This document shows positions 1 to 64,000 of a stretch of 64,000 nt of DNA, piece by piece. Source of the DNA: Kitasatospora kifunensis (GTDB lineage Bacteria > Actinomycetota > Actinomycetes > Streptomycetales > Streptomycetaceae); the NCBI RefSeq assembly GCF_014203855.1, contig NZ_JACHJV010000002.1:682001-746000 (forward strand). The letters run 5' to 3'. Under the pieces are notes generated by a model, which searched no databases, was not told where the DNA came from, and saw only the letters and a list, made by a program, of their open reading frames with translations. The first letter of the stretch is position 1, and the number at the start of each line of letters is the position of its first letter. The position numbers were made by a program, and so were the translations under genes.

Positions 1-2
1 GC

Positions 3-398
3 AGCGCCGGCATCAAGTGGGTCTGGGGCAGCTCGACCGACGCGTTCTTCGACCTCCACCTCGAGCCCGACCCCACCATCACGCTGAGCCTGGCGATGTC
101 GGGGACCACGCTCAAGGCCACGGCCGTGGAAGTGAGTTCCTTCGGTCTGAAGCTCGTGCCCACGCGCGGCGACATCGTCAGCATGATCGTCTCGTGGGTC
201 GTCGACGCCCTGTCGTCGACGTTCGGTGACCTTGTCGGCAGCGCACTGCGCGGCGTCGAGTTTCAGGTGGGCACATTCCCGGCCATCCCCGTCGACATCG
301 ATCCCGTCCATCTCGACGTGACCCCGACGGACCTGACCCTCGCACGGTTCGGCGACGCGCTCGCACTCCAGGGCACGGTGACCGTCACCAAGCGGTAG
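3..398 (+). CDS. Hypothetical protein, C-terminal part (lipid-binding-like beta pattern)
   Basis: The gene enters from the left edge; 131 codons are visible, reading from base 3 to a TAG at 396-398. I do not recognise the family. The visible part alternates short amphipathic beta strands with one helix (MIVSWVVDALSSTFGDLVG) and ends in the segment DVTPTDLTLARFGDALALQG. That ending resembles the last strands of TULIP-type lipid-binding folds and resembles segments in the downstream proteins at 649-1587 and 4687-6420. It lies on the same strand as the next six genes, so it is probably a member of the same cluster. Family assignment is inference; the open frame and codon usage are direct. Confidence 0.6.
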   Translation, partial: SAGIKWVWGSSTDAFFDLHLEPDPTITLSLAMSGTTLKATAVEVSSFGLKLVPTRGDIVSMIVSWVVDALSSTFGDLVGSALRGVEFQVGTFPAIPVDIDPVHLDVTPTDLTLARFGDALALQGTVTVTKR

Positions 399-584
399 GG
401 GACCGCGGAGCCGGTGCAGGTCCGGGGCTGCCCGTCCCGCGCCCTGCACCGGCGGCAGAACGCCGTGCCCGTACGCAGGTTTTCCGCCGCAGTGCGGCAA
501 GGCCGGTTTTGTGCTGCGCATTTGTGTCATGGAATTCAGGACGAACGGCCATGGTGGAACGGCGTGTTCAGCGGCTTCGGAAAC

Positions 585-609
585 CGGTTCCGACGATGAC
601 CGGGAACCG
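585..609 (+). terminator. Possible hairpin terminator
   Basis: CGGTTCC (585-591) pairs with GGAACCG (603-609) around an 11-base loop. It lies in the 250-base gap after the first, partial gene and just ahead of the next start. There is no T-run. The rest of the gap (399-648) shows no gene. Confidence 0.3.
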
Positions 610-648
610 ACTGTTCTCCGTTCCGCATAGCCCCTTGAATCAATTGCC

Positions 649-1587
649 GTGACCGAAACGCCATATGACCTTGCTCTCGGAATCCACGCCGACGCCCTCA
701 ACTCGGGCCTCACGACCCTGCACAGCCAGCACCGCGCGGTGTTCCAGGGCTCCTACGGCCCCGAGACCATCGATGAAATCGACTATACGTTCGCCTGGGA
801 CTTCCTGAAGCCGCCCGAGCTCATCCTGAGCAAGCCGGATGCCGGGCTCTGGAGTCAGATGATCAAGGCGCAGGGCATCACGGACCTGCCCGACTCGGGG
901 GTCCTGCAACTCCACGCCCTGCAGCTGCAGGTGAACGGCACCATCGCCGGCGAGGCCCTGCCCCAGGGTGTCAGCGAGGTCAAAGTCGCCGTCCAGGCCA
1001 AGGTCGACGGCGGCGGCATCACCGTCGTCCCGCTCGGTGTGTGGCTGTCCGAGATCCTGGACCCCTACACCAGGATCATGGTCGACAAGGTGATCGTGCC
1101 GAACGTCCTCGACCAGGCGAAGAACCTGGTGAACGGGCTGAAGCTGCCCGTGCGGGACCTCTTCGGCCAGCAAGTCGCCCTCACCCCAGTCCTCCTGGAC
1201 GTCACCGGGACGCACCTGGTCCTCACGGCGACCGCAGGAACCGGCCAGGCCCGCGCCGCCGGCGCGGCCACTGACGCGGTCACCGGCTGGCCGTCGGACA
1301 AGCAGGTCTTCCTCCTCGTCGGCCGGGACCTCCTGGCCCGCCTGCTGCAGGGCGCACTCGACCAGTGGCAGGACACGCAACTGGCCGACGACGACAAGAC
1401 CGTGCCCGGCATCGCCTCCGTCTGGTGGAAGGCGAAGTTCCACAAGGCCGACAACGTGAAGGTCGACAAGAGCGACCCGACCACCATCTCGGCCGACTTC
1501 GACATCCCCTGGTCCGTCGGCGTGGACCTGTTCCCCGTCGCCCCGGGCAAGGGCTGCGCGCTGTTCAAGGCCTCCCAGGAGTCCTGA
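649..1587 (+). CDS. Hypothetical protein, TULIP-like architecture (312 aa)
   Basis: A 312-residue protein with a GTG start and no clear Shine-Dalgarno sequence. No signal peptide or membrane helix is seen, so it is probably cytosolic. It begins with a helix (YDLALGIHADALNSGLTTLH), goes through alternating strands (YTFAWDFLKPPELILS, KVAVQAKVDGGGITVVP), then a second helix (DKQVFLLVGRDLLARLLQGALDQW) and more strands. A long helix packed on a curled amphipathic sheet is the pattern of TULIP proteins (BPI, SMP, P47/OrfX-like). This is a pattern match only. The next gene follows after 44 bases with an AGGAGG site, so the genes are probably cotranscribed. Confidence 0.65.
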   Translation: MTETPYDLALGIHADALNSGLTTLHSQHRAVFQGSYGPETIDEIDYTFAWDFLKPPELILSKPDAGLWSQMIKAQGITDLPDSGVLQLHALQLQVNGTIAGEALPQGVSEVKVAVQAKVDGGGITVVPLGVWLSEILDPYTRIMVDKVIVPNVLDQAKNLVNGLKLPVRDLFGQQVALTPVLLDVTGTHLVLTATAGTGQARAAGAATDAVTGWPSDKQVFLLVGRDLLARLLQGALDQWQDTQLADDDKTVPGIASVWWKAKFHKADNVKVDKSDPTTISADFDIPWSVGVDLFPVAPGKGCALFKASQES

Positions 1588-1631
1588 GTCCCGCTCTCCC
1601 GTCGTTCCCTCACTCCAGGAGGTCCCTACCC

Positions 1632-2003
1632 GTGGATGCGCTGCTCGACTTCGAGGTCGTCCTCGACCCGACCGAACCCAACGTCACCTTCAAGGCCACC
1701 GGCCTGACCGACACGGCCCTGACCGCGACGCTGGAGAAGATCGTCCTCAACTCGCTCACGCTGTACGCCAAGTCCGATGCCGCCAAGCTGGTCGTCGGTC
1801 CCGCCAACGTTCTGGCGCTCGCGGCCCCTGGCGTCCTGAAGGGCGCGTTGGAGGGCAAGAAGAGCGCCGACATCCCGCTCAACAAGCCACTGGGCACCGA
1901 CATCACCATCAAGGACCAGACCGTGTCCGTGAAGCTGACCTCTCCGGAACTCGGCTCCCACGACGGGATGTTCATGGTCAGCGGCACGTTCGTCGTCTCC
2001 TGA
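1632..2003 (+). CDS. Small hypothetical protein of the same cluster (123 aa)
   Basis: The GTG at 1632 is chosen because AGGAGG lies nine bases upstream (1617-1622). An upstream extension would run into the previous gene in another frame. The protein is short, soluble-looking and beta-rich: DFEVVLDPTEPNVTFKATGL, then a helix TALTATLEKIVLNSL, a stretch DITIKDQTVSVKLTSPEL, and the ending FMVSGTFVVS. The terminal GTF-hydrophobic strand resembles the C-terminus of the first gene of the window. It may be a single-module relative of the larger neighbours. No function is recognised. Confidence 0.6.
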   Translation: MDALLDFEVVLDPTEPNVTFKATGLTDTALTATLEKIVLNSLTLYAKSDAAKLVVGPANVLALAAPGVLKGALEGKKSADIPLNKPLGTDITIKDQTVSVKLTSPELGSHDGMFMVSGTFVVS

Positions 2004-2139
2004 GCCGTCTCCTGGACCGTCCCGGATCAGCCGTCCCGCATCGACCGTCCCGGATCAGCCGTCCCAGCATCCCCTCGGCGCGCCGGCCCCTGCCGCCCGG
2101 CCCGCTGCGCCCGCCCGACCGACCATCTCAGGAGACCTG

Positions 2140-3573
2140 TTGAGCACGCCCCAGCCCCCGCAGTCCGGCGACGCCCGGCCCGGCCACCAGGCCCAGACGC
2201 TCCACCTCGCCGACACGCCCGGCTACCCCCTGGCCCGCAGCGTGGAGATGCCCGACACCCTCGACTACCCCACCGGATCGCTGAGCTTTCGCCTCGGCGC
2301 ACTCCGGCTACGCGCCGAGGGGCAGCCGCAGGCCCTCGCCGAGGAGACCCGCGGCGACACCCGCCGCATCACCCACCGCATCCCGGCCCTGGTCCTCACC
2401 GGCCGCTACGCCCTCGACGCCCGGCCCGACGAGATCCGGGAGATCGACACCGCCGGGAACCTGCGCCCGCTCTCGGCCGAGGCCCGGCAGCCCACCCTGC
2501 CCGCCGGCGCCCGCGCCGTCCCCGTCAGCCACCCGGACGACGAGACCGTTCGCGAGTGGACCAGCCGCGCCGACGCCCACCGCACCAAGCTGATGAAGAC
2601 CGAGAACGGTCGCAAGGTCCTCACCCAGTACGGCACCCACAACGAGAGCTACTACGACATCTTCAACGGCAGCTCCTCGGTGTCCTCCAACCTCCGCAAG
2701 AAGTGGGCCGACAAGGGCGTCACCCAGCGCATGTCGGCCCATACCTACGAGAGCACGGACCCGGACCAGGCCACCGGTGCCCGGTCGCTCGCCGACGACC
2801 AGCAGCCGGTCAACGACTGGTCGGACCCGCAGGAGGGCGTCACCTACAACGGGCACGCCTGGCTGCAGCGGACCACCGTGCAGACCGCGCTCACCACCGA
2901 AGCCGCCCGATACCGCAAGAAGGGGGACCAGGAGACGGCCGATCGCCTCGACGCCGCGGCCACGGCCGCCGAGGGCTTCTCCAAGGAGGTCCAGCAGACC
3001 GGCAACGACGGCTCGCGGACCACCCCGATGACCCAGGACCACGTCTACACGACCATCGACCAGCACTCCGGGGAGCTGCCGGCGGTCTCCGCCGAGGAGA
3101 TGGCCCGCTACAACGGACTGGCCGCGTTCACCGACGAGCAGGTGCGAGCACCCCAGGCGGAGCAGGGGGAGCAGCCGCTGGAGCCGCAGGACTGGATCCC
3201 GCTCTCCGCCGAGGACCGCGCCGTCATCCAGGAGATCGGCGCCGCGGCCTACCACGAGGAAGCACTGCAGGGGCCGCAGGCGACCGACACCCTGCACACG
3301 GGGGAGTGCACGGCACGGCTGGAGGACGTCCGCATCACCACCCGCCTCGGGCCGGACGGCGCACCGGCGGACGTGACGGTGGAACTGCCGGGCCTCGCCC
3401 TGAGCATCGACGACGAGCAGTGGCGGGGAAGCGCCGCCGACGTGGCCCGCGAACGCCTCGCCGCCATGCGGTTCGTGCACACGCTGCTGCGGGACGCCAT
3501 CGGCGAGACCGTCCGCCACGCCGCCTTCACCGGCATCACCGGATACGCCCACCCACAGGACGGGCGGTCCTGA
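2140..3573 (+). CDS. Hypothetical protein (477 aa) preceding polyprenyl synthetase
   Basis: A TTG start two bases after an AGGAGACC ribosome site. The first 180 residues are beta-rich with a charged strand pattern (SLSFRLGALRLRAEG). The middle is hydrophilic and helical: MKTENGRKVLTQYGTHNESY, then the conspicuous YDIFNGSSSVSSNLRKKW. The C-terminus returns to strands plus a helix (ERLAAMRFVHTLLRDAIGE). There is no signal peptide, transmembrane helix or known motif. Its stop is three bases before the GTG of the polyprenyl synthetase gene, so the two are almost certainly cotranslated and may act together. I do not recognise a family. Confidence 0.65.
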   Translation: MSTPQPPQSGDARPGHQAQTLHLADTPGYPLARSVEMPDTLDYPTGSLSFRLGALRLRAEGQPQALAEETRGDTRRITHRIPALVLTGRYALDARPDEIREIDTAGNLRPLSAEARQPTLPAGARAVPVSHPDDETVREWTSRADAHRTKLMKTENGRKVLTQYGTHNESYYDIFNGSSSVSSNLRKKWADKGVTQRMSAHTYESTDPDQATGARSLADDQQPVNDWSDPQEGVTYNGHAWLQRTTVQTALTTEAARYRKKGDQETADRLDAAATAAEGFSKEVQQTGNDGSRTTPMTQDHVYTTIDQHSGELPAVSAEEMARYNGLAAFTDEQVRAPQAEQGEQPLEPQDWIPLSAEDRAVIQEIGAAAYHEEALQGPQATDTLHTGECTARLEDVRITTRLGPDGAPADVTVELPGLALSIDDEQWRGSAADVARERLAAMRFVHTLLRDAIGETVRHAAFTGITGYAHPQDGRS

Positions 3574-3576
3574 CCC

Positions 3577-4605
3577 GTGCTCATCCTCGACACGACCGCT
3601 CCCGCCGAGGACGTCCTCGGCGGGCTGTGGGCGAACCTGCTCGCCGACGACCTGCCGCGCTTCGAGGCGTTCCTGGACCAGGCCCTGGCCCCGCAGCAGG
3701 AGTACCTCACCGACGGCGAGCGGGCCCTGTACCGGCACGGCAAGCGCCTGCGCCCGGCCGTCCTGCTGCTGGCCGCCCACCTGGTGCACGGCCCCGCGCC
3801 GCTTCCCGACAAAGTGCTCCAGGGCGCCGTCTCCCTGGAGATGCTGCACGTGGCGACGCTGATCCACGACGACATCGTGGACGGCGCGGCCCTGCGCCGT
3901 GGCCTGCCCTCGGTCAACGCCGCCCGGGGCACCGAGGCCGCGGTACTCGTCGGCGACCTGCAGTTCGTCCAGGCCATCCGCGGCTTCGTGGGAACGATCG
4001 ACCGGGACAGCGACATGGGCCTGATCGAACTCGTCCTCGACACCGCGTTCCAGATCGGTTGCGGGGAACTCGACGAGTTGCGCACCGACCTCTCCCAGGA
4101 TCCGCAGCTGCTGGCCAGGACCTACTGGCGCACCGCCGACCGCAAGACCGCCGCCCTGTTCGGGCTCGCGGCCGAGGCCGGGGTGACCCTGGCCGACGGG
4201 CGCAGCGGCGACGCCCGCCGTGCCGGGTTCTACGGCCGCCGGCTCGGCCGCGCCCTGCAGGTCATGGACGATCTGTTCGACCTCGCCCAGGACGAGTTGG
4301 GCTCCGGCAAGCCGCGCGGCATGGACCTGCTGCGCCGCCGCGCTTCGCTGCCGCTGATCTACGCCATGCAGGAGTGGGGCCCGCAGCACGCGGTCAGCCG
4401 CATCATGCGCGGCGAGGCCACCGACCCCTGCGTCCTTACGCGCACGCTCGCCGAGGTCTGCGGCGGTGCCGGCTTCTCACGCGCGTACACCGACGCCCGT
4501 GCGCAGGCGCTGGAGGCCGTCGAGCTGCTGCGCCCGTTCCCGGCCGGACGCTACCGCTACGCCCTGGAGGACCTGGCCCTGCACGTCGTGGACCGCGGGG
4601 TCTGA
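3577..4605 (+). CDS. Polyprenyl synthetase (trans-isoprenyl diphosphate synthase)
   Basis: A 342-residue trans-prenyltransferase that adds isopentenyl diphosphate units to an allylic diphosphate. Visible motifs: GKRLRP (55-60), first Asp-rich motif DDIVD (98-102) followed by LRRG, and second Asp-rich motif DDLFD (231-235), so both Mg2+-binding clusters are intact. The residues four and five places before the first motif are small (A93, T94, in HVATLIHDD). Aromatic residues there limit chain growth in short-chain enzymes, so a medium or long polyprenyl product is likely. The gene starts three bases after the upstream gene. No terpene cyclase or prenyl-quinone gene is nearby, so the fate of the product is unknown. 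Confidence 0.9.
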   Translation: MLILDTTAPAEDVLGGLWANLLADDLPRFEAFLDQALAPQQEYLTDGERALYRHGKRLRPAVLLLAAHLVHGPAPLPDKVLQGAVSLEMLHVATLIHDDIVDGAALRRGLPSVNAARGTEAAVLVGDLQFVQAIRGFVGTIDRDSDMGLIELVLDTAFQIGCGELDELRTDLSQDPQLLARTYWRTADRKTAALFGLAAEAGVTLADGRSGDARRAGFYGRRLGRALQVMDDLFDLAQDELGSGKPRGMDLLRRRASLPLIYAMQEWGPQHAVSRIMRGEATDPCVLTRTLAEVCGGAGFSRAYTDARAQALEAVELLRPFPAGRYRYALEDLALHVVDRGV

Positions 4606-4629
4606 GCTGCACGGCTGCACGGCTGCACG
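4606..4629 (+). repeat. Three 8-bp direct repeats after the prenyl synthetase
   Basis: GCTGCACG occurs three times without interruption, directly after the TGA of the polyprenyl synthetase gene. It is probably a slippage product. No function is evident. Confidence 0.5.
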
Positions 4630-4686
4630 GCAGCCCGCCCCCGACCACGGCCCCGACCAACACAACTGCCCCTGAAGGGAAGGCCC

Positions 4687-6420
4687 ATGGCCACCAAGCT
4701 GGTCGACTTCATCTACGCCACCATGTACAAGCGCATCAACAACCCGGACAGCCCGTACTGGCTGCCCACCGTCCTCAAGGACGTCCGCACGCCCGACGGC
4801 CAGGCGCTGAATCCGCTGACCGTCGAGGCGTGGGACATCGGGCAGTTGGACGGCACCGAGGGGAAGACGATCGGCGACGCCATCAGTTCCGCGTGGTGGA
4901 TCTTCGTGGGCGCCGCCTTCGACGACGCGAAGGACCGCGGTGTGCCCGATCTCCCGGACGACCTCGATCCCTTCAACAGCCAGCGCGACGCCGACCACCC
5001 CTACCCCTCGCTCTCCCTGACCACCGTCACCGTCGACGGGCTGGCGAACGCCTCGGTCGGGGAGCTGCAGAACCTCGCCCCCACCGACAAGGGCTACCGC
5101 GGCACGGTCCGGGTGACCACCGCGGCCTACGACACGCACGGGTGGCAGAAGCAGATCACGGTCAAGGGCACGTACAGCCTCGTGCAGCACGTCGTGGTGA
5201 TCGACGACACCGGGGAGCAGAACGCGGGCGAGGACTTGAAGCCGCCGACGAAGGTCGTGGTCAAGGGCCTGGAAGGGGTGGAGTGGCCGCGTCAGGAGAT
5301 CGAGGGCCACGGCCAGTTCACCGTCACGGCCCAGGACCTCGCCTTCGACGTCGTGCTCCGTGCCGAGCCCACCGGCACCGGCGTGAACCGCACTCCGCAG
5401 CTGACCGTCGAGTCGATCACCGTCGCCTCGCAGCCGACGTTCCACCTCGACGAGAAGTCCCTGACCATCGAGGGCAGCACGATCGATCAGGCCACCCTCG
5501 AGGTCTGGAAGCAGGCAGCGGCCGACGCCTTCAACAGCGACGACGCCGGCAAGGCCCTCGCCGCGAAGCTCGTCGACACGCTGGCCGCCCCCTCCTTCCG
5601 CGACCAGTTCTCCGCCACGCTCACCGGCCAGCTGGCCAAGGCACTCGACGGGGTGCTCGGCGCGGTGCCGCAGGGCAACCTGCCCTCGGACGACAGCGGC
5701 TTCCCGGCGAAGTACGGACCGCTGGAGATCTACCTCTTCGACCGGCTGCGGGCCTGCGTCAACGACACCGGCTCCGGCTTCTACCCCCCGACCGTCGTCC
5801 TGGGAGCGAGCGATCCGGTGCTCGAACCGTACGACGTGGGGGACATCGACCTCGGCTCGCACAAGATCGGCGTCGTGACGGCCGACCTCAGCTTCAAGGG
5901 CGGCACGATCAAGGGCATCTCCAACCTCCTGATCCCCGTCAAGGACGCCGCCCTCACCGACGGCGGCATCGGGGCGACCCTCAGGTTCGGCCGGCTCCCC
6001 GGCGCCGCGCAGGTTCCCGCGCCCCCGCTCACCATCACCGGTACGGGCGTCATCTCCTTCCCCGACAGCAGTGGCAGCGCGGTGGACGACGACGACACGA
6101 TCAAGGGCGACCTCACCGTCACCATCGACCAGCCCACGGCGACGGCCGCCCTGTCCTTCACCGGCCGCGACGCCGACGAACTCACCATCGGCCTGGACGC
6201 GCTCGCCCTCGACCTCGTCACGAAGGACCTCCAGGTCGCGATCCACCTCCAGGAGCCCAGCCCCCTGGAGAAGATCATCCAAAAGGTGCTCAACTCGGAC
6301 GAGGTCAAGCAGAGGATCATCACGGGGGTGCAGGGCACGGCCGACTCGCACCGCGGCGACATCGCCAAGGAGCTCACCGCCAACGCCCGCACGGTCATCC
6401 GCGCCAAGCTCGGGGGCTGA
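4687..6420 (+). CDS. Hypothetical protein (577 aa), prenyl-synthetase-associated
   Basis: ATG start behind a GAAGGGAAGG site. The protein opens MATKLVDFIYATMYKRINNPDSP and has a Trp-rich patch near residues 70-80 (SAWWIFVG). It continues with many short amphipathic strands (GTVRVTTAAYD, SLTTVTVDGL, PQLTVESITVAS) broken by helices such as FRDQFSATLTGQLAKALDGVLG. It ends with a helix near VKQRIITGVQGTADSH. No secretion signal or catalytic motif is visible. The strand-helix pattern resembles that of the 312-aa and 1237-aa proteins of the cluster, which suggests related lipid- or hydrophobe-binding modules; this is inference. It is eight bases upstream of the next start. Confidence 0.65.
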   Translation: MATKLVDFIYATMYKRINNPDSPYWLPTVLKDVRTPDGQALNPLTVEAWDIGQLDGTEGKTIGDAISSAWWIFVGAAFDDAKDRGVPDLPDDLDPFNSQRDADHPYPSLSLTTVTVDGLANASVGELQNLAPTDKGYRGTVRVTTAAYDTHGWQKQITVKGTYSLVQHVVVIDDTGEQNAGEDLKPPTKVVVKGLEGVEWPRQEIEGHGQFTVTAQDLAFDVVLRAEPTGTGVNRTPQLTVESITVASQPTFHLDEKSLTIEGSTIDQATLEVWKQAAADAFNSDDAGKALAAKLVDTLAAPSFRDQFSATLTGQLAKALDGVLGAVPQGNLPSDDSGFPAKYGPLEIYLFDRLRACVNDTGSGFYPPTVVLGASDPVLEPYDVGDIDLGSHKIGVVTADLSFKGGTIKGISNLLIPVKDAALTDGGIGATLRFGRLPGAAQVPAPPLTITGTGVISFPDSSGSAVDDDDTIKGDLTVTIDQPTATAALSFTGRDADELTIGLDALALDLVTKDLQVAIHLQEPSPLEKIIQKVLNSDEVKQRIITGVQGTADSHRGDIAKELTANARTVIRAKLGG

Positions 6421-6427
6421 GCCCTCC

Positions 6428-9400
6428 ATGACGATCGAGGAACTCCGGGCCCTGATCACCCGGCACACCAAGGACGCCACCCTCACCCTCCCCGCCGCCG
6501 ACCTCGGCACCGGGCCCGCCGCCGCGCTCGTCGGCGGGTGGCTCGACGGCACGCTCACCGTCACGGACCTGCGGCGCGAGGACCACGCCGACAGTGTGGT
6601 GGTGCACGGCACGCTCACCATCACCGGCCTCGGCCTCAGCGACCAGCAGGTCGACGGGATCGAATTCGGTCTCGACCCCGTCGACCACGGTCCCACGCTC
6701 TACCTCCCGCTCACCCTGCCCGCGGACTGGACCTTCGCCACCTCCTTCCCCGCCACCGAGGGCAGCGACCTGGCCGCCCTCGCCTTCCCCGCACCGCCCG
6801 CGCTGCTGCTCACCTCGGCGGCCCGGCCCGCCCGCGACGGGTACTCCGCACTGGATCCCGGCCTGACCTTCCACGCCGCCCAGGTGACCGACCCGCAGCA
6901 ACTCGGCAGCCTCGCCGCGCTGCTGCGCCCCCGGCCCGGGACACTGACGCTGACCGGGCCGGTCCTGCGCCGTCCCGCCAAGGGCCCCGGCGACGAGGCC
7001 CGCACCGACATCGCGCTGCGCTCAACTCCCCAGCCGGACGCGGCGTTCTCCGCGTCCTTCACCCTGTGGGCCGGATCCCGCGAGGACGGGGCGAACGGCT
7101 CCGCGGTCGGCTACGGTCTGCGGCTGGCGGCGGACCTGGTCCTGGGGAAGGCAGTCGGCGCGACGATCAGCGCTCCGCTGCCCTCCGGCGGCGCAGCGCT
7201 CACGCTCAGCGCCGACCGGCTGCCCGAGCGGCTGACCACGGGCGACCTCGCCGCGTGGAACGGCACCGGCGCAGCGGTCCACCAGCTGGTCGACCAGGAG
7301 GGCTTCGCGCTCGGCGACTTCGTGCGCCTGACCGGGATCACCGCCGCCATCGACCCCGCGGCGTTCGCCAAGGGCGGGCTGGCGGCAGCGCTGGCCCAGG
7401 TCAGCGCCACCGTCGAGACCATGCCCGGCACCACCTGGCCGATCCTGGGCGACGACCTCGCCCTGACCGGCGTCGGCGCCACCCTGACCGTCACCAATCC
7501 GCTCCAGCCGTCCCGCGCGGCGAAGGTCACCGGGCACGGCGACTTCACCGTCGCGGGCAACGTCAGCCTGCACGCCACCGCCGAGATACCGCCCGGCACG
7601 TTCCGGCTCTCCCTCGACGAGAGCACACCCGCCGAACTGCGGGACGTGCTCCAGCACTTCCTGCCGCACGCCGACCTCACCGGCGTGCCCGATCTGACGC
7701 TGAAGAAGTTCTCCGGCACCGCCACGCCGAAGAAGGGCGCCTACGAGGTCGACGCGTCCGTCTCCTCCGACTGGCACATCGACGTCGGCGCCGCCCGCGT
7801 CACTCTCACCGAGGCAGGGCTGGAGCTGGCGCGCGAGGGCGGCGAAGGCAGCAAGGGCGCCGGCGTGGTGCGGCGTCCGGGCGGCGCGGGCGGCGCCGCC
7901 GTTCCCGGGAACGGCGGCTCGCGGACCACCGGCACCCTGTCGGCCAAGGCCGAACTCGGCCCGGCCACCGGCGGCAACGGCTCGGTCGTGAAGTTCTCCG
8001 CCAAGTGGACGATCCCCGGCGCCTTCGAGCTCGACGGGACCTTCCCGGACCTCGACCTGACCGCTCTCCTGAAGTCCCTCGCCTGCCAGGCCGAGGTGCC
8101 GTTGCCCGAGGGCCTGCCGCAAGTCTCCCTGCTCCAGCCCGCCGTGACCCTACGCCTGGGGAGCGCGTTGTCGGGGCAGTCGGCGGCGGGGAAGAGCTAC
8201 GAGCTGGCGGTCAGCACCACGGCGGCCTTCGACGCGGCGCAGTTGACCTTCTTCGGCAAGGCGGCCAGGACGGCGGAGGGCGGCACCCTGTTCGCCGCCG
8301 CGTTCTGGCAGCAGGACTGGGTCTGGTCGCCGGGCAAGGTGTCCACCTGGGCACCGGTGCTCGGCTTCCTCGACGACATCAGCTTCGTGCAGTCCGGGCT
8401 GGCCGTCAGCTCCGCCGACGGGGTGGCCGTCGATGCCGGGACCGAGGCGCCCGACACCCTGCCCGCCACCTTGGACAAGGGCCTGACCTTCTTCACCGAG
8501 CTGGGTCTGACCGGCCCGCTGGCGCCCTTGCGGGTGCTGTTCGAGGACGCCAATGGCATCCGCCTGACGGCCCGGCTCACCACGCCGGTCCAGGAGTCCG
8601 AGTTCACCGCCTCCATCGCGGAGCAGAAGACCCGGGAGGGATTCGGCGGCCTCACCCTCGCGTTCCGCCCCGCGCAGCGGGAAGTGTCCCTCCAGACGTC
8701 GTGGAACTTCAGCGTCCCAGCCGTCGGCTCCGCTCCTGCGACCCTGCTCCAGTTCGTTGCCGGCGGGGCTCTCAAGGGCACCGAGTTCCACCTCTTCCTG
8801 GTCCTCAAGCCCGCCGGGTCCGCGGCGCAAGCGGTCCCCGCCGGACGGCCAGCGCCGCACCAACTGGCCTACGCCCTGCGGTCGTCAGGGCACACGCTGC
8901 TCACCGCGGACCCCGTCCCCGGGGCCGACGGCGGCCTCGTCCACGAGGCGAGGCCCCACCGCGATAGCGCGAGCAGGAGCGCGGACAGCCTGCTGCGTAA
9001 CACCGCGAGCCGCCTCGCCGGGCTCGCCGATCCGCCCCCGGACGCCGACCGCCCCACGTGGCAGAACGCCTTCGGCGTGGAGGGCTTCGACGTCCACTAC
9101 TTCTACCTGCAGATCGGCTACGGCACGGGGACCGGGTTCACCCTGGGCGCGGGTGGTTCGGTGGTCATCGGCGAGGCCACCCTGGACCTCGACATCGAGG
9201 GCGGCTTCGAGCCCGAGCCGTTCGTCACCGTCTTCCGCTTCGACCTGGGGACCGTCCACCAAGGCGCCGGCATCTCGATCTGGGACCTGCTCGCCGTCCT
9301 CACCACCCCGCCCAGCTGGCTCGCCTTCCTCAAGCAGATCGTGCTCCACGAGCTGGCGATCTGCGTGGTCACTGCCCCCGGCGGCTGGACCAACCCGGTG

Positions 9401-10141
9401 ACCCACGAGGAGTGGAAGCAGGGCTTCTACGCCAAGGGCGACATCGACTTCTTCGGCAACAACTGGCGCTTCGAGGTCAACGTCAGCGACGACGGCCTGT
9501 ACGCCTACAGCAACATCGCCCAGCCGCTGAAACTGGCCGACGTCCTCACCTTCTCGGACGCGAGCGGGACCAAGGGCCCGCAGTACCTCCTCGACACCCG
9601 GGGCATCCGCACCGGGCACCTTCCGGCGAAGATCTTCTACCTCTCCGGCAAGCTCGCCCTCCTCGGCCTGTCGGGCTTGACGATCGAGGCGCAACTCGGC
9701 AACGAGGGGTTCGCCTTCACGATCGCAGCGGACCTGCTGGACATCCTCCACGGCGACCTGAGCTGCACGCTCGACAGGACCGGGCTGAAGGCCTCGGCCG
9801 ACGTCAAGCTGGGCTTCGACGTGAGGATTCCCCGGGGCGTGGTGCTCGGTGGCATCCCGATTCCCGCCGGAGATCTGGTCGGCATCCACGCACAGGGCGG
9901 CTTCGACCTCACCATCGACGGGAACGGCGTCGACCTGCACCTGACGATGAGCTGCGACGCCTACCTGCTCGACGTGCGCCTGGTGCAGTTCGACTTCGCC
10001 CAGCAGTTCACGATCGGCAAGTGGGGCGACATCGTCTCCTGGCTCCAGAACAACCCCGAGAAACTCTTCGAGTCCCTGGGCGAGGGCATCTGGGACGCGC
10101 TCAAGGACTGCGCCACGACGACGGCCGCGCAGCTCACCTGA
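6428..10141 (+). CDS. Very large hypothetical protein (1237 aa), cluster end
   Basis: The ATG at 6428, seven bases after the previous stop, is the natural start; the open frame runs further upstream inside the preceding gene. The protein is made of repeated beta modules of 100-150 residues with the style TITGLGL-x-GIEFGL or GVGATLTVTNP, with a Gly-rich hinge near residues 475-500. The C-terminal third is aromatic-rich (FDVHYFYLQIGYGTGTGFTLGAGG, FYAKGDIDFFGNNWRFEVNVS) and ends in helices (GDIVSWLQNNPEKLFESLGEGIWDALKD). There is no signal peptide. Size and repeat build suggest a scaffold or a hydrophobe-binding surface rather than an enzyme. No family is recognised. Confidence 0.65.
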   Translation: MTIEELRALITRHTKDATLTLPAADLGTGPAAALVGGWLDGTLTVTDLRREDHADSVVVHGTLTITGLGLSDQQVDGIEFGLDPVDHGPTLYLPLTLPADWTFATSFPATEGSDLAALAFPAPPALLLTSAARPARDGYSALDPGLTFHAAQVTDPQQLGSLAALLRPRPGTLTLTGPVLRRPAKGPGDEARTDIALRSTPQPDAAFSASFTLWAGSREDGANGSAVGYGLRLAADLVLGKAVGATISAPLPSGGAALTLSADRLPERLTTGDLAAWNGTGAAVHQLVDQEGFALGDFVRLTGITAAIDPAAFAKGGLAAALAQVSATVETMPGTTWPILGDDLALTGVGATLTVTNPLQPSRAAKVTGHGDFTVAGNVSLHATAEIPPGTFRLSLDESTPAELRDVLQHFLPHADLTGVPDLTLKKFSGTATPKKGAYEVDASVSSDWHIDVGAARVTLTEAGLELAREGGEGSKGAGVVRRPGGAGGAAVPGNGGSRTTGTLSAKAELGPATGGNGSVVKFSAKWTIPGAFELDGTFPDLDLTALLKSLACQAEVPLPEGLPQVSLLQPAVTLRLGSALSGQSAAGKSYELAVSTTAAFDAAQLTFFGKAARTAEGGTLFAAAFWQQDWVWSPGKVSTWAPVLGFLDDISFVQSGLAVSSADGVAVDAGTEAPDTLPATLDKGLTFFTELGLTGPLAPLRVLFEDANGIRLTARLTTPVQESEFTASIAEQKTREGFGGLTLAFRPAQREVSLQTSWNFSVPAVGSAPATLLQFVAGGALKGTEFHLFLVLKPAGSAAQAVPAGRPAPHQLAYALRSSGHTLLTADPVPGADGGLVHEARPHRDSASRSADSLLRNTASRLAGLADPPPDADRPTWQNAFGVEGFDVHYFYLQIGYGTGTGFTLGAGGSVVIGEATLDLDIEGGFEPEPFVTVFRFDLGTVHQGAGISIWDLLAVLTTPPSWLAFLKQIVLHELAICVVTAPGGWTNPVTHEEWKQGFYAKGDIDFFGNNWRFEVNVSDDGLYAYSNIAQPLKLADVLTFSDASGTKGPQYLLDTRGIRTGHLPAKIFYLSGKLALLGLSGLTIEAQLGNEGFAFTIAADLLDILHGDLSCTLDRTGLKASADVKLGFDVRIPRGVVLGGIPIPAGDLVGIHAQGGFDLTIDGNGVDLHLTMSCDAYLLDVRLVQFDFAQQFTIGKWGDIVSWLQNNPEKLFESLGEGIWDALKDCATTTAAQLT

Positions 10142-10285
10142 CACGTCCTGCCGCACACCCTGGGCTCCGCCCGCTGCCCCGACGGCATGGCCGCCCAACC
10201 CCTGCGCGAACCCGCGCGGAACAGCACTAGCATGAAAGGCACGGCTTCATCTCCAGGCCCGCGCCGCAGCGGCAGGGAGGCCTCC

Positions 10286-12121
10286 ATGGCGTTCGACACG
10301 ACTGGTTTCGAGCAGGCGGGCGGCCGCCGCTACATGCCGATCTCCGAACACGGCCTGATCGGCGATCTTCGTACGACCGCCCTGGTCGGCACGGACGGCA
10401 CCATCGACTGGTACTGCTGCCCGCGCTTCGACGCGCCCAGCGTGTTCGGGTCCATCCTGGACGCCGACCGGGGCGGGTCGTTCGAGTTGGCCGCCGAGGT
10501 CCCGACCCGCACCCGGCAGTTCTACTTCCCAGACACGAACGTGCTGATCACGCGGTTCTTCGCCGCGGACGGGGTGGCGGAGATCCAGGACTTCATGCCC
10601 GTGGTCGACGAGTCGACCGAGGCGGCCCGGCACCGGCTGATCCGACGGGTGGTCTGCGTCCGCGGAGCCCTCCCGTTCAGGGCGCGGATCGCCCCGCGCT
10701 TCGGTTACGGCGCAGAAGCGCACACCGTGCACCTCGAAGGCCACCAGGCGGTGTTCCGCTCCGCGTCACTGACGCTCGCGCTGACCGCCACCGCACCCAT
10801 GGAGAGCGACGGCCTGGACGTGTGGTCGCACTTCAAGCTCCTCGAGGGCGAGTCCGTCGTGTTCGCCCTCGACCATCTCGGCGACGACGTCCCGACCCGG
10901 TCGTGCCCGCGTGCCGAGGCACAGGAGCAGTTCGAGGCGACCGTGCGGTTCTGGCGCCGCTGGCTGGCCGGTTCGCGCTACCACGGGCGGTGGCGGGAGA
11001 TGGTGCACCGCTCCGCGCTGGTGCTGAAGCTGCTCACCTACGCGCCGACCGGTGCGATCGTCGCCGCACCGACCACCAGCCTGCCCGAGCAGATCGGCGG
11101 CGAGCGCAACTGGGACTACCGGTACGTGTGGGTCCGCGACGCGGCCTTCTGCGTCTACGCCTTGCTGCGCCTGGGGTTCACCTCGGAGGCCGAGGCGTTC
11201 ATGGGCTTCCTCTGCGACCGCGGCATCATGGGCGGCACCGGCCCCACCGGCCCGTTGCAGATCATGTACGGCATCGACGGGCGAAGCGAGTTGCCCGAGT
11301 ACGAGCTGCCGCACCTGGAGGGCTACCTCGGCTCCGCGCCGGTGCGGGTCGGCAACGCGGCCACCGGCCAGCTCCAGTTGGACATCTACGGAGCCCTGAT
11401 CGACTCGGTCTACCTGTACGACAAGTGGGGGCAGCCGATCAGCAGCGCCCGCTGGGACGAGGTCGGCGCGATGGCGGACTGGCTCTGCGAGCACTGGGAC
11501 CAGCCCGACGAGGGAATCTGGGAGACCCGCTCGGGCCGCCGGGACTTCGTGTACTCGCGGCTGATGTGCTGGGTGGCGCTGGAGCGGGCGATGCGGATGG
11601 CGAACCGCCGCGGCCTGCCGGCCGACCTGACCCGCTGGCGGGAGTCCCGTGACGCGATCTACCGGCAGATCATGCAGCGCGGCTGGTCGACCGAGCGGGG
11701 CGCGTTCGTCCAGTCCCTGGACGACGGTGAGTTGGACGCCTCGCTGCTGATGATGCCGATGGCCAAGTTCATCTCGCCCACCGACCCCAAGTGGCTCTCC
11801 ACCCTGGACGCGCTCACCAAGGACCTGGTCTCCGACTCGCTGGTCTACCGCTACGACCCGACCGCCAGCCCGGACGGCCTACGCGGCCCCGAGGGCACCT
11901 TCTCGATCTGCTCCTTCTGGTACGTCGAGGCACTGGCCCGCGCAGGCCGGCTGGAGGAGGCCCGGCTCGCTTTCGAGAAGATGCTCACCTACGCCAACCA
12001 CCTCGGCCTGTTCGCCGAGGAGATCGGCCCGACCGGCGAACAACTGGGCAACTTCCCCCAGGCGTTCACCCACCTCTCGCTGATCAGCGCCGCCTTCAAC
12101 CTGGACCGCGCGCTGGGCTGA
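10286..12121 (+). CDS. Glycoside hydrolase family 15 protein (glucoamylase/trehalase-like)
   Basis: The 611-residue reading from ATG 10286 has GGGAGG just upstream and opens with the usual N-terminus PISEHGLIGDLRTTALVG-x-DGTIDWYCCPRFDAP. The (alpha/alpha)6 catalytic domain follows with GGERNWDYRYVWVRDAAF, the ELPHLEGYLGSAPVRVGNAA substrate-loop block, and GPTGEQLGNFPQAFTHLSL near the C-terminus. Family members cleave alpha-glucosidic bonds; actinobacterial homologues of this layout include trehalases and glucoamylases, and the substrate cannot be told from sequence. There is no signal peptide, so it is intracellular. It stands alone, with a hairpin terminator 15 bases after its stop. Confidence 0.9.
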   Translation: MAFDTTGFEQAGGRRYMPISEHGLIGDLRTTALVGTDGTIDWYCCPRFDAPSVFGSILDADRGGSFELAAEVPTRTRQFYFPDTNVLITRFFAADGVAEIQDFMPVVDESTEAARHRLIRRVVCVRGALPFRARIAPRFGYGAEAHTVHLEGHQAVFRSASLTLALTATAPMESDGLDVWSHFKLLEGESVVFALDHLGDDVPTRSCPRAEAQEQFEATVRFWRRWLAGSRYHGRWREMVHRSALVLKLLTYAPTGAIVAAPTTSLPEQIGGERNWDYRYVWVRDAAFCVYALLRLGFTSEAEAFMGFLCDRGIMGGTGPTGPLQIMYGIDGRSELPEYELPHLEGYLGSAPVRVGNAATGQLQLDIYGALIDSVYLYDKWGQPISSARWDEVGAMADWLCEHWDQPDEGIWETRSGRRDFVYSRLMCWVALERAMRMANRRGLPADLTRWRESRDAIYRQIMQRGWSTERGAFVQSLDDGELDASLLMMPMAKFISPTDPKWLSTLDALTKDLVSDSLVYRYDPTASPDGLRGPEGTFSICSFWYVEALARAGRLEEARLAFEKMLTYANHLGLFAEEIGPTGEQLGNFPQAFTHLSLISAAFNLDRALG

Positions 12122-12135
12122 CACGCCATTCCCCT

Positions 12136-12154
12136 GCGCGCCTCCCCGGCGCGC
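12136..12154 (+). terminator. Hairpin terminator after GH15 gene
   Basis: GCGCGCC (12136-12142) pairs perfectly with GGCGCGC (12148-12154) around a five-base loop, 15 bases after the GH15 stop. There is no U-run, as is common in actinomycetes. The remaining gap to 12396 shows no gene. Confidence 0.5.
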
Positions 12155-12396
12155 GGAATCGTCACCGCGCCGGTCCGCGCCGTGGGTGCTGAGCCGCCGT
12201 CAGCCTCGCCGGGCACCCTCGGGTCCGACGCCGGCCGTGGCGCACCGGCCCGCGTCCTCGCAAACCGGCGCGCTGGGGCGCGGGTCGGCAGGTCGGCGCG
12301 ACCACGCTCCCCTTGGCCCGGCCCACGCCCCTGCCCAAAGCTCTCTGTGTGCGGCCGTTTTCCGGCCCGCGTCCACCGTTCTTCCGGGAGGAATCC

Positions 12397-13002
12397 GTGC
12401 AGTTCTCGCGTGCCCGCGTCGCCGTCACCATCACCGTCACCGCGCTCCTGTTCACCGGCGCTACCGCGTTCGCCTCGCCCTCGGACGCCGCCACCCGTGC
12501 GCTGAGCCGTTTCGACGACGGCAGTTTCGAGTACCAGAAGGCCCCCGCGAACAGCTTCAGCGAGCTGGGCACCGGGCAGGGCATCGGTCCGTGGCAGGTC
12601 ACCAGCGGCACGGTCGACCTGATCGGCGCGGGCTTCTGGCAGGCGGCGGAGGGGGACCAGTCAGTCGACCTCAACGGGTCCGGACCGGGCACCATCGCCC
12701 AGTCCTTCACCACCACTGCCGGCACCGCCTACCGCGTGAGTTACGACCTCGCCGGAAACCCGCAGCTCGGACCGAGCGTCAAGACCGGCAAGGCGCTCAT
12801 CGACGGCCAGGACTTCCAGGACTTCTCCTTCGACATCACCGGCAAGTCGAGCACCGACATGGGCTACGTCGGCCGCGCGTTCACCTTCGTCGCCACCGGT
12901 TCCTCGACCACGCTCGCCTTCACCGCCACCAGCCCCGGCGCGGCGGGGCCGGTACTGGACAACGTCCAGGTCCAGGCGTGCAACGCGTGCCCGAGCTGCT
13001 GA
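12397..13002 (+). CDS. Secreted choice-of-anchor / DUF642-like protein
   Basis: The GTG at 12397 follows GGGAGGAATCC. The 201-residue product has a Sec signal peptide (VAVTITVTALLFTGATAFASPSDAA), probably cleaved near residue 25-32. The mature part begins FDDGSFEYQKAP and contains GIGPWQVTSGTVDLIGAGFWQAAEGDQSVDLNG and DNVQVQAC. These are hallmarks of the DUF642 / choice-of-anchor C galactose-binding-like jelly roll, which binds polysaccharide in plant and bacterial members. It ends in a small Cys cluster (CNACPSC). No enzyme motif is present. It stands alone with a strong hairpin downstream, so it is probably monocistronic. Confidence 0.75.
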   Translation: MQFSRARVAVTITVTALLFTGATAFASPSDAATRALSRFDDGSFEYQKAPANSFSELGTGQGIGPWQVTSGTVDLIGAGFWQAAEGDQSVDLNGSGPGTIAQSFTTTAGTAYRVSYDLAGNPQLGPSVKTGKALIDGQDFQDFSFDITGKSSTDMGYVGRAFTFVATGSSTTLAFTATSPGAAGPVLDNVQVQACNACPSC

Positions 13003-13016
13003 ATCCGTAGGCGTCG

Positions 13017-13044
13017 CCCGGACCCGCGTCCAGCGCGGTCCGGG
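13017..13044 (+). terminator. Hairpin terminator after the choice-of-anchor gene
   Basis: CCCGGACC-C-GCG (13017-13028, one bulged C) pairs with CGCGGTCCGGG (13034-13044) around a five-base loop, 15 bases after the stop codon. It is directly followed by three copies of a GTGATC-containing 9-mer (13044-13070). Confidence 0.5.
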
Positions 13045-13202
13045 TGATCTGCGTGATCTGGGTGATCCGCGTGCCCAGCGGCTCGGCGGACCACCGGCAG
13101 GCGGCTCTCCGGCGGGATGATGGTTCCCGATGGCGTTCGACCGGGCAGAGACGGCTGGGTGACCAGGAGCCCGCCGCGCCCGGCGGTGTGGAGGTGTGGG
13201 CC

Positions 13203-14114
13203 ATGGGAGAAGCGCTGGTTCTCGTCACGGGTGCCGCCGGCAGCGTCGGGGCGGTGGGTCGCTCGGTCGTTCAGGACCTCAGGGCCCGGGGCCTGCCGGT
13301 GCGGGCCCTGGTGCGGCGCGAGGACGAACGCGCCGCGGCCCTGCGTGCGATGGGCGCGGAGGTGGTGTCCGGGGACCTGACCCGTCCCGCGGACGTCGTC
13401 CGCGCGCTGGCGGGCTGCGGGCGGGTGTACTTCGGCATGGGCGTGTCGTCCCAGTACCTGGAGGCGGCGCTGGTCACGGCGGTGGCGGCGCGCGCTGGCC
13501 AGGGTCTGGAGGCGTTCGTCAACATGTCCCAGATGACCGTCTCCCAGATGACGCCGACCAGCACGGACGAGTCGACGCAGCAGCGCCAGCACTGGCTCAC
13601 CGAGCAGGCGCTCAACTGGTCGGGCCTGCCGGTGGTGCACGTGCGCCCGACCGTGTTCCTGGAGAACCCGCTGTTCCGGCTGGCTTTCGCGGGTGTCGCC
13701 CGGACCGGGTCCCTCCGGTTGCCGTTCGGCACCGGGCGCACCTCGCCGATCGCCGTGCGGGACGTCGCCGCGGTGGTCGCGCAGATCCTGGCCGACCCCG
13801 CGCCGCACATCGGCCGCGTCCACGAACTGACCGGACCGGTCTCCCAGGACCTGACGGCGGTGGCGGCCGAGCTGAGCACGGCCCTGAACCGGCCGGTCGG
13901 TTACGACGACCCGCCCTACGAGCAGTGGCTGGAGACCGACCTGCGCCCGCTCGGACTGCCGGACCACGTCTTCGAGCACCTGGCGACGATGGCGCGCCTG
14001 CACGCGCGCAACCGCTACGACCGCAGCACCCGTGCGGTGGAGCAGATCACCGGTCGACCGGCTTGCGGCGTCCGCGAGTACGCCCAGACCCATCCTGAGC
14101 TGTTCACCGCGTGA
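13203..14114 (+). CDS. NAD(P)-binding NmrA-like reductase
   Basis: ATG 13203 has a GGAGG site eight bases upstream. The 303-residue product starts with a beta strand and the dinucleotide-binding loop TGAAGSVG (9-16), then LPVRALVRREDERAAALRAMGAEVVSGDLTRP, the NmrA/atypical short-chain reductase signature. A classical YxxxK active site is not evident. A conserved block RPTVFLENPLF and a C-terminal half with the motif YDDPPYEQWLE follow. Such proteins reduce small carbonyls or quinones, or only sense NADP redox state; substrate unknown. The gene converges with the peptidase gene on the other strand, leaving 26 bases between stops. Confidence 0.8.
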   Translation: MGEALVLVTGAAGSVGAVGRSVVQDLRARGLPVRALVRREDERAAALRAMGAEVVSGDLTRPADVVRALAGCGRVYFGMGVSSQYLEAALVTAVAARAGQGLEAFVNMSQMTVSQMTPTSTDESTQQRQHWLTEQALNWSGLPVVHVRPTVFLENPLFRLAFAGVARTGSLRLPFGTGRTSPIAVRDVAAVVAQILADPAPHIGRVHELTGPVSQDLTAVAAELSTALNRPVGYDDPPYEQWLETDLRPLGLPDHVFEHLATMARLHARNRYDRSTRAVEQITGRPACGVREYAQTHPELFTA

Positions 14115-14140
14115 CGCCGCCCCCCAATTGCCGGTCGGTC

Positions 14141-15502
14141 TTAGTTGGCGAGGGCGCCGATCGGGTCCCAGGCGGGCAGGACGATCGGTGGCTGGTCGAG
14201 GGCGGCGGCCAGCTCCGGTGGCAGTGCGGAGCGGCGGACCGCGATCTCGAAGACGTGCTCACCGAACCACGAATCGTTCATGGTCCAGAAGCCCTTGTCG
14301 GCCTTCTCCTCGCCCCAGCTGTTCTCCACCCGCCAGCGGCGCGGGCTGCCGTCCAGCACGTCGACGCCGGTGAACAGCATCGCGTGGGTCATGCTCGTCT
14401 GGTGGTGAAGTAGCCGAGCGGCCTTGTCCATGGTGAAGGCGGTGTCGTAGACGGCCGCGTAGTCGAAGAGGGCGGCGTCCCAGACACCGGCGTCCGCGCG
14501 CATCATCTTCTGCACGTCGCAGCCGAACCACACCGGCTCGCCGCCGACGATCGCCTCCATGGCCAGCCGCTTCAGCAGCTCCATCCGCACGTTGAGGTAG
14601 ACCACCGGCGGGGCGTCCACGACATTGCCCAGGTACTCCACGGTGAGGGTGCGGCCCACCGGGCTCGACTCGCGCGGGTCGTGCACCAGGCAGACGTACT
14701 CGTCCAGCGGGAGCTGTACGTACGAGGCGGCGAATTCCGCCGGAGTGAGCCAGCCGTCGCGGTGGAACTCCTTGTCCTGGTCCTCCCACTGCCACAGGAA
14801 ACGCTGCGGCGGTGTGCCGAGGTGGATGCTGATCACCCGGTGCACGACCGCCAGTATCTCCCGCTTGGTCTTGCGCTGCGCCTCGGCTCCCTCGCCGGCC
14901 TGCCCGCGCAGGTCGCGGGCGCCCTGGCGGAGCAGGGCCGCCAGCGCGCGGTTCATCGCCCGGGTCGCCGAGGAGCTGTCGGTCTCCGGCATGGCCGACT
15001 TGGGCACCAGGCCGTGCTTGGCGACCAGCGCTGCGAACATGTTCCACTGGCCCCCGTCGCTGATCGGGCTCGCCAGCAGGTGCGCCACCGTGCGGTCGTC
15101 CAGATCCCGGTCCGCGGTCTCGATGACCGCCTCGAGGAAGTGGTTCGCCCGCTCGAACTTGTCCCACCACAGCAGGTGGTTCTGGGAGAACTCGAAGTCC
15201 TTCACGCCCAACTTCCGTGCGGCCCCGACCCGCAGCAGGTTGAGCCCGGCGAACATCCAGCAACGGCCGCTCTGCTTCTGGTTGGTGGCCTTCCAGTCGT
15301 CCAGGTGGTGGGAGACCGAGTGGTCGATGCCGGTGAGGACCCGCCGGTCCAGGGCGACATCGTCCACCGGCGTCCGGGTGACGGCGTTCTGCATCAGCCG
15401 GTTCGCCGGACGGGCGGCGAACTCCTCTTCGAACGCGTGGAGCTGATTGGGCGTCAAGCTGCGGTCCATGGCCTGGTGGGAGCGATCGTCTCCGAAGGTC
15501 AC
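14141..15502 (-). CDS. pepC: C1B-family aminopeptidase (bleomycin hydrolase-like)
   Basis: A 453-residue cytosolic cysteine peptidase of the PepC/BlmH family, which trims peptides from the N-terminus and can inactivate bleomycin by amide hydrolysis. The Cys-His-Asn triad is complete: C81 in QSGRCWMFAGLN, His in TSMTHAMLFTGV, Asn in RVENSWGEE. FSQNHLLWWDKFERAN and PVWFGCDVQKMM are further family blocks. The GTG at 15502 is chosen because GGAGGA lies eight bases upstream; an ATG 11 codons further in is the alternative. The C-terminus ends PAWDPIGALAN, longer than the self-processing tail of the yeast enzyme. It is divergent from the antiporter gene. Confidence 0.88.
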   Translation of the reverse strand: MTFGDDRSHQAMDRSLTPNQLHAFEEEFAARPANRLMQNAVTRTPVDDVALDRRVLTGIDHSVSHHLDDWKATNQKQSGRCWMFAGLNLLRVGAARKLGVKDFEFSQNHLLWWDKFERANHFLEAVIETADRDLDDRTVAHLLASPISDGGQWNMFAALVAKHGLVPKSAMPETDSSSATRAMNRALAALLRQGARDLRGQAGEGAEAQRKTKREILAVVHRVISIHLGTPPQRFLWQWEDQDKEFHRDGWLTPAEFAASYVQLPLDEYVCLVHDPRESSPVGRTLTVEYLGNVVDAPPVVYLNVRMELLKRLAMEAIVGGEPVWFGCDVQKMMRADAGVWDAALFDYAAVYDTAFTMDKAARLLHHQTSMTHAMLFTGVDVLDGSPRRWRVENSWGEEKADKGFWTMNDSWFGEHVFEIAVRRSALPPELAAALDQPPIVLPAWDPIGALAN

Positions 15503-15766
15503 AGCAGTCTTCCTCCAGTTCCCGGTGGTTCGTGAGAGGAGTGCGCCCTTCACCGTTGCACGACCGTTCAGCCGGAGTCAACGGGGTCAACGGGGTCAGC
15601 GGGCGGCTTCGGCCAGGGGAGTTGATCTTGTGCTGAGCGTGGTCTCGTGGGCGAGGGGTCCGGGCTCGCGCCCGCGCGGCGGCTGCATCACCGCCCGAGG
15701 TCGGTTACGTTGATAAAGCACCTGGTCAGATGGGGGTAACAAGCCGCAACCCACCGGGGACACTCC

Positions 15767-17353
15767 ATGACCGGCCTGATCGTCATCCTGCTGCTCGTGG
15801 TCCTGGCCACAGCGGTGGCGACCGGTGCCCGGCGCTGGAGCCTGCCCGCCCCCTCGCTCCTCGTCATCGCCGGTCTGGTCGTCGGGCTGATGCCCTGGGT
15901 TCCCGAGGTCCGCCTGCCGCCGCACGTGATCAACGTGCTGGTGCTGCCGCCACTGCTCTACGCCTCGGCCGGGGAAATCTCCGTGCGCGACCTGCGCAGT
16001 GTGTGGCGGCCCGTCACCGGCCTGGTCTTCGGCCTGGTCCTCGCCTCGGCCGTCGCCGTGGGGTACGTCGCCCGGGCGATCACCCCGCTCAACGCCGCGA
16101 CCGCGCTCATCCTCGGCTCCGTCCTGGCCAGCACCGATCCGGTGGCCGTGACCGCACTCGGCCGGCGCCTGTCCCTGCCGCCGCGCGTGCAGGCCATGGT
16201 GCAGGCGGAGAGCCTGTTCAACGACGCCACGTCCCTGGTCCTGTACAAGGTCGCCGTGGCCGCCGCGGTTTCCAGCAGCGCCATCACCGTGTCCGGGACC
16301 GTCGAGCAGTTCCTGATCCTGGCCGGTGGCGGAGCCCTCATCGGCGCGGCGGTCGCCGCGGTGGTGGCCCTCATCCGCAGAAGGACCGAGGACCCCGTGC
16401 TGGAGACCGTCATCGCGTTGGTCACTCCGTACGCCTCGTACGTCATCGCGGAGCAGTCGCACACCTCCGGCGTGACCGCCGTCATCGTGTCCGGGGTCGT
16501 CCTCGGCAGTACCGGCCACAAGCTCAGCAACGCCCCTGTGCGCCTCCAGGTCCACGCCGTCTACGACACCGTGACGTTCCTGCTGGAGAGCGTCGTCTTC
16601 GCCCTCATCGGGCTCGAGCTCCCCTCCGCCGTCCGTCAGCTCGCGCACGACGAGCACGGCTGGCTGCTGTGGGTGCCGGTGATCGCCTGCACGGTGCTGA
16701 CGATCCGGCTGCTGTGGATCTTCCCGCTGTCCGCCCTGATCCACTACCGGCACAAGGAGGGCGACAGTCGCCTCTCCTGGCGCGTTCCGGCCGTCCTGTC
16801 CTGGGCAGGCACCCGGGGCGTCATGCCGCTGGCCGCCGCGCTCTCCATCCCCCTGGTCACCCACACGGGGGCGCCGCTGCCGCACCGGGCGCTCGTCCTC
16901 ACGCTCACCACCGGGACCATCGCGCTCACTGTCGTCTTCCAGGGTTTCACCCTCGCTCCGGTCGTCCGCCGTTCGGGTATCGCTCTGGAACCGGAGCACA
17001 CCGCCCGCGAGGAGGCCCGGACCCGCCGACACATTGCCCACACCGCTCTCGACGAGCTCAAGCAGCTCGGCGATCTGGATCAGCTCGCCGAGCTGGGTGC
17101 CGCCGCCGAGGCCGCACTGAAACAGGCCCGTCGCCAGCTGGAGGCGCGCATCGACCAGACCGAGGACGCCCACCACAACGACCCGGACGCCCGTCCTGCC
17201 GACGCCTACCGCGAGGTACGCCAGACACTCATCGCCATTGAGGCGGCCGAGCTCCAGCGCCTCTACGAAGCAAACAAGATCAGCAACGCCACCCGGCGCC
17301 GGATCCAGCACGAACTCGACCTCGAGGAAGCCAGCCTCCGTGCCCGCGACTGA
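15767..17353 (+). CDS. Na+/H+ antiporter, CPA1 (NhaP/NHE) family
   Basis: A 528-residue membrane protein with about twelve hydrophobic helices in the first 410 residues. Ion-binding motifs of CPA1 exchangers are visible: ASTDPVAVTALGRRL in helix 5 and VQAESLFNDATSLVLY in helix 6 (the ND pair), plus GTRGVMPLAAAL in helix 10. A cytosolic tail of roughly 110 residues follows, with a predicted coiled coil (EAALKQARRQLEARIDQ) and HELDLEEASLRARD at the end. It exchanges protons for Na+ or K+ across the plasma membrane and supports pH and salt tolerance. It is single, divergent from the peptidase gene. Confidence 0.9.
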   Translation: MTGLIVILLLVVLATAVATGARRWSLPAPSLLVIAGLVVGLMPWVPEVRLPPHVINVLVLPPLLYASAGEISVRDLRSVWRPVTGLVFGLVLASAVAVGYVARAITPLNAATALILGSVLASTDPVAVTALGRRLSLPPRVQAMVQAESLFNDATSLVLYKVAVAAAVSSSAITVSGTVEQFLILAGGGALIGAAVAAVVALIRRRTEDPVLETVIALVTPYASYVIAEQSHTSGVTAVIVSGVVLGSTGHKLSNAPVRLQVHAVYDTVTFLLESVVFALIGLELPSAVRQLAHDEHGWLLWVPVIACTVLTIRLLWIFPLSALIHYRHKEGDSRLSWRVPAVLSWAGTRGVMPLAAALSIPLVTHTGAPLPHRALVLTLTTGTIALTVVFQGFTLAPVVRRSGIALEPEHTAREEARTRRHIAHTALDELKQLGDLDQLAELGAAAEAALKQARRQLEARIDQTEDAHHNDPDARPADAYREVRQTLIAIEAAELQRLYEANKISNATRRRIQHELDLEEASLRARD

Positions 17354-17389
17354 CCACCGGGGGCCGGCGGCCCGGGTGCGGGAGGTGGT
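17353..17389 (+). terminator. Two-tier hairpin after the antiporter gene
   Basis: The outer stem ACCACC (17353-17358) pairs with GGTGGT (17384-17389), enclosing an inner CCGGG/CCCGG stem. It begins at the stop codon of the antiporter gene and fits a terminator. Confidence 0.4.
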
Positions 17390-17520
17390 GATCACTGTTC
17401 GGCCACCGCACGCTGGATGTGGGAACGGCGGCCGCAGGCAACGGACACGACGGCCCGCCCCCACGCCCTCGCGCGAAGACGACCCCGTGACAGCGCGGAC
17501 GAACCAGGACAAGGACGTCT

Positions 17521-18585
17521 ATGCCAGTACAACGCATCGGACTGGTCGTCCATCAGGGCCGCGCCACCGCCCTGGACGTCAGAGGCGCCGTGCAGACCTG
17601 GTGCGCGGCACACGGCATCCCCTGCACCGAGATCGACGTCTGGTCCGAGGACCACGAGCGCCGCTCCGGCCGCGAGGAAGCCCACGCTGCCGGGGATCCC
17701 GACCTGGTCGTCACCCTGGGCGGGGACGGGACGTTCCTGCGTGGGGCCCGGATCGCCGTCAAGACCGGGGCCAGCGTGCTCGGCGTCGACCTGGGGAAGG
17801 TCGGCTTCCTCACCGAGGTGCCGGCCCGTGACCTCACCGCCGCCCTGGACGCGGTCCACGCCGGGCACGCCCTGGTGGAAGAACGCATGACGTTGACGAT
17901 GCGCGCCTCCCGGCCGCCGCAGGTGCCCCCGGACCTGGAGGCCCTCGGCTGCTTCGGGCGCGGCCCCGTCCTGCCGCCGCCGCCGGTGCGGCCGCAGAGC
18001 ACGGCGGGCGAGGGCTGGGGCGTGGCCCTGGACGTCAACGCCCTCAACGACATCGTCGTGGAGAAGTTCGCCCGTGATCGTCAGGTCAGCGCCGGCGTCT
18101 ACATCTCGGGCAGTCTGCTGGCCGCCTACTCGGCCGACGCTCTCGTGGTCGCCACGCCCACCGGCTCGACCGCCTACTGCTTCGCGGCCGGTGGCCCCGT
18201 GCTCTCCCCACACATGGACGCCGTCGTGTTCACACCGATCGCGCCCCACATGACCTTCAACCGCACCGTCGTGGCAGCCCCCGACGAACCGGTCGCGCTG
18301 CGTATCCTGCCGCACTCCGGGCGCGCGGCGGTCACCATCGACGGGGAGCTGCGCGGCGTGCTGGAACCAGGGGACTGGATCGGCGTCTACCGTGCTCCGC
18401 AACGGGTGCGGCTCATCCGCCTCCATGCCACCGACTTCTACGGCCGGCTGCGGGATCGGTTCCGTCTCACCGACGCGCCCGCGACGGCCACCGACGGGGA
18501 GTTCGCGCCGTTCTTCCGCCCCGAGACACCCGTGCCGCCGGACCTGGCCGGCCTGCGTCTGTCGCCACCCGCCGCGGCCCGCTGA
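17521..18585 (+). CDS. nadK: NAD kinase
   Basis: Phosphorylates NAD to NADP with ATP or polyphosphate. The nucleotide-binding motif GGDGTFLRGAR begins at residue 67, with G67 G68 D69 G70 T71. LGVDLGKVGFLTEV, NDIVVEKFARDRQ, and VATPTGSTAYCFAAGGPVLSP with the C-terminal beta layer (TIDGELRG) complete the fold. At 354 residues it is about 50 longer than common bacterial NadK. The extra length is a Pro-rich insert near residues 145-165 (GCFGRGPVLPPPPVRPQST) and a disordered tail. AAGGAC lies seven bases before the ATG. Most streptomycetes carry more than one NadK, so this may be the accessory copy. Confidence 0.9.
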   Translation: MPVQRIGLVVHQGRATALDVRGAVQTWCAAHGIPCTEIDVWSEDHERRSGREEAHAAGDPDLVVTLGGDGTFLRGARIAVKTGASVLGVDLGKVGFLTEVPARDLTAALDAVHAGHALVEERMTLTMRASRPPQVPPDLEALGCFGRGPVLPPPPVRPQSTAGEGWGVALDVNALNDIVVEKFARDRQVSAGVYISGSLLAAYSADALVVATPTGSTAYCFAAGGPVLSPHMDAVVFTPIAPHMTFNRTVVAAPDEPVALRILPHSGRAAVTIDGELRGVLEPGDWIGVYRAPQRVRLIRLHATDFYGRLRDRFRLTDAPATATDGEFAPFFRPETPVPPDLAGLRLSPPAAAR

Positions 18586-18626
18586 CCGCCTCAGGCCCGC
18601 TGACCGCCTCAGGCCCGCTGGTCGCT

Positions 18627-20090
18627 TCAGGCCTGCTCCGGCGGGGCGTCGGCCGCTGCGGGGTGGATCGGCAGGCGGACCTGGAAGCGGGTGTCGCCCG
18701 GCGCGGACTCCAGGCGCAGGTCGCCGCCGTGCCGGCTGACGATGATGCGCCAGGAGACGTCCAGGCCCAGGCCGGTGCCCTCGCCGACGGGTTTGGTGGT
18801 GAAGAACGGGTCGAAGACGCGGCCCAGCACATCGGCGGGCACGCCGGGGCCGGTGTCGCGGAACTCGACCAGCACCCGCTCCCCGTCCCGCGCGGTCCGC
18901 ACGGTGAGGGTGCCCTCGCCGGCTCCGGCGCTGCGCATGGCCCAGACGGCGTTGTCGATCAGGTTCGTCCAGACCTGGTTCAGCTCGGCGGGGTAGCCGG
19001 GGACAGGGGGCAGCGTGCGGTCGTACTCGCGCACGACCGTGATATCCGGGCCGATCTTCGCTGCGAGCAGCAACAGCGTGCTGTCCAGCAGCTCGTGGAC
19101 ATCCGCCCGCTGGTACGGGGCCCGGTCCAGCTGGGTGTACTGCTTCGCCGCCCCGACCAGCGCCAGGACGCGGTGGGTCGCGTCCTCGATCTCGTTCAGC
19201 AGCAGTTCGGCCTCGACCGTGCAGGTCAGCCAGTTCAGTGCGCTGCCGAGCACCTCGGCGGGCAGCGCACCCGCGATCTGCTCCAGCCAGTCGGTACCCA
19301 GACCCGCCTGGACGAGGACCGGTGCGAGCTCCCAGCCGTCGGCGATGTCGTGCTCCTCCAGCCAGTCACCGACCTCGTCCTCCCGGTCGGTGGCCTGGAG
19401 CGGGCTGAGCGGCGAGGCCTGCCCCAGCCGGCCGACGGTCAGGTCCTGAAGCTCGCTCAGGTGCTCCAGGCCCTCGCCCCGGCGTGGCTCGGCCGCGAGT
19501 GCGGCGAACTCCCGACGTGCCCTGGCGACGCGCTCCCGCAGCGCGGAGGTGGCGCGCACGGCGGCGGCCGCGGGGTTGTTCAGCTCGTGGGTGAGCCCGG
19601 CCGTCACCGTCCCGAGGGCCAGCAGCCGCTCCCGCTGCCCGACCGCGTCCTGGGTGTTCTTGAATCCGAAGAACAGGCCCTCCAACAGGTGGACGGCCAT
19701 CGGGAACCAGTCACGCATGATCTGCGCGAAGGCTTCCGCGGGCAGGACGAAGAACCGGGACGGCTCGGTGACCCGCAGCGAGTTGTTGTACACCTGTGGC
19801 ACCTGGTCGCCCAGGTACGCCTGGAAGGCCCCGGCGTACACCCCGGGCGCGCAGGTGCGGCTGATATCCACTTCCTGGCCGCCGACGCGGCGCGAGAGCA
19901 CCACGGTGCCGTGGAACAGCACGTAGAGGCTCACGGCCGGATCGCCTTCCCGGTACACGGGTCCCGGGTCGAAGTACTCCACATGGCCGTCCCGGCACAG
20001 CTGGCCGAGTTGCTCGGACGTCAGCTTCTCGAACAGGAAGAGCGTCCGCAGCTCCTGCTCGTCGCAGCCCGTCGGGCGGGCGGTGGTCAT
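18627..20090 (-). CDS. Histidine kinase with N-terminal cyclic-nucleotide-binding domain
   Basis: A 487-residue soluble sensor kinase. Residues 1-140 form a CRP/cNMP-type jelly roll (FDPGPVYREGDPAVSLYVLFHG). The dimerisation helix carries the phospho-acceptor in LTHELNNPAAAAVRA. The ATPase domain has the N box NLIDNAVWAMR, G1 DTGPGVP, F box FDPFFTTKP and G2 GEGTGLGLD. Its ATG overlaps the TGA of the upstream receiver-reductase gene by four bases, so the two are translationally coupled. The neighbour's receiver domain is the obvious phosphorylation partner. Together they look like a two-component unit whose output is an oxidoreductase rather than a transcription factor. Confidence 0.9.
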   Translation of the reverse strand: MTTARPTGCDEQELRTLFLFEKLTSEQLGQLCRDGHVEYFDPGPVYREGDPAVSLYVLFHGTVVLSRRVGGQEVDISRTCAPGVYAGAFQAYLGDQVPQVYNNSLRVTEPSRFFVLPAEAFAQIMRDWFPMAVHLLEGLFFGFKNTQDAVGQRERLLALGTVTAGLTHELNNPAAAAVRATSALRERVARARREFAALAAEPRRGEGLEHLSELQDLTVGRLGQASPLSPLQATDREDEVGDWLEEHDIADGWELAPVLVQAGLGTDWLEQIAGALPAEVLGSALNWLTCTVEAELLLNEIEDATHRVLALVGAAKQYTQLDRAPYQRADVHELLDSTLLLLAAKIGPDITVVREYDRTLPPVPGYPAELNQVWTNLIDNAVWAMRSAGAGEGTLTVRTARDGERVLVEFRDTGPGVPADVLGRVFDPFFTTKPVGEGTGLGLDVSWRIIVSRHGGDLRLESAPGDTRFQVRLPIHPAAADAPPEQA

Positions 20091-21763
20091 GACTGCTCCA
20101 GGTACCGGTGCGCGAGCATGACGGCCATGGCGCCTTCGCCGACCGCGGAGGCGACCCGTTTGGCTGACTCCGCGCGCACGTCTCCGGCCGCGAACACCCC
20201 TGGCACGCTGGTCTCCAGATGGTAGGGAGACCGGTCGAGCACCCAGCCGGCCGGAGGGCGTCCGTCGGCGCTCAGATCGGGGCCGGTCAGCACGAAGCCG
20301 CGGGGATCCCTGAGCAGCGTGCCGTCCAGCCAGTCGGTCAGCGGCTCCGCGCCGATGAAGACGTACATCCACTGTGCGTCGACGGCCTCGGAGTGCCCGG
20401 TCACCCGGTTGCGCAGGGTCAGCCCTTCCAGGTGCTCCCTGCCGTGGGCCGCCTCGACGACCGTGTCCGTGCGCACGCAGATGGTGGGGGAGTCCTCGAC
20501 CCGCTGGAGCAGGTAGAAGGACATCGAGGCGGCCAGTTCCGATGCCCGCACCAGCAGGGTGACCTTCCGGGCACGGCGGGCGAGGAACATCGCGGCCTGG
20601 CCGGCGGAGTTCGCCCCGCCCACGATGAACACCTCCTGCCCCTGGCAGGCGGCCGCCGCGGTCAGCGCCGAGCCGTAGTAGACCCCGCGCCCGGTCAGCT
20701 CGGCGACTCCCGGCACGTCCAGCTGCCGGTACGACACGCCCATCGCCAGGATCACGGCCTGGGCCGAGATGGAGGAGCCGTCGGCGAAGCGCAGCGTGCG
20801 GGCGGCCCCGTTCACCTCCAGCCCGGTGACCTTGCACGCCGTGAGCAGCTCCGCGCCGAACTTCGTGGCCTGGCGGCGCGCCCGGTCGGTGAGCTGCGCG
20901 CCGGAGACCCCGTCGGGGAAGCCCAGGTAGTTCTCGATGCGCGAGCTCTGGCCCGCCTGGCCCCCGGTCGCCTCCCGCTCCACCAGGACGGTGCGCAGGC
21001 CCTCCGAGGCTCCGTAGACGGCCGCACCGAGCCCGGCGGGGCCGCCGCCGACGATGACCAGGTCGTAGAAGTCCGCCGCCGGGGTGGTCGACAGCCCGAC
21101 GTGGGCGGCCAGGTCGCGTTCCTCGGGCTCCGCGAGCACCGTGCCGTCCGGTGGCACCACGAGCGGCAGGTGCCGCGGGTCCAGCCCCGCGGCGGCCAGC
21201 AGGCGCATGCCCTCCGGCTCCTCGCTGGAGTACCACCGGTACGGCACCTGGTTGCGGGCCAGGAACTCCCGGATCTGCGAGGACCGGGCCGACCAGCGGT
21301 GCCCGACGACCTTCGTGGTGTCCACCGCCAGGCCGTCGGTGGCCCGCCACGACTCCAGCAGGTCGTCCACCACCGGGTACAGCTTCTCCTCGGGTGGCTC
21401 CCACGGCTTGAGCAGGTAGTGGTCGAGGTCGACGACGTTGATCGCGTCGATCGCGGCGTCGGTGTCGGCGTAGGCGGTCAGCAGCACCCGTCTGGCTCCC
21501 GGGTAGAGGTCGAGCGCCTCTTCGAGGAACTCGATGCCGTTCATCTGAGGCATCCGGTAGTCCGCCAGGATCACCGCCACCGGCGCGCCCCGCAGCTTCA
21601 GCTCGCGCAGCGTCTCCAGCGCCGACGCGCCGGACTCCGCGCGGACCACCCGGTGGTCGCTCCCGTAGCGACGGCGCAGGTCCCGGGCAACCGCACGGGA
21701 CACCGCGGGATCGTCGTCCACGGTCATCATCACGGTCCGCGCCGCATCAGTGGCCTCTGGCAT
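20087..21763 (-). CDS. Receiver domain fused to thioredoxin-reductase-like flavoprotein
   Basis: A 558-residue fusion. Residues 1-130 are a response-regulator receiver with acidic pair DDD (16-18), phospho-acceptor D68 in VILADYRMPQMNG, and the conserved Lys in YLLKPW. A linker leads to a thioredoxin-reductase-type FAD/NAD(P)H module: DLVIVGGGPAGLGAAVYGASEG, GGQAGQSSRIENYLGFPDG, VFIVGGANSAGQAA, and VPGVFAAGDVR. The redox CxxC that normally precedes the second Rossmann motif is missing; TAAAACQGQ stands there. The enzyme therefore cannot pass electrons to thioredoxin in the usual way. ATG 21763 is chosen because the receiver begins there. Its phosphorylation by the coupled kinase is inferred. 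Confidence 0.88.
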   Translation of the reverse strand: MPEATDAARTVMMTVDDDPAVSRAVARDLRRRYGSDHRVVRAESGASALETLRELKLRGAPVAVILADYRMPQMNGIEFLEEALDLYPGARRVLLTAYADTDAAIDAINVVDLDHYLLKPWEPPEEKLYPVVDDLLESWRATDGLAVDTTKVVGHRWSARSSQIREFLARNQVPYRWYSSEEPEGMRLLAAAGLDPRHLPLVVPPDGTVLAEPEERDLAAHVGLSTTPAADFYDLVIVGGGPAGLGAAVYGASEGLRTVLVEREATGGQAGQSSRIENYLGFPDGVSGAQLTDRARRQATKFGAELLTACKVTGLEVNGAARTLRFADGSSISAQAVILAMGVSYRQLDVPGVAELTGRGVYYGSALTAAAACQGQEVFIVGGANSAGQAAMFLARRARKVTLLVRASELAASMSFYLLQRVEDSPTICVRTDTVVEAAHGREHLEGLTLRNRVTGHSEAVDAQWMYVFIGAEPLTDWLDGTLLRDPRGFVLTGPDLSADGRPPAGWVLDRSPYHLETSVPGVFAAGDVRAESAKRVASAVGEGAMAVMLAHRYLEQS

Positions 21764-21986
21764 GGCCCACCATCCAGGACTGTCGCCGGCTCCAGGGGAA
21801 AAGCCCTTCCAGTGTGCTCGCCGACCCGTGGTCCGGCCCACCGCCGGACCAGGTCCTGCCACTCCCAGGATCACCGGGGTACTGTCGCGCCGACCCCCGA
21901 TCCCCCAGAGTAGGAATCACGCAGGAATATCCACGAACATCCGATTCGTCGGCCCCGGCCGCAGCGAAGCCAACGAAAGGCACCGC

Positions 21987-22853
21987 ATGACCACCACCGC
22001 TCCCGGCGGCACCCTCACCCTGGCCGCCGACCTCACCCTCAGCCGGATGGGCTACGGCGCCATGCAGTTGGCCGGCCCCGGCGTCTTCGGTCCCCCCAAG
22101 GACCGCGGCCAGGCTCTGGCGGTCCTGCGCGAAGCCGTCGAGCTGGGCATCACCCACATCGACACCAGCGACTTCTACGGACCGTTCGTCGTGAACGAGC
22201 TCATCAAGGAAGCCCTGCACCCCTACCCGGCCGGACTGCACATCGTCACCAAGGTCGGTGCCCGCCGCAACGAGACCGGCGACTGGATCCCCTCGCAGGA
22301 GCCCGCCGACCTCAAGGCCCAGGTCCACGAGAACCTCCAGCGCCTGGGCCTGGAGACCCTGGACGTCGTCAACCTGCGCCTGGACTCGATGGAAGGCATC
22401 TCCGATGCGCCCATCGCCGAGCAGTTCGGCGCCCTGGCCGACCTGCGCCAGCAGGGCCTGATCCGCCACCTGGGCCTCAGCGGCGTCTCCGACGCCCAGC
22501 TCACCGAAGCACAGGCCATCGCCCCGGTCGTCACCGTGCAGAACCTCTACAACCTGGCCAACCGGCAGGACGACACACTCGTGGACCGCTGCGCGGACCA
22601 GAACATCGCCTTCGCCGCGTTCTTCCCCCTGGGCGGCTTCAGCCCGCTCCAGTCCCGGACACTCAACGATGTCGCCGCCCGCCTCGACGCCTCCCCGCAA
22701 CAGGTCGCACTGGCCTGGCTGCTGCAGCGCTCGACCACCACCGTCCTGATCCCCGGCACCTCCTCCGTCGCCCACCTGCGCGAGAACATCGCCGCGGCCG
22801 ACCTGGTGCTGCCCGCCGACGCGGTCGCCGAACTCGACACCATCGGCCGGTAG
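21987..22853 (+). CDS. Aldo/keto reductase (YdbC-like)
   Basis: A 288-residue TIM-barrel NADPH-dependent oxidoreductase. Visible features: GYGAMQLAGPGVFG at strand 1, THIDTSDFYGPFVVNELIKEAL with catalytic Asp and Tyr, and HIVTKVGARR with the catalytic Lys. DVVNLRLDSMEG replaces the usual active-site His segment, as in the YdbC branch. LIPGTSSVAHLRENIAA binds the NADPH phosphate. The ATG at 21987 opens the true N-terminus; GAAAGG lies ten bases before it. It is divergent from the receiver-reductase gene across 223 bases that hold both promoters. The substrate is unknown; pyridoxal and small aldehydes are reduced by relatives. Confidence 0.88.
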   Translation: MTTTAPGGTLTLAADLTLSRMGYGAMQLAGPGVFGPPKDRGQALAVLREAVELGITHIDTSDFYGPFVVNELIKEALHPYPAGLHIVTKVGARRNETGDWIPSQEPADLKAQVHENLQRLGLETLDVVNLRLDSMEGISDAPIAEQFGALADLRQQGLIRHLGLSGVSDAQLTEAQAIAPVVTVQNLYNLANRQDDTLVDRCADQNIAFAAFFPLGGFSPLQSRTLNDVAARLDASPQQVALAWLLQRSTTTVLIPGTSSVAHLRENIAAADLVLPADAVAELDTIGR

Positions 22854-22871
22854 CCACCTGGCATGCGAAGC

Positions 22872-22887
22872 GGTTCGGCTGCGAACC
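22872..22887 (+). terminator. Short hairpin after the aldo/keto reductase gene
   Basis: GGTTCG (22872-22877) pairs with CGAACC (22882-22887) around GCTG, 18 bases after the stop codon. Confidence 0.4.
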
Positions 22888-22977
22888 CCACCGGACCAGC
22901 TGAACCGGCCCCGGCCTGACCCACCGTCTAGCGTGGCCGTCAGTGGGGGAAACCACTGACTCCTGTGGAGGTGAGCC

Positions 22978-24063
22978 GTGCGTGCCGAGCTGACACGGCG
23001 TCAATCCGATCCGGCGCCCGAGGGCGGCCCGGTCAAGCGCAGGTTCCCACGCCCGGGCGCACTGTTCTCGCTGGCCGCGGCGGCCGTCCTGCTGTTCGCC
23101 GGTGCCGGGAGCGCCGCGGCCAAGCCGACGGGCGGCCCCGCCGCATCGGCCGCCCGGCAGGGCGCGAGCAGCAGCAGCGCCCCGGCGACGCTGTCCGACG
23201 GGAGAACCGTCGACTCGCCGGCCGCCGCGCGCACGGTGCAGGACTACTGGACGCCCGAGCGGATGAAGAACGCGATCCCGCTCGACGCCCCGGACCCCGG
23301 CACACTGCCCGCCGGCAGCGCCGACCCCGCTGCCGCGCCCACCGGCGAGCCGGGCAGGATCGAACCGGTCGCGCCGACCGTCCCGAGCCAGGCCGTCCCG
23401 AGGGCCCCGCTGATCACCGAGTCCGCCGCGGTCGGCAAGGTGTTCTTCACCGACCCGAGTGACGGCAAGGACCACGTCTGCAGCGGCAGCGCGCTCAACA
23501 GCCCGTCCAGGCAGATGGTGATCACGGCCGGCTCCTGCGTGCACGGCGGCAAGGGCAAGACCTGGATGACCAACTGGACCTACGCGCCCCGGTACCGCTC
23601 CGGGGACCGTCCGTTCGGCACGTACGCGGCCAAGCAGCTGCGCACCTTCACCGCTTGGATGGACAGCAGCGCCGTCAGCCGTGACGTGGGCCTGGTGACC
23701 ACCTGGCCGCTGAACGGCACCCGCCTGGTGGACGCCACCGGCGGCCAGGGCCTCGCCTGGGACTACCCGAAGAAGGTGGGCATCACCATCCTCGACTACC
23801 CGACCGACCGAAACGCCGGCGAGATCCAGCAGTGGTGCACCGACTCCACCGCGCAGGGCTACATCAGCGGGACCATCGGGGTCTACTGCATGTTCGGTGG
23901 CAGGGCCAGCGGCGGCCCCTGGCTGCAGCAGTTCGACGACTCCACCGGCATCGGCTACGTCAACGGCGTGATGTCCGCCATCGACTGCTCCGGCTGGAAC
24001 CAGAGCCCGTACTTCGACGACGGGGTGAAGTCGATGGTCGACACCCAGGGCAGCGTCACCTGA
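22978..24063 (+). CDS. Secreted trypsin-like protease homologue lacking the catalytic His
   Basis: The GTG follows GGAGGTGAG. The 361-residue protein has a signal peptide (FSLAAAAVLLFAGAGSAAA, 30-48), a long Ala/Pro-rich propeptide-like segment to about 140, and an S1/V8-type chymotrypsin fold. The Asp (D236 in RDVGLVTTW) and nucleophile Ser (S311 in RASGGPW) are in place. The usual TAGHC is TAGSC here: S186 replaces the catalytic His, while C187 and its likely partner C168 are kept. Unless another His substitutes, it should be inactive or very slow, perhaps acting as a binding protein. The codon is a clear TCC. Confidence 0.8.
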   Translation: MRAELTRRQSDPAPEGGPVKRRFPRPGALFSLAAAAVLLFAGAGSAAAKPTGGPAASAARQGASSSSAPATLSDGRTVDSPAAARTVQDYWTPERMKNAIPLDAPDPGTLPAGSADPAAAPTGEPGRIEPVAPTVPSQAVPRAPLITESAAVGKVFFTDPSDGKDHVCSGSALNSPSRQMVITAGSCVHGGKGKTWMTNWTYAPRYRSGDRPFGTYAAKQLRTFTAWMDSSAVSRDVGLVTTWPLNGTRLVDATGGQGLAWDYPKKVGITILDYPTDRNAGEIQQWCTDSTAQGYISGTIGVYCMFGGRASGGPWLQQFDDSTGIGYVNGVMSAIDCSGWNQSPYFDDGVKSMVDTQGSVT

Positions 24064-24095
24064 CGCACCCCAGCTCACCGGGGCATGGTGCGTCA
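24061..24095 (+). terminator. Terminator hairpin overlapping the protease stop codon
   Basis: TGACGCACC (24061-24069, including the TGA stop) pairs perfectly with GGTGCGTCA (24087-24095), with an inner CCC/GGG pairing in the loop. It separates the protease gene from the convergent arsI gene. Nothing else is recognised up to 24188. Confidence 0.6.
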
Positions 24096-24188
24096 GGTTC
24101 ATCGAGACCGGACAGACCTGAAGTGGAAGTTGCCGTCTTGGCAGGCCTGTCTGGACGGGCACGTTCTTGTCCGGCTGAACAAAGCCGG

Positions 24189-24659
24189 TCAGCCGCAAGC
24201 GCATCCGGCCGCCGTGGTGGCGGGTTCGGAGGTCTGTTCGCCGCTGGTGCAGCAGGTGTCGCCGCCGGCGACGGCGCTCTTGCCGAGGGTGCCGGCGTCG
24301 GCCTTGACGACGTAGACCTCCCAGGGCTCCTTGCCGGGGCCGTGGACCCAGACCTTGTCCTGGAGGGCGTAGCAGCAGGAGGTGTTGTTCTCCTCGAAGG
24401 TGACCAGGCCGGCCTCCTCGAGACGGATGGTGGCGGCGGTGACCTGCTCGGTGGACTCGACCTCGACGCCGAGGTGGTCCAGGCGGGTGTCCTCGCCGGC
24501 TTGGCCCTCGAGGAGGACGAGCTTGAGCGGGGGCTCGGCGATGGCGAAGTTCGCGTAGCCGGGCCGGAGCTTGGTGGGCTCGGTGCCGAAGAGCTTGGAG
24601 TAGAAGGCGATCGAGCCTTCGAGGTCGGCGACGCGCAGGGCGAGCTGAACACGGGACAT
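24189..24659 (-). CDS. arsI: ArsI-type C-As lyase (organoarsenical dioxygenase)
   Basis: A 156-residue vicinal-oxygen-chelate protein. ArsI enzymes use Fe(II) and O2 to break the carbon-arsenic bond of trivalent methyl- and aryl-arsenicals. Likely iron ligands are Q5 (SRVQLALRV), H62 (LDHLGVEV) and E114 (WEVYVV). The substrate-binding vicinal thiols are C95-C96 in NNTSCCYALQDKVWV, which sets ArsI apart from other glyoxalase-fold proteins, although CadI shares the motif. A C-terminal tail carries five more cysteines (DTCCTSG, GCACG), which may bind As(III). The gene diverges from arsR across an 88-base region holding an inverted repeat. Confidence 0.88.
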   Translation of the reverse strand: MSRVQLALRVADLEGSIAFYSKLFGTEPTKLRPGYANFAIAEPPLKLVLLEGQAGEDTRLDHLGVEVESTEQVTAATIRLEEAGLVTFEENNTSCCYALQDKVWVHGPGKEPWEVYVVKADAGTLGKSAVAGGDTCCTSGEQTSEPATTAAGCACG

Positions 24660-24687
24660 GGCTGGTCTCCCCGATCCGATCCTTGAT

Positions 24688-24701
24688 TCGACAGTTGTCG
24701 A
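24688..24701. promoter_or_regulatory. Candidate ArsR operator
   Basis: TCGACA-GT-TGTCGA is a perfect inverted repeat with 6-base arms in the arsI-arsR divergent region. A second TGTC-containing element (ATAACTGTCAACATAG, 24726-24741) sits just before the arsR ATG. Either could bind the ArsR dimer and shut both promoters. ArsR has no ribosome site, so its mRNA may be leaderless. Confidence 0.5.
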
Positions 24702-24747
24702 TATGGCCGACCTTGTCACTCGCATAGATAACTGTCAACATAGATGC

Positions 24748-25116
24748 ATGTCGAATCTGGAACTGCCGGTGCTCGGCCAGGACGACCAAGTGGCGTGCTG
24801 CACGCCGATGGTCCGCGAGCCGCTGGGTGAGGACGCCGCCATCGACCTGGCGAAGATGTTCAAGGCGCTCTCGGACCCGGTGCGACTGCGACTGCTGTCG
24901 CTGATCGCCTCTCACGAGGGTGGCGAGGCGTGCGTCTGCGATCTGACCGGCCCCTTCGACGTGTCCCAGCCGACCATCTCCCACCACCTGAAGGTGCTGC
25001 GCGAGGCCGGTCTGGTCGGCTCCGAGCGCCGCGGGACCTGGGTCTATTACTGGGTGTTGCCCGCCGCCCTGGCCCGGCTGTCGTCCCTGCTGCAGGCCCC
25101 GGCAGGTGCGAGATGA
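24748..25116 (+). CDS. arsR: ArsR-family metalloregulator
   Basis: A 122-residue winged-helix repressor. The ATG at 24748 is used; nearby upstream codons would enter the operator region. The HTH is DLTGPFDVSQPTISHHLKVLREAGLV, followed by the wing GSERRGTWVYYWV. The As(III) site C-x-C is visible in EACVCDL at the start of the recognition region, and an additional Cys pair lies in the N-terminal arm (VACCTP), as in actinobacterial ArsR. Arsenite binding should release DNA and derepress arsI and arsR-arsC-arsN. Its TGA overlaps the arsC ATG by four bases. Confidence 0.92.
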   Translation: MSNLELPVLGQDDQVACCTPMVREPLGEDAAIDLAKMFKALSDPVRLRLLSLIASHEGGEACVCDLTGPFDVSQPTISHHLKVLREAGLVGSERRGTWVYYWVLPAALARLSSLLQAPAGAR

Positions 25117-25601
25117 CCGAGCCCGCCCCGCTGAGCCGCAGGACGGCCGTGGAGTTCGCCTTTCCGACCAAGGATGTCCCCGTGAGTGCTCCCTCCGCCC
25201 CGTCCGTGCTGTTCGTCTGCGTGCACAACGCCGGCCGCTCCCAGATGGCCGCCGCCTTCCTGACCCGCCTCGGCGGGGACCAGGTCGAGGTCCGATCGGC
25301 CGGCTCCGCCCCTGCTGAGACCGTCAACCCCGCGGTGGTCGAGGCGATGAGCGAGGTCGGCATCGATATCTCCGCCGAGACTCCCAAGGTCCTGACCGTC
25401 GAGGCCGTGCGGGCCTCCGACGTGGTGATCACCATGGGCTGCGGCGACGCCTGCCCGTTCTTCCCCGGCAAGCAGTACGTGGACTGGAAGCTTGAGGACC
25501 CGGCCGGCCAGGGCGTCGAGGCCGTCCGCCCGATCCGCGACCGGATCGAGACCCGCGTCCGCGGCCTGCTCGCCGACCTCGGTGTCGAGGCCCGAGGATG
25601 A
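25113..25601 (+). CDS. arsC: Arsenate reductase / LMW-phosphatase-fold ArsC
   Basis: A low-molecular-weight tyrosine-phosphatase fold with the P-loop CVHNAGRSQMA (C36 to R42, CX5R) and the Asp-containing loop VDWKLEDPAGQ. A further Cys pair (GCGDACPFF) follows. Relatives reduce As(V) to As(III) using thioredoxin or mycothiol; which one cannot be told here. The ATG at 25113 overlaps the arsR stop by four bases; a GTG at 25182 (VSAPSAPSVLFVC) would give 139 residues, closer to the usual family length, and is a real alternative. It is coupled to the next gene by another ATGA. Confidence 0.85.
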   Translation: MTEPAPLSRRTAVEFAFPTKDVPVSAPSAPSVLFVCVHNAGRSQMAAAFLTRLGGDQVEVRSAGSAPAETVNPAVVEAMSEVGIDISAETPKVLTVEAVRASDVVITMGCGDACPFFPGKQYVDWKLEDPAGQGVEAVRPIRDRIETRVRGLLADLGVEARG

Positions 25602-26104
25602 CCGCCACCGCCCCGGCGCGGATCGCGGGCATGCTGCCCGAACACGCCGCACAGGTCCTGACGATCTATCAGCTCGGCATCGACGGCGGCGACGCGACCT
25701 TCGAGACCACCGCCCCCGACTGGGAGACGTTCGACGCCGCCCGGCTCCCGGCCCATCGCCTGGTCGCCCTCGACCAACACGCGCGGGTGCTCGGCTGGGC
25801 GGCCGTCGCGCCGGTCTCCGACCGGTGCGCGTATGCCGGCGTCGTCGAGCACTCCGTCTATGTCCATCCCGACGCCCGTGGCCGAGGCGTCGGCTCCGCT
25901 CTCCTGGACGCCCTGATCGCCTCGACCGAGCAGGCGGGTATCTGGACCGTCCAGTCCGGGATCTTCCCCGAGAACACCACCAGCCTCGCCCTGCACGAGC
26001 GGGCCGGCTTCCGCCGGGTCGGAGTCCGCGAGCGCATCGGCCGGCACCAGGGCCGCTGGCGCGACGTCGTCCTGGTCGAGCGCCGAAGCCCCGCCGTCGG
26101 CTGA
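25598..26104 (+). CDS. arsN1: GNAT acetyltransferase, ArsN1-type
   Basis: A 168-residue GCN5-fold enzyme with the acetyl-CoA loop VHPDARGRGVGSALL and family blocks IYQLGIDGGDATFETTAPDWE and FPENTTSLALHERAGFRRVGVRERIGRHQGRWRDVVLVER. These are typical of phosphinothricin acetyltransferases and of ArsN1, which N-acetylates the arsenic antibiotic arsinothricin. Its ATG overlaps the arsC stop (ATGA), so it is the last gene of the arsenic operon; this context favours ArsN1 over a herbicide-resistance role. Substrate preference is inferred from context. Confidence 0.75.
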   Translation: MTATAPARIAGMLPEHAAQVLTIYQLGIDGGDATFETTAPDWETFDAARLPAHRLVALDQHARVLGWAAVAPVSDRCAYAGVVEHSVYVHPDARGRGVGSALLDALIASTEQAGIWTVQSGIFPENTTSLALHERAGFRRVGVRERIGRHQGRWRDVVLVERRSPAVG

Positions 26105-26245
26105 CCGCCGCGCTCCGACCAGGTACGGAGATTCAGCGCCCCGGGGGGATGCGGCAGGGTGCGGTGACGGCGGCGGCCGCTCCTACGATGACAACGATGA
26201 CCACGGGGTGGACCGCGGTCCACTGTAGGGAGGGGACGGCAGCCG

Positions 26246-27142
26246 ATGAGCCTTCGTCAATTCGAGTACGCCCTGGCCGTTGCCGAGGAGGGCTCGGTGA
26301 CGGCGGCGGCGGAGCTGCTGCGCGTCGCTCAACCGTCGGTGTCCCAGCAGATCCGCGCCCTGGAGCGGGAACTCGGCGTGGAACTGTTCGCCCGCACGCC
26401 GACCGGACTGGTGCCCACCGTGGTCGGCCACGCGTTCCTGCGGGAGGCGGCGGTCGCGGTGAGCGCGGCGCGGCGGGCCAGGGCGACGGCGCGGGCCGGT
26501 GCCGATGAGCTGGTGGGCGAGCTGACGGTCGCGGTGCAGATGGGCTTCGGCACGCGGCAACTGCCGGGCGCGCTGGCCGCGTTGCGCCGGCGGTTCCCGC
26601 GGCTGGAGGTCACCGTCTTCGAGGAGCCGAGCTCCGCCGAGCTGGATCGGCTCTGCCGCCGGGGCGTGCTCGACCTCGCCCTGATGGCGGCGTGCGAGCA
26701 GAGCCCGGCCGATGCCCACCACCTCGGCGACGAGGAGTTCGTCGTGGTGCTCGGCGCCGGGCATCGGCAACTCGCCGCGGACCGGGTCGAGCTGCGCGAA
26801 CTGGAGGGGGAGCCATGGGTGAGGTTCGACCGCGACAGCGCGCTCGACGGCGTGCTGCTGAACGTGCTGCGGGACAACGAATTGACCCCGACCACGGTCG
26901 CCCGCGTGTCCCAGACGGCGACGGCCGTGCGCTGGGCCGCCCACGGGCTGGGGGTGACGCTCGTTCCGGCCTCCGCAGTGCCCCACGGCCACGAGCACCT
27001 CGTTCGCCCGGTGTTCCCGGTCCTCTCCCAGCCCGTCATCGCCGTGGCCCGGCCCGGCGCGGGCCCGGCGGAGACGGCTCTGCTCGAACTCCTGCGTCAG
27101 GAGACCTGGTCTGAGCCCGCTTCCTTCTCACCGGTGTCCTGA
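26246..27142 (+). CDS. LysR-family transcriptional regulator
   Basis: A 298-residue LysR protein behind GGGAGGGGAC. N-terminal HTH: MSLRQFEYALAVAEEGSVTAAAELLRVAQPSVSQQIRALERELGVELF, continuing RTPTGLVPTVVG. The effector domain has two alpha/beta lobes (ELTVAVQMGFGTRQLPGAL, EFVVVLGAGHRQLA). The usual divergent target gene is absent: upstream lies the arsenic operon on the same strand, and downstream a convergent SDR gene. Its target is therefore unknown; the SDR is possible. Confidence 0.9.
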   Translation: MSLRQFEYALAVAEEGSVTAAAELLRVAQPSVSQQIRALERELGVELFARTPTGLVPTVVGHAFLREAAVAVSAARRARATARAGADELVGELTVAVQMGFGTRQLPGALAALRRRFPRLEVTVFEEPSSAELDRLCRRGVLDLALMAACEQSPADAHHLGDEEFVVVLGAGHRQLAADRVELRELEGEPWVRFDRDSALDGVLLNVLRDNELTPTTVARVSQTATAVRWAAHGLGVTLVPASAVPHGHEHLVRPVFPVLSQPVIAVARPGAGPAETALLELLRQETWSEPASFSPVS

Positions 27143-27211
27143 CGGCCGAGAAGGAAGCGGGCGCCGCTTAATTCGCTACGTCGAAAACGGTGTTCCGGAA
27201 TGCCGTCGGCG

Positions 27212-27982
27212 TCAACCCCTGGGGAATTCACCGCCGTCCACGACGAGATTGCTCCCGGTCAGCCAGCTCGCCCGGTCGGACGCGAGGAACAGCACCGCGT
27301 GGGCGATGTCGTCGGGCTGACCATCGCGCCCCAGCGGGGGAGTGGTGTTGTCCTGGCCAGGTCCCGCGTCCAGACGCGCCCACTGCTCCCGCGTTGCTTC
27401 GCCGCCGGGGGTGGCGGTCCTGCCGGGAGACACGGTGTTGACCCGGATCCCGAACGGGGCCAGCTCCGCGGCCAGTCCCCGGCTGTACGCCTCCAGCGCC
27501 GCCTTCGCCGTCACGTAGTGCAGGAACGGTGGCGCCACGGTGGGGACCGCGGCCGAGGAGACGTGCACGATCACCCCCGAACGCCGCTCCCGCATCCCCG
27601 GTGCCAGCAGCGAGTCCAGCCGCACCGACGCCAGGAAGTTCAGGTCCAGCGCCTCCTGCCACTCCTCGTCAGGGATGGCCAAAGCGCCCTTGAACGGTCG
27701 CGCCCCACCCACGTTGTGGACCAGGACGTCCACCCCGCCGAGCACCTCCTGCGCGGCCGTGGCGAGCGCCTGCGCTCCGGCCCGTGTCCGCACGTCGGCC
27801 TCCACGAAGGTGGCTCCCTGCGGCACCGCGCTCGTCGCCGACCTGGCGGTCGTGACCACCTCGGCGCCCGCGTCCAGGAGTTGGCGCACGACGGCCGCTC
27901 CGATGCCGCGAGAACCACCCGTGACCAGGGCCCGCATTCCCGCGAGTTCTCGCATTCCCGATCCGTTCTCGATTGTGGTCAT
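27212..27982 (-). CDS. SDR-family oxidoreductase
   Basis: A 256-residue short-chain dehydrogenase. It has the cofactor loop VTGGSRGIGAAV, the NNAG-equivalent HNVGG, the catalytic Ser in VIVHVSSAAV, and YVTAKAAL with Tyr and Lys. The end is the conserved SWLTGSNLVVDGGEFPRG. ATG 27982 is chosen as the N-terminus is then of family length. Relatives reduce ketones or oxidise alcohols with NADP(H). It stands alone, convergent with the LysR gene. The 273 bases upstream to the next gene hold its promoter; nothing else is recognised there. Confidence 0.88.
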   Translation of the reverse strand: MTTIENGSGMRELAGMRALVTGGSRGIGAAVVRQLLDAGAEVVTTARSATSAVPQGATFVEADVRTRAGAQALATAAQEVLGGVDVLVHNVGGARPFKGALAIPDEEWQEALDLNFLASVRLDSLLAPGMRERRSGVIVHVSSAAVPTVAPPFLHYVTAKAALEAYSRGLAAELAPFGIRVNTVSPGRTATPGGEATREQWARLDAGPGQDNTTPPLGRDGQPDDIAHAVLFLASDRASWLTGSNLVVDGGEFPRG

Positions 27983-28255
27983 GCCACCGGTCCTTTCGAT
28001 CGCGTCATTGTCCGCTCGACGGAAGAAAGGGGCGACGTGCGCAGAGCGCGAATCCTCGGAGAAATCGCGGTGAGCACCTCGTCGTCGAGCTGTTTGACGG
28101 TACGTCCGGAGAAGAACGAGGGGCAAAGACCAAATGTCAGCAGGCGCTATAGCGAGTTCCTATGGCACCCTGGTTCCTCCGCGCGGGAACGGGGGTCTGT
28201 GACGGCGTCGACCTGCTCGCCGAGTGCCTGCCCGTAACCGTGAGGCCCGCGCCCG

Positions 28256-28792
28256 TCACCTCGGTTCGCCGTCGGACCGCTCCGCGCGGAGCATGGAGAA
28301 GATCACCTGATCGTGCCACTGCCCGCCGCGCCACTGCGCGGAGCGCAGCACGCCCTCCCTCACGAAGCCCGCCTTCTCCAATGCACGCTGCTCGGCGAGG
28401 TTGGCGCAGTCCGTCCAGGCCTGGAGCCGTTCGGCCCTGGTGTGGTCGAAGAGGTACTCGGCCAGCAGCCGCTGGGCCCGGGTGCCGATGCCCCGGCCGT
28501 GCGCGGCGGGCACCAGGCCTATCGCCAGGGTCCAGCAGGCGGACGTGTCGGGCCGCCCCCAGCTGCCGGGGAACCACTCGACCCGGCCCACTGTCACACC
28601 CTTCTCGGCGACGGAGAGCGCCCCACCGTCGGGACCGAGCAGGCCGGTCTCCGCGAAGCGGCGACGCAGGCCGGCCGGTGAGTGGAAGCCGAACCACTGG
28701 TAGGGGCCGACACCTTGCGGCCCGCTGAACTCCTGCTCGAACAGGTCGAGATCGTCGGCGGTGACGGGGTGCAGCGTGATCTCATCCGGCAT
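28256..28792 (-). CDS. GNAT-family acetyltransferase
   Basis: A 178-residue RimJ/RimL-style GNAT enzyme. ITLHPVTADDLDLFEQEF opens the fold; LVPAAHGRGIGTRAQRLLAEYLFDHT is the acetyl-CoA loop, and ANLAEQRALEKAGFVREGVLRSAQWRGGQWHDQVIFSMLR the conserved end. AGGAG lies eight bases before the ATG at 28792. Family members acetylate protein N-termini or small amines; the substrate is unknown. It diverges from the phosphotransferase gene at 28956. Confidence 0.85.
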   Translation of the reverse strand: MPDEITLHPVTADDLDLFEQEFSGPQGVGPYQWFGFHSPAGLRRRFAETGLLGPDGGALSVAEKGVTVGRVEWFPGSWGRPDTSACWTLAIGLVPAAHGRGIGTRAQRLLAEYLFDHTRAERLQAWTDCANLAEQRALEKAGFVREGVLRSAQWRGGQWHDQVIFSMLRAERSDGEPR

Positions 28793-28955
28793 GGAACGGC
28801 TCCTGATCCTCTCGGCCACACGGTTCGACCCCGCATGGCCACTGTGGGCAACGGCTTCTGACCCTCCCACACATCGAGCCGCGCCCCGGCGGCGGGCTGC
28901 CCCGGCCCCGATAAAGCTTTTGCGCGTGCCGCCGTGCGGATGATGAGGTGACACG

Positions 28956-29933
28956 GTGGCCAACAATGACGAGGCGGCGGCTGTCCGACCGTTGACACTG
29001 GCTTGGGTGGGCCGGCACCTGGAGGCCGGCGAACGGATCGTCGGAATCGAGGCGCTGCACGGCGGTATCACTGCCGACATGCGCAGGCTGACCATCGGTG
29101 CGCGGGACGGAGGCACGCAGGACGGGGGCACGCGTGACCTGGTGCTGCGGTCTTTCGTCGATCCGTTCTCTGCGGGGCATGCCGAGGACTGGCTGAACCG
29201 GGAGGCCTGTGCCCTTGCCCTGCTCGAAGGGACCGGTGTGCCGGCTCCTCGACTGGTCGCGGTTGATCCGACCGCCGCGCATTGCGAGTATCCCTCGCTC
29301 CTCATGACGCATCTGGCGGGCCGCACGGTCCTCGACGATGAGGGAGTGGAGACGCGCGTCCCCCTGCTGGCCCGTCAACTCGTGGCGATCCACGCGTTGC
29401 GACCCGCCGAGCGGCCCCGGGAGTATGTGGCGTTGACGACCGCCGACACCGTCGTGACTCCCGAAGGCGCCGACGCGGCGGCATGGGCCGCGGCGATCGA
29501 CGTGATCCGCAGGCCCGCGCCGCCCTATGAAGGGCGGTTCCTGCACCGGGACTTCCAACCCGGCAACGTGCTGTTCGACGTGCCGCCCTCGAATCCGGCG
29601 GGTGCCCGGATCACCGGCGTCGTCGACTGGGCAGCGACCTCCTGGGGCCCGGCGGATCTCGATGTCGCGCACTGCTCCACCAATCTCGCGCTACTGCACG
29701 GACCGGCGTGGGGTCTGCGGTTCGCCGAGGCGTACGAGGAGGCCGGCGGGGTGCTGGCCGCGGCCGCGAGTGAGCGGCTGTACTGGCGGGTGCGGGACGC
29801 ACTGGCGTGCTCGGAGGAAGTGCAGTTGGTGGCGCGGCCATGGCGGGAAGCGGGGAGGACCGAGCTGACGACGCGAGCCGTGGAGGAGCGGCTGGATGCC
29901 TATGTCACCGCCCTGATGGACACGTTGGGCTGA
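28956..29933 (+). CDS. Aminoglycoside phosphotransferase-family kinase
   Basis: A 325-residue protein-kinase-fold enzyme. The catalytic loop is FLHRDFQPGNVLFD (HxDxxxxN) and the Mg-binding segment is GVVDWAATSWGPADLDVAHC. The N-lobe has the ATP-grasping GGITADMRRLTI. GTG 28956 follows GATGAGGTGAC. Members phosphorylate aminoglycosides, macrolides, choline or sugar alcohols; nothing shows the substrate here. No antibiotic cluster is adjacent. It diverges from the GNAT gene at 28256-28792, so the two may share regulation. Confidence 0.85.
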   Translation: MANNDEAAAVRPLTLAWVGRHLEAGERIVGIEALHGGITADMRRLTIGARDGGTQDGGTRDLVLRSFVDPFSAGHAEDWLNREACALALLEGTGVPAPRLVAVDPTAAHCEYPSLLMTHLAGRTVLDDEGVETRVPLLARQLVAIHALRPAERPREYVALTTADTVVTPEGADAAAWAAAIDVIRRPAPPYEGRFLHRDFQPGNVLFDVPPSNPAGARITGVVDWAATSWGPADLDVAHCSTNLALLHGPAWGLRFAEAYEEAGGVLAAAASERLYWRVRDALACSEEVQLVARPWREAGRTELTTRAVEERLDAYVTALMDTLG

Positions 29934-29961
29934 GCCCAGCGCAGTGCTCGGGCCCGTCGCG

Positions 29962-30333
29962 CTAGGACAGTTGGCTGCCCCCGCTGACGAAGGTGTAGAG
30001 CTCCACGATGACGTCGTCCTTGCAGTGGGCGATGTCCATTCCGGTCACGACGGGCGGCTGACCGGCGGGGCCGTACTGGAAGCCGAGGTGGCCGAGGTCG
30101 TCGTTGACGGAGACGGGGCCGTCGGGCCGGTAGACCCAGTCCGGAACCTGCGCACGCAGCTCTGTGGCGCGTTGGGCGAGCGCCTCGCGTCCTCGGACGA
30201 CGCGGTCGGGTTCGTGCCAGACGACGTCCTGGGAGTAGGTCAGCGCGATGGCCGCGTTGCGGCGCTCGGGGTCCGGTTCGTTGAACACGTCGAGGAGGTT
30301 GCGGCGCATCAGATCGGCGACGGTGCTGGTCAT
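29962..30333 (-). CDS. SnoaL/NTF2-like protein
   Basis: A 123-residue NTF2-fold protein: helix TVADLMRRNLLDVFNEPDPERRNAAI, strand YSQDVVWHEPDRVVRGREAL, then a curved sheet (GHLGFQYGPAGQPPVVTGMDIAHCKDDVIVELYTFV). SnoaL-like proteins are cyclases, isomerases or simply ligand binders. The His-Glu pair (WHEPDRV) is common in the non-cyclase branch. It converges with the phosphotransferase gene and has its own 213-base upstream region, in which nothing is recognised. Confidence 0.75.
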   Translation of the reverse strand: MTSTVADLMRRNLLDVFNEPDPERRNAAIALTYSQDVVWHEPDRVVRGREALAQRATELRAQVPDWVYRPDGPVSVNDDLGHLGFQYGPAGQPPVVTGMDIAHCKDDVIVELYTFVSGGSQLS

Positions 30334-30546
30334 GAGCGGTCCTTCGGGTTGGCCGGCAGGGTGAGTCGTGGCCCCGGCCGACAGTCCCACGCGACCTGCG
30401 CACCAGCTGTCTCCTGACCTGGACCGTGGTCAACAGGCACAGCGTGACGGCCAAACAGCCCAACGCTCCCGATTACGCCGAAAGCGGCATGTAACACATC
30501 ATCGCACCAACTGGCGCCGATCCCGCCTCGAAGGTGTTCGGAGGAG

Positions 30547-31218
30547 TCAGGGGCCGTCGGGGTGGGCCAGTCCGCTCTGGTAGGCGATGACCACGAGTTG
30601 GGCCCGGTCGTGGGCGCCGAGTTTGGTCATCGCACGGTTCACATGGGTTTTGGCGGTGAGCGGTGTGACGTAGAGCCGTTCGGCGATCTCGTCGTTGGAC
30701 AGGCCGGCTGCGACCAGGGTGACGACCTCGTGCTCCCGCGGGGTGAGGGGGGCCAGTTGTGGCGGTGTGCTCCGGTTGGGAACGGCGGGTTGTGCCAGGA
30801 AGCGGTTGATCAGGACTCTGGTCGCGGTTGGTGAGAGCAAGGAGTCACCTGCGGCGACCACCCTGATGGCGTCCAGCAGTTCGTCGGGGTTGATGCCCTT
30901 GCCCAGGAAGCCGCTGGCGCCGGCGCGTAGTGCCTCGGCGACGTATTCGTCGTTCTCGAAGGTCGTCAGTACCAGGATCTTGACGCCCGCGAGGTTCTCG
31001 TCCTCGGTGATGAGCCTGGTGGCGGCGAGGCCGTCGAGGTCGGGCATCCGGATGTCCATCAGGACCAGGTCGGCGCGATGGCTGCGCGCCAGTTCGACGG
31101 CCTGGCGTCCCGTTGCGGCTTCGGCGACCACTTCCATGTCGGTGGCGGAGTCGATGAGTATGCGGAAGGTGCCGCGCAGCAGGGCCTGGTCGTCGGCGAG
31201 TAGGACACGGATGGTCAC
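30547..31218 (-). CDS. NarL/LuxR-family response regulator (orphaned)
   Basis: A 223-residue regulator. The receiver has DD (9-10), phospho-acceptor Asp in LVLMDIRMPDLDG, Thr in ILVLTTFEND and Lys in FLGKGIN. The output domain is LTPREHEVVTLVAAGLSNDEIAERLYVTPLTAKTHVNRAMTKLG. GTG 31218 lies two bases after the stop of the upstream chimeric gene. The HK tail of that chimera shows that a histidine kinase once preceded it. As it stands the kinase lacks its sensor and phospho-acceptor parts, so the regulator has no local partner. Confidence 0.92.
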   Translation of the reverse strand: MTIRVLLADDQALLRGTFRILIDSATDMEVVAEAATGRQAVELARSHRADLVLMDIRMPDLDGLAATRLITEDENLAGVKILVLTTFENDEYVAEALRAGASGFLGKGINPDELLDAIRVVAAGDSLLSPTATRVLINRFLAQPAVPNRSTPPQLAPLTPREHEVVTLVAAGLSNDEIAERLYVTPLTAKTHVNRAMTKLGAHDRAQLVVIAYQSGLAHPDGP

Positions 31219-31220
31219 GG

Positions 31221-31829
31221 TCAGCCCTTTCGGTCCGCGCGCAGCGGTAGTTCGGTGTTGATGCGGAAGCCTCCTGCCGGGCGAGGTCCGGCGGTGAAGG
31301 TACCGCCTGGCTCGTGCATCCCGATCATTCCGTGACCGGTGCCAGTGCCGGTGCCAGTGCCTTGGGCTTCGTCGGCGGCTGTGGTGGCTGGTCCGCTGCC
31401 GCTGCCGCTGCTGGTGTGCCGGGCGCCGGCGACCTCGTCCTCGACGGCGATCCGCAGGACCTTGGAGCGGTAGTCCAGGTGGACCCGTGCCGACACGAGA
31501 CCGGCGTGCAGGAGGGTCTTGCGCATCACCTGGTCGAAATAGGTGAGGATCTCATCGGCCGACGCCAGCTCGTGGAGCCCCGCGTTCCAGCCGTGCTGGT
31601 CCACTTCGCCCGTTCCCAGTGCACGAGAATTGACGCCGTAGAACGACGAAGGCTGATGCAGGCGCACGAACGGGTAGGCGAGTGTCCAGTGGCCACCGGG
31701 CCGTCCGTAGCGATCGACGATGGCCACGGTCGCGTCCGTCTCGGCCACCAGAGCGTCGGCGAAGGCCATACCCATGGCACCAGCCCCGACGATCAGGTAG
31801 TCGACCTCTACTGTTTCCGTCTCTGACAA
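31221..31829 (-). pseudogene. Chimera: flavin oxidoreductase N-terminus fused to histidine-kinase tail
   Basis: One open frame of 202 codons with two unrelated halves. Residues 1 to about 125 are the start of an FAD/NAD(P) oxidoreductase (DYLIVGAGAMGMAFADAL, YGRPGGHWTLAYPFVRLHQPSSFYGV, EILTYFDQVMRKTLL). From about residue 128 it matches the last part of a NarL-type histidine kinase ATPase domain: LRIAVEDEVAGAR, a Gly/Thr-rich spacer, then GHGMIGM and GGTFTAGPRPAGGFRINTELPL. Neither half can fold as a complete domain. A deletion near 31450 most likely joined two genes. The two-base gap to the response regulator is the remnant of a kinase-regulator operon. Confidence 0.7.
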
Positions 31830-32030
31830 CGTATTTCGCTCTCTCGTGGCTTTGCGGCACTGCCCACCCTGCCGTCCCGCCCCGAGGCTGTCGTCGTGCG
31901 CCTGCAGACTCCTGACCTACCGCGAGCGCAGTACGAGGCCTGCATCGCCTACCGCAGGCGCAGGCGCCGACCGCTTGCCCGGTGTGACGTGATCCGTGCG
32001 GGCGGTGCGTCTGCGGGCGTCGAGCGCGCG

Positions 32031-32063
32031 AAAACCCCGGGCGGCGCCATCGGCCGCCCGGGG
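32031..32063 (-). terminator. Rho-independent terminator of the lectin-like gene
   Basis: CCCCGGGCGGC (32035-32045) pairs with GCCGCCCGGGG (32053-32063) around a 7-base loop: an 11-bp perfect stem. The AAAA at 32031-32034 reads as UUUU on the minus strand, right after the hairpin. It lies 19 bases past the stop of the gene at 32082-32576. The rest of 31830-32030 shows no gene. Confidence 0.8.
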
Positions 32064-32081
32064 TGGGGTGTTACGGGTGGA

Positions 32082-32576
32082 TCACTTGTCGTACAGGGCC
32101 CAGGTCTGGTTGGGCGCGCCGAAGACGGCCGGTGCCAGCGTCACGGGCGTGTCGAATCCGTTGCCCTGAAGGACCTCGTTGCGGTTCTTCTGGCTGGCGA
32201 TGGTGGTCTGCTCCTGGCCGAAGTCGACGACCCAGCGCTGCGAGAGCTTGTTGTTGTCGCAGGGCTGCTGCGTCACGGGGGCGCCCACGCCGGCGTCCTG
32301 GATGCAGGTGCTGGGGAAGACGGTGCTGCTGATGGTGTAGATGCCGGTGCCCTCGGGGGTGATGGAGACCTGGTTGAAGGTCCACACCTGGTAGCCCAGG
32401 CTGGAGTCGCGGGTCCACACCTGGTGTCCGTCGAAGGCGTCGAGGTTGGTGTCGTCGGCGTAGTTCTGGACGGACTTGGTGGTCGTGACGGCGTGCGCCG
32501 GCGCGGCGAACAGCACCATGCCGGCCAGCGCGCTGGTCACGGCGGCGAAGGATGCTGCTTTACGTCCGAAGGTCAT
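32082..32576 (-). CDS. Small secreted ricin-type lectin-like protein
   Basis: A 164-residue protein with signal peptide AASFAAVTSALAGMVLFAAPAHA. The mature part has three QxW-like repeats of a beta-trefoil: GYQVWTFNQV, LSQRWVVDFG and NQTWALYDK, with one Cys pair (STCIQDAG, QQPCDNN). The ricin-B fold binds sugars, but here it is a stand-alone domain without an enzyme. AGGAG lies eight bases before ATG 32576; an ATG six codons upstream lacks a site. The extracellular role is unknown. Confidence 0.75.
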   Translation of the reverse strand: MTFGRKAASFAAVTSALAGMVLFAAPAHAVTTTKSVQNYADDTNLDAFDGHQVWTRDSSLGYQVWTFNQVSITPEGTGIYTISSTVFPSTCIQDAGVGAPVTQQPCDNNKLSQRWVVDFGQEQTTIASQKNRNEVLQGNGFDTPVTLAPAVFGAPNQTWALYDK

Positions 32577-32833
32577 GGCTGCACTCCTGTTCAACTCTCA
32601 AGGAGAGTAGACGGGTTGACGACGACTACGATGGCGTTCCCCCCGAACCAAAGACTACGGACGGTTAGGTCGTGGACGACGTGTTTGCTCGGCGTGGCCT
32701 CACGAACAATGAGAATCACCCTTTCGCCAGCGCCGACCGGACGCGGCGGCCCGTGCCCCGGATTCGCAGTGTTGATCGTGCTTGGGGCACCTGTTGAGGC
32801 AGTAGTCGGCGCCGCGCGCCCTTGCGTTGTCGG

Positions 32834-33793
32834 TCAGCCGGGCAGCAGGATGACCTTTCCGAACTTCCCGGGGCCGGCGAGCCGGGCGTAGGCGTCGCCG
32901 TACTGGTCGAGGGGGAACGCGGCGTCCACGGGGACCCGCAAACGGTTGTGGGCGAGCAGCGGGACCACCGAGGTGCGCAGGGCGGCGGCGAGGAGCACCT
33001 TCTCCGCGGGTGTGCGCCCGCGGATGGTCGTCCCGATCAACTGGGCGCGCGCCAGCATGAGGTCGAACATCCGCAGTGGGACCGTGGCGCCTGCCTGGAC
33101 GCCGACGATGAGCATCTTGCCGCGACTGCGCAGCAGCGCGACGCGTTGCAGGCAGTCCGGTCCGCCCACGAGTTCGACGATCACGTCGTACGGTCCGTGC
33201 TGATCCTCTTCCGCAGGGGTGACGACGTCGATGTGCGCGCCCTCGGGGGCCAAGGTCCTCACCCGGTCGTGGAGTTCGGTGCGGCGCACGCTCGCGACGG
33301 TGGTCGCCCCGGACAGCGCGGCGACCTGCACCATGGCCGTTCCCACACCGCCTGCCGCGCCGGTGATCAGTACCCGGTCGCCGGCGCGGACCTGGGCCTG
33401 GATGACCAACGCGTCCCACGCGGTGCTGAACGCCTCCGGGAAACCGGCGGCCTCCTGCCACGACAGGGTCACCGGCACCGGGAGGAGGAGGTCGGCGGGC
33501 ACGGCGATCCGCTCGGCATGGCCACCCCCACCGACCAGGGCCATGACACGGTCCCCGAGCGCGACTTCCGTCACGGCAAGGCCCACGTGTTCGACCTCAC
33601 CGGCGACCTCCAGGCCCGGCACGTCGGCGGGCCATCCCGGCGGCGCCGGATAGTCCCCCCGAGCCTGTTGGAGATCGGCCGCGTTGAGACCCGCCGCGCG
33701 CACGCGCACGATCACTTCGCTCGGCCCGGCCACCGGGTCCGGGCGATGCTCCAGGAGGAAGTGGCCGTCGGAATCGATCACTACAGCTCGCAT
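32834..33793 (-). CDS. MDR-family quinone oxidoreductase / alcohol dehydrogenase-like
   Basis: A 319-residue zinc-less medium-chain reductase: MRAVVIDSDGHFLLEHRPDP, GLNAADLQQARGDYP, PGLEVAGEVEHVG, and the NADPH loop DRVLITGAAGGVGTAMVQVAALSGA. The zinc-binding Cys/His set of true alcohol dehydrogenases is absent, which places it with NADPH:quinone reductases and enoyl reductases. The C-terminus YARLAGPGKFGKVILLPG is complete. It is transcribed alone between the lectin gene and the SARP gene, with 257 and 113 bases on either side. Substrate unknown. Confidence 0.85.
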   Translation of the reverse strand: MRAVVIDSDGHFLLEHRPDPVAGPSEVIVRVRAAGLNAADLQQARGDYPAPPGWPADVPGLEVAGEVEHVGLAVTEVALGDRVMALVGGGGHAERIAVPADLLLPVPVTLSWQEAAGFPEAFSTAWDALVIQAQVRAGDRVLITGAAGGVGTAMVQVAALSGATTVASVRRTELHDRVRTLAPEGAHIDVVTPAEEDQHGPYDVIVELVGGPDCLQRVALLRSRGKMLIVGVQAGATVPLRMFDLMLARAQLIGTTIRGRTPAEKVLLAAALRTSVVPLLAHNRLRVPVDAAFPLDQYGDAYARLAGPGKFGKVILLPG

Positions 33794-33906
33794 GGTTGCC
33801 ACCGTACGCCCGCAGCTCGCCCACTCGGCGCGGGGGTGCGCACGGGGCTCCCGTTCGATCCGCAAGCCCCTCTCGGGTACGGCAACGGCTACTTGTCACC
33901 TGGACC

Positions 33907-36438
33907 TCAGGCCAGACACGGCAGGCTCCGGGGCGGGGCGGGGCGCCCCCGCCCGGTCGGCGACCACGTGATGACGTCATGGATCCGCTCGTCCCAGGCG
34001 GGGCCACCGCTGTCCGCCGCCGCGATGCGAGCCAGCCGGGCGTGGTGGCGGGCGCTGGTCCGGTCGCCGGTGCGAGTGCAGGCGTCGGCCAGGCAGTGGT
34101 GCGCCCAGGCACGGGCGGCGACGGCGCCGAGGCGTTCGGCCGCGGCGAGGCCACGGTGCCACACGGCCACCTGATCGTGCGGCTGCTCCTGCCACTTCAG
34201 GAAGCCGTCCAGTACCCGGGCCAGCTGCCACACCAGGGTGTCCCATCCCTGCCGGTCGGCCAGGCGCTGGGCGGCGAGCAGGCAGGTGCGCTCGGCGCGG
34301 AACCACGACCTGGCGGCCCTGCGGTCGGCCAGCGGCTGCGGGGTCACACCGTCCAGCGGCGGTTCGAGTTCCGGGTGCTGGAACCGGTCCGGGCCGAGCG
34401 CGTGGTCACCGGCGGCCGCGGTGTGCAGGTAGAAGTCCAGCACCCGTCGCAGTGCGCGCTCGCACGACTGCGCCGTGCGGTACTCGGCCGCGTACAGGCG
34501 GATCAGGTCGTTCATGCGGTACCGGCCGGGCGCGTGCTGCTCCAGCAGGTGGACCGCCTCCAGCTCCCGCAGCGCCGCCCGGGTCGCGGCCGGTGAACGG
34601 CCGAGCAGGCTGGCGGCCGCGGCGAGCCCGATCTCCGGCCCCGGGGCCACTCCGAGGAACCGGAACGCCTCGGCGGCCCCCGGGGTGAGGCTCCGGTACG
34701 ACAGCAGGCAGGCCGCCCGTACGTCGGCCGACGGGCTGCCCGCGTCCAGCGCGTCCAGCCGCGCCGACTCGTCCTGGAGTTCCTCGGCGAAGGCCGCCAG
34801 CGGGAAGCCGGTCCTGGCCCTCGCGCGGGCTGCCGCGACGCTGATCGCCAGCGGCAGGCCCGCGCAGTGCTCCAGCATGGCGGTCGCGGCCTCGGGATCG
34901 GCGCAGACCCGGTCCTCGCCCAGATGGCGACCGAGCAGATCCCGGGACTCGGACGCGGAGAACACGTCCAGCGGCAGCAGGTGCGCCCCGTGGGTGACGG
35001 CGAGTCCGGTCAGCCACCGGCGGCTGGTGACCAGGACCGCGGATCCGGCGCCGCCCGGCAGCAGCGCGGCCACCTGTTCGGCGTCCGCGGCGTTGTCCAG
35101 CACGATCAGCATGCGCCGGTCCGCGACCAGGCTGCGGTACAGCCCGGTCAGCGCCTGAGGGTCCATCGGTGCCGAGCCCAGGTCCACCCCGAGACCGTCG
35201 AGGAAGCCCCGGATCGCGGTGGCGGGCGCCAGTGGCTCTCCCAGGAGGTCGAAGCCGCGAAGGTCCACATAGAGCTGTCCCTGGGGGAACCGGTCGGTGT
35301 TCCGGTGCGCCCAGTGCAGGGCGAGCGAGGTCTTTCCGATGCCGCCACCGCCGCTGACCACACACACCGCCACCGCCCCGCCACCCCGCCCGCCCTGCTC
35401 CAGGGCCTGGTCGAGCACTGCGAGTTCGCGCCGCCGCCCGGTGAACCACCGTGCCGTGGCCGGTAGTTGGCGCGGGACGGTGCCCTCCCGCAGCATGGCG
35501 ACGCCGGCGGGGGGTACAGCACCCGCCGTACCACCGGCGGCACCCGTGGCACTGCCCGCCGCACCAACCGCCGCGGCACCCATCAGGCAGACCGCAGCCG
35601 TGCCGTCCGCCGTGCCCGGCAGTCCCGACACGCCGACCACCGGATCGCCGGCCAGCACGCGCCGGTGCAACTGCCGTAGCTCAGGGCCCGGATCGCTCCC
35701 CAACTCCTCCGCGAGCGCGCACCGGACCCGCTCGAAACAGCGCAGGGCGTCGGCCGTCCGGCCGCTGCGGTAGAGCGCCAGCATGAACTGAGCGGCCAGG
35801 CGTTCGTCCAGGGGGTGCGCTTCGTGGCAGTTGGCCAGTTCGGCCAGCAGCACGGCGTGGCGACCGCGGCGCAACTCGAGGTCGTTGCGGTCGAGTCGGC
35901 ACGCGTGCCGCATCTCGGACAGCAGCCCCCTCGCCGAGTTGAACCACGGCCTGTCCACTCCGGCGAACGGTTCGCCCCGCCACAGCCCAAGTGCCCGGTC
36001 GAACAGGGCGACGGCGCGGTCGTCGTCCGCCGCCCGCGCCCGTGCGACCAGGTCGTGGAAGACGTGCACGTCCACGACGCCCGGGTCGGCGAGCAGCGCG
36101 TACCCGCCGGGGCGCCGCGCGATGGACGGCTGCCCGGCAGCGGCCGCGCCCGTCGAGGCGCCGTCCGGCGCGGTGTCCAGCACCTGCCGCAGCCGGGACA
36201 GGTAGCTGTACAGCGCCGGCCCGACGCGCTGCGGCACATCGGCGCCCCACACCCGGTCGGCCAGCCCCTCCATCGGCACCACACGGTTGACGTCCATCAG
36301 CAGGGCGGCGAGCACGGTGCGTTGCCGGGTCGGCCCCAGGTGCACGGTGACACCGCCCCGGTGCGCCTGGATCTCCCCGAGCATCGCGAACCCGATCGTC
36401 AATGTGCCCCGCCCGTCTCGCGCCGAGTCCCCGTTCAT
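33907..36438 (-). CDS. AfsR/SARP-family regulator with NB-ARC ATPase
   Basis: An 843-residue SARP. N-terminal OmpR-like winged helix (TVHLGPTRQRTVLAALLMDVNRVVPMEGLADRVWG), bacterial transcriptional activation domain (RARAADDDRAVALFDRALGLWRGEPFAGVDRPWF through LRQLHRRVLAGDP). Then an NB-ARC ATPase with Walker A SGGGGIGKTSLALHWAHRN, RRMLIVLDNAADAEQ as Walker B, and LPLAISVAAARARA, followed by helical repeats. SARPs activate nearby biosynthetic genes by binding direct repeats near -35. It diverges from the six-cysteine peptide gene, the typical position for a pathway-specific activator. ATG 36438 gives the normal N-terminus. Confidence 0.9.
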   Translation of the reverse strand: MNGDSARDGRGTLTIGFAMLGEIQAHRGGVTVHLGPTRQRTVLAALLMDVNRVVPMEGLADRVWGADVPQRVGPALYSYLSRLRQVLDTAPDGASTGAAAAGQPSIARRPGGYALLADPGVVDVHVFHDLVARARAADDDRAVALFDRALGLWRGEPFAGVDRPWFNSARGLLSEMRHACRLDRNDLELRRGRHAVLLAELANCHEAHPLDERLAAQFMLALYRSGRTADALRCFERVRCALAEELGSDPGPELRQLHRRVLAGDPVVGVSGLPGTADGTAAVCLMGAAAVGAAGSATGAAGGTAGAVPPAGVAMLREGTVPRQLPATARWFTGRRRELAVLDQALEQGGRGGGAVAVCVVSGGGGIGKTSLALHWAHRNTDRFPQGQLYVDLRGFDLLGEPLAPATAIRGFLDGLGVDLGSAPMDPQALTGLYRSLVADRRMLIVLDNAADAEQVAALLPGGAGSAVLVTSRRWLTGLAVTHGAHLLPLDVFSASESRDLLGRHLGEDRVCADPEAATAMLEHCAGLPLAISVAAARARARTGFPLAAFAEELQDESARLDALDAGSPSADVRAACLLSYRSLTPGAAEAFRFLGVAPGPEIGLAAAASLLGRSPAATRAALRELEAVHLLEQHAPGRYRMNDLIRLYAAEYRTAQSCERALRRVLDFYLHTAAAGDHALGPDRFQHPELEPPLDGVTPQPLADRRAARSWFRAERTCLLAAQRLADRQGWDTLVWQLARVLDGFLKWQEQPHDQVAVWHRGLAAAERLGAVAARAWAHHCLADACTRTGDRTSARHHARLARIAAADSGGPAWDERIHDVITWSPTGRGRPAPPRSLPCLA

Positions 36439-36519
36439 GCCGCCCTGTCGGCCGATTCTAGGTTTGATCACGAATCCTGCAAGGTCGTTCTCACATGCTG
36501 GCGGTGCCGTTCCCAAAGG

Positions 36520-36545
36520 GGTACGCCCCGGGCGCGGCCCGTACC
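36520..36545 (+). promoter_or_regulatory. Hairpin immediately ahead of the peptide gene
   Basis: GGTACG (36520-36525) pairs with CGTACC (36540-36545) around a 14-base loop, ending nine bases before the first possible ATG (36554). It sits where a ribosome site would be expected; none is obvious. It may be part of the leader mRNA that controls translation. Confidence 0.35.
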
Positions 36546-36568
36546 GCAACGAGATGAATGGACATCCC

Positions 36569-36784
36569 ATGCGCAAGTGGCTCCAGAACCTGTCCGACTC
36601 CCTGGTCGACCGCCTGGTCCCGAAGGCGGAGGCTGCCGCTGCCACCAACTGCTGGACCGAGGAGCGGTGCAGCTTCGGTCCTCCGGAGGCGTGCAGCAGC
36701 ACCAACCGCAAGATGCTGTTCACCTACCTGCACTGCGCCGACGGCTCCACGAGTTTCGTCGGTTCCCGCTGCGCCAACTGCTGA
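36569..36784 (+). CDS. Six-cysteine exported peptide precursor
   Basis: A 71-residue peptide. The leader MRKWLQNLSDSLVDRLVPK is an amphipathic helix without the hydrophobic core of a Sec signal. It ends in AEAAAAT (20-26), which offers AXA sites for a signal-peptidase-type cut. The remaining 45 or so residues hold six cysteines (28, 34, 42, 56, 68, 71), enough for three disulfides, with aromatic and polar residues and a C-terminal Cys. An ATG five codons upstream (36554) is possible; neither has a strong ribosome site. The adjacent redox, exporter and signal-peptidase genes suggest a dedicated pathway. I know no named family for it. Confidence 0.75.
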   Translation: MRKWLQNLSDSLVDRLVPKAEAAAATNCWTEERCSFGPPEACSSTNRKMLFTYLHCADGSTSFVGSRCANC

Positions 36785-36825
36785 CGCCTGGGCCCGCTGA
36801 CAGAGCCGCCAGGCCGGTGAGAAGC

Positions 36826-36863
36826 CCGGCGGGGGGCGGTACGCCGGCACCGCCCCCCGCCGG
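36826..36863 (+). terminator. Strong stem-loop between peptide gene and its processing genes
   Basis: Bases 36826-36840 pair without mismatch with 36849-36863, a 15-bp stem with an 8-base loop, 41 bases after the peptide stop. It could partly terminate or protect the upstream mRNA, giving far more precursor than enzyme transcript, as is usual in peptide operons. There is no U-run. Confidence 0.6.
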
Positions 36864-36867
36864 ATCT

Positions 36868-36913
36868 CCGAGCACACACCGAGTTGCCGAGCACACACCG
36901 GATCTCCGAGCAC
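36868..36913 (+). repeat. Three direct repeats, 19-bp spacing
   Basis: CCGAGCAC starts at 36868, 36887 and 36906; the first two copies extend to CCGAGCACACACC. They lie between the stem-loop and the start of the MauE-like gene. They could be an activator binding site for a second promoter, or simply slippage. SARP sites usually have 11- or 22-bp spacing, so the fit is imperfect. Confidence 0.45.
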
Positions 36914-36930
36914 CAAGAAGGTTCCACGCC

Positions 36931-37476
36931 ATGGACGTTGTCATCTGGGTCAGCCGGGGCTGCCTGCTGCTGGTGTTCGCCCTGTCCGTCCACGGGAAGG
37001 TGCGTGGCCGGGGCGCCTTCGAGGAGTTCACCGGGTCCGTGCGCGCCCTGGTGCCGGCCTTCGCCGACCGGGCCCGGCCGCTCGCCATCCTGGTCGTGGC
37101 CGCCGAGGCCGCGGTCGTGGTGACGCTCGCGCTGCCGGGTGCCGTCGTGGCCGGACTCGCCCTCTGCGCCGCCCTGTTGACCGCCTTCACCGTGCTCGCC
37201 GTCACCGCGTCACGTGCCGGGAGCAGCACGCCGTGCCGCTGCTTCGGGCACTCGTCGACCCCCCTGGGCACCGTCCACGCCGTGCGCAACGCCGCACTGC
37301 TCACCCTGGCCGGGGCCGGCCTGGCCGCCACGGCCCTGTCCGGACCGGGACACGCCACCTTGGCGGCGGCCGCGACGGCTTTCCTGGTGGGCGGTGTCCT
37401 GGGCCTACTCGCCACGGCGCTCGACGACCTCGTCGGACTCTTCCGGCCGCTGCCCCGAAAGGAAAACTCACCGTGA
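36931..37476 (+). CDS. MauE/DoxX-like redox membrane protein
   Basis: A 181-residue integral membrane protein with four hydrophobic helices (VIWVSRGCLLLVFALSVHGK; PLAILVVAAEAAVVVTLALPG; AVVAGLALCAALLTAFTVLAV; AALLTLAGAGLAATAL), a fifth near 145-165. Its CRCFG motif (C102, C104) is the redox motif of MauE, which in methylotrophs is needed with MauD to form the disulfides of the methylamine dehydrogenase small subunit. No methylamine dehydrogenase is present here, so the likely client is the six-cysteine peptide. AAGAAGG precedes the ATG. Its stop overlaps the next GTG (GTGA). Confidence 0.85.
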   Translation: MDVVIWVSRGCLLLVFALSVHGKVRGRGAFEEFTGSVRALVPAFADRARPLAILVVAAEAAVVVTLALPGAVVAGLALCAALLTAFTVLAVTASRAGSSTPCRCFGHSSTPLGTVHAVRNAALLTLAGAGLAATALSGPGHATLAAAATAFLVGGVLGLLATALDDLVGLFRPLPRKENSP

Positions 37477-38048
37477 GCCCGCTCACCGTCGCCGTTGCCG
37501 CAGTCGGCGCCCTGTCCCTGCTCAACCTCGTCTTCGCCCTGGGCATCGTCAGGCGGCTGCGCGAGCACTCCGAACAGCTGGCGAACGTCGCCAGGCCCGT
37601 GGCCGGGGCGCCCGGGCAGGCCGTCGCCCCGGTCGGTACCCCGGTCGGTGCCTTCCACACCGGGACGGCCGGCGACACCGGGACGGCCGGCGACGCGCTC
37701 GGCCACGAGGACCTGGCGGACGGAACCCTGGTCGCGTTCTTCTCGCCCACCTGCGAGCCCTGCCGGGACAAGCTGCCCGGGTTCGTCGCGCGGTTCGCGC
37801 ACCGGCCGCAGGAGCGGGAGCGCGTCCTCGCCGTCGTCGTCGGAGAGGCGAAGGCCTGCGCGCCGATGCTCGCCTCGCTGGCCGCCGTGGTGCCCGCCGT
37901 CCAGGAGGACCAGGGCGGGCCCGTGTCCACGGCGTTCGCCGTGCGTGCCTTCCCCACCTGTGCGCGGGTGGGGCGCGGACCGGACGGGCGGCTCCTGGTG
38001 ACCGAGGCCGACGTCTGGCCGCAGGCGGCCGTCGCCGCCGCACTGTGA
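37473..38048 (+). CDS. MauD/TlpA-like membrane-anchored thioredoxin
   Basis: A 191-residue protein with one N-terminal membrane helix (VAVAAVGALSLLNLVFALGIV), a flexible Gly/Ala linker with a duplicated GTAGDTGTAGD segment, and an extracellular thioredoxin-like domain. The active site is FFSPTCEPCRDKLPGF (C94, C97). It lacks the usual cis-Pro pattern in an easily read form but has VRAFPTCARV where cis-Pro is expected. It probably forms or isomerises disulfides using the MauE-like protein as electron acceptor. GTG 37473 overlaps the preceding stop by four bases and follows AAAGGA; its own stop overlaps the next GTG. Confidence 0.85.
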   Translation: MSPLTVAVAAVGALSLLNLVFALGIVRRLREHSEQLANVARPVAGAPGQAVAPVGTPVGAFHTGTAGDTGTAGDALGHEDLADGTLVAFFSPTCEPCRDKLPGFVARFAHRPQERERVLAVVVGEAKACAPMLASLAAVVPAVQEDQGGPVSTAFAVRAFPTCARVGRGPDGRLLVTEADVWPQAAVAAAL

Positions 38049-40024
38049 GCGCGCCGGTGCCGAACGGCGATGCGCAAGGTCCCCGCGGCGTGCCGCGCGT
38101 CCTGGCCGCCGCGATCCGCCTGGTGCACCGGGCCGCGCCCGTCGGCCTGATCACCTGGCTGCTGCTCACCGTCGCCGCCGCAGCGCTACCGGTGGCCGCG
38201 GCCTGGATCCTGCGGACCCTGCTCGACCGCCTCGTCGCCGGAGCCGGTGGTGGAGCCGGAGCCGGGGCCGGAGGAGGAATCGGAGCCGGAGCGGGAACGG
38301 GAGCGGGCCCCGGCTCCGCGGGCCTCACCGCCCTGGCCCTGCCGCTGGTCGGCTGCGGCGTCGCCGTGGCGCTCGTCCCCCAGCTGCTGCAGTACGTGCA
38401 GGCGCGGCTGCGCCGAGCGGTGGGGCTGCGGGCCCAGCTCGAACTGCACACAGCGGTCGACCGGTTCGTGGGACTGCGCCGCTTCGAGGACCCGCGCTTC
38501 CTGGACCGGCTGCGGCTGGCCCAGCAGTTCGGCGGCTCCGCCCCCGTGGACGCGGCCGGCAGCGGTATCGGGCTCGTCGGGGCGCTGGTGACCCTCACCG
38601 GGTTCCTCGGGACGCTCACCCTGCTCGGGCCCTGGATGGCGGCGGCGGTCCTGGCGTCCGGCATACCGGTCCTGTGCGCCGAGATCGCGCTCAGCCGCCG
38701 CCGGGCAGCGGTGGCCTGGGCCGTCGGCCCGGTGGAACGCAGGGAGCTGTTCTACAGCGCCCTGCTGACGAACCTACGGGCCGCGAAGGAGATCCGGCTC
38801 TTCGGCGTGGGGCGGTTCCTGCGCGAGCGGATGCTGCTGGAACGCCGTACCTCCGACGCCGCCAAGCAGCGGATGGACCGTCAGGAGCTCACCGTCCAGG
38901 CCGCACTCGCCCTGCTGTCGGCCGTGGTGGCCGGCGCCGGGCTGCTGTGGGCCGTGACGGCGGCCCGCTCAGGGCGCATCACCATCGGGGACGTCACCCT
39001 GCTGGTCGCCGCCCTGCCCGCCGTGCAGGCGGCCCTCGCCGGCCTCGCGCTCGAACTGGCCCGCGCCCACCAGGCCGTGCTGATGTTCCGTCACTTCATC
39101 GCCGTCACCGGCGCGCCACCCGACCTTCCGCTGCCCGCGCGGCCCGCCGGCGTGCCGCCGCTGCGCCACGCGGTGGAGTTCCGCGACGTGTGGTTCCGCT
39201 ACGGCGACCGGCAGCCCTGGGTGCTCAAGGGCGTCGACCTGGTGATCCCCGCGGGGCAGGCCGTGGGGCTGGTCGGCCTCAACGGCGCCGGCAAGTCCAC
39301 CCTGGTGAAGCTGCTCTGCCGGTTCTACGACCCCACCCGCGGCCAGATCCTCTGGGACGGCACGGACCTGCGCGAACTGTGCCCGGGTGAGTTGCGCCGA
39401 CGGATCGGAGCGACCTTCCAGGACTACATGGAGTACGACCTCACGGCACGCGAGAACATCGCCCTCGGCGACCTCACGGCGCTGGCGGACGGTCCCCGGG
39501 TCGAACGGGCGGCCGAACTCGCCGGCCTGCACGGCCAGCTCGCGCGCCTGCCGAACGGCTACGACACCCTGCTCAGCCGCATCTTCTTCGGCGAGCAGGA
39601 CAAGGAGGACGCCGGCACCGGTCTGGTGCTCTCCGGCGGCCAGTGGCAACGGCTGGCCCTGGCCCGCTCGCTCGTGCGCACCGACGCGGACCTGCTCATC
39701 CTCGACGAACCCAGCTCCGGCCTGGACCCGGAGGCCGAGTACGCCGTCCACCAGCGCCTGCGCCGGCACCGCGCAGGGCGCGCCGGGCTGCTCATCTCAC
39801 ACCGCCTCAGCACCCTGCGCGACGCGGACACCGTCGCCGTCCTGGAGGACGGTCGGATCACCGAGGCGGGCTCGCACCAGGACCTGGTCCGTCGTGACGG
39901 CTCCTACGCTCGGCTCTTCCGCCTCCAGGCCAGCGGATACGCGCCCGCCGAGGACGGCGCACCGCAGTCACCCGACGCGACGCCCGCACGGATCCTCCTC
40001 GGCGAGCACGAGCAGGCGTCATGA
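38045..40024 (+). CDS. ABC exporter (fused membrane and ATPase domains)
   Basis: A 659-residue type-IV ABC half-transporter with about six helices and a C-terminal ATPase. Walker A GLNGAGKST (about 412-420), Q loop FQDYMEY, signature LSGGQWQR (about 529), Walker B DLLILDEPSSGLD and switch SHRLST are all intact. Unusual: the first outer loop has some 28 residues of almost pure Gly/Ala (about 68-98). There is no N-terminal C39 peptidase, so leader removal must be done by another protein; the next gene, a signal peptidase, fits. Coupled on both sides by 4-base overlaps. Probably exports the six-cysteine peptide. Confidence 0.92.
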   Translation: MSAPVPNGDAQGPRGVPRVLAAAIRLVHRAAPVGLITWLLLTVAAAALPVAAAWILRTLLDRLVAGAGGGAGAGAGGGIGAGAGTGAGPGSAGLTALALPLVGCGVAVALVPQLLQYVQARLRRAVGLRAQLELHTAVDRFVGLRRFEDPRFLDRLRLAQQFGGSAPVDAAGSGIGLVGALVTLTGFLGTLTLLGPWMAAAVLASGIPVLCAEIALSRRRAAVAWAVGPVERRELFYSALLTNLRAAKEIRLFGVGRFLRERMLLERRTSDAAKQRMDRQELTVQAALALLSAVVAGAGLLWAVTAARSGRITIGDVTLLVAALPAVQAALAGLALELARAHQAVLMFRHFIAVTGAPPDLPLPARPAGVPPLRHAVEFRDVWFRYGDRQPWVLKGVDLVIPAGQAVGLVGLNGAGKSTLVKLLCRFYDPTRGQILWDGTDLRELCPGELRRRIGATFQDYMEYDLTARENIALGDLTALADGPRVERAAELAGLHGQLARLPNGYDTLLSRIFFGEQDKEDAGTGLVLSGGQWQRLALARSLVRTDADLLILDEPSSGLDPEAEYAVHQRLRRHRAGRAGLLISHRLSTLRDADTVAVLEDGRITEAGSHQDLVRRDGSYARLFRLQASGYAPAEDGAPQSPDATPARILLGEHEQAS

Positions 40025-40446
40025 TCGAACGGTTCGTCCGCCGCCTGCTGCGCGCCCGCCTGCTGGCCGTCACCGTGACCGGCCCCAGCATGGAGCCCTC
40101 CCTGCGCGACGGTGACCGCGTCCTGGTGATGCGCCGGCACCCGCGCCGCCTGGTCCGCGGCCACGTCGTGGTGCTCGGACCCGACGGTGACAGGCGCGTC
40201 CCGGGCACGGGGCCGCGCGGCCTGCTCATCAAGCGGATAGCGGCCGCCCCGGGTGACCCCGTCCCGCCGCCCCTGGCCGCCCGGCTCGGCTGCCCGCCGG
40301 GTTCGACCGTGCCACCGGGCCGCCTGCTGGTCCTGGGTGACAATCCGCCTCTCAGCCTCGACTCCCGCCACTTCGGCTACGTGGCACAGGAGCGGGTGGT
40401 GGGGGTGGCGGTCCGTTCACTGCGCTGCCTGCCGGCGGGAGGCTGA
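40021..40446 (+). CDS. Small S26-family signal peptidase
   Basis: A 141-residue signal peptidase I-type protein, much shorter than housekeeping SipA-type enzymes. The Ser-Lys dyad is present: S23 in GPSMEPSLRDGD and K71 in LLIKRIAAAPGD. The box LVLGDNPPLSLDSRHFGYV is also conserved. The N-terminal hydrophobic stretch is short (LLRARLLAVTVTG), so membrane anchoring is weak or absent. Its ATG overlaps the ABC stop (ATGA). It is the obvious protease for the AXA sites in the six-cysteine precursor, because these sites are not preceded by a Sec-type core. It ends the operon. Confidence 0.9.
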   Translation: MIERFVRRLLRARLLAVTVTGPSMEPSLRDGDRVLVMRRHPRRLVRGHVVVLGPDGDRRVPGTGPRGLLIKRIAAAPGDPVPPPLAARLGCPPGSTVPPGRLLVLGDNPPLSLDSRHFGYVAQERVVGVAVRSLRCLPAGG

Positions 40447-40469
40447 GGAAGCCGGGGCCGGCGTCCTGC

Positions 40470-41051
40470 TCATCGCCGTTCGGCACCCGGTTCTCGCGCG
40501 GGCAGGCCGCGAAGAAGCGTGTCGAGGAACAGTTCGAAGCGGGGGGCGCTGGCGCCGAGGTCGAGGGGCTGCTCCTGGACGGCGAGCCAGCTGGTGATGG
40601 ACGTGATGAAGATGTACCAGCTCTGCTCGGCCAGGTCGGGGCGGACTGCGGCGTCGGTGAAGGCGGTGATGATGCTGCTGCGCAGCTGCCCGAAGGTGCG
40701 GGTGGTGTGGCGGTGCGGTCGCGAGATGCGGGTGGCGTAGCCGGGCAGGGCCAGGAACTGGTCGTGCATGCCCCAGGCGAGGTGCGCGAGCCAGGGCCGC
40801 CAGTCACGATCTTGGGGGCCCTCGGCGGGAAGGATGCGCTCGACCATGACCTCGTTGATGGTGTCGAACAGCTGGTCGCGGTTCTTGACCCAGCGGTAGA
40901 GCGCGGCGTGGGTGACGCCGAGGCGGGCGGCGAGTTCCCGCATGGTCAGGGTGTCGAGGTTCCCGGCCGAGACGGCGGCGTCGACGATCAGCTCGCGGCT
41001 GATCTGCGCGGGGCGTCCCCGGCGTGGTCGGGTTGTCGGGGCATCGTCCAT
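40470..41051 (-). CDS. TetR-family repressor
   Basis: A 193-residue TetR protein. HTH: RELIVDAAVSAGNLDTLTMRELAARLGVTHAALYRWVKNRDQLFDTI, then a helical ligand domain with VVRPDLAEQSWYIFITSITSW. ATG 41051 begins the family-typical arm (MDDAPTTRPRRGRPAQ). It is convergent with the peptide operon and divergent from the serine hydrolase, whose start lies 162 bases away; it may control that gene. Confidence 0.88.
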   Translation of the reverse strand: MDDAPTTRPRRGRPAQISRELIVDAAVSAGNLDTLTMRELAARLGVTHAALYRWVKNRDQLFDTINEVMVERILPAEGPQDRDWRPWLAHLAWGMHDQFLALPGYATRISRPHRHTTRTFGQLRSSIITAFTDAAVRPDLAEQSWYIFITSITSWLAVQEQPLDLGASAPRFELFLDTLLRGLPAREPGAERR

Positions 41052-41213
41052 GGCCAGGACTATACGAAACCACGGTCGGCGGGTGCCCGTGACGAGGGCT
41101 TCCACGGGGGCTGGACGAATGCGCCGATATAAGTGACCATTGGTAACTAAGGCTGCCGCGCTGGCAGTCGGCCTGGCGGGACCCCATGTCGCGATGGAGC
41201 TGGAAGGGGAGCG

Positions 41214-42369
41214 ATGGTGGACGGAAACCTGGTGCAGGGCACGGTGGCCGACGGGTTCGAGGCGGTGCGTGCGGAGTTTCGCCGCGGTCGCGGCCGGGGA
41301 GGGCGGCGACTATGCGGCGCAGCTCGTGGCCTACCGGCACGGGGAGCGGGTCGTCGACCTGTGGACGGGGCCGCAGACCACCGCGGATTCACTGTTCGGT
41401 GCGTACTCCGCGTCCAAGGGCGCCACGCACCTGGTCGTCGCCTCGCTCGTACAGGAAGGCGTGCTGGACCTGGAGCAGAAGGTCAGCCACTACTGGCCGC
41501 AGTTCGCGGTGGAGGGCAAGGGGGACCTGACGCTGCGTCAGCTGCTGGCGCACCGAGCCGGCTTGGTCGGCGCGGACGCGGGGTTCACGCTCGAGGAGCT
41601 CGCCGATGACCAGGTCGTCGCGGAGCGTCTGGGTGCGCAGCGCCCGTACTGGCGGCCGGGTACCGCGTTCGGCTACCACGCGCTGGTCATGGGGGCGCTC
41701 AGCGGCGAGGTGGTGCGCCGCGCCACCGGGCGCAGCGTCCAGGAGTTGTTCGCCGAGCGCATGCGTGACGCGTACGGAGTCGATTTCCATCTCGGCCTGC
41801 CGCAGGATCAGGAATCCCGGTTCCTCAGCGCCCAAGCGATGCTGGCGACTCCCGAGCGGCTGGCCGTGCTGGCGGCCTCCGCGAGCAGCCCGAACAGCCT
41901 GTCCGGCATCGCCTTCAACCGCAACCACCCGCAGAACCCAGGGGTGTGGGAGTTGCCGAACCTCCAGGTGGTCCGGACCTTGGGCACGGCCTCGTTCGGT
42001 GGGGTGGCCTCGGCGCGCGGTCTGGCCCGGATGTACGCGGTCACGATCGGTTCGGTGGACGGTGCGGCCCCGCTGCTCAAGCCGCAGGCCCTCGCGGTGG
42101 TCGGGCAGATCCAGTCCATCGGACACGACGTGGTCCTCGGTGAGCAGAAGGCGTTCACCGTCGGGTTCCACGCCACCTGCGAGTACTACCCGCAGCTCGG
42201 TCAGGGCTCGTTCGGCCACAGCGGCGCGGGCGGCCAGCAGGCGTTCGCCGACCCGCGCAACGGCATCGCCTACGGCTACACCCGCCGACGCACCCCCTTC
42301 CCCGCCGCCGCCGGCCCGGAGAACGGCCGCCTGATCCGCGCCCTGTACGGGTGCGCCGCCGCACGCTGA
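41214..42369 (+). pseudogene. Serine hydrolase (class C beta-lactamase fold), frameshifted near codon 23
   Basis: GGGGAG precedes ATG 41214, which opens the family N-terminus (MVDGNLVQGTVADGFEAVRAEF). After 41279 the protein continues only in the next frame (AAVAAGEGGDYAAQLVAYRHGERVVDLW), as if the C at 41280 were extra. The remainder is intact: SASK nucleophile motif in FGAYSASKGATHL, LAHRAGL, the second motif YHA in FGYHALVMG, and FGHSGAGGQQAF. Family members are esterases or D-aminopeptidases. It is a mutation, a sequencing error, or, less likely, a use of the other-frame TTG at 41140, which has no ribosome site. Confidence 0.75.
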
Positions 42370-42438
42370 CGAAGACCGCGGAGCGGGCGTGGCCGATTCC
42401 CCGGCGGTCGCAGGCGCCCGCCGGTTCGACGGGGTGCC

Positions 42439-43968
42439 TCAGTGCTGGTCGGGGAGTGCGGTGACGGCGTTGTGCCGGGCGACCTGGGCGTACCAGTGGG
42501 CGCTGTCCTTGGGGGTCCGGCGCCCGGTCGGGTAGTCGACGTGGATGGCGCCGAACCGCTTGGCGTAGCCGTAGGCCCACTCGAAGTTGTCCAGCAGCGA
42601 CCACAGGAAGTAGCCCCGGACATCGGCGCCGGCGCCGATGGCGCGGTGCAGGGCCGTCAGGTGGGCGTGCAGGTAGGCGATCCGCTCGGGGTCGTGGATC
42701 TCGCCGTCGGGGGAGAGCCGGTCCTCGAAGGCGGCACCATTCTCGGTGATCATGAGCGGCAGGCCAGGGTTGGCCTGGGAGACGTCGCTGACCAGGTCGT
42801 ACAGGCCGCTGGGATCGATCGACCAGCCCATCGCGGTGAGCTCGCCGGACGGACGGTGGAAGAGGACGTGCTCGGCCCCGGGCCAGGGCGAGTGCTCGCT
42901 CTCCCCGTGCGCGTCGTGCCGCGCGGCCTGGCCGGGGGAATCGGGGCTCTGCGGGCCGGAGACCAGTGTGGGCGTGTAGTAGTTGATGCCGAGCAGGTCG
43001 ATCGGCGCGCCGATGGCCTGCTCGTCGCCGGGCTTGACCAGGGAGCCCCAGTCCACCAGGTGGTCGGTGTCGGCGCGCAGGTCCGCCGGGTAACCACCGT
43101 GCAGGATCGGGCCGGTGAAGATCTGGTTGCCGATCGCGTCGATCCGGCGGGCGGCGTCCAGATCGGCCGGGGCCGCGCTCAGGGCGCGGACCTGATGCAG
43201 GTTCAGGCTGATCGTGACCTTGGACGAGGTCGGCAGGGTGGCGTGCAGCGCGGCTACCGCCCGGCCGTGGCCGAGGTTGAGGTGGTGGGCGGCCCGCAGC
43301 GCGTCGCCCGCCCCGGTCCGGCCGGGCGCGTGCACCCCGGATCCGTAGCCCAGGAACGCGCTGCACCAGGGCTCGTTGAGGGTGGTCCAGATCGCGACCC
43401 GGTCGCCCAGGGCCCGGGCGGCGAGCGCCGCGTACTCGCCGAAGCGCTCCGCCGTCTCGCGAACGGGCCAGCCGCCCTGGTCCTCCAACTCCTGGGGCAG
43501 GTCCCAGTGGTAGAGCGTGGCGACCGGCTGGATCCCGGCGGCCAGCAGCTCGTCGGTCAGCCGCCGGTAGAAGTCCAGGCCGCGTTCGCTCACCGGGCCC
43601 CGGCCGGTGGGCTGCACCCGTGACCAGGAGATCGAGAAGCGGTAGGCCATCAAGCCGAATTCGCGCATCAGGGCGACGTCCTGACGAAAGCGGTGGTAGT
43701 GGTCGGTGGCGAGGTCGCCGGTGTCGCCCGCGTGCACTTTGCCCGGGGTGTGGCTGAAGGTGTCCCAGATCGAGGGGGTCCGGCCGTCCTCGCGCACGGC
43801 GCCCTCGATCTGGTAGGCGGCGGTGGCCGCGCCCCAGAGGAAGCCCGGCGGGAAGCGGAGCGGCTCGCCCTGCTGCTCGGCCGCGGCGCAGGGGGCGTCG
43901 GCGGGCTGGGGGGCAGGACCGGTGGCGGGGGCGGCTGCGCGGGGGCGGGTGGTGGACGACGGGTGCAC
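42439..43968 (-). CDS. bglC: Family 1 beta-glucosidase
   Basis: A 509-residue GH1 enzyme that cleaves cellobiose and other beta-glucosides. Acid/base E199 in WTTLNEPW; nucleophile E409 in [10 protein letters not shown]. Also visible: [45 protein letters not shown], and [21 protein letters not shown]. No signal peptide: it acts in the cytosol on imported sugar. The N-terminus has about 36 Pro/Ala-rich residues of low complexity. GTG 43968 follows AAGGAG with six bases between; a longer reading to 44031 would cross the operator. Position and operator match the cello-oligosaccharide regulon gene bglC of streptomycetes. Confidence 0.9.
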
Positions 43969-44016
43969 GGCGGGCTCCTTGGTCACAGGTGCGGCGGGCG
44001 GTCGATCGGAGCAGTG

Positions 44017-44030
44017 TGGGAGCGCTCCCA
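44017..44030. promoter_or_regulatory. CebR/LacI-type operator upstream of bglC
   Basis: TGGGAGCGCTCCCA, a perfect 14-bp palindrome, is identical to the known CebR box of streptomycetes. It lies 49 bases upstream of the beta-glucosidase GTG, downstream of the LacI gene. Cellobiose-type inducers should lift repression. Confidence 0.85.
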
Positions 44031-44152
44031 TATCGATGCCCCGAAGGTTGCTGCCTCCGCAGGACGCGTGTCAAGGGGCGAGGCCTGCGGTGTCTTCTCC
44101 GAACTGGACGACACGGGGCTGCAGTTGCTGCTCGCCCTGGTCCGCGACCAGC

Positions 44153-45166
44153 TCAGCGGGGCAGCGGCCGCGGCGGCGCCGTGCTGCTGCGCTCCACCAG
44201 GCTGGTGGCCAGGTCCATGCGCAGGGTGCTGGGCGGGTTGCCACGGGCGAGGTCGATCACCATGCGCGTGGCGGCCTCGGCCATTTCGGTCAGCGGCTGG
44301 CGCACGGTGGTCAGTGGCGGTCCCACCCAGCGGGCCACCGGCAGGTCGTCGAAGCCGACGACGCTGAGGTCTTCGGGGATGCGCAGCCCCAGCTCGCGTG
44401 CCGCCTCGTAGACTCCCAGGGCCTGCATGTCGTTCCCGGTGAACACGGCGGTGGGCCGGTCCGCAGGGCGCAGCAGTTCGAGTCCGGCCTGGTGGCCCGT
44501 CTGGTGGTTGAACTCGCCCTCGCGGACCAGGTCGGGGTCGAAGGTGATGCCCGCGATGTCGAGGGCCGCCCGGTAGCCGTCGATCCGGGCGCGGCTGCAC
44601 ATCATCCGGCGCGGTCCGGCGAGGATGCCGATCCGGCGGTGGCCGAGGTCGATCAGGTGGCGGGTGGCGGCCAGGCCGCCGTCCCAGTTGGTGGTGCCGA
44701 CGGAGGGCACCTGCTGGCCCGGGTCGCCGGCCGGGTCCATCACCACGAACGGGATGTCACGGCTGGTCAACTGCGCCTGCTGGGAGGGGCTCAGGCCGGA
44801 GAGCACCAGGACCACGCCGGTGGGGCGCCGGGCGAGGACCCCGTCCATCCAGGACAGGCCCGGGGTCAGGCGCCCGGAGGACTCCGACAGGACGACGCTG
44901 AGCCCCTCCTCGCTCACCACGTTCTCGACGCCGCGGATGATCTCCATCGCCCAGAGGCTGTCGAGTTCGTGGAAGACGAGTTCGAGGAGCTGGCTGGACT
45001 GTACGGCAGCGCGCCGGCGCCGGTAGCCGTGCTGGCGCAGCAGGCCCTCCACCCGCTCCCGGGTGGCCGGTGCGACATCCGCTCGCCCGTTGAGGACCTT
45101 CGAAACAGTCGGGGTGGAGACTCCTGCCTCGATCGCGATTTCGGCGAGTGTCGCGGCTTTGGTCAC
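44153..45166 (-). CDS. LacI-family repressor (CebR-like)
   Basis: A 337-residue LacI protein. HTH: ATLAEIAIEAGVSTPTVSKVLNGRADVAPATRERVEGLLRQHGYRRRR with hinge helix; then the periplasmic-binding-protein fold (VVLVLSGLSPSQQAQL, VPSVGTTNWDGGLAATRHLIDLGHRRIGIL, PTAVFTGNDMQALGVYEAARELG, VGFDDLPVARWVGPPLTTVRQPLTEMAEAATRM). GTG 45166 follows an AGGAGG site. The CebR-type box stands immediately downstream of it, ahead of bglC, and a related box lies upstream of the cellulase at 52800. The sequence resembles CebR or BxlR; the inducer is not determined. Confidence 0.9.
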   Translation of the reverse strand: MTKAATLAEIAIEAGVSTPTVSKVLNGRADVAPATRERVEGLLRQHGYRRRRAAVQSSQLLELVFHELDSLWAMEIIRGVENVVSEEGLSVVLSESSGRLTPGLSWMDGVLARRPTGVVLVLSGLSPSQQAQLTSRDIPFVVMDPAGDPGQQVPSVGTTNWDGGLAATRHLIDLGHRRIGILAGPRRMMCSRARIDGYRAALDIAGITFDPDLVREGEFNHQTGHQAGLELLRPADRPTAVFTGNDMQALGVYEAARELGLRIPEDLSVVGFDDLPVARWVGPPLTTVRQPLTEMAEAATRMVIDLARGNPPSTLRMDLATSLVERSSTAPPRPLPR

Positions 45167-45282
45167 GTGGTCCTCCTGTACTGCCCGGGCGGGCGAACTC
45201 CGTTGTAGTGATGACCGTACGGCACGGATGCTAGCGCCTCGGCGCCCTGCGTCGCTTGGTCGAACCGATGCGCTCCAGGCTC

Positions 45283-45311
45283 TTGACGGTCGATGGGGAG
45301 GCGCCTAGGTT
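45283..45311 (+). promoter_or_regulatory. Sigma-70-type promoter of the wrecked GH3 gene
   Basis: TTGACG (45283-45288), a 17-base spacer, and TAGGTT (45306-45311). The promoter faces the GH3 remnant and diverges from the LacI gene. It is well preserved although the gene behind it is not. Confidence 0.55.
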
Positions 45312-45375
45312 CCCACAACATTCGGCAATTCCATCGAAACAATCGACCGATTGGCAGAGCATGGAACCCCTTCGG

Positions 45376-46530
45376 CTACTCCGCCTCCCGGGCCGGACGC
45401 AACCACGCCCCCGTCGGCATGGGACCGCGTGAGCGCGCCGACGTCATCCTGCCCCCCTTCGAGATGGCAGTGCGCGAGGGCCGCCCCCGCTCGGTCATGC
45501 ACGCCTACACCGACACCGACGGCATCCCCTGCGCGGCCGACGAGTGGCTGCTCACCGAACTGCTCCGGGACACCTGGGGCTTCACCGGCACCGTCGTCGC
45601 CGACTACTTCGGCATCGCCTTCCTGAAGACGCTGCACGGCGTAGCCGGGGACTGGGCGCACGCAGCGGGGCTGGCCCTGGTCGCCGGTGTCGACGTGGAA
45701 CTTCCCACCGTCAAGACCTTCGGACAGCCGCTGCTGGACGCCGTCGCCTCCGGCGCGGCACCCGAGGCGCTGATCGACTGGGCACTGCGCCGCGTACTGG
45801 TGCAGAAGATCCAACTCGGCCTGCTGGACCCCACCTGGAGCCCGGTGTCGGCGGCACTGGCCGAGGCCGACCTGAGCGATGCGCAGGCGCTGCGGGGCAG
45901 TGTCGACCTGGACCGGCCCGCCAACCGGTCCCTGGCCGGGCAGATCGCCGAACAGGCCGTGGTGCTGCTGCGCAACGACGGCATCCTGCCGCTGCGCGGC
46001 CCCCTGCGGATCGCGCTGATCGGCCCCAACGCGGACGAGCCCACCGCCGTGCTCGGCTGCTACGCCTTCCCGGTCCACGTCGGAGGGCAGTACCCGCGGA
46101 CTCCGCTCGGCATCGAACTGCCCACCCTGCGCGAGGCCCTGGCGTCGGAGTTCACGGGGGGCAGGATCCGCACTGCGCTCGGCACGAGCGTCGACGGCGG
46201 CGAGGACTCCGGTTTCGCGGAGCGGTGTGGGTCGCGCGCGGCGCCGACGTCGTGGTGCTCGCTCTGGGCGACCGCGCCGGGCTCTTTGGCCGCGGCACCA
46301 GCGGCGAGGGCTGCGACGCGCCCTCGCCGTGGCTTCCGGGCGCTCAGCAGCGGCTGCTCGACGCTCTGCTGGATGCGGGGACACCCGTCGTGGTCACCCT
46401 GCTGGCCGGGCGGCCCTACGCACTGGGGCGGGCGGTGAGCGAGGCCGCCGCCATCGTGCAGTCCTTCTTCCCCGGCGAAGCCAGCACCGAGGCCATCGCC
46501 GGGGTGCTGAGCGGACGGGTCAACCGTTCC
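45376..46530 (+). pseudogene. Family 3 glycosidase remnant, 5' part (BxlA-like)
   Basis: Homology to GH3 beta-glucosidase/xylosidase begins at GYSASRAGRNHAPV, in the middle of the first domain; the first 200 or so residues are missing. It continues MGPRERADVILPPFEMAVREG, the nucleophile segment TGTVVADYFGIAFLKTL (Asp), and AVVLLRNDGILPLRGPLRIALIGPNAD. Near 46222 one base is missing: the frame switches to VWVARGADVVVLALGDRAGLFGRGTSGEGCDAPS and on to VVVTLLAGRPYALGRAV and AGVLSGRVNRS. At 46530 it is cut by the TnpB element. It cannot make an active enzyme. Regulator and promoter are still present. Confidence 0.8.
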
Positions 46531-48348
46531 AATCAAGTGAGCAGGAGTGAGTCTTGGACCCAGTGCTGATCACTGCGCGCATCCCGAACGGTGTTGGATG
46601 CCCGACTGGTCGCCCGCGTTCTCTTGGTCCCTGTTCGGGTGCGTGCATCGTGTGCACGCTCCGTGACGGGGCGGCGGGTCTCCTCACGCCCCCGGTCACC
46701 CGGTTCGGCCTGGACGGTCCGATGCCCACGACGATCGCTCTGGTCGTCGTGGGGCGGTGCTGTCCGTCGCCGGATCGAGTGTCCGAGGGCGCGTCGTCCG
46801 ATGGCAACAGCGGCGCTGTCGTGGCGGGTGGTGGTGCGTCGCGGGGTCGTGAGCGGCTTCTGCCAGTGCTGCGCGCCCCAGATGCTGGTGTAGGCGGGGT
46901 CGGCCGCGACGATCGCCAGGTCCAGCTCGGCGGCCATCGACACGAGGCGTGCCTTGAGTTTTCCGGTGGGGATGCCCGAGATGAGCTGTCGGAAGCGCTT
47001 CTTGCGGCCGTGCTTCTCGCGGGTCTTCTCATCCGCGAAGTCGAGGTTCTCCAGGCCGATCGCGTTGACGCCGCAGCGCTTGGCCCAGTGCAGCAGGCGC
47101 GTGATGGCGTGCCTGATCTGCGCGTCGCGGTGCCCAGCCGACCCGGACAGGTCGTAGGGGAAGCGGTGGGGCTCGCCGATGGGGTTGCCGTGCTTGTCCA
47201 GGCGCCAGGCGGCGAAGTGGTCGGCGTTGGTGTCGACGCCGACCATGCCATTCGCGCGGGCCCTCTCCAGCGGGACCGTGCGGACGACCGGCCGGGTCCA
47301 TGCCGCGTCGAGGTACCACCGCCCGCGCGCGACGTCGTGGTGGATGCGGTACGCCACCGCCCGGTCGCCCTCGACGCGGTCGGCCCACTCGGCACCCCGG
47401 TGCGCGAACGCGACCCTGGCCGCCAGGACGTACCGGCTGTGTCCGGCGTTGGCCAGGGCAGCGAGCGGCGCGGGCAGCCTGATCGACACCTCACCGTCGG
47501 GGCTCACCCGGATCGTCTCATTGCCGTACCGCTTGCCCGACTCGCCGTCGGCGGACAGGAACCACCGCGCCGCCTCCCACCGCTGACGCCACTGCGCCTC
47601 GGTGAGCTGGGCGGCGGTCAGGTGGTGGCGGGTGTTCAGCAGCTTGCGGCCCCCGCGCACCACCCGCACCCGCCCAGCATCCCGATCCGCACCGACCGCG
47701 GCACGCCGCTCCTCCAGGGCGTGCAGGCGGCGGGACTTGACGAACCACTCCCGCCTGGACCGATAGCCACCCGAGGCATGCTTGTGGCCCTTCTCCCCGA
47801 TCGGCAGGGACAACCGGTGGCGCAGCGTGCGGATACCGGCGTCCAGACTGTCCAGGTGTGCGGCCTGCCCCCGGCTCGACAGTGCCCACTGGTCGTGGGT
47901 GGCCTTGGTGATCGACCCGGCCCACCGCGACGACGACTGCGGGGTCAGGCCCCGTTTGCGAGCCGCCCAGCCGTCCGCGCAATGCCCCACACCATCCGCA
48001 CACCGGATGGCCAGATCACGGGAGGCCAGCGAACCCAGATGCTCACCGACCAGCCGCAGGACCCTCTCGTCCTCCGACGTCAGCCCCTTGAGACGGTCAC
48101 GCACCGACACCCCGCTCGGCCCGACCACCACGAACGGCGAGCCAATCGGCCGCAGCCTCCTCTTCTCCGACACGCCCGATCACCTCCCTCATCCACCGAG
48201 CAGAGCGAGCATAGGCACAATCACCGACAGACCATCAAAGCAGATCAAAAATTGCTGAATTGGACACGGATGGAACTCCTGGGGGAGAACTCCCGCACAC
48301 TCAAGCGCACTTATACACACTCGGCGACCAGCAACCAACAACCCCTGC
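46531..48348. mobile_element. IS200/IS605-like element with TnpB only
   Basis: About 1.8 kb lies between two halves of the GH3 gene. The halves rejoin in frame and without duplication as VNRS|GRLPVSIPG if 46531-48348 is removed; a few bases of uncertainty remain. No target duplication and no inverted ends are typical of the IS200/IS605 group. Both ends contain small imperfect hairpins (46531-46560; CTCC/GGAG around 48275-48290), and the right end (48185-48345) is A/T-richer than its surroundings. Only TnpB is encoded; no Y1 TnpA is seen, so a helper would be needed to move it. Confidence 0.75.
46533..48173 (-). CDS. TnpB-like RNA-guided nuclease homologue
   Basis: A 546-residue TnpB-related protein. 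The RuvC catalytic residues are D314 (MVGVDTNADHFAAW), E375 (AIGLENLDFA) and D452 (RHDSAAVAIGRRALG), so the DED triad is present. The zinc-finger cysteines that lie between the second and third motif in classical TnpB are missing (YTSIWGAQHWQKPLTTPRR). Residues 470-546 are unlike any protein domain and coincide with the place where the omega-RNA is encoded in IS200/IS605 elements. The GTG start is at 48173. A Cas12-type role is not suggested; there is no CRISPR array nearby. Confidence 0.8.
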   Translation of the reverse strand: MSEKRRLRPIGSPFVVVGPSGVSVRDRLKGLTSEDERVLRLVGEHLGSLASRDLAIRCADGVGHCADGWAARKRGLTPQSSSRWAGSITKATHDQWALSSRGQAAHLDSLDAGIRTLRHRLSLPIGEKGHKHASGGYRSRREWFVKSRRLHALEERRAAVGADRDAGRVRVVRGGRKLLNTRHHLTAAQLTEAQWRQRWEAARWFLSADGESGKRYGNETIRVSPDGEVSIRLPAPLAALANAGHSRYVLAARVAFAHRGAEWADRVEGDRAVAYRIHHDVARGRWYLDAAWTRPVVRTVPLERARANGMVGVDTNADHFAAWRLDKHGNPIGEPHRFPYDLSGSAGHRDAQIRHAITRLLHWAKRCGVNAIGLENLDFADEKTREKHGRKKRFRQLISGIPTGKLKARLVSMAAELDLAIVAADPAYTSIWGAQHWQKPLTTPRRTTTRHDSAAVAIGRRALGHSIRRRTAPPHDDQSDRRGHRTVQAEPGDRGREETRRPVTERAHDARTRTGTKRTRATSRASNTVRDARSDQHWVQDSLLLT

Positions 48349-48906
48349 GGCCGGCTCCCGGTCAGCATCCCGGGCCACCCCGGCGCGCAGCCGGTCACCT
48401 ACCTCGCCGCGCGCCTCGCGCAGGCCAGCGAGGTCTCCAGCATCGACCCCACGCCCGCCTTCGGCTTCGGACACGGCCTCGGCTACAGCGAGTTCGCCTG
48501 GTCGGCGCCGACCGTCGAGGTCGGTGAGAGCGGCACCGAGGGCGAGTTCCGCCTCGCGTTCGAGCTGCGCAACACGGGCGGGCGCGGGGGCTGCGAGGTC
48601 GTGCAGTTCTATCTGCACGACCCCGTCGCCACGGTTGTGCAGCCGGTGCAGCGCCTGGTCGGCTATCGGCGCATCCCGCTCGAGGCCGGGCCGCGGTGCC
48701 AGGTGCGGCTCGTCCTCCCCGCCGACCTGGCATCCTTCACCGGGCGCGACGGGCGCCGCGTCGTCGAGCCCGGCGCGCTGGAGCTGCGGATCTCCGCCTC
48801 CAGCACCGACGCCCGCTTCACCGTCCCGCTCCAGCTCACCGGCCCCGTCCGCACACTCGACCACACCCGCCGCCTGCACCCGAGCGTCACCGTCGAGCAG
48901 CTCTAG
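48349..48906 (+). pseudogene. Family 3 glycosidase remnant, 3' part
   Basis: Continues the interrupted GH3 gene in the same frame as its left part: GRLPVSIPGHPGAQPVTYLAARLAQASEVSSIDPTPAFGFGHGLGYSEFAW, then the fibronectin-III-like domain RLAFELRNTGGRGGCEVVQFYLHDPVATVVQPVQRLVGYRRI and PADLASFTGRDGRRVVEPGALELRIS. It ends normally with TAG. No ribosome site follows the element, so it is unlikely to be expressed. Confidence 0.8.
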
Positions 48907-48975
48907 CCTCGGGGCATCCGGACAGTGCCCCCGACCCTGCTGTGACCAGCACGGTCGGGGGCACTTCCCGGCCGG

Positions 48976-50103
48976 CTAGCTCAGCGTCTTCACCGCCGCC
49001 GCGTCGTACGGCTTCAGCTCCTCGAACCGGTCGCCCAGGACCTTCGCCGCCCACAGCGGGTCCTGGAGCAGGGCGCGTCCGACGGCGACCAGGTCGAACT
49101 CCTCGCGCTCCAGCCGGTCGAGGAGGTTGTCGATGCCCTGGACCGGCGCGCCCTCGCCGCTGAAGCCGCGGAGGAAGTCCCCGTCGAGACCGACCGAGCC
49201 GACGGTGATGGTGGGCTTGCCGGTGAGCTTCTTGGTCCAGCCCGCCAGGTTCAGTTCCGAGCCCTCGAACTCCGGGAGCCAGTAGCGGCGGGTGGAGGCG
49301 TGGAAGGCGTCGACGCCGGCCGCGGTGAGCGGGGCCAGGATCGCCTCCAGCTCCTGCGGGGTCTCGGCGAGCCTGGCGTCGTAGGCCTCCTGCTTCCACT
49401 GCGAGTAGCGGAAGATCACCGGGAAGTCGGGGGAGACGCTCTCGCGGACCGCGGCCACGACCTCGGCGGCGAACTTCGTCCGGGCCACGGGGTCGCCGCC
49501 GTAGGCGTCGCTGCGGCGGTTCGTCCCCGCCCACAGGAACTGGTCGAGGAGGTAGCCGTGGGCGCCGTGCAGTTCGACGCCGTCGAAGCCGATGCGCTGG
49601 GCGGCCGCGGCGGCCTGGGCGAAGGCGCCGATGACGTCGTCCAGGTCGCGCTGGGTCATCGCCTTGCCGGTGCCCTCGGTGCCGTCGACGCGGATGCCGG
49701 AGGGGCCGACGGCGGGGGCGTCGGCGTAGGGCGGCTCACCGTGCTTGCGCACCATGCCGATGTGCCACAGCTGCGGCACGATCGTGCCGCCCGCCGCGTG
49801 CACGGCCTCGGCGACCTTCGCCCACCCCGCCAGCTGCTCCGGACCGTGGAACCGCGGCACGCGGTCACTCTGCCCGGCCGACTCGTGTCCGACGTAGGTG
49901 CCCTCGGTGACGATCAGGCCCACACCCGCGGCGGCACGACGGGCGTAGTACGACCGCACGTCCTCGCCCGGGACGCCGCCCGGGGAGAACATGCGCGTCA
50001 TCGGCGCCATCGCGATGCGGTTCGGGACGGTCAGGCCGTTGATCGCGAGGGGCCGGGACAGGAGCGCGGCCGCGCGGGAGGTGGAAGACGCAGTGACGGT
50101 CAT
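48976..50103 (-). CDS. Old Yellow Enzyme-family alkene reductase
   Basis: A 375-residue flavin (FMN) TIM barrel. Motifs: LTVPNRIAMAPMTRMFSPGGVP, GLIVTEGTYVG, VPQLWHIGMVRK, GFDGVELHGAHGYLLDQFLWAGTNRRSDAYGG, and DLVAVGRALLQDP. It reduces activated C=C bonds of enals, enones or nitro compounds with NAD(P)H. ATG 50103 follows AAGGAC and begins TVTASSTSRAAALLSRPLAINGL; a longer frame from 50145 is open but without a site. It diverges from the Asp-box gene across 346 bases that contain a 10-bp palindrome. Confidence 0.9.
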   Translation of the reverse strand: MTVTASSTSRAAALLSRPLAINGLTVPNRIAMAPMTRMFSPGGVPGEDVRSYYARRAAAGVGLIVTEGTYVGHESAGQSDRVPRFHGPEQLAGWAKVAEAVHAAGGTIVPQLWHIGMVRKHGEPPYADAPAVGPSGIRVDGTEGTGKAMTQRDLDDVIGAFAQAAAAAQRIGFDGVELHGAHGYLLDQFLWAGTNRRSDAYGGDPVARTKFAAEVVAAVRESVSPDFPVIFRYSQWKQEAYDARLAETPQELEAILAPLTAAGVDAFHASTRRYWLPEFEGSELNLAGWTKKLTGKPTITVGSVGLDGDFLRGFSGEGAPVQGIDNLLDRLEREEFDLVAVGRALLQDPLWAAKVLGDRFEELKPYDAAAVKTLS

Positions 50104-50134
50104 GGGGGTGTCCTTGGAGCTGCCAGACGGTATG

Positions 50135-50144
50135 TGCACGTGCA
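50135..50144. promoter_or_regulatory. Palindrome upstream of the OYE gene
   Basis: TGCACGTGCA, a perfect 10-bp palindrome, is 32 bases upstream of the OYE start. It is a candidate operator in the 346-base divergent region (50104-50449). Nothing else is recognised in that region. Confidence 0.3.
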
Positions 50145-50449
50145 TTGAAATACGTACAGACCCTACCCCATGAAATATTCAGCTGCCGATGTTTGACAAG
50201 CCAAAGCATTTTCGGCGTGGCGGCTTCCCGTGAGGCCTGGGCCCCGTCTTGCGACGCCACCAGATGACGTGGCTCCGATCCCACGGGCCCGGGTGCAACC
50301 CTTCCGGCGGACCTGGCGCCTATTCGACATGTCATGTTCTCGCCATGCGAGTCGCCTTCCCCGCGGCCGGTGGGGGCGCCAGCATCCGTCTGCTCCGTGT
50401 CGGCGGCAGTCGACACCCATCCGGTACCGCTCGGTATGTCAGGAGAGAC

Positions 50450-52684
50450 ATGTCCGGACTGGTCAGAAAAGGCTCCCTCCTCCTCGCCGGTGCTCTGGCC
50501 GCTGCGACGGCGTTCACCACTCCCGGGTTCACCACTCCCGGGTTCGCCACCACCGCCCAGGCCGCCTCCCACGGCCCGCGCGCGCCTCAGGCCACCGCTC
50601 CCGCCCTCACCCAGGTCAGCAGTGATCCGTACTCCGACGCGCAGGCGCAACACGCCACCGAGGTCGAACCGGACACCTTCAGCTTCGGTGGCACCGTCGT
50701 CTCCGCGTTCCAGGTCGGGCGGGTCTCCGGCGGCGGCGCGTCGAACATCGGATGGGCGACGTCGAGCGACGGCGGCCAGAGCTGGACACACGGGTTCATG
50801 CCCGCCTCCACCACGAACACCAGCGGCCCGTACACCGCGGCCAGCGACGCCTCGGTGGCCTACGACGCCAAGGACGGTGTCTGGATGGTCTCCTGGCTGG
50901 GCGTCACCTCCGGCAGTGAGGTGGACGTGGAGCTCAGCCGCTCCACCGACGGCGGACACACCTGGAGCAGCCCGGTCGGCATCTCCACCGGCACGTTCGA
51001 CGACAAGAACTGGACGGTCTGCGACGACCACGCGTCCAGCCCGTACTACGGCCACTGCTACACCGAGTACGACGACGCCAACTCCGGCGACGCCGAGCAC
51101 ATGCGCACCTCGGCCGACGGCGGCTTGACCTGGGGCGCGGAGCAGAGCCCGGCCGACAGCCCCAGCGGGTTGGGCGGCCAGCCGGTCGTGCAGCCCAGCG
51201 GCACCGTCATCGTGCCGTTCTCCTCGGGCACCCAGAACGCCGAGGACGCCTTCACCTCCAGCGACGGCGGCGCGAGCTGGGCCGCCAGCGTGCAGATCGC
51301 CACCGTCTCGCACCACACGGTCGCCGGGCTGGAGGACGACGCCAGCGACACGGCGACGCGCGGCCCCCATGACACCCTGCGCGAGAGCCCGCTGCCGTCA
51401 GCCGAGATCGACGCCTCCGGCAAGGTCTACACGGTCTGGTCCGACTGCAGCTTCCGCAGCAACTGCACCAGCAACGACATCATCATGTCGACCTCCACCG
51501 ACGGCACGACGTGGAGCACACCGGTACGGGTGCCGATCGACGCGGTCAGCAGCACGGCCGACCACTTCACCCCGGGCATCGGCGTGGACCCGAGCAGCTC
51601 GGGGAGCACCGCCCGCCTCGGCCTGACGTACTACTACTACCCGAACGCCGCCTGCACGGACACCACCTGCCAGCTGGACGCGGGCTACATCTCCTCCGCC
51701 GACGGCGGCGCCACCTGGAGCGCACCCGTCCAGCTGGCCGGCCCGATGACACTGGCCTGGCTGCCGAACACCACCCAGGGCCGGATGTTCGGCGACTACA
51801 TCGCCACCTCCGTCCTGCCTGGCGGCAACGCCGTCCCCGTCATCCCGGTCGCCCAGGCCCCCAGCGGCAGCACGTTCGACGTGGCGATGTACGCACCGAC
51901 CGGCGGCCTGCCCATCGGTCAGGCAGCGGGCAACACCGTCACCGTCACCAACCCCGGCAACCAGAGCGGCACCGCCGGCACGGCCCTGACCCTGCAGATC
52001 AACGGCACCGACTCCGGCGGCGCCGGCCTGACCTACTCCGCCACCGGTCTGCCGGCGGGCCTGTCCATCTCCGCCTCCGGCCTGATCTCCGGCACCCCGA
52101 CCATCGCCGGCACCTCCTCGGTGACCGTCACCGCGACCGACAGCACCGGCGCGTCCGGCCAGACGGCCTTCACCTGGGCCGTCAACCCCAGCGGTGGCGG
52201 CGGCTGCACCAGCCCCGGCCAGAAACTCGGCAACCCCGGCTTCGAGACCGGCAGCGCCTCGCCATGGAGCATGACCGCGGGTGTGCTCAACAGCGACACG
52301 GTCTCCGAGCCGTCCCACTCCGGTAGCTGGGACGCGTGGCTCGACGGCTACGGCTCCACCCACACCGACACCCTCGCCCAGACGGTGACCACCCCGGCCG
52401 GGTGCAGCGCCAACTTCAGCTTCTACCTGCACATCGACACCGCCGAGACCACCACGACCGCGGCCCACGACACCCTCACGGTCCAGGTCCTGAACAGCAG
52501 CGGCACCGTGCTCGCCACCCTGGCCACCTACTCGAACCTCAACGCGGCCGGCGGCTACCAGCAGCACTCCTTCGACCTGTCCAGCTACGCCGGGCAGAGC
52601 GTCACCCTGAAGTTCACCGGCACCGAGAACGCGTCCCTGCAGACCAGTTTCGTCATCGACGACACCGCACTCAACGCCTCGTGA
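50450..52684 (+). CDS. Secreted Asp-box (sialidase-like) beta-propeller with Ig and CBM-like domains
   Basis: A 744-residue secreted protein; AGGAG lies five bases before ATG 50450. Signal peptide: [20 protein letters not shown]. The propeller has six Asp-box motifs ([47 protein letters not shown]) over residues 85-480. Then comes a putative Ig domain ([30 protein letters not shown]) and a C-terminal jelly roll ([14 protein letters not shown]... [10 protein letters not shown]) that resembles sugar-binding modules. Asp-box folds occur in sialidases, xyloglucanases and binding proteins; the sialidase Arg triad could not be placed with certainty. It probably binds or cuts an external glycan. Confidence 0.75.
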
Positions 52685-52692
52685 ACAACGCG

Positions 52693-52713
52693 GGACCCGT
52701 GATTCACGGGTCC
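52693..52713 (+). terminator. Terminator hairpin after the Asp-box gene
   Basis: GGACCCGTG (52693-52701) pairs with CACGGGTCC (52705-52713) around ATT, a 9-bp perfect stem nine bases after the stop. A second hairpin follows. Confidence 0.65.
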
Positions 52714-52722
52714 TGACCCCGA

Positions 52723-52756
52723 GGGGCTCCCTGCCGCCCGAGCGCAAGGGAGCCCC
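52723..52756. terminator. Second terminator hairpin between convergent genes
   Basis: GGGGCTCCCT (52723-52732) pairs with AGGGAGCCCC (52747-52756) around a 14-base loop: a 10-bp perfect stem. It may serve both the Asp-box gene and the cellulase gene, which converge here. Confidence 0.65.
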
Positions 52757-52799
52757 CCAAGTGTCCGTGACCGGCGGTCAAGTGGACAGCAGCGGAGCG

Positions 52800-53987
52800 C
52801 TACGTCAGCGACCAGACCTGGTTCGGCCGGGTCCCGCCGCCGTAGCAGTCCCAGATCTGCAACAGCGCGCCGTTGCCCGACCCGGCGGCGTCCAGGCACT
52901 TGCCCGACTGCGGATTGGTGACCGTGCCGTCGGCGTTGAACTGCCACTGCTGCGCGCCGGTGCCGTTGCAGCTCCAGAGCCGGACCTGGGTGCCGTCGGC
53001 GGTGCCGCCGCCGGCCACGTCGAGGCATTTGCCGCTCTGCGGGTTGACCACCGTGCCGGCGGTCGAGGTCCAGTTCTGGTTCCAGGCGCCGCTGCAGTCC
53101 CACAGCTGGACCGGCGTGCCGTCCGCGGTGCCCAGGCCCTGGAGGTCCGCGCAGCGCCCGCTGCCCTGGCCGACGAGCGTGCCCGAGGTGCCGCCGGAGC
53201 CGTTGGGGTCGAAGGAGAAGGAGTTCACCGCCAGGCCGGGGCCGCCGACCCAGGGCTCGAAGCCGAACTGCACGCTGGTCAGGTACCAGGAGGGCTGCAG
53301 CCAGCCGCTGTTGATCGAGTCGTCGGTGAAGTCCTTGATGTTCACCGTGATCGCGTTGGTGGGCTGCTGGCGCACGTAGGAGACGGTGTTCCAGGCCGGA
53401 CTGCTGCCCTGACGGCCGTACCACACGTCCCAGTTGGCGCCCTCGAGATAGACGGTGCCGACCTTCGTACCGAACGGCGTCGACGGCCCAAAGTGGTTGG
53501 CCCAGATCATCAGCTCCTCGCCGTCGTTCTGCCCTGCGGGGTTGGGGTTGGTGTCGAACCAGATGTCGTAGGAGGCATCGAAGTCGCCGGGCGCGGTCGT
53601 GAAGTCCACGCTGGACTGCGGGTTGGCGAACGCCGACACCTGCAGCGGCAGGCCGTCGCCGGTGGAGCAGTTGCCGTAGTGGCAGCCCGCGTAGATCGAC
53701 GGATAGGCCGCCGGGGCGCCGCTGGTGCTCACGTTGTGGTTGCCGGTGGTGACGGTGAAACCGTCGTCGCCGACGTTGATGCACTGCTGGATCGAGTCGC
53801 CCCACTCGTTGTTCTGGACGATGTACTTGCCGCCCGACACGGTGGCGGTGCCGAACTGGTCGCAGATCGTGCTGTCCGCCGAAGCCGGCGCCGCGCCGGC
53901 CGGCGACAGGGTGCTCAGCAGCAGCGCGGCGAGGAGCGCTGCAACGAATCCGGGCACCTGACGCAGTCGGAAGAGGGAACTGAACAC
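52800..53987 (-). CDS. Family 12 endoglucanase with ricin-type lectin domain
   Basis: A 395-residue secreted cellulase. Signal peptide: VPGFVAALLAALLLSTLSPAGAAPASA. The GH12 jelly roll runs to about residue 265, with nucleophile E158 in GEELMIWANHFG and acid/base E244 in FGFEPWVGG; YIVQNNEWGDSIQQCI is the family start. A Gly/Ser linker follows, then a ricin-B beta-trefoil (about 270-395) with three QxW repeats (NQNWTST, QQWQFN, NQVWSLT). It cuts beta-1,4-glucan. GTG start. A CebR-like box lies 23 bases upstream, linking it to bglC regulation. Confidence 0.9.
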   Translation of the reverse strand: MFSSLFRLRQVPGFVAALLAALLLSTLSPAGAAPASADSTICDQFGTATVSGGKYIVQNNEWGDSIQQCINVGDDGFTVTTGNHNVSTSGAPAAYPSIYAGCHYGNCSTGDGLPLQVSAFANPQSSVDFTTAPGDFDASYDIWFDTNPNPAGQNDGEELMIWANHFGPSTPFGTKVGTVYLEGANWDVWYGRQGSSPAWNTVSYVRQQPTNAITVNIKDFTDDSINSGWLQPSWYLTSVQFGFEPWVGGPGLAVNSFSFDPNGSGGTSGTLVGQGSGRCADLQGLGTADGTPVQLWDCSGAWNQNWTSTAGTVVNPQSGKCLDVAGGGTADGTQVRLWSCNGTGAQQWQFNADGTVTNPQSGKCLDAAGSGNGALLQIWDCYGGGTRPNQVWSLT

Positions 53988-54009
53988 GGTGGTCCATGCC
54001 TTTCACTTG

Positions 54010-54023
54010 GGGGAGTGCTCCCA
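54010..54023. promoter_or_regulatory. CebR-like operator upstream of the GH12 cellulase
   Basis: GGGGAGTGCTCCCA matches the CebR box TGGGAGCGCTCCCA at 12 of 14 positions. A weaker second copy (AGCGCTCCC, 54026-54034) overlaps its end region. Its position, 23 bases ahead of the cellulase GTG, fits repression by the nearby LacI protein or by a CebR elsewhere. Confidence 0.7.
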
Positions 54024-54105
54024 CGAGCGCTCCCGGCCGCTTGCGCACGGGGCCCCGCCGCTCGAGGGGGTGGGCGGCGGAGCCGGGTGTTGAGCTGATG
54101 AAACG

Positions 54106-55602
54106 TCAGCTCGGTAGTTTCCATTGCTGGTTGGCGTTTGTGGAGCAGTCCCAGATCTGGGCCTGGGTGCCGGGGGTGGTGGACCAGCCGGAGTCGTCGA
54201 GGCACTTGCCCGACTGCGGGTTGTAGAGGGAGCCGTTGGACTGGGGCATCCAGACCTGGGCGCCGGTGTTGTTGCAGGTGTAGAGGTCGACGGTGGTGCC
54301 GTCCGCGGTGCCGCCGCCGTTGACGTCCAGGCATTTGCCCAGGACCCGCAGGGTGTTGCCGGCCTGGTTGACGGTCCATTGCTGGGCGGTGGTGCCGTTG
54401 CAGGTGTAGACCTGGATGGGGTTGAGGTCGGCGGTGCTCGCGGCGCGGTCGTCCAGGCAGAGCCCGCCGTAGCCGACGATCGGGCCGGTGGCTCCACCGG
54501 AGGAGCCGCCCAGGGCGTTGACCACGGCGTTGAAGGAAGGTTTGGGCTGGTAGTTGGAGTCGAAGAGGGTCGCGGCGCCGTAGCCCGAGAAGAAGCCGGG
54601 GACCCAGGAGTCGGCGTCGCCGACAGCCCACTGGGACACGCCCACGCAGCCGTTGGTCGCCAGGCAGGCCTGCACGACGTAGGCGTCGTCGGTGGCCTGC
54701 TGGGTGAGGTTGCCGGTGCTGGGCGGGGTCGGCATCCGGTCGTCGAGCTCGGTGACGGCGACGTTCACGCCCAGCGCGGTGAAGCGGGCCATGTTCGCCT
54801 GCAGGTCGGTGGGAAGCTGGCCGACGATGAAGTGGCTCTCGAAGCCGACGCCGTCGATCGGCACGCCCTGGCTCTTCAGCTGCTGGACCAGGCTGTACAG
54901 GGCATTGCTCTTGGCGTTCTCGCCCTCGATGTTGTAGTCGTTGATGTAGAGCTTGGCGCCCGGGTCGGCGGCGTGCGCGGTCCGCAGCGCGTCGGCGATG
55001 TAGCCGCTGCCCATGGCGTTGTAGAAGGCGTCGCCGCGGTAGCTGCCGTCGTCGTTGAAGGGCTCGTTGACGACGTCCCAGGAGTAGACCTCGCCCTTGT
55101 AGTGGGTGGCCTCGGTGGTGATGTGGTTCTCCATCGCCGACTGGACCTGGCCGGAGGGCAGGTTGGAGACCCAGGAGGGCAGTTGGCTGTACCAGACGAG
55201 GTTGTGGCCGCGGACCTTCATGCCGTTGGCCTGGGCGAAGTTCACGATGGCGTCGCCCGGCCCGAAGTTGAAGTTGCCCTGGGACGGTTCGGTGGTGTCC
55301 CACTTCATCTCGTTGCCCGGGGTGATCATGTCGAACTGGGAGCCGGCGAGCGAGGTGGCCGTGCTGTTGGACAGCAGGTCCTGGGTGATCTCACCGCCGA
55401 AGTAGATGCCCTTGCTCTCGGCGAGGGACTTCAGGCTGGGCGACGAGGCCGCAGCCGGTGTGGCCGCGCCGGTGAGGCCGGTCAGGCACAGAGCGGCCGC
55501 GAGTGCGGCGGTCAGCGCGGTGGCGGCGGTCTTGAGCGAGCGCGGGCTTCTGCCGGTGGAACGGTGAGCAGCCGGGCGCGAGCGCGGAGAGTGGGATGGC
55601 AC
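54106..55602 (-). CDS. Family 10 endo-beta-1,4-xylanase with ricin-type lectin domain
   Basis: A 498-residue secreted xylanase. Signal peptide: ATALTAALAAALCLTGLTGAATPAAA (30-52). The GH10 barrel (55-355) has acid/base E180 in SWDVVNEPF, nucleophile E285 in VAVTELDDRM, plus GNEMKWDTTEPSQG, RGHNLVWYSQLPSWV and YINDYNIEG. After SSGGATGP comes a ricin-B trefoil with three QxW repeats (QQWTVNQ, QVWMPQS, QQWKLPS), a common xylan-binding arrangement in streptomycetes. GTG start behind GAGAGGA. It lies upstream of the GH12 gene on the same strand with 119 bases between; a separate promoter is likely. The regulatory palindrome lies 129 bases upstream. Confidence 0.92.
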   Translation of the reverse strand: MPSHSPRSRPAAHRSTGRSPRSLKTAATALTAALAAALCLTGLTGAATPAAASSPSLKSLAESKGIYFGGEITQDLLSNSTATSLAGSQFDMITPGNEMKWDTTEPSQGNFNFGPGDAIVNFAQANGMKVRGHNLVWYSQLPSWVSNLPSGQVQSAMENHITTEATHYKGEVYSWDVVNEPFNDDGSYRGDAFYNAMGSGYIADALRTAHAADPGAKLYINDYNIEGENAKSNALYSLVQQLKSQGVPIDGVGFESHFIVGQLPTDLQANMARFTALGVNVAVTELDDRMPTPPSTGNLTQQATDDAYVVQACLATNGCVGVSQWAVGDADSWVPGFFSGYGAATLFDSNYQPKPSFNAVVNALGGSSGGATGPIVGYGGLCLDDRAASTADLNPIQVYTCNGTTAQQWTVNQAGNTLRVLGKCLDVNGGGTADGTTVDLYTCNNTGAQVWMPQSNGSLYNPQSGKCLDDSGWSTTPGTQAQIWDCSTNANQQWKLPS

Positions 55603-55730
55603 TCGGGTGTCCTCTCTTCAGGCTGAGACAACTCCGTGCGCGCGGATCACTCGCATCGCTCGACTGTCCACGAGCCACGCGAGCTCCACGCCGGCGGCTC
55701 GGCATTCACGTCGGGCCGCCACTCCGGTCT

Positions 55731-55752
55731 ATTTCCGAAATATTTCGGAAAT
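55731..55752. promoter_or_regulatory. 22-bp perfect palindrome upstream of the xylanase gene
   Basis: Bases 55731-55752 read the same on both strands; the core is CCGAAATATTTCGG. CGAAA/TTTCG palindromes have been described upstream of streptomycete xylanase genes, and a related TTCCGGAA follows at 55766-55773. It lies 129 bases upstream of the xylanase start. The rest of 55603-56230 shows no recognisable gene. Confidence 0.6.
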
Positions 55753-56230
55753 GTAGAGGTGAGATTCCGGAAACATAGAGCCGCACATAGGCCGCGTCAA
55801 GGCATTCGACTGTGCAATCTCTGTGCGCAGCCGGGCACCGGATCACTCAAGGATGCTGCGGAGTTGGGCACTTGGGCTCGCCCTGTCGATCCGCCCGAAG
55901 CTTTCGAAGCGGACCTCGACCGACGATCGCTCAGCGATTCATCCAGGCCCGCTGCCGCTGCCACCCGACCCTGGCCCCGGGCCGGTCCCGTGCGATGCGT
56001 GTCAACCACGAGTGCGGCCGGACGGCCGTCCGAGCGGCGACGGAGACGGTGGCGGGAACAACGGCGTGACGGCTACGGGTGCAGCCGGTAGGGTCCTGTC
56101 CGGTTACCGGCAAGTAGTAGCCGGGCAACGACACAACGTCACATTCTCGACCGGGGCTCTCGGACGGGACTGCGGTGGCGTGGAGATGACGAATCATCCC
56201 GGAGAGTGGGGGCACTGTGGGGGTGGGCGG

Positions 56231-59071
56231 GTGACGACGTTCGGTGAGATGTTGCTGGAGTTACGCCGGGCTGCGGGACTGACGCAGGAGGAGCTTGCCG
56301 AGGCCGCCGGGTTGGCGGCCCGGTCGATCCGGGATCTGGAGCGGGGCCAGCGCGGGCGGCCGCAGCGTCGCACGGCGCAGTTGCTGGTGTCGGCGTTGGG
56401 GCTGGCCGACGCCGACGCCGCCGCGTTGCTCGCGGCCGGGCGTTCCGGTCGCCGCGTGGTTCCTCCCGCCGATGACGGTGTGACGGAATCCGACCTGCTC
56501 GATCGCCGCAGCCAACTGGCGGTACTGGAGTGTGCGGCTGGCGCGGCCCGGGCGGGCCGGGGCGCGGTGGTGCTGGTGCGGGCGAGCGCGGGGATGGGGA
56601 AGACCTCGCTGGTGAATGTCCTGGATGAAGGGCCACTCGCTCTGGTGATCGACGACGTGCACTGGGCGGACCTCCCGTCCGTCCGATGGTTGGAGTAGCT
56701 GACGCGGCGTCTGCGTGGTCTGCCGTTGCTGCTGGTGCTGGCCGCACGGCCGGACAGCGGGACCCCGGTCGAGCCGCTGCTGGAGCAGATCGCCGGACAG
56801 CCCCTCTGCCTGCCGGTCGCACTGCCCGCGCTGGGCGCCGACAGCGTGGCCCGGCTGGTGCGGGCGAGCCTGGGGGAGGCCGAACCGCGGTTCGTCGCCG
56901 CCTGCGCCGGGGCGACCCAGGGCAACCCGTTGCTGCTGCGCGAGTTACTGCGCACCCTGGCCGACAGCGAGGTCAGGCCTGCCGGCGATCAGGCACATGT
57001 GGTGGAGGAGTTCGGCGGCCGGATCCTGGCGGCCACCGTGGTCAAGCGGCTGGCGGGCCAGCCGGAGCCGACCCGTCGTCTGGTCCAGGCCCTGGTGGTG
57101 CTGGGGGACGGGGCCGCCTGGCACGTCGCAGCCGAACTGGCGGGGTTGGGCGAGGCGAGGGCTCGGGAGCTCGGCCGCCGGCTGCAGCGGATCGGCGTGC
57201 TGGCACCCGGTGAGGCGGCGCGGTTCGATCATCCCCTGGTCCGGGCCGCGATCGCCGAAGTCTTCGTCACGCCGGTGGAGTCGGCCGCCGGACATGCACG
57301 GGCAGCCGAACTGCTGCGGCGCGAGGGTGCGGCCGACGATCTGGTGGCAGCCCATCTGCTGCTGGCCGAACCGAGCGGTGATGCCTGGCGGGTGGACGCC
57401 TTGCGGGAGGCGGCGCGGACGACCCGCGGCCGCGGGGCTCCGGAGATCACCACGACCTACCTGCGCCGGGCCCTGCGAGAGCCGATGTCCCTCGAAGAGC
57501 GCGGTCCGCTGCTGCTGGAGTTGGGCGCGGACGAGTTGCAGGTCGATGTCGGCGCGGCCCGGCAGCATCTGATGCAGGCCTCGGCCGCGTTGACCGACCC
57601 GTATGCCCGGGCCCATGCGGCCTACCTGCTCGCCAACTCACTGTTCCTCGGGCATCAGCACGAGCGTGCCGTCGACGTCCTCGTCCGCGCGGTGGAGGAC
57701 CTGCGGCAGGCGGACGACGGCACCGGGACGGCCCGTGAGGTGTCGTGGTACCTGCAGGCCCAGATGCTGTTGATCGGTTACGAGCAGCTGTCCACCCTGC
57801 CCGCGGCCCGGCAGCACGCCCGACGGCTCTGGGACCACAAGCTGGCCGGTGAGACACCGGGTGAGTGCGCGGTCCTGGCCGCGTTGTCGGCCTCGGCCGT
57901 GACCGGGGATGCCAGTGCCTCGGTCACCAACGACCTCCTCGACCGGGCTCTGCGGGGCGGGTTGGCGGCAATGGACACGTCGCAGATGCTCGTGAGCCTG
58001 GCCGGGATGGCGTTCGTGACCACCGACCGTCTCGACGACGCGGCGGCGCGGTTCGACCAGGTCGCCGACGTGGGTGGGCGATGGGGCTCGTTCATGATGG
58101 TGTCGGCGGCGATGGCCTGGCAGCTGACGGTCCGGGCCCGCCGGGGTCAACAACTCGCGCTCACCTCGGACTTCGGGCATCCCGCCACGGCGATCGGGGA
58201 GGGCATGGAGCATCGGGTGAGGCTGGGGATGATGACCCTGGTGGGCGAATCGCTGCTGGAGCGGTGTGACCTGGCCTCGGCGACGGCGGTGCTGGTACCG
58301 GATGCCGACACCGATCGGGTGGGCTGGACGTGGCAGGGCCCGATGGTCCTCGCACGCAGCCGCGTGTACGCGGCGCGGGGCAATCGGGCCGCCGCCCTGG
58401 CGGTCCTGCTGGATTACGGTGCGCAGGAGAAGCGGGCGCAGCTCACGAACCTGGCCATGACGCCTTGGCGGTCACGGGCGGCGTTGCTGCACCTGGCGCT
58501 CGGACAGCGGACGGACGCGCTTCAGCTGGCCACCGAGGAGCTGGAGTTGGCCCACCGGTGGGGTACCGAGCGAGCGATCGGCGTGGCCTCGCGCTGCCTG
58601 GGTGTCGTCCTGGGCGACCCTGAAGGAGAGGCCCTCCTGCGCGAGGCCGTGGCCGTGCTGGAGCGGTCTCCGGCCCGCCTGGAGCTGGCCCGGGCCCAGT
58701 ACGAGCTGGGGACCGCCCTGTCGCGCACCGGCGAGACCGATCAGGCGCGCTGGGCCCTCAAGCAGGCGCTGGACCTCGCGGAGACCTGCGGCAGTGTCCT
58801 GCTGGCCGGTCGGGTACGCCAGGCCCTTGCCGCGGTAGGGGTGCGCCCGAGAGCCGTGCCGGCGGTGGCCCCGAGCCTGTCGCTGACCGAGCACCGGCTG
58901 ATGGAACTGGTCGGAGCCGGTCACACTGACCGTCAGGTCGCCCAGGCCCTGCTGCTGACCCCGCAGGACGTGACCGGCCTGGTCGAGCAAGTGGGCCGCA
59001 CCCTGGGGGTGACCGACAGGGCGGAGCTGGCGCGCCTGGCCCGAGCCCGCCACCGAAGCGACATTCGGTGA
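56231..59071 (+). pseudogene. XRE/LuxR-type ATPase regulator, interrupted by TAG and an internal deletion
   Basis: One frame throughout. GTG 56231 opens an XRE HTH (TFGEMLLELRRAAGLTQEELAEAAGLAARSIRDLERGQ), then a STAND-type ATPase with Walker A ASAGMGKTSLVNVL. After this it passes directly to GPLALVIDDVHWAD (Walker B): about 150 residues that normally lie between are missing. A TAG at 56696-56698 replaces the codon in RWLE-x-LTRRLRGLPLLLVLAARPD; the frame then stays open to 59071 with TPR-like helices and a weak LuxR-type HTH at the end (LSLTEHRLMELVGAGHTDRQVAQALLLT). Suppression or a downstream start could give the 3' part, but the ATPase cannot work. Confidence 0.75.
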
Positions 59072-59347
59072 ACCAGGCGCGTGCCACCCCCGCCCCGCCG
59101 AACCAGTCATCGCCGTAGCCGAGTTCGGCCGATGTCGCAGCCTGCGGCACGCAGGGCCGGGCGGCACGCGGCAGGCGGCGACAGCTGCTCCTGCCGCGCC
59201 ACCGCCGCTACTGACCGGCTGAGATGAGGACCCGCAGCAGATCCCCAGCGCTTGAGTGCGTACAGCAGAACATCGAGCCGGACAGGGACACCAGGAAGAA
59301 GAACGGGACGAACCACCGGAAGAACCAGGGTCTGCCCTGGCTTCACG

Positions 59348-61204
59348 TCAGCTCGTGTACAGCTGGATGGTCTTGACGATTACCAGGATCACGGCGATGA
59401 GCAGATAGCCGCGCAGGGTGAGGAGACCGGCCTTGCGTAGCGCGGAGAACTGCGGCTTGGGCAGGGTATCCAGCGCGGGGGTGCGCCAGGCCGTCCGGTC
59501 GTGTTCCAGTGTCGCCCTGCGCTCCGTCATGCTGAGCGGCGAGCCGTCCGCGCGCTGGGTCTGCTGCAGCCAGAGCTCGCTCGTGGTGCCGCCGAAGGGA
59601 GCGGCCTTCCGGTGGCGCGCCATGAAGGCTTCGATGCGGGCGTTCTGCTCCGTGTACTGGTTGTGGAGCACGATGAGTGCCCCGCCGATCAGGCCCACGA
59701 GCCCGCCCGCCGCGAATCCCCACGCCAGCTCAACGGTGGTGAGGTCGGGGAAGAACGTCGCTGCGGTGAGGGCCAGGGAGAGCAGGATGAGGACCCAGAT
59801 GATGACGCCTGCGGCGAGGTTCTGCCTGGTGGTGTTGACCCAGGGGCCGAGCACCGGGCGGTCGTTGCACAGCAGCAGGAGGAAGACGGTGGCCGAGGGC
59901 AGCAGGACGCCGGCCAGTGCCTGGACGCCCTGGGTGATCAGGCCCTGGATCTGGGTGTTGGCGGTGAGCGTGATGGTGGCGGCGATGCCGATCAGGACGG
60001 CGTAGCCGAGGTAGAACAGCGGTGCTTCACTGGGCTTCCAATGCAGCGAGTGCCGCCTCTTGAAGGTGTCACCGAGGGCGTAGGTGGTGGCGAGGCTGAC
60101 GGCGTTGGCGCCGATCAGCGAGGCGTCGAGCAGCAGGACCGCGAACAGCGCGCCGAGGGTGTGACTGCCGTGCTGCCGCAGGCCGTCGGCGACTGCTTGG
60201 GCGTCGGTGAACCGGCCGAACAGCTCGGTGCCCTGGAAGACGAACGCGGCGGTGGCCATGATGGCGATCGCGCCGGCCATCACCACCGCGATGCCGATCC
60301 ACAGGTCGGCGCGCTCGTAGCGGATCCAGCGAGGCGTGATCCGCTTGTCGACCACGTTGGACTGCTGGAAGAACAGCTGCCAGGGAGCGACGGTTGTTCC
60401 CACGACGGCGATGATCACCAGCAACAGCGTCGAGTCGAGGCCGCCGGGGAACTGCGGCACGATTCCCGCCAGGGCGTCGCCGAGCTTCGGGCGCGAGAGC
60501 AGGGCCATCGGGAGCATGACCGCGTTCAGCGCGATCAGCGCGAAGAGGAACCGCTCCCAGCGCCGAAACGATCCGCCGGCCACCACGGCGAACAGCAGGA
60601 CGGCCGCGACCGGTACCGAGACGTACGCCGGGATGCCGAAGTAGTCCAGCGCCTGGGACACGCCGATGAACTCGGTGACCAGTGTGAGCGCGTTGACCAG
60701 GAGAAGGTCGCCGACACTGAAGGCGCCCCAGAACCTGCCGAAGCGCTGGAAGATTAGCCGGGCGTGGCCGACCCCGGTGACCGTGCCCAGGCGGATCACC
60801 ATCTCCTGGTTGACGTAGAGCACCGGGATCAGCAGGGCAAGCGTCCACAGCAGTTTCATGCCGTAGTTCTGGCCCGCCTGGGCGTATGTCGCCACGCCAC
60901 CGGCGTCGTTGTCGCCGACCATGACGATCAGGCCGGGGCCCATGATGACCAGCAGGGCCCTCAGTCGCTCCCGCATCGACCTGCGCCGACCGGTGTCGTC
61001 CTGCCTGATCGTGCCGAGCGCGCCGACGATGTCGCCGACGTGCGCGCTGTCCATGACCGCACTGTCCATGACCGCACTGTCCATGACCGTGCTGTCCATG
61101 ACCGTACTGTCCGCGGCCACTGGGCCGGACGGCGCCTGCGGTGTCGGCGACTTGCCGTACACGGGCCCCTGACCCCGGGCCGGGCGGGTGGTGCGGAAGG
61201 CCAT
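59348..61204 (-). CDS. NRAMP-family divalent metal transporter
   Basis: A 618-residue membrane protein with eleven or more helices. The first helix metal motif is GDNDAGGVATYAQAG, in place of the canonical DPGN of Mn/Fe NRAMPs, so metal selectivity may differ. NVVDKRITPRWIRYERAD, ASLIGANAVSLATTYALGD and FLLLLCNDRPVLGPWVN follow. A cytosolic stretch of about 100 residues lies near the C-terminus before the final helix. Upstream of helix 1 are some 80 hydrophilic residues that include a VMDS(A/T) repeat. GAGGAGGAAG is placed eight bases before ATG 61204. The 604 bases upstream hold no recognised gene. Confidence 0.85.
   Translation of the reverse strand: MAFRTTRPARGQGPVYGKSPTPQAPSGPVAADSTVMDSTVMDSAVMDSAVMDSAHVGDIVGALGTIRQDDTGRRRSMRERLRALLVIMGPGLIVMVGDNDAGGVATYAQAGQNYGMKLLWTLALLIPVLYVNQEMVIRLGTVTGVGHARLIFQRFGRFWGAFSVGDLLLVNALTLVTEFIGVSQALDYFGIPAYVSVPVAAVLLFAVVAGGSFRRWERFLFALIALNAVMLPMALLSRPKLGDALAGIVPQFPGGLDSTLLLVIIAVVGTTVAPWQLFFQQSNVVDKRITPRWIRYERADLWIGIAVVMAGAIAIMATAAFVFQGTELFGRFTDAQAVADGLRQHGSHTLGALFAVLLLDASLIGANAVSLATTYALGDTFKRRHSLHWKPSEAPLFYLGYAVLIGIAATITLTANTQIQGLITQGVQALAGVLLPSATVFLLLLCNDRPVLGPWVNTTRQNLAAGVIIWVLILLSLALTAATFFPDLTTVELAWGFAAGGLVGLIGGALIVLHNQYTEQNARIEAFMARHRKAAPFGGTTSELWLQQTQRADGSPLSMTERRATLEHDRTAWRTPALDTLPKPQFSALRKAGLLTLRGYLLIAVILVIVKTIQLYTS
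61046..61112. repeat. 15-bp tandem repeat inside the NRAMP gene
   Basis: Four contiguous copies of a 15-bp unit (gctgtccatgaccgc and near-identical variants) plus a partial fifth. On the minus strand they encode a DS(T/A)VM repeat in the cytosolic N-terminus. Copy-number change keeps the frame, so the repeat can vary in length without killing the gene. Confidence 0.85.
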
Positions 61205-61808
61205 CGCACTTCCTCCTCTGAGGTGTCTGCGTGGGCGGGCCGGAGACCCGCCCAGGTCGGGCATGCCGGAGAGAGCGGTTGGATAGGGCCACCGGGAAGG
61301 GGACGGGCAGCGCGAAGCGCACCCATCGCGGCTGTGGCACGACAGGGGTGTCGAGACAGGCCGGGGCGGCACCGGACCCAACCGGCCGTAGCCGCTCCAG
61401 GGGCGACAGCCCTCATGTTCATGGCTCTGGGCGTCTGGTGACGTCGTCGGGTCGGTGGCCTGATCCGTTGCAGACGCCTCACCGAACGGGAGGTCGCGTC
61501 GGACAGTATGACGCCGTGCGGCGGCGACCTGTCAACTCGTCAACTTCGAGTACTGACTGCGATGCAGTGCCCTGTGACCTGCGGCGTTGGGACTCGCAAT
61601 CGCGTGATCCGCCGTCCGCGGGCCGTTCATCCGATCGGCACATTTGCCCAGTAGCCTCGGCGTGGCGGTGGCCGGATACGGATGGCCACCAGGCCACCCC
61701 AGAGACGTTCCCTTGGCGCGCCGAGAGCGCCCGCACAGACGGTTCGGTCGAACCCGGCTTCTGACTCGGTGCTCGCTCGGGTACCCGGCTACGGAGGAGT
61801 GAACAACC

Positions 61809-62624
61809 ATGCACACCGCTACCACGCGCGCTGCCGACGATCTGCTGCGCGACGGTTACGCCCGGATCTCACTCCACGACGACGGGAAACACCTGCTGGA
61901 CCGCGTACTCGGTGAGAGCCGGAGCTTCTTCGGCCGTCCGGTCCGCGAGAAGGCGCGTTACGCCAGCACGGATCTCAACTTCGGCTACCGGCCGCAGGGT
62001 CGCGAGTTCGCGATCAGCGCTGACCGCCCGGACCTCAACGACTGCTTCACGCTCTGGCACGACCGGCTGGAGCTGATCCCGAACTCCGCCGAGATACCGG
62101 CGCTGACCGGGGCGCTGCTGGCCTGGCGCGAGTGCCTGTCCGCCATCGTGTCGGACACCGTGGGCGAGGTGGCCGCGCAGCTCGGCGGCCACAAGGCGCC
62201 GCCGTTCGAGGCGGCGTCCTACCTGCAGCTCAACAACTACGCGGTGGCGGACTCCGATCGCGACCTGCTGCAGGACAAGCACGAGGACGGCCACCTGGTC
62301 ACCGTGATCCACACCACCGCACCCGGCCTGGAACTGTGGCTGGACGGCGAGGCCCGCCCGATGCAGACCGCAGCCGATGAGGTGATCCTGATGCCGGGTT
62401 CGGTCTTCACCGACCTGAGCGGCGGACGGGTCCCGGCGCTCTACCACCAGGTACGCAACCTGCGCCTGGCGGACCGCACGGCGCTGATGTACTTCGTCAA
62501 CCCGGAGCTCACCGAGCCGGTGTACTCCTGGGCCGCTGAACCGGGCCAGACACCGGTGGACCTGCGTGACAAGATCCGCAGCAACCCCGCGATGTTCGGC
62601 CTCCCGGACGTCCCCACGCTCTAG
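61809..62624 (+). CDS. 2-oxoglutarate/Fe(II) oxygenase (isopenicillin N synthase-like)
   Basis: A 271-residue double-stranded beta-helix oxygenase. Iron ligands: H158 and D160 in DKHEDGHLVTV, H213 in LYHQVRN; R223 in DRTALMYFVNPE is the likely 2-oxoglutarate binder. The N-terminal helices include SFFGRPVREKARYASTDLNFGYRPQGREF, as in IPNS-like enzymes. These enzymes hydroxylate, desaturate or cyclise small molecules, often in natural-product pathways. It stands alone next to a condensation-domain remnant, so it may be what is left of a lost pathway. The ATG follows GGAGTG. Confidence 0.88.
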   Translation: MHTATTRAADDLLRDGYARISLHDDGKHLLDRVLGESRSFFGRPVREKARYASTDLNFGYRPQGREFAISADRPDLNDCFTLWHDRLELIPNSAEIPALTGALLAWRECLSAIVSDTVGEVAAQLGGHKAPPFEAASYLQLNNYAVADSDRDLLQDKHEDGHLVTVIHTTAPGLELWLDGEARPMQTAADEVILMPGSVFTDLSGGRVPALYHQVRNLRLADRTALMYFVNPELTEPVYSWAAEPGQTPVDLRDKIRSNPAMFGLPDVPTL

Positions 62625-62849
62625 GGTCTTTGGCAGATCACCGTCCACGGCCGCACCGCCTTCCACTCCACTCCACTACGACGGAGCGGACCGCCGGCCG
62701 CAACGCACCTGCGACACGGGTCGGTGCGGTCCAGAGAATCACGGGCCGGGGCCACCGGGAGAGGATCGGACCGGCCTGCGGCAGGGCCTGGCTGCGGACC
62801 TCCTGGGCGAGCACGACGCGGGCGGCGGCGGTCGAGCGGCGGCCCTCGG

Positions 62850-63100
62850 TCGTGCTGGCCACCGCGTCCTCGCACGGGAGGTCGGCGTGGCCCAGGGCGG
62901 TGCGGAACTTCTCGACGGTGGCGGTGAGGTACGGGGTGAAGGGAAGGTCCCTGGCGACGCGGTTGCGGATCGGCACCAGATTGACGAAATGACCCAGGGC
63001 GGCTGGGCAGCCGAGGGCCTCGCGACGGGACACCGGCACCGCGACCGTGCTGTCGGTGTCGTCGGCGGCCGAGCCGCGCAGGGCCAGGAAGCCTTGACGG
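62850..63100 (-). pseudogene. NRPS condensation-domain remnant
   Basis: On the minus strand about 80 codons read VAVPVSRREALGCPAALGHFVNLVPIRNRVARDLPFTPYLTATVEKFRTALGHADLPCEDAV. The pattern (pV..R...G.FVN.vPiR...d.pF...l..v......al.hadlP.e..v) is that of the C-terminal lobe of a nonribosomal-peptide condensation domain. Neither the HHxxxDG motif nor an adenylation domain is nearby. The frame has no plausible start. It is a fragment of a former peptide synthetase gene, or a chance resemblance. Confidence 0.5.
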
Positions 63101-63302
63101 CCACTGGGCCGTAGTCGGCGTGCGCTGGGCGCTCGAAATGCATGGGCTGCTCGGCGGTTTCCCCTTTTTGTCCTTGGCCTGGCGGCCCCCCGGCTGCGGG
63201 AGGGGGAGGGGGGTGCTTGTGTTGGCCCGTGGTGAGCGGTCTGTCCGGGTTTATCCTTCGCTGGTGCCGCGTCGGGCGGCCTTCGCGCCGTCGCGGCGTG
63301 CC

Positions 63303-63319
63303 CCCAGCCTTCGGCTGGG
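63303..63319. repeat. Small hairpin repeat common in streptomycete genomes
   Basis: CCCAGCC-TTC-GGCTGGG, 7-bp stem, flanked by GTGCCCCC / GGTGCCCCC. From memory, this stem with its flanks is widespread in intergenic regions of Streptomyces. It lies in the 970-base gene-poor stretch before the aldehyde dehydrogenase gene. Origin unknown. Confidence 0.5.
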
Positions 63320-63441
63320 AGGTGCCCCCAGGCACGCATTCTTGCCGTGCCGGCTGAAAGCCCAAGTAACGTCCGGTACGGGGGCTTGCGGCCGGCGCGC
63401 CGAGGGCACGCTCCGGGGAGCCGATCCTTGGCGGGGAAGGG

Positions 63442-63567
63442 TTGCCTGAGGCGGCACTGGCCGTTACCGGGGCTGTACTCGGTATGGCGGTGGGCGCGTT
63501 CGACCGGGTCCTGACCGGTATGGGAGCGGTGCTCGACATACTTCCGCTCGATCCGGCCGGCCGATGA
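63442..63567 (+). other. Possible small hydrophobic ORF (41 codons)
   Basis: A TTG-started frame right behind GGGGAAGG reads LPEAALAVTGAVLGMAVGAFDRVLTGMGAVLDILPLDPAGR. It would be a short, mildly hydrophobic peptide. It ends 26 bases ahead of the aldehyde dehydrogenase start. It could be a leader peptide or chance; TTG and small size make it doubtful. Confidence 0.25.
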
Positions 63568-63593
63568 GGCCGGCCTCCCGGAAGGAGAACGCT

Positions 63594-64000
63594 ATGACCC
63601 GCACGATCAGTTCGGTCCTCGCCGCTGAGCCGGTGGCCGTGGCCGGCCCCGGACGGCGTGTCCACCACTCCGTCAATCCCGCTGACTTGGCCCAGAGTGT
63701 GGCTGAGGTGGAGCTTGCCCCGGCGGAGGTGTTCGGCGAGGCCTGTGCGCGGGCACACGCCGCCCAGCAGGGCTGGGCCGACGTACCGGCGCCGGTGCGT
63801 GGCCGGGTGGTCGCCGCGATCGGGCGGTTGGTGGAGCAGAACGCCGAGGCGCTGGCCCAGTTGGTGACCCGGGAGGTCGGCAAGACCTTGCGGGAGGCCC
63901 GCGGTGAGGTGCAGGAGATCGTGGACACCTGCGACTTCTTCCTCGGTGAAGGACGCCGGCTCTACGGGCAGACCGTGCCTTCCGAGATGCCGGACAAGCA
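63594..64000 (+). CDS. Aldehyde dehydrogenase, N-terminal part
   Basis: The gene runs off the right edge; 135 codons are visible. GAAGGAG lies six bases before the ATG. The readable part (RRVHHSVNPADLAQSVAEVELAPAEVFGEACARAHAAQQGWADVPAPVRGRVVAAIGRL, then LVTREVGKTLREARGEVQEIVDTCDFFLGEGRRLYGQTVPSEMPDK) is the N-terminal NAD(P)-binding portion of an aldehyde dehydrogenase. The substrate cannot be told without the catalytic half. The VNPADLAQSVAEVELA start resembles semialdehyde and piperideine-6-carboxylate dehydrogenases; this is a guess. Confidence 0.8.
   Translation, partial: MTRTISSVLAAEPVAVAGPGRRVHHSVNPADLAQSVAEVELAPAEVFGEACARAHAAQQGWADVPAPVRGRVVAAIGRLVEQNAEALAQLVTREVGKTLREARGEVQEIVDTCDFFLGEGRRLYGQTVPSEMPDK

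Follow-up and report, generated by a model that had tools for sequence, protein, structure and literature searches.

The window, which is the whole 64,000-nucleotide stretch from Kitasatospora kifunensis analyzed here, carries a short open reading frame with six Cys codons followed by genes for a MauE-family membrane protein, a thioredoxin-like protein, an ABC exporter, and an S26-family protease, with a divergently oriented regulator gene adjoining the precursor (Table 1). A sequence-only reading had proposed that these genes form a system for a disulfide-rich ribosomal peptide. Its genes and coordinates hold, the 4-base overlaps it claimed for the last four genes are present at all three junctions, and the CRCFG, CEPC, and S26 Ser-Lys motifs it listed are there as well.

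Table 1. Genes of the precursor locus, in positions of the window.
Feature	Position	Strand	Basis
Precursor peptide, 71 aa	36569..36784	+	ATG 36569 to TGA 36784, translation, homologs
MauE-family membrane protein, C-x-C (CRCFG)	36931..37476	+	PF07291, translation
Thioredoxin-like (MauD/TlpA/ResA-like) protein, CEPC	37473..38048	+	Translation
ABC exporter with fused membrane and ATPase domains	38045..40024	+	PF00005
S26 signal-peptidase-family protease, SMEP and IKRI	40021..40446	+	PF10502
SARP/AfsR-type regulator (BTAD, NB-ARC), divergently oriented	33907..36438	-	BTAD PF03704, 4.6e-37

The precursor gene has a third-position GC content of 0.90. A start at the in-frame ATG of position 36554 would make the peptide five residues longer, but the homologs begin at the position of 36569. 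The peptide comprises a leader of approximately residues 1-24, ending in V-P-K-A-E-A-A-A and thus without a GG/GA end, and a core of about 47 residues with the Cys spacing C-x5-C-x7-C-x13-C-x11-C-x2-C. It matched nothing in Pfam or NCBIfam. Homologs occur in five of the 70 genomes of the same genus, the own genome included, and the closest relative (locus L038) differs by six synonymous and three non-synonymous codons, the latter all located in the core. A chance open reading frame was rejected on the homologs, the Cys parity, and the linkage described below, and the third-position GC content and the codon differences likewise speak for more than chance. AF2 predicted the core as a compact structure of three strands with block means of 85-87 pLDDT. 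Fold searches gave no significant match for the precursor, every E exceeding 0.001: in Foldseek, laterosporulin3 headed the rows for the predicted core at E 0.50 and a TM by target of 0.60, with laterosporulin in third place, and VIA gave laterosporulins a Z of 2.8-3.0 against the predicted core, with unrelated rows reaching 3.6. A search of PDB sequences with profile A1 did not find laterosporulins; its sole matches were betacellulin and a domain of LRP2 (E 1.5-4.4).

The MauE-family protein matched PF07291 with an E of 7.4e-22 (78.5 bits versus a cut-off of 27), and AF2 predicted six helices with a mean pLDDT of 93.9. The two Cys residues of its C-x-C motif are conserved in 71 and 72 of 74 sequences, respectively. 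Fold searches with MauE returned nothing significant; a VKOR chain (4nv5) appeared at rank 31 (Z 5.0, rmsd 3.5, 111 aligned) with unrelated helical bundles ranking higher, and no conclusion is drawn from it. The thioredoxin-like protein stayed under every profile cut-off (AhpC-TSA 0.017; best NCBIfam match ResA, 2.2e-4), and its CxxC motif and the Pro at the cis-Pro position are conserved in 73/73 sequences. An N-terminal membrane anchor was recognized by eye.

The exporter matched ABC_tran with an E of 3.2e-28. None of the 19 family exporters scanned with Pfam, out of 70, contained a C39 peptidase domain, in agreement with the earlier distinction from C39-processed bacteriocins. The protease matched Peptidase_S26 (E 4.1e-20) and exceeded the NCBIfam cut-off for signal peptidase I (72.2 bits versus 47); its second NCBIfam match, a Ni-SOD maturation protease, lay below the cut-off. 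The Ser of SMxP and the Lys of the KR-type motif are present in 74/74 sequences. A hydrophobic N-terminal segment, defined as a 19-residue hydropathy of at least 1.6, was found in 65/74 sequences. All six members of the clade containing the window protein (window and L038-L042) have no such segment, so the side of the membrane on which this protease would act is uncertain. It is likely the leader peptidase.

The regulator also adjoins the precursor gene in L038-L042. Loose single-linkage clustering of the genes neighboring the loci found a related sequence in 35/76 loci, and this group alone was widespread, which makes control of the cluster by the SARP-type regulator probable. Neither a lanthionine synthetase nor any other peptide-modifying domain was detected in the six cluster and seven flanking proteins scanned, consistent with the proposal that the system is unlike lanthipeptides.

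The association between the redox genes and the precursor was found from both directions. In the sequence-only reading, homologous clusters lacking a small Cys-rich open reading frame had been named as evidence that would count against it. With MauE as the anchor, a Cys-rich precursor was found in 42 of 43 loci, two of the precursors being weak (L001 and L057), and all four machinery genes were found in 41/43, as counted with profiles trained on those same loci; 40 of the listed matches were fetched as loci, mostly from the top of the listing. The only locus without a precursor, L072, also contained none of the other machinery genes. When the precursor served as the anchor in other genomes, 44 of 53 loci had all four genes and 48 at least three. 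The first set, into which the 37 places of the second family f17 all fall, contributed 29/33 complete loci, and the further set, taken from the matches listed at one per genome, contributed 15/20; in both, the genes lay within a stretch of 7-13 kb. No machinery gene was present in the stretch for the precursors of L151 and L157, one for L134 and L161, and two for L165. Precursor matches occurred in 88 of 200 sampled genomes of one order, with up to seven per genome. In Streptomyces clavuligerus, the system lies on the large plasmid and includes two precursors with six Cys each. A phylum-wide search gave 3/296 at E 1e-4, including the own genome and one family member; the remaining match was the distant G884.

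The precursors share a leader of about 24 residues that ends in P-x3-A-x-A, a motif that, judged by sequence, is a signal-peptidase-type site. Among the 79 unique precursors, Pro occupies position -7 in 76, Ala position -3 in 79, and Ala position -1 in 78; because a rule seeking A-x-A fixed position 0, only the distance of the Pro and the success of the split in 81 of 83 rows count as free evidence. The leaders have a median best 11-residue hydropathy mean of 0.75 and a maximum of 2.25; some are fairly hydrophobic, and export by Sec is conceivable. Over 45 precursors, which were filtered on at least 3-4 Cys and partly on ribosome-binding site, GC bias, and leader motif, mean identity was 0.39 for the leader and 0.13 for the non-Cys core. 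The 79 precursors display 54 different Cys frameworks. An even number of Cys residues was found in 97 of 100 unique cores (76/77 and 21/23), as opposed to 95/152 control open reading frames and 15 of the 25 controls with at least six Cys; the precursor profile includes Cys columns, and the leader split had left out two of 83 rows before counting (L001 with four and L125 with six Cys). The 100 cores are not independent of each other, and clustering of the first set at 60% identity left 52/53 even. Three cores have seven Cys, one in L064 and two in L159. Net charge is between 0 and +2 in 59/77 cores, which are thus not strongly cationic. None of the 43 precursors searched matched NCBIfam. Six single-member Pfam matches among these 43 (E 0.016-0.074) were taken as chance.

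We consider it rather probable, at roughly 77%, that these genes are dedicated to the synthesis and export of disulfide-rich peptides under the direction of a leader. The regulator would probably turn the system on, and the leader would probably be recognized by the ABC exporter, by which the peptide would leave the cell. The S26 peptidase would cleave after A-x-A, and the MauE/thioredoxin pair, presumably located outside the membrane, would form or proofread the core's disulfides, of which this peptide would have three. This order of steps, and the side on which each occurs, are inferred. The mature peptide of about 47 residues would most likely be bacteriocin- or defensin-like; with a cut after residue 24 and three disulfides, its calculated average mass is 5134.7 Da, and a cut one residue later or earlier would give 5063.6 or 5205.7 Da. 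ResA is a reductant. Given that the thioredoxin-like protein is nearest to ResA, the pair could reduce or isomerize, and disulfide formation is only its presumed direction. The genome contains a second MauE gene, adjoining genes for a DsbA-type thioredoxin-fold protein with CPAC and for Lgt; this second pairing of MauE with a thioredoxin-fold protein is a parallel that supports the main reading.

The likeness to methylamine utilization, where MauE and MauD are known, lies in the PF07291 membership and a thioredoxin-like partner gene, whereas the constant companion here is a Cys-rich precursor. No match to methylamine dehydrogenase subunits (PF02975, PF06433) was found in the own genome, nor in any control genome, which speaks only weakly against methylamine metabolism. 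The same absence argues, if weakly, against the redox genes serving an unrelated enzyme next to a small open reading frame of no relevance. MauE does exist outside the gene set, in L072 and as the second copy near Lgt, but the reciprocal linkage across 43 MauE-anchored and 53 precursor-anchored loci makes chance neighborhood extremely improbable.

Alternatively, the Cys pairs could bind metal, the redox pair keeping them reduced until loading, and the product would be a secreted metallophore or metal-storage peptide. An even number of Cys suits ligand pairs as well as disulfides, the thioredoxin-like protein is nearest to ResA, and the second MauE weakly matches HvfX, a Cu-binding RiPP maturation protein (E 7.3e-4, below the cut-off). 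The 54 Cys spacings, however, point to a variety of disulfide scaffolds more readily than to a single metal site, the predicted core has a compact three-stranded fold, and no metal-handling domain was found in the 13 cluster and flanking proteins scanned, which are part of the window's genes. We thus regard metal binding as improbable. Less remote, if still unlikely, is that the unchanged production line delivers a disulfide-rich signaling or morphogenetic peptide instead of an antimicrobial one. The neutral to mildly cationic cores, the adjacent SARP-type regulator, and the failure to recognize an immunity gene in the loose neighbor clustering would fit such a role. On the other hand, diverse cores under a conserved leader are more typical of weapons, as is a count of up to seven matches in one genome, and the clustering revealed no conserved receptor gene, with only the regulator group widespread.

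The sequence-only reading knew of no named class with this gene set. We also found no name within the scope of the open-licence literature, that is, apart from subscription papers and preprints, but decRiPPter (2020) had already listed three mauE-containing candidate RiPP families of Streptomyces with a predicted adjacent Cys-rich precursor, one with mauD too and none with a product in the sections available (PMC7794033). These clusters had been filtered for a transporter, a regulator, and a peptidase, which the window shares beside mauE and the Cys-rich precursor; the authors proposed a precursor-modifying role, calling that of MauE speculated and that of MauD unclear (PMC7794033). Their precursors have at least eight Cys (PMC7794033), as opposed to six in the window precursor; some of its relatives have 8 or 10. 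Nowhere does the main text of that report mention S26, signal peptidase, or thioredoxin, and the available sections, compared by description rather than by precursor sequence, do not describe the leader motif, the S26 A-x-A site, the Cys parity, or an occurrence beyond Streptomyces (PMC7794033). A term search of a paper on RiPP leader proteases (PMC10885120) found no S26, signal peptidase, disulfide, or mauE.

Laterosporulins, defensin-like bacteriocins of Brevibacillus, are small and contain six Cys like the window core; their neighbors are described as hypothetical, ABC transporter, dehydrogenase, and regulator genes, and the available text lacks the words leader and thioredoxin (PMC3293901). 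Actifensins, the defensin-like bacteriocins of Actinomyces, are a diverse family that likewise has a six-Cys core, with three disulfides and a 32-residue leader, and ABC genes nearby (PMC6989792). A G-x-E conserved just ahead of the core sets them apart, as do a subtilisin-like protease and an ABC permease and ATPase encoded by separate genes, and the available description of their locus does not name MauE, thioredoxin, or S26 (PMC6989792).

We see about even odds that the window belongs to a large, unnamed class of secreted actinomycete peptides, in which a constant leader and a four-protein line would accept almost any even-Cys core, much as a venom gland does, with MauE and thioredoxin as a framework-tolerant folding machine; this would allow free evolutionary shuffling of disulfide scaffolds. 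Defensins, conotoxins, and other disulfide-rich peptides are prized as scaffolds but hard to make. If the main reading is true, a compact bacterial line would export, cut, and apparently fold varied Cys frameworks behind one leader, offering a large source of new peptides as well as a possible production tool. Similar kits in many related bacteria are probably a little-studied source of antimicrobial or signaling peptides, and the system gives a clear genetic handle on the function of MauE-family proteins.

The sequence-only reading had proposed a dedicated line in which a MauE/MauD-like pair forms the disulfides of an exported six-cysteine peptide, and all five genes of that set (precursor, MauE, thioredoxin-like protein, ABC exporter and S26 peptidase) were recovered in the window. 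The four machinery genes that follow the precursor overlap by 4 bases at all three junctions. The genome comprises 9.57 Mb in four contigs, of which the one carrying the window has 0.99 Mb. Among the plasmid records with the nearest named exporter matches, 26 of 31 belong to Streptomyces.

Features of the window, of the own genome and of fetched loci (L numbers)
Feature	Location	Remark
Precursor	window	71 aa, six Cys; from translation
SARP/AfsR-type regulator	window 33907-36438	BTAD + NB-ARC; divergent to cassette
Small ricin-type lectin-domain protein	window 32082-32594 (-)	PF00652
546-aa ORF	window 46533-48173 (-)	resembles a TnpB-type transposon protein when read by eye
Second MauE of own genome	L147:5558-6058	CGCFG
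Second MauE, DsbA-like protein and Lgt	L147:3428-6058	own genome, contig C1, about 2.075-2.078 Mb
Seven-Cys precursors	L064:6668-6835; L159, frames 4602-4850 and 8559-8750	alike by eye
mauE of genome G015	L042:6164-6772	split across two frames
Two precursors, directly preceded by an apparently decayed third	L143:3600-4460	Streptomyces sp. NBC_01237 plasmid

At a threshold of E 1e-10, the window MauE found matches in 59 of 394 genomes of the family, the own genome included. The MauE-anchored set of 43 loci consisted of 40 fetched places, two added named loci (Stackebrandtia albiflava and Streptosporangium sp. KLBMP 9127) and the window. Profiles detected the complete four-gene machinery at 41 of the 43, a count that describes rather than tests, because the profiles were trained on those very loci. 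The ABC gene is absent from the stretch of L001, and L072 has MauE alone; the split mauE in L042, a frameshift or sequencing error, was omitted from the MauE alignment. Cys-rich precursors, 45 in total, accompany 42 of the 43 loci, including weak ones in L001 (4 Cys) and L057 (atypical leader), and L072 is the only one of the set devoid of a Cys-rich small ORF.

The reciprocal search used a profile built from 43 precursors and was blind to the machinery. Against 394 genomes of the class, it matched 46 places in 22 genomes, again with the own genome among them. For a second family, all 37 places were fetched as 33 loci, 29 of which contain the four machinery genes, while L114, L132 and L135 have three and L134 one. 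A further sample of 20 loci from 20 previously unused genomes gave 15 complete sets and partial sets of three (L168), two (L165) and one (L161); the precursors of L151 and L157 have zero machinery genes inside their 13-kb stretches and may depend on a cassette at another site of their genomes. Together, all four genes are present in 44 of the 53 precursor-anchored loci and at least three in 48, scored as gene presence, not order, within stretches of 7 to 13 kb. This precursor-first search agrees with the linkage expected from the sequence-only reading. In the order of the second family, 88 of 200 genomes and 18 of 45 genera have precursor matches, with up to seven per genome. The cassette system is real, widespread and under-described. 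One further match of the profile (L141) comes from a distant genome, 1.5 Mb in size, within the same phylum.

The precursors combine a constant leader with a variable core. Across 45 precursors, identity averages 0.39 over the leader and 0.13 at non-Cys core positions, and 79 precursors display 54 Cys frameworks. The Cys number is even in 76 of 77 unique cores of the first set, in 52 of 53 representatives after clustering at 60% identity (binomial p 6e-15 vs one half) and in 21 of 23 cores of the further set. Control ORFs from the same loci (50-100 aa, at least four Cys) are even in 95 of 152 cases, and in 15 of 25 with at least six Cys. The three odd cores among 100 unique ones, one in L064 and two in L159, have seven Cys each. 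Such evenness suggests that every cysteine has a partner, via disulfides or as ligands.

Type I signal peptidases follow the -3/-1 rule. The leader has about 24 residues (consensus MxxxLxxxxDRLLxRxVPxxxAxA). Of 79 unique precursors, 76 have Pro at -7, and Ala at -3 and -1 is almost invariant, although position 0 was assigned by a rule seeking that motif. This A-x-A fits the rule, with an S26 protease encoded alongside that would remove the leader there. All 74 S26 proteins have the Ser and Lys motifs; a hydrophobic N-terminal segment, at a hydropathy cut of 1.6 that we set, is found in 65 of them and in none of the six of the window's clade. By hydropathy only, the leaders mostly have no strong hydrophobic core (best 11-residue median 0.75, maximum 2.25); Sec export is a possible alternative, which slightly lowers the confidence in the proposed line.

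The thioredoxin CxxC and a Pro at the cis-Pro position are retained in 73 of 73 proteins, and the two cysteines of the MauE CxC in 71 and 72 of 74. The cassette thioredoxin comes closest to the ResA family, at a score below the cut-off. We infer an oxidative direction, in which the pair would form disulfides in the exported core. MauE occurs with a thioredoxin-fold partner twice in the genome, since the second MauE adjoins, besides Lgt, a DsbA-like protein (PF13462, CPAC, hydrophobic N-terminal stretch), likely as a general MauE/DsbA pair. The proposed dedicated line remains the best reading, at a probability of roughly three in four, with redox direction, disulfides and role being putative.

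Searches of an open-licence library showed no described or named class for this gene set, in line with the sequence-only reading, but the 2020 in-silico survey decRiPPter is clear precedent. It reports three mauE candidate RiPP families, one with mauD too, whose precursors have at least eight Cys each, and makes the case for an involvement in modifying the precursor (PMC7794033). The window precursor has six Cys. Secreted disulfide-rich ribosomal peptides are familiar as a product type; what is new is that a constant leader carries an S26-type site, that a MauE/thioredoxin pair is dedicated to it and that the Cys framework is free to vary. Of 43 precursors scanned, none is covered by an NCBIfam model, nor convincingly by a Pfam model. 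The annotation of the S. clavuligerus plasmid names MauE/DoxX, ABC and S26 and leaves two precursors and the thioredoxin-like gene as 'hypothetical protein'.

AlphaFold2 predicted a core of three strands (block means 85-87 pLDDT over residues 31-70) and a low-confidence leader. Foldseek with the predicted core ranked laterosporulin3 first (E 0.50) and laterosporulin third, a resemblance that is suggestive only; laterosporulins are defensin-like bacteriocins (PMC6989792). Structure searches with the MauE model (pLDDT 93.9) returned no significant match.

Pfam, at E 0.001, gave no match for the 546-aa ORF of the window. Like that of strain NBC_01237, the S. clavuligerus cluster is plasmid-borne, in its case on a large plasmid. 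A RICIN-domain gene lies near the S. clavuligerus cluster, which the lectin-domain gene of the window parallels, perhaps by chance.
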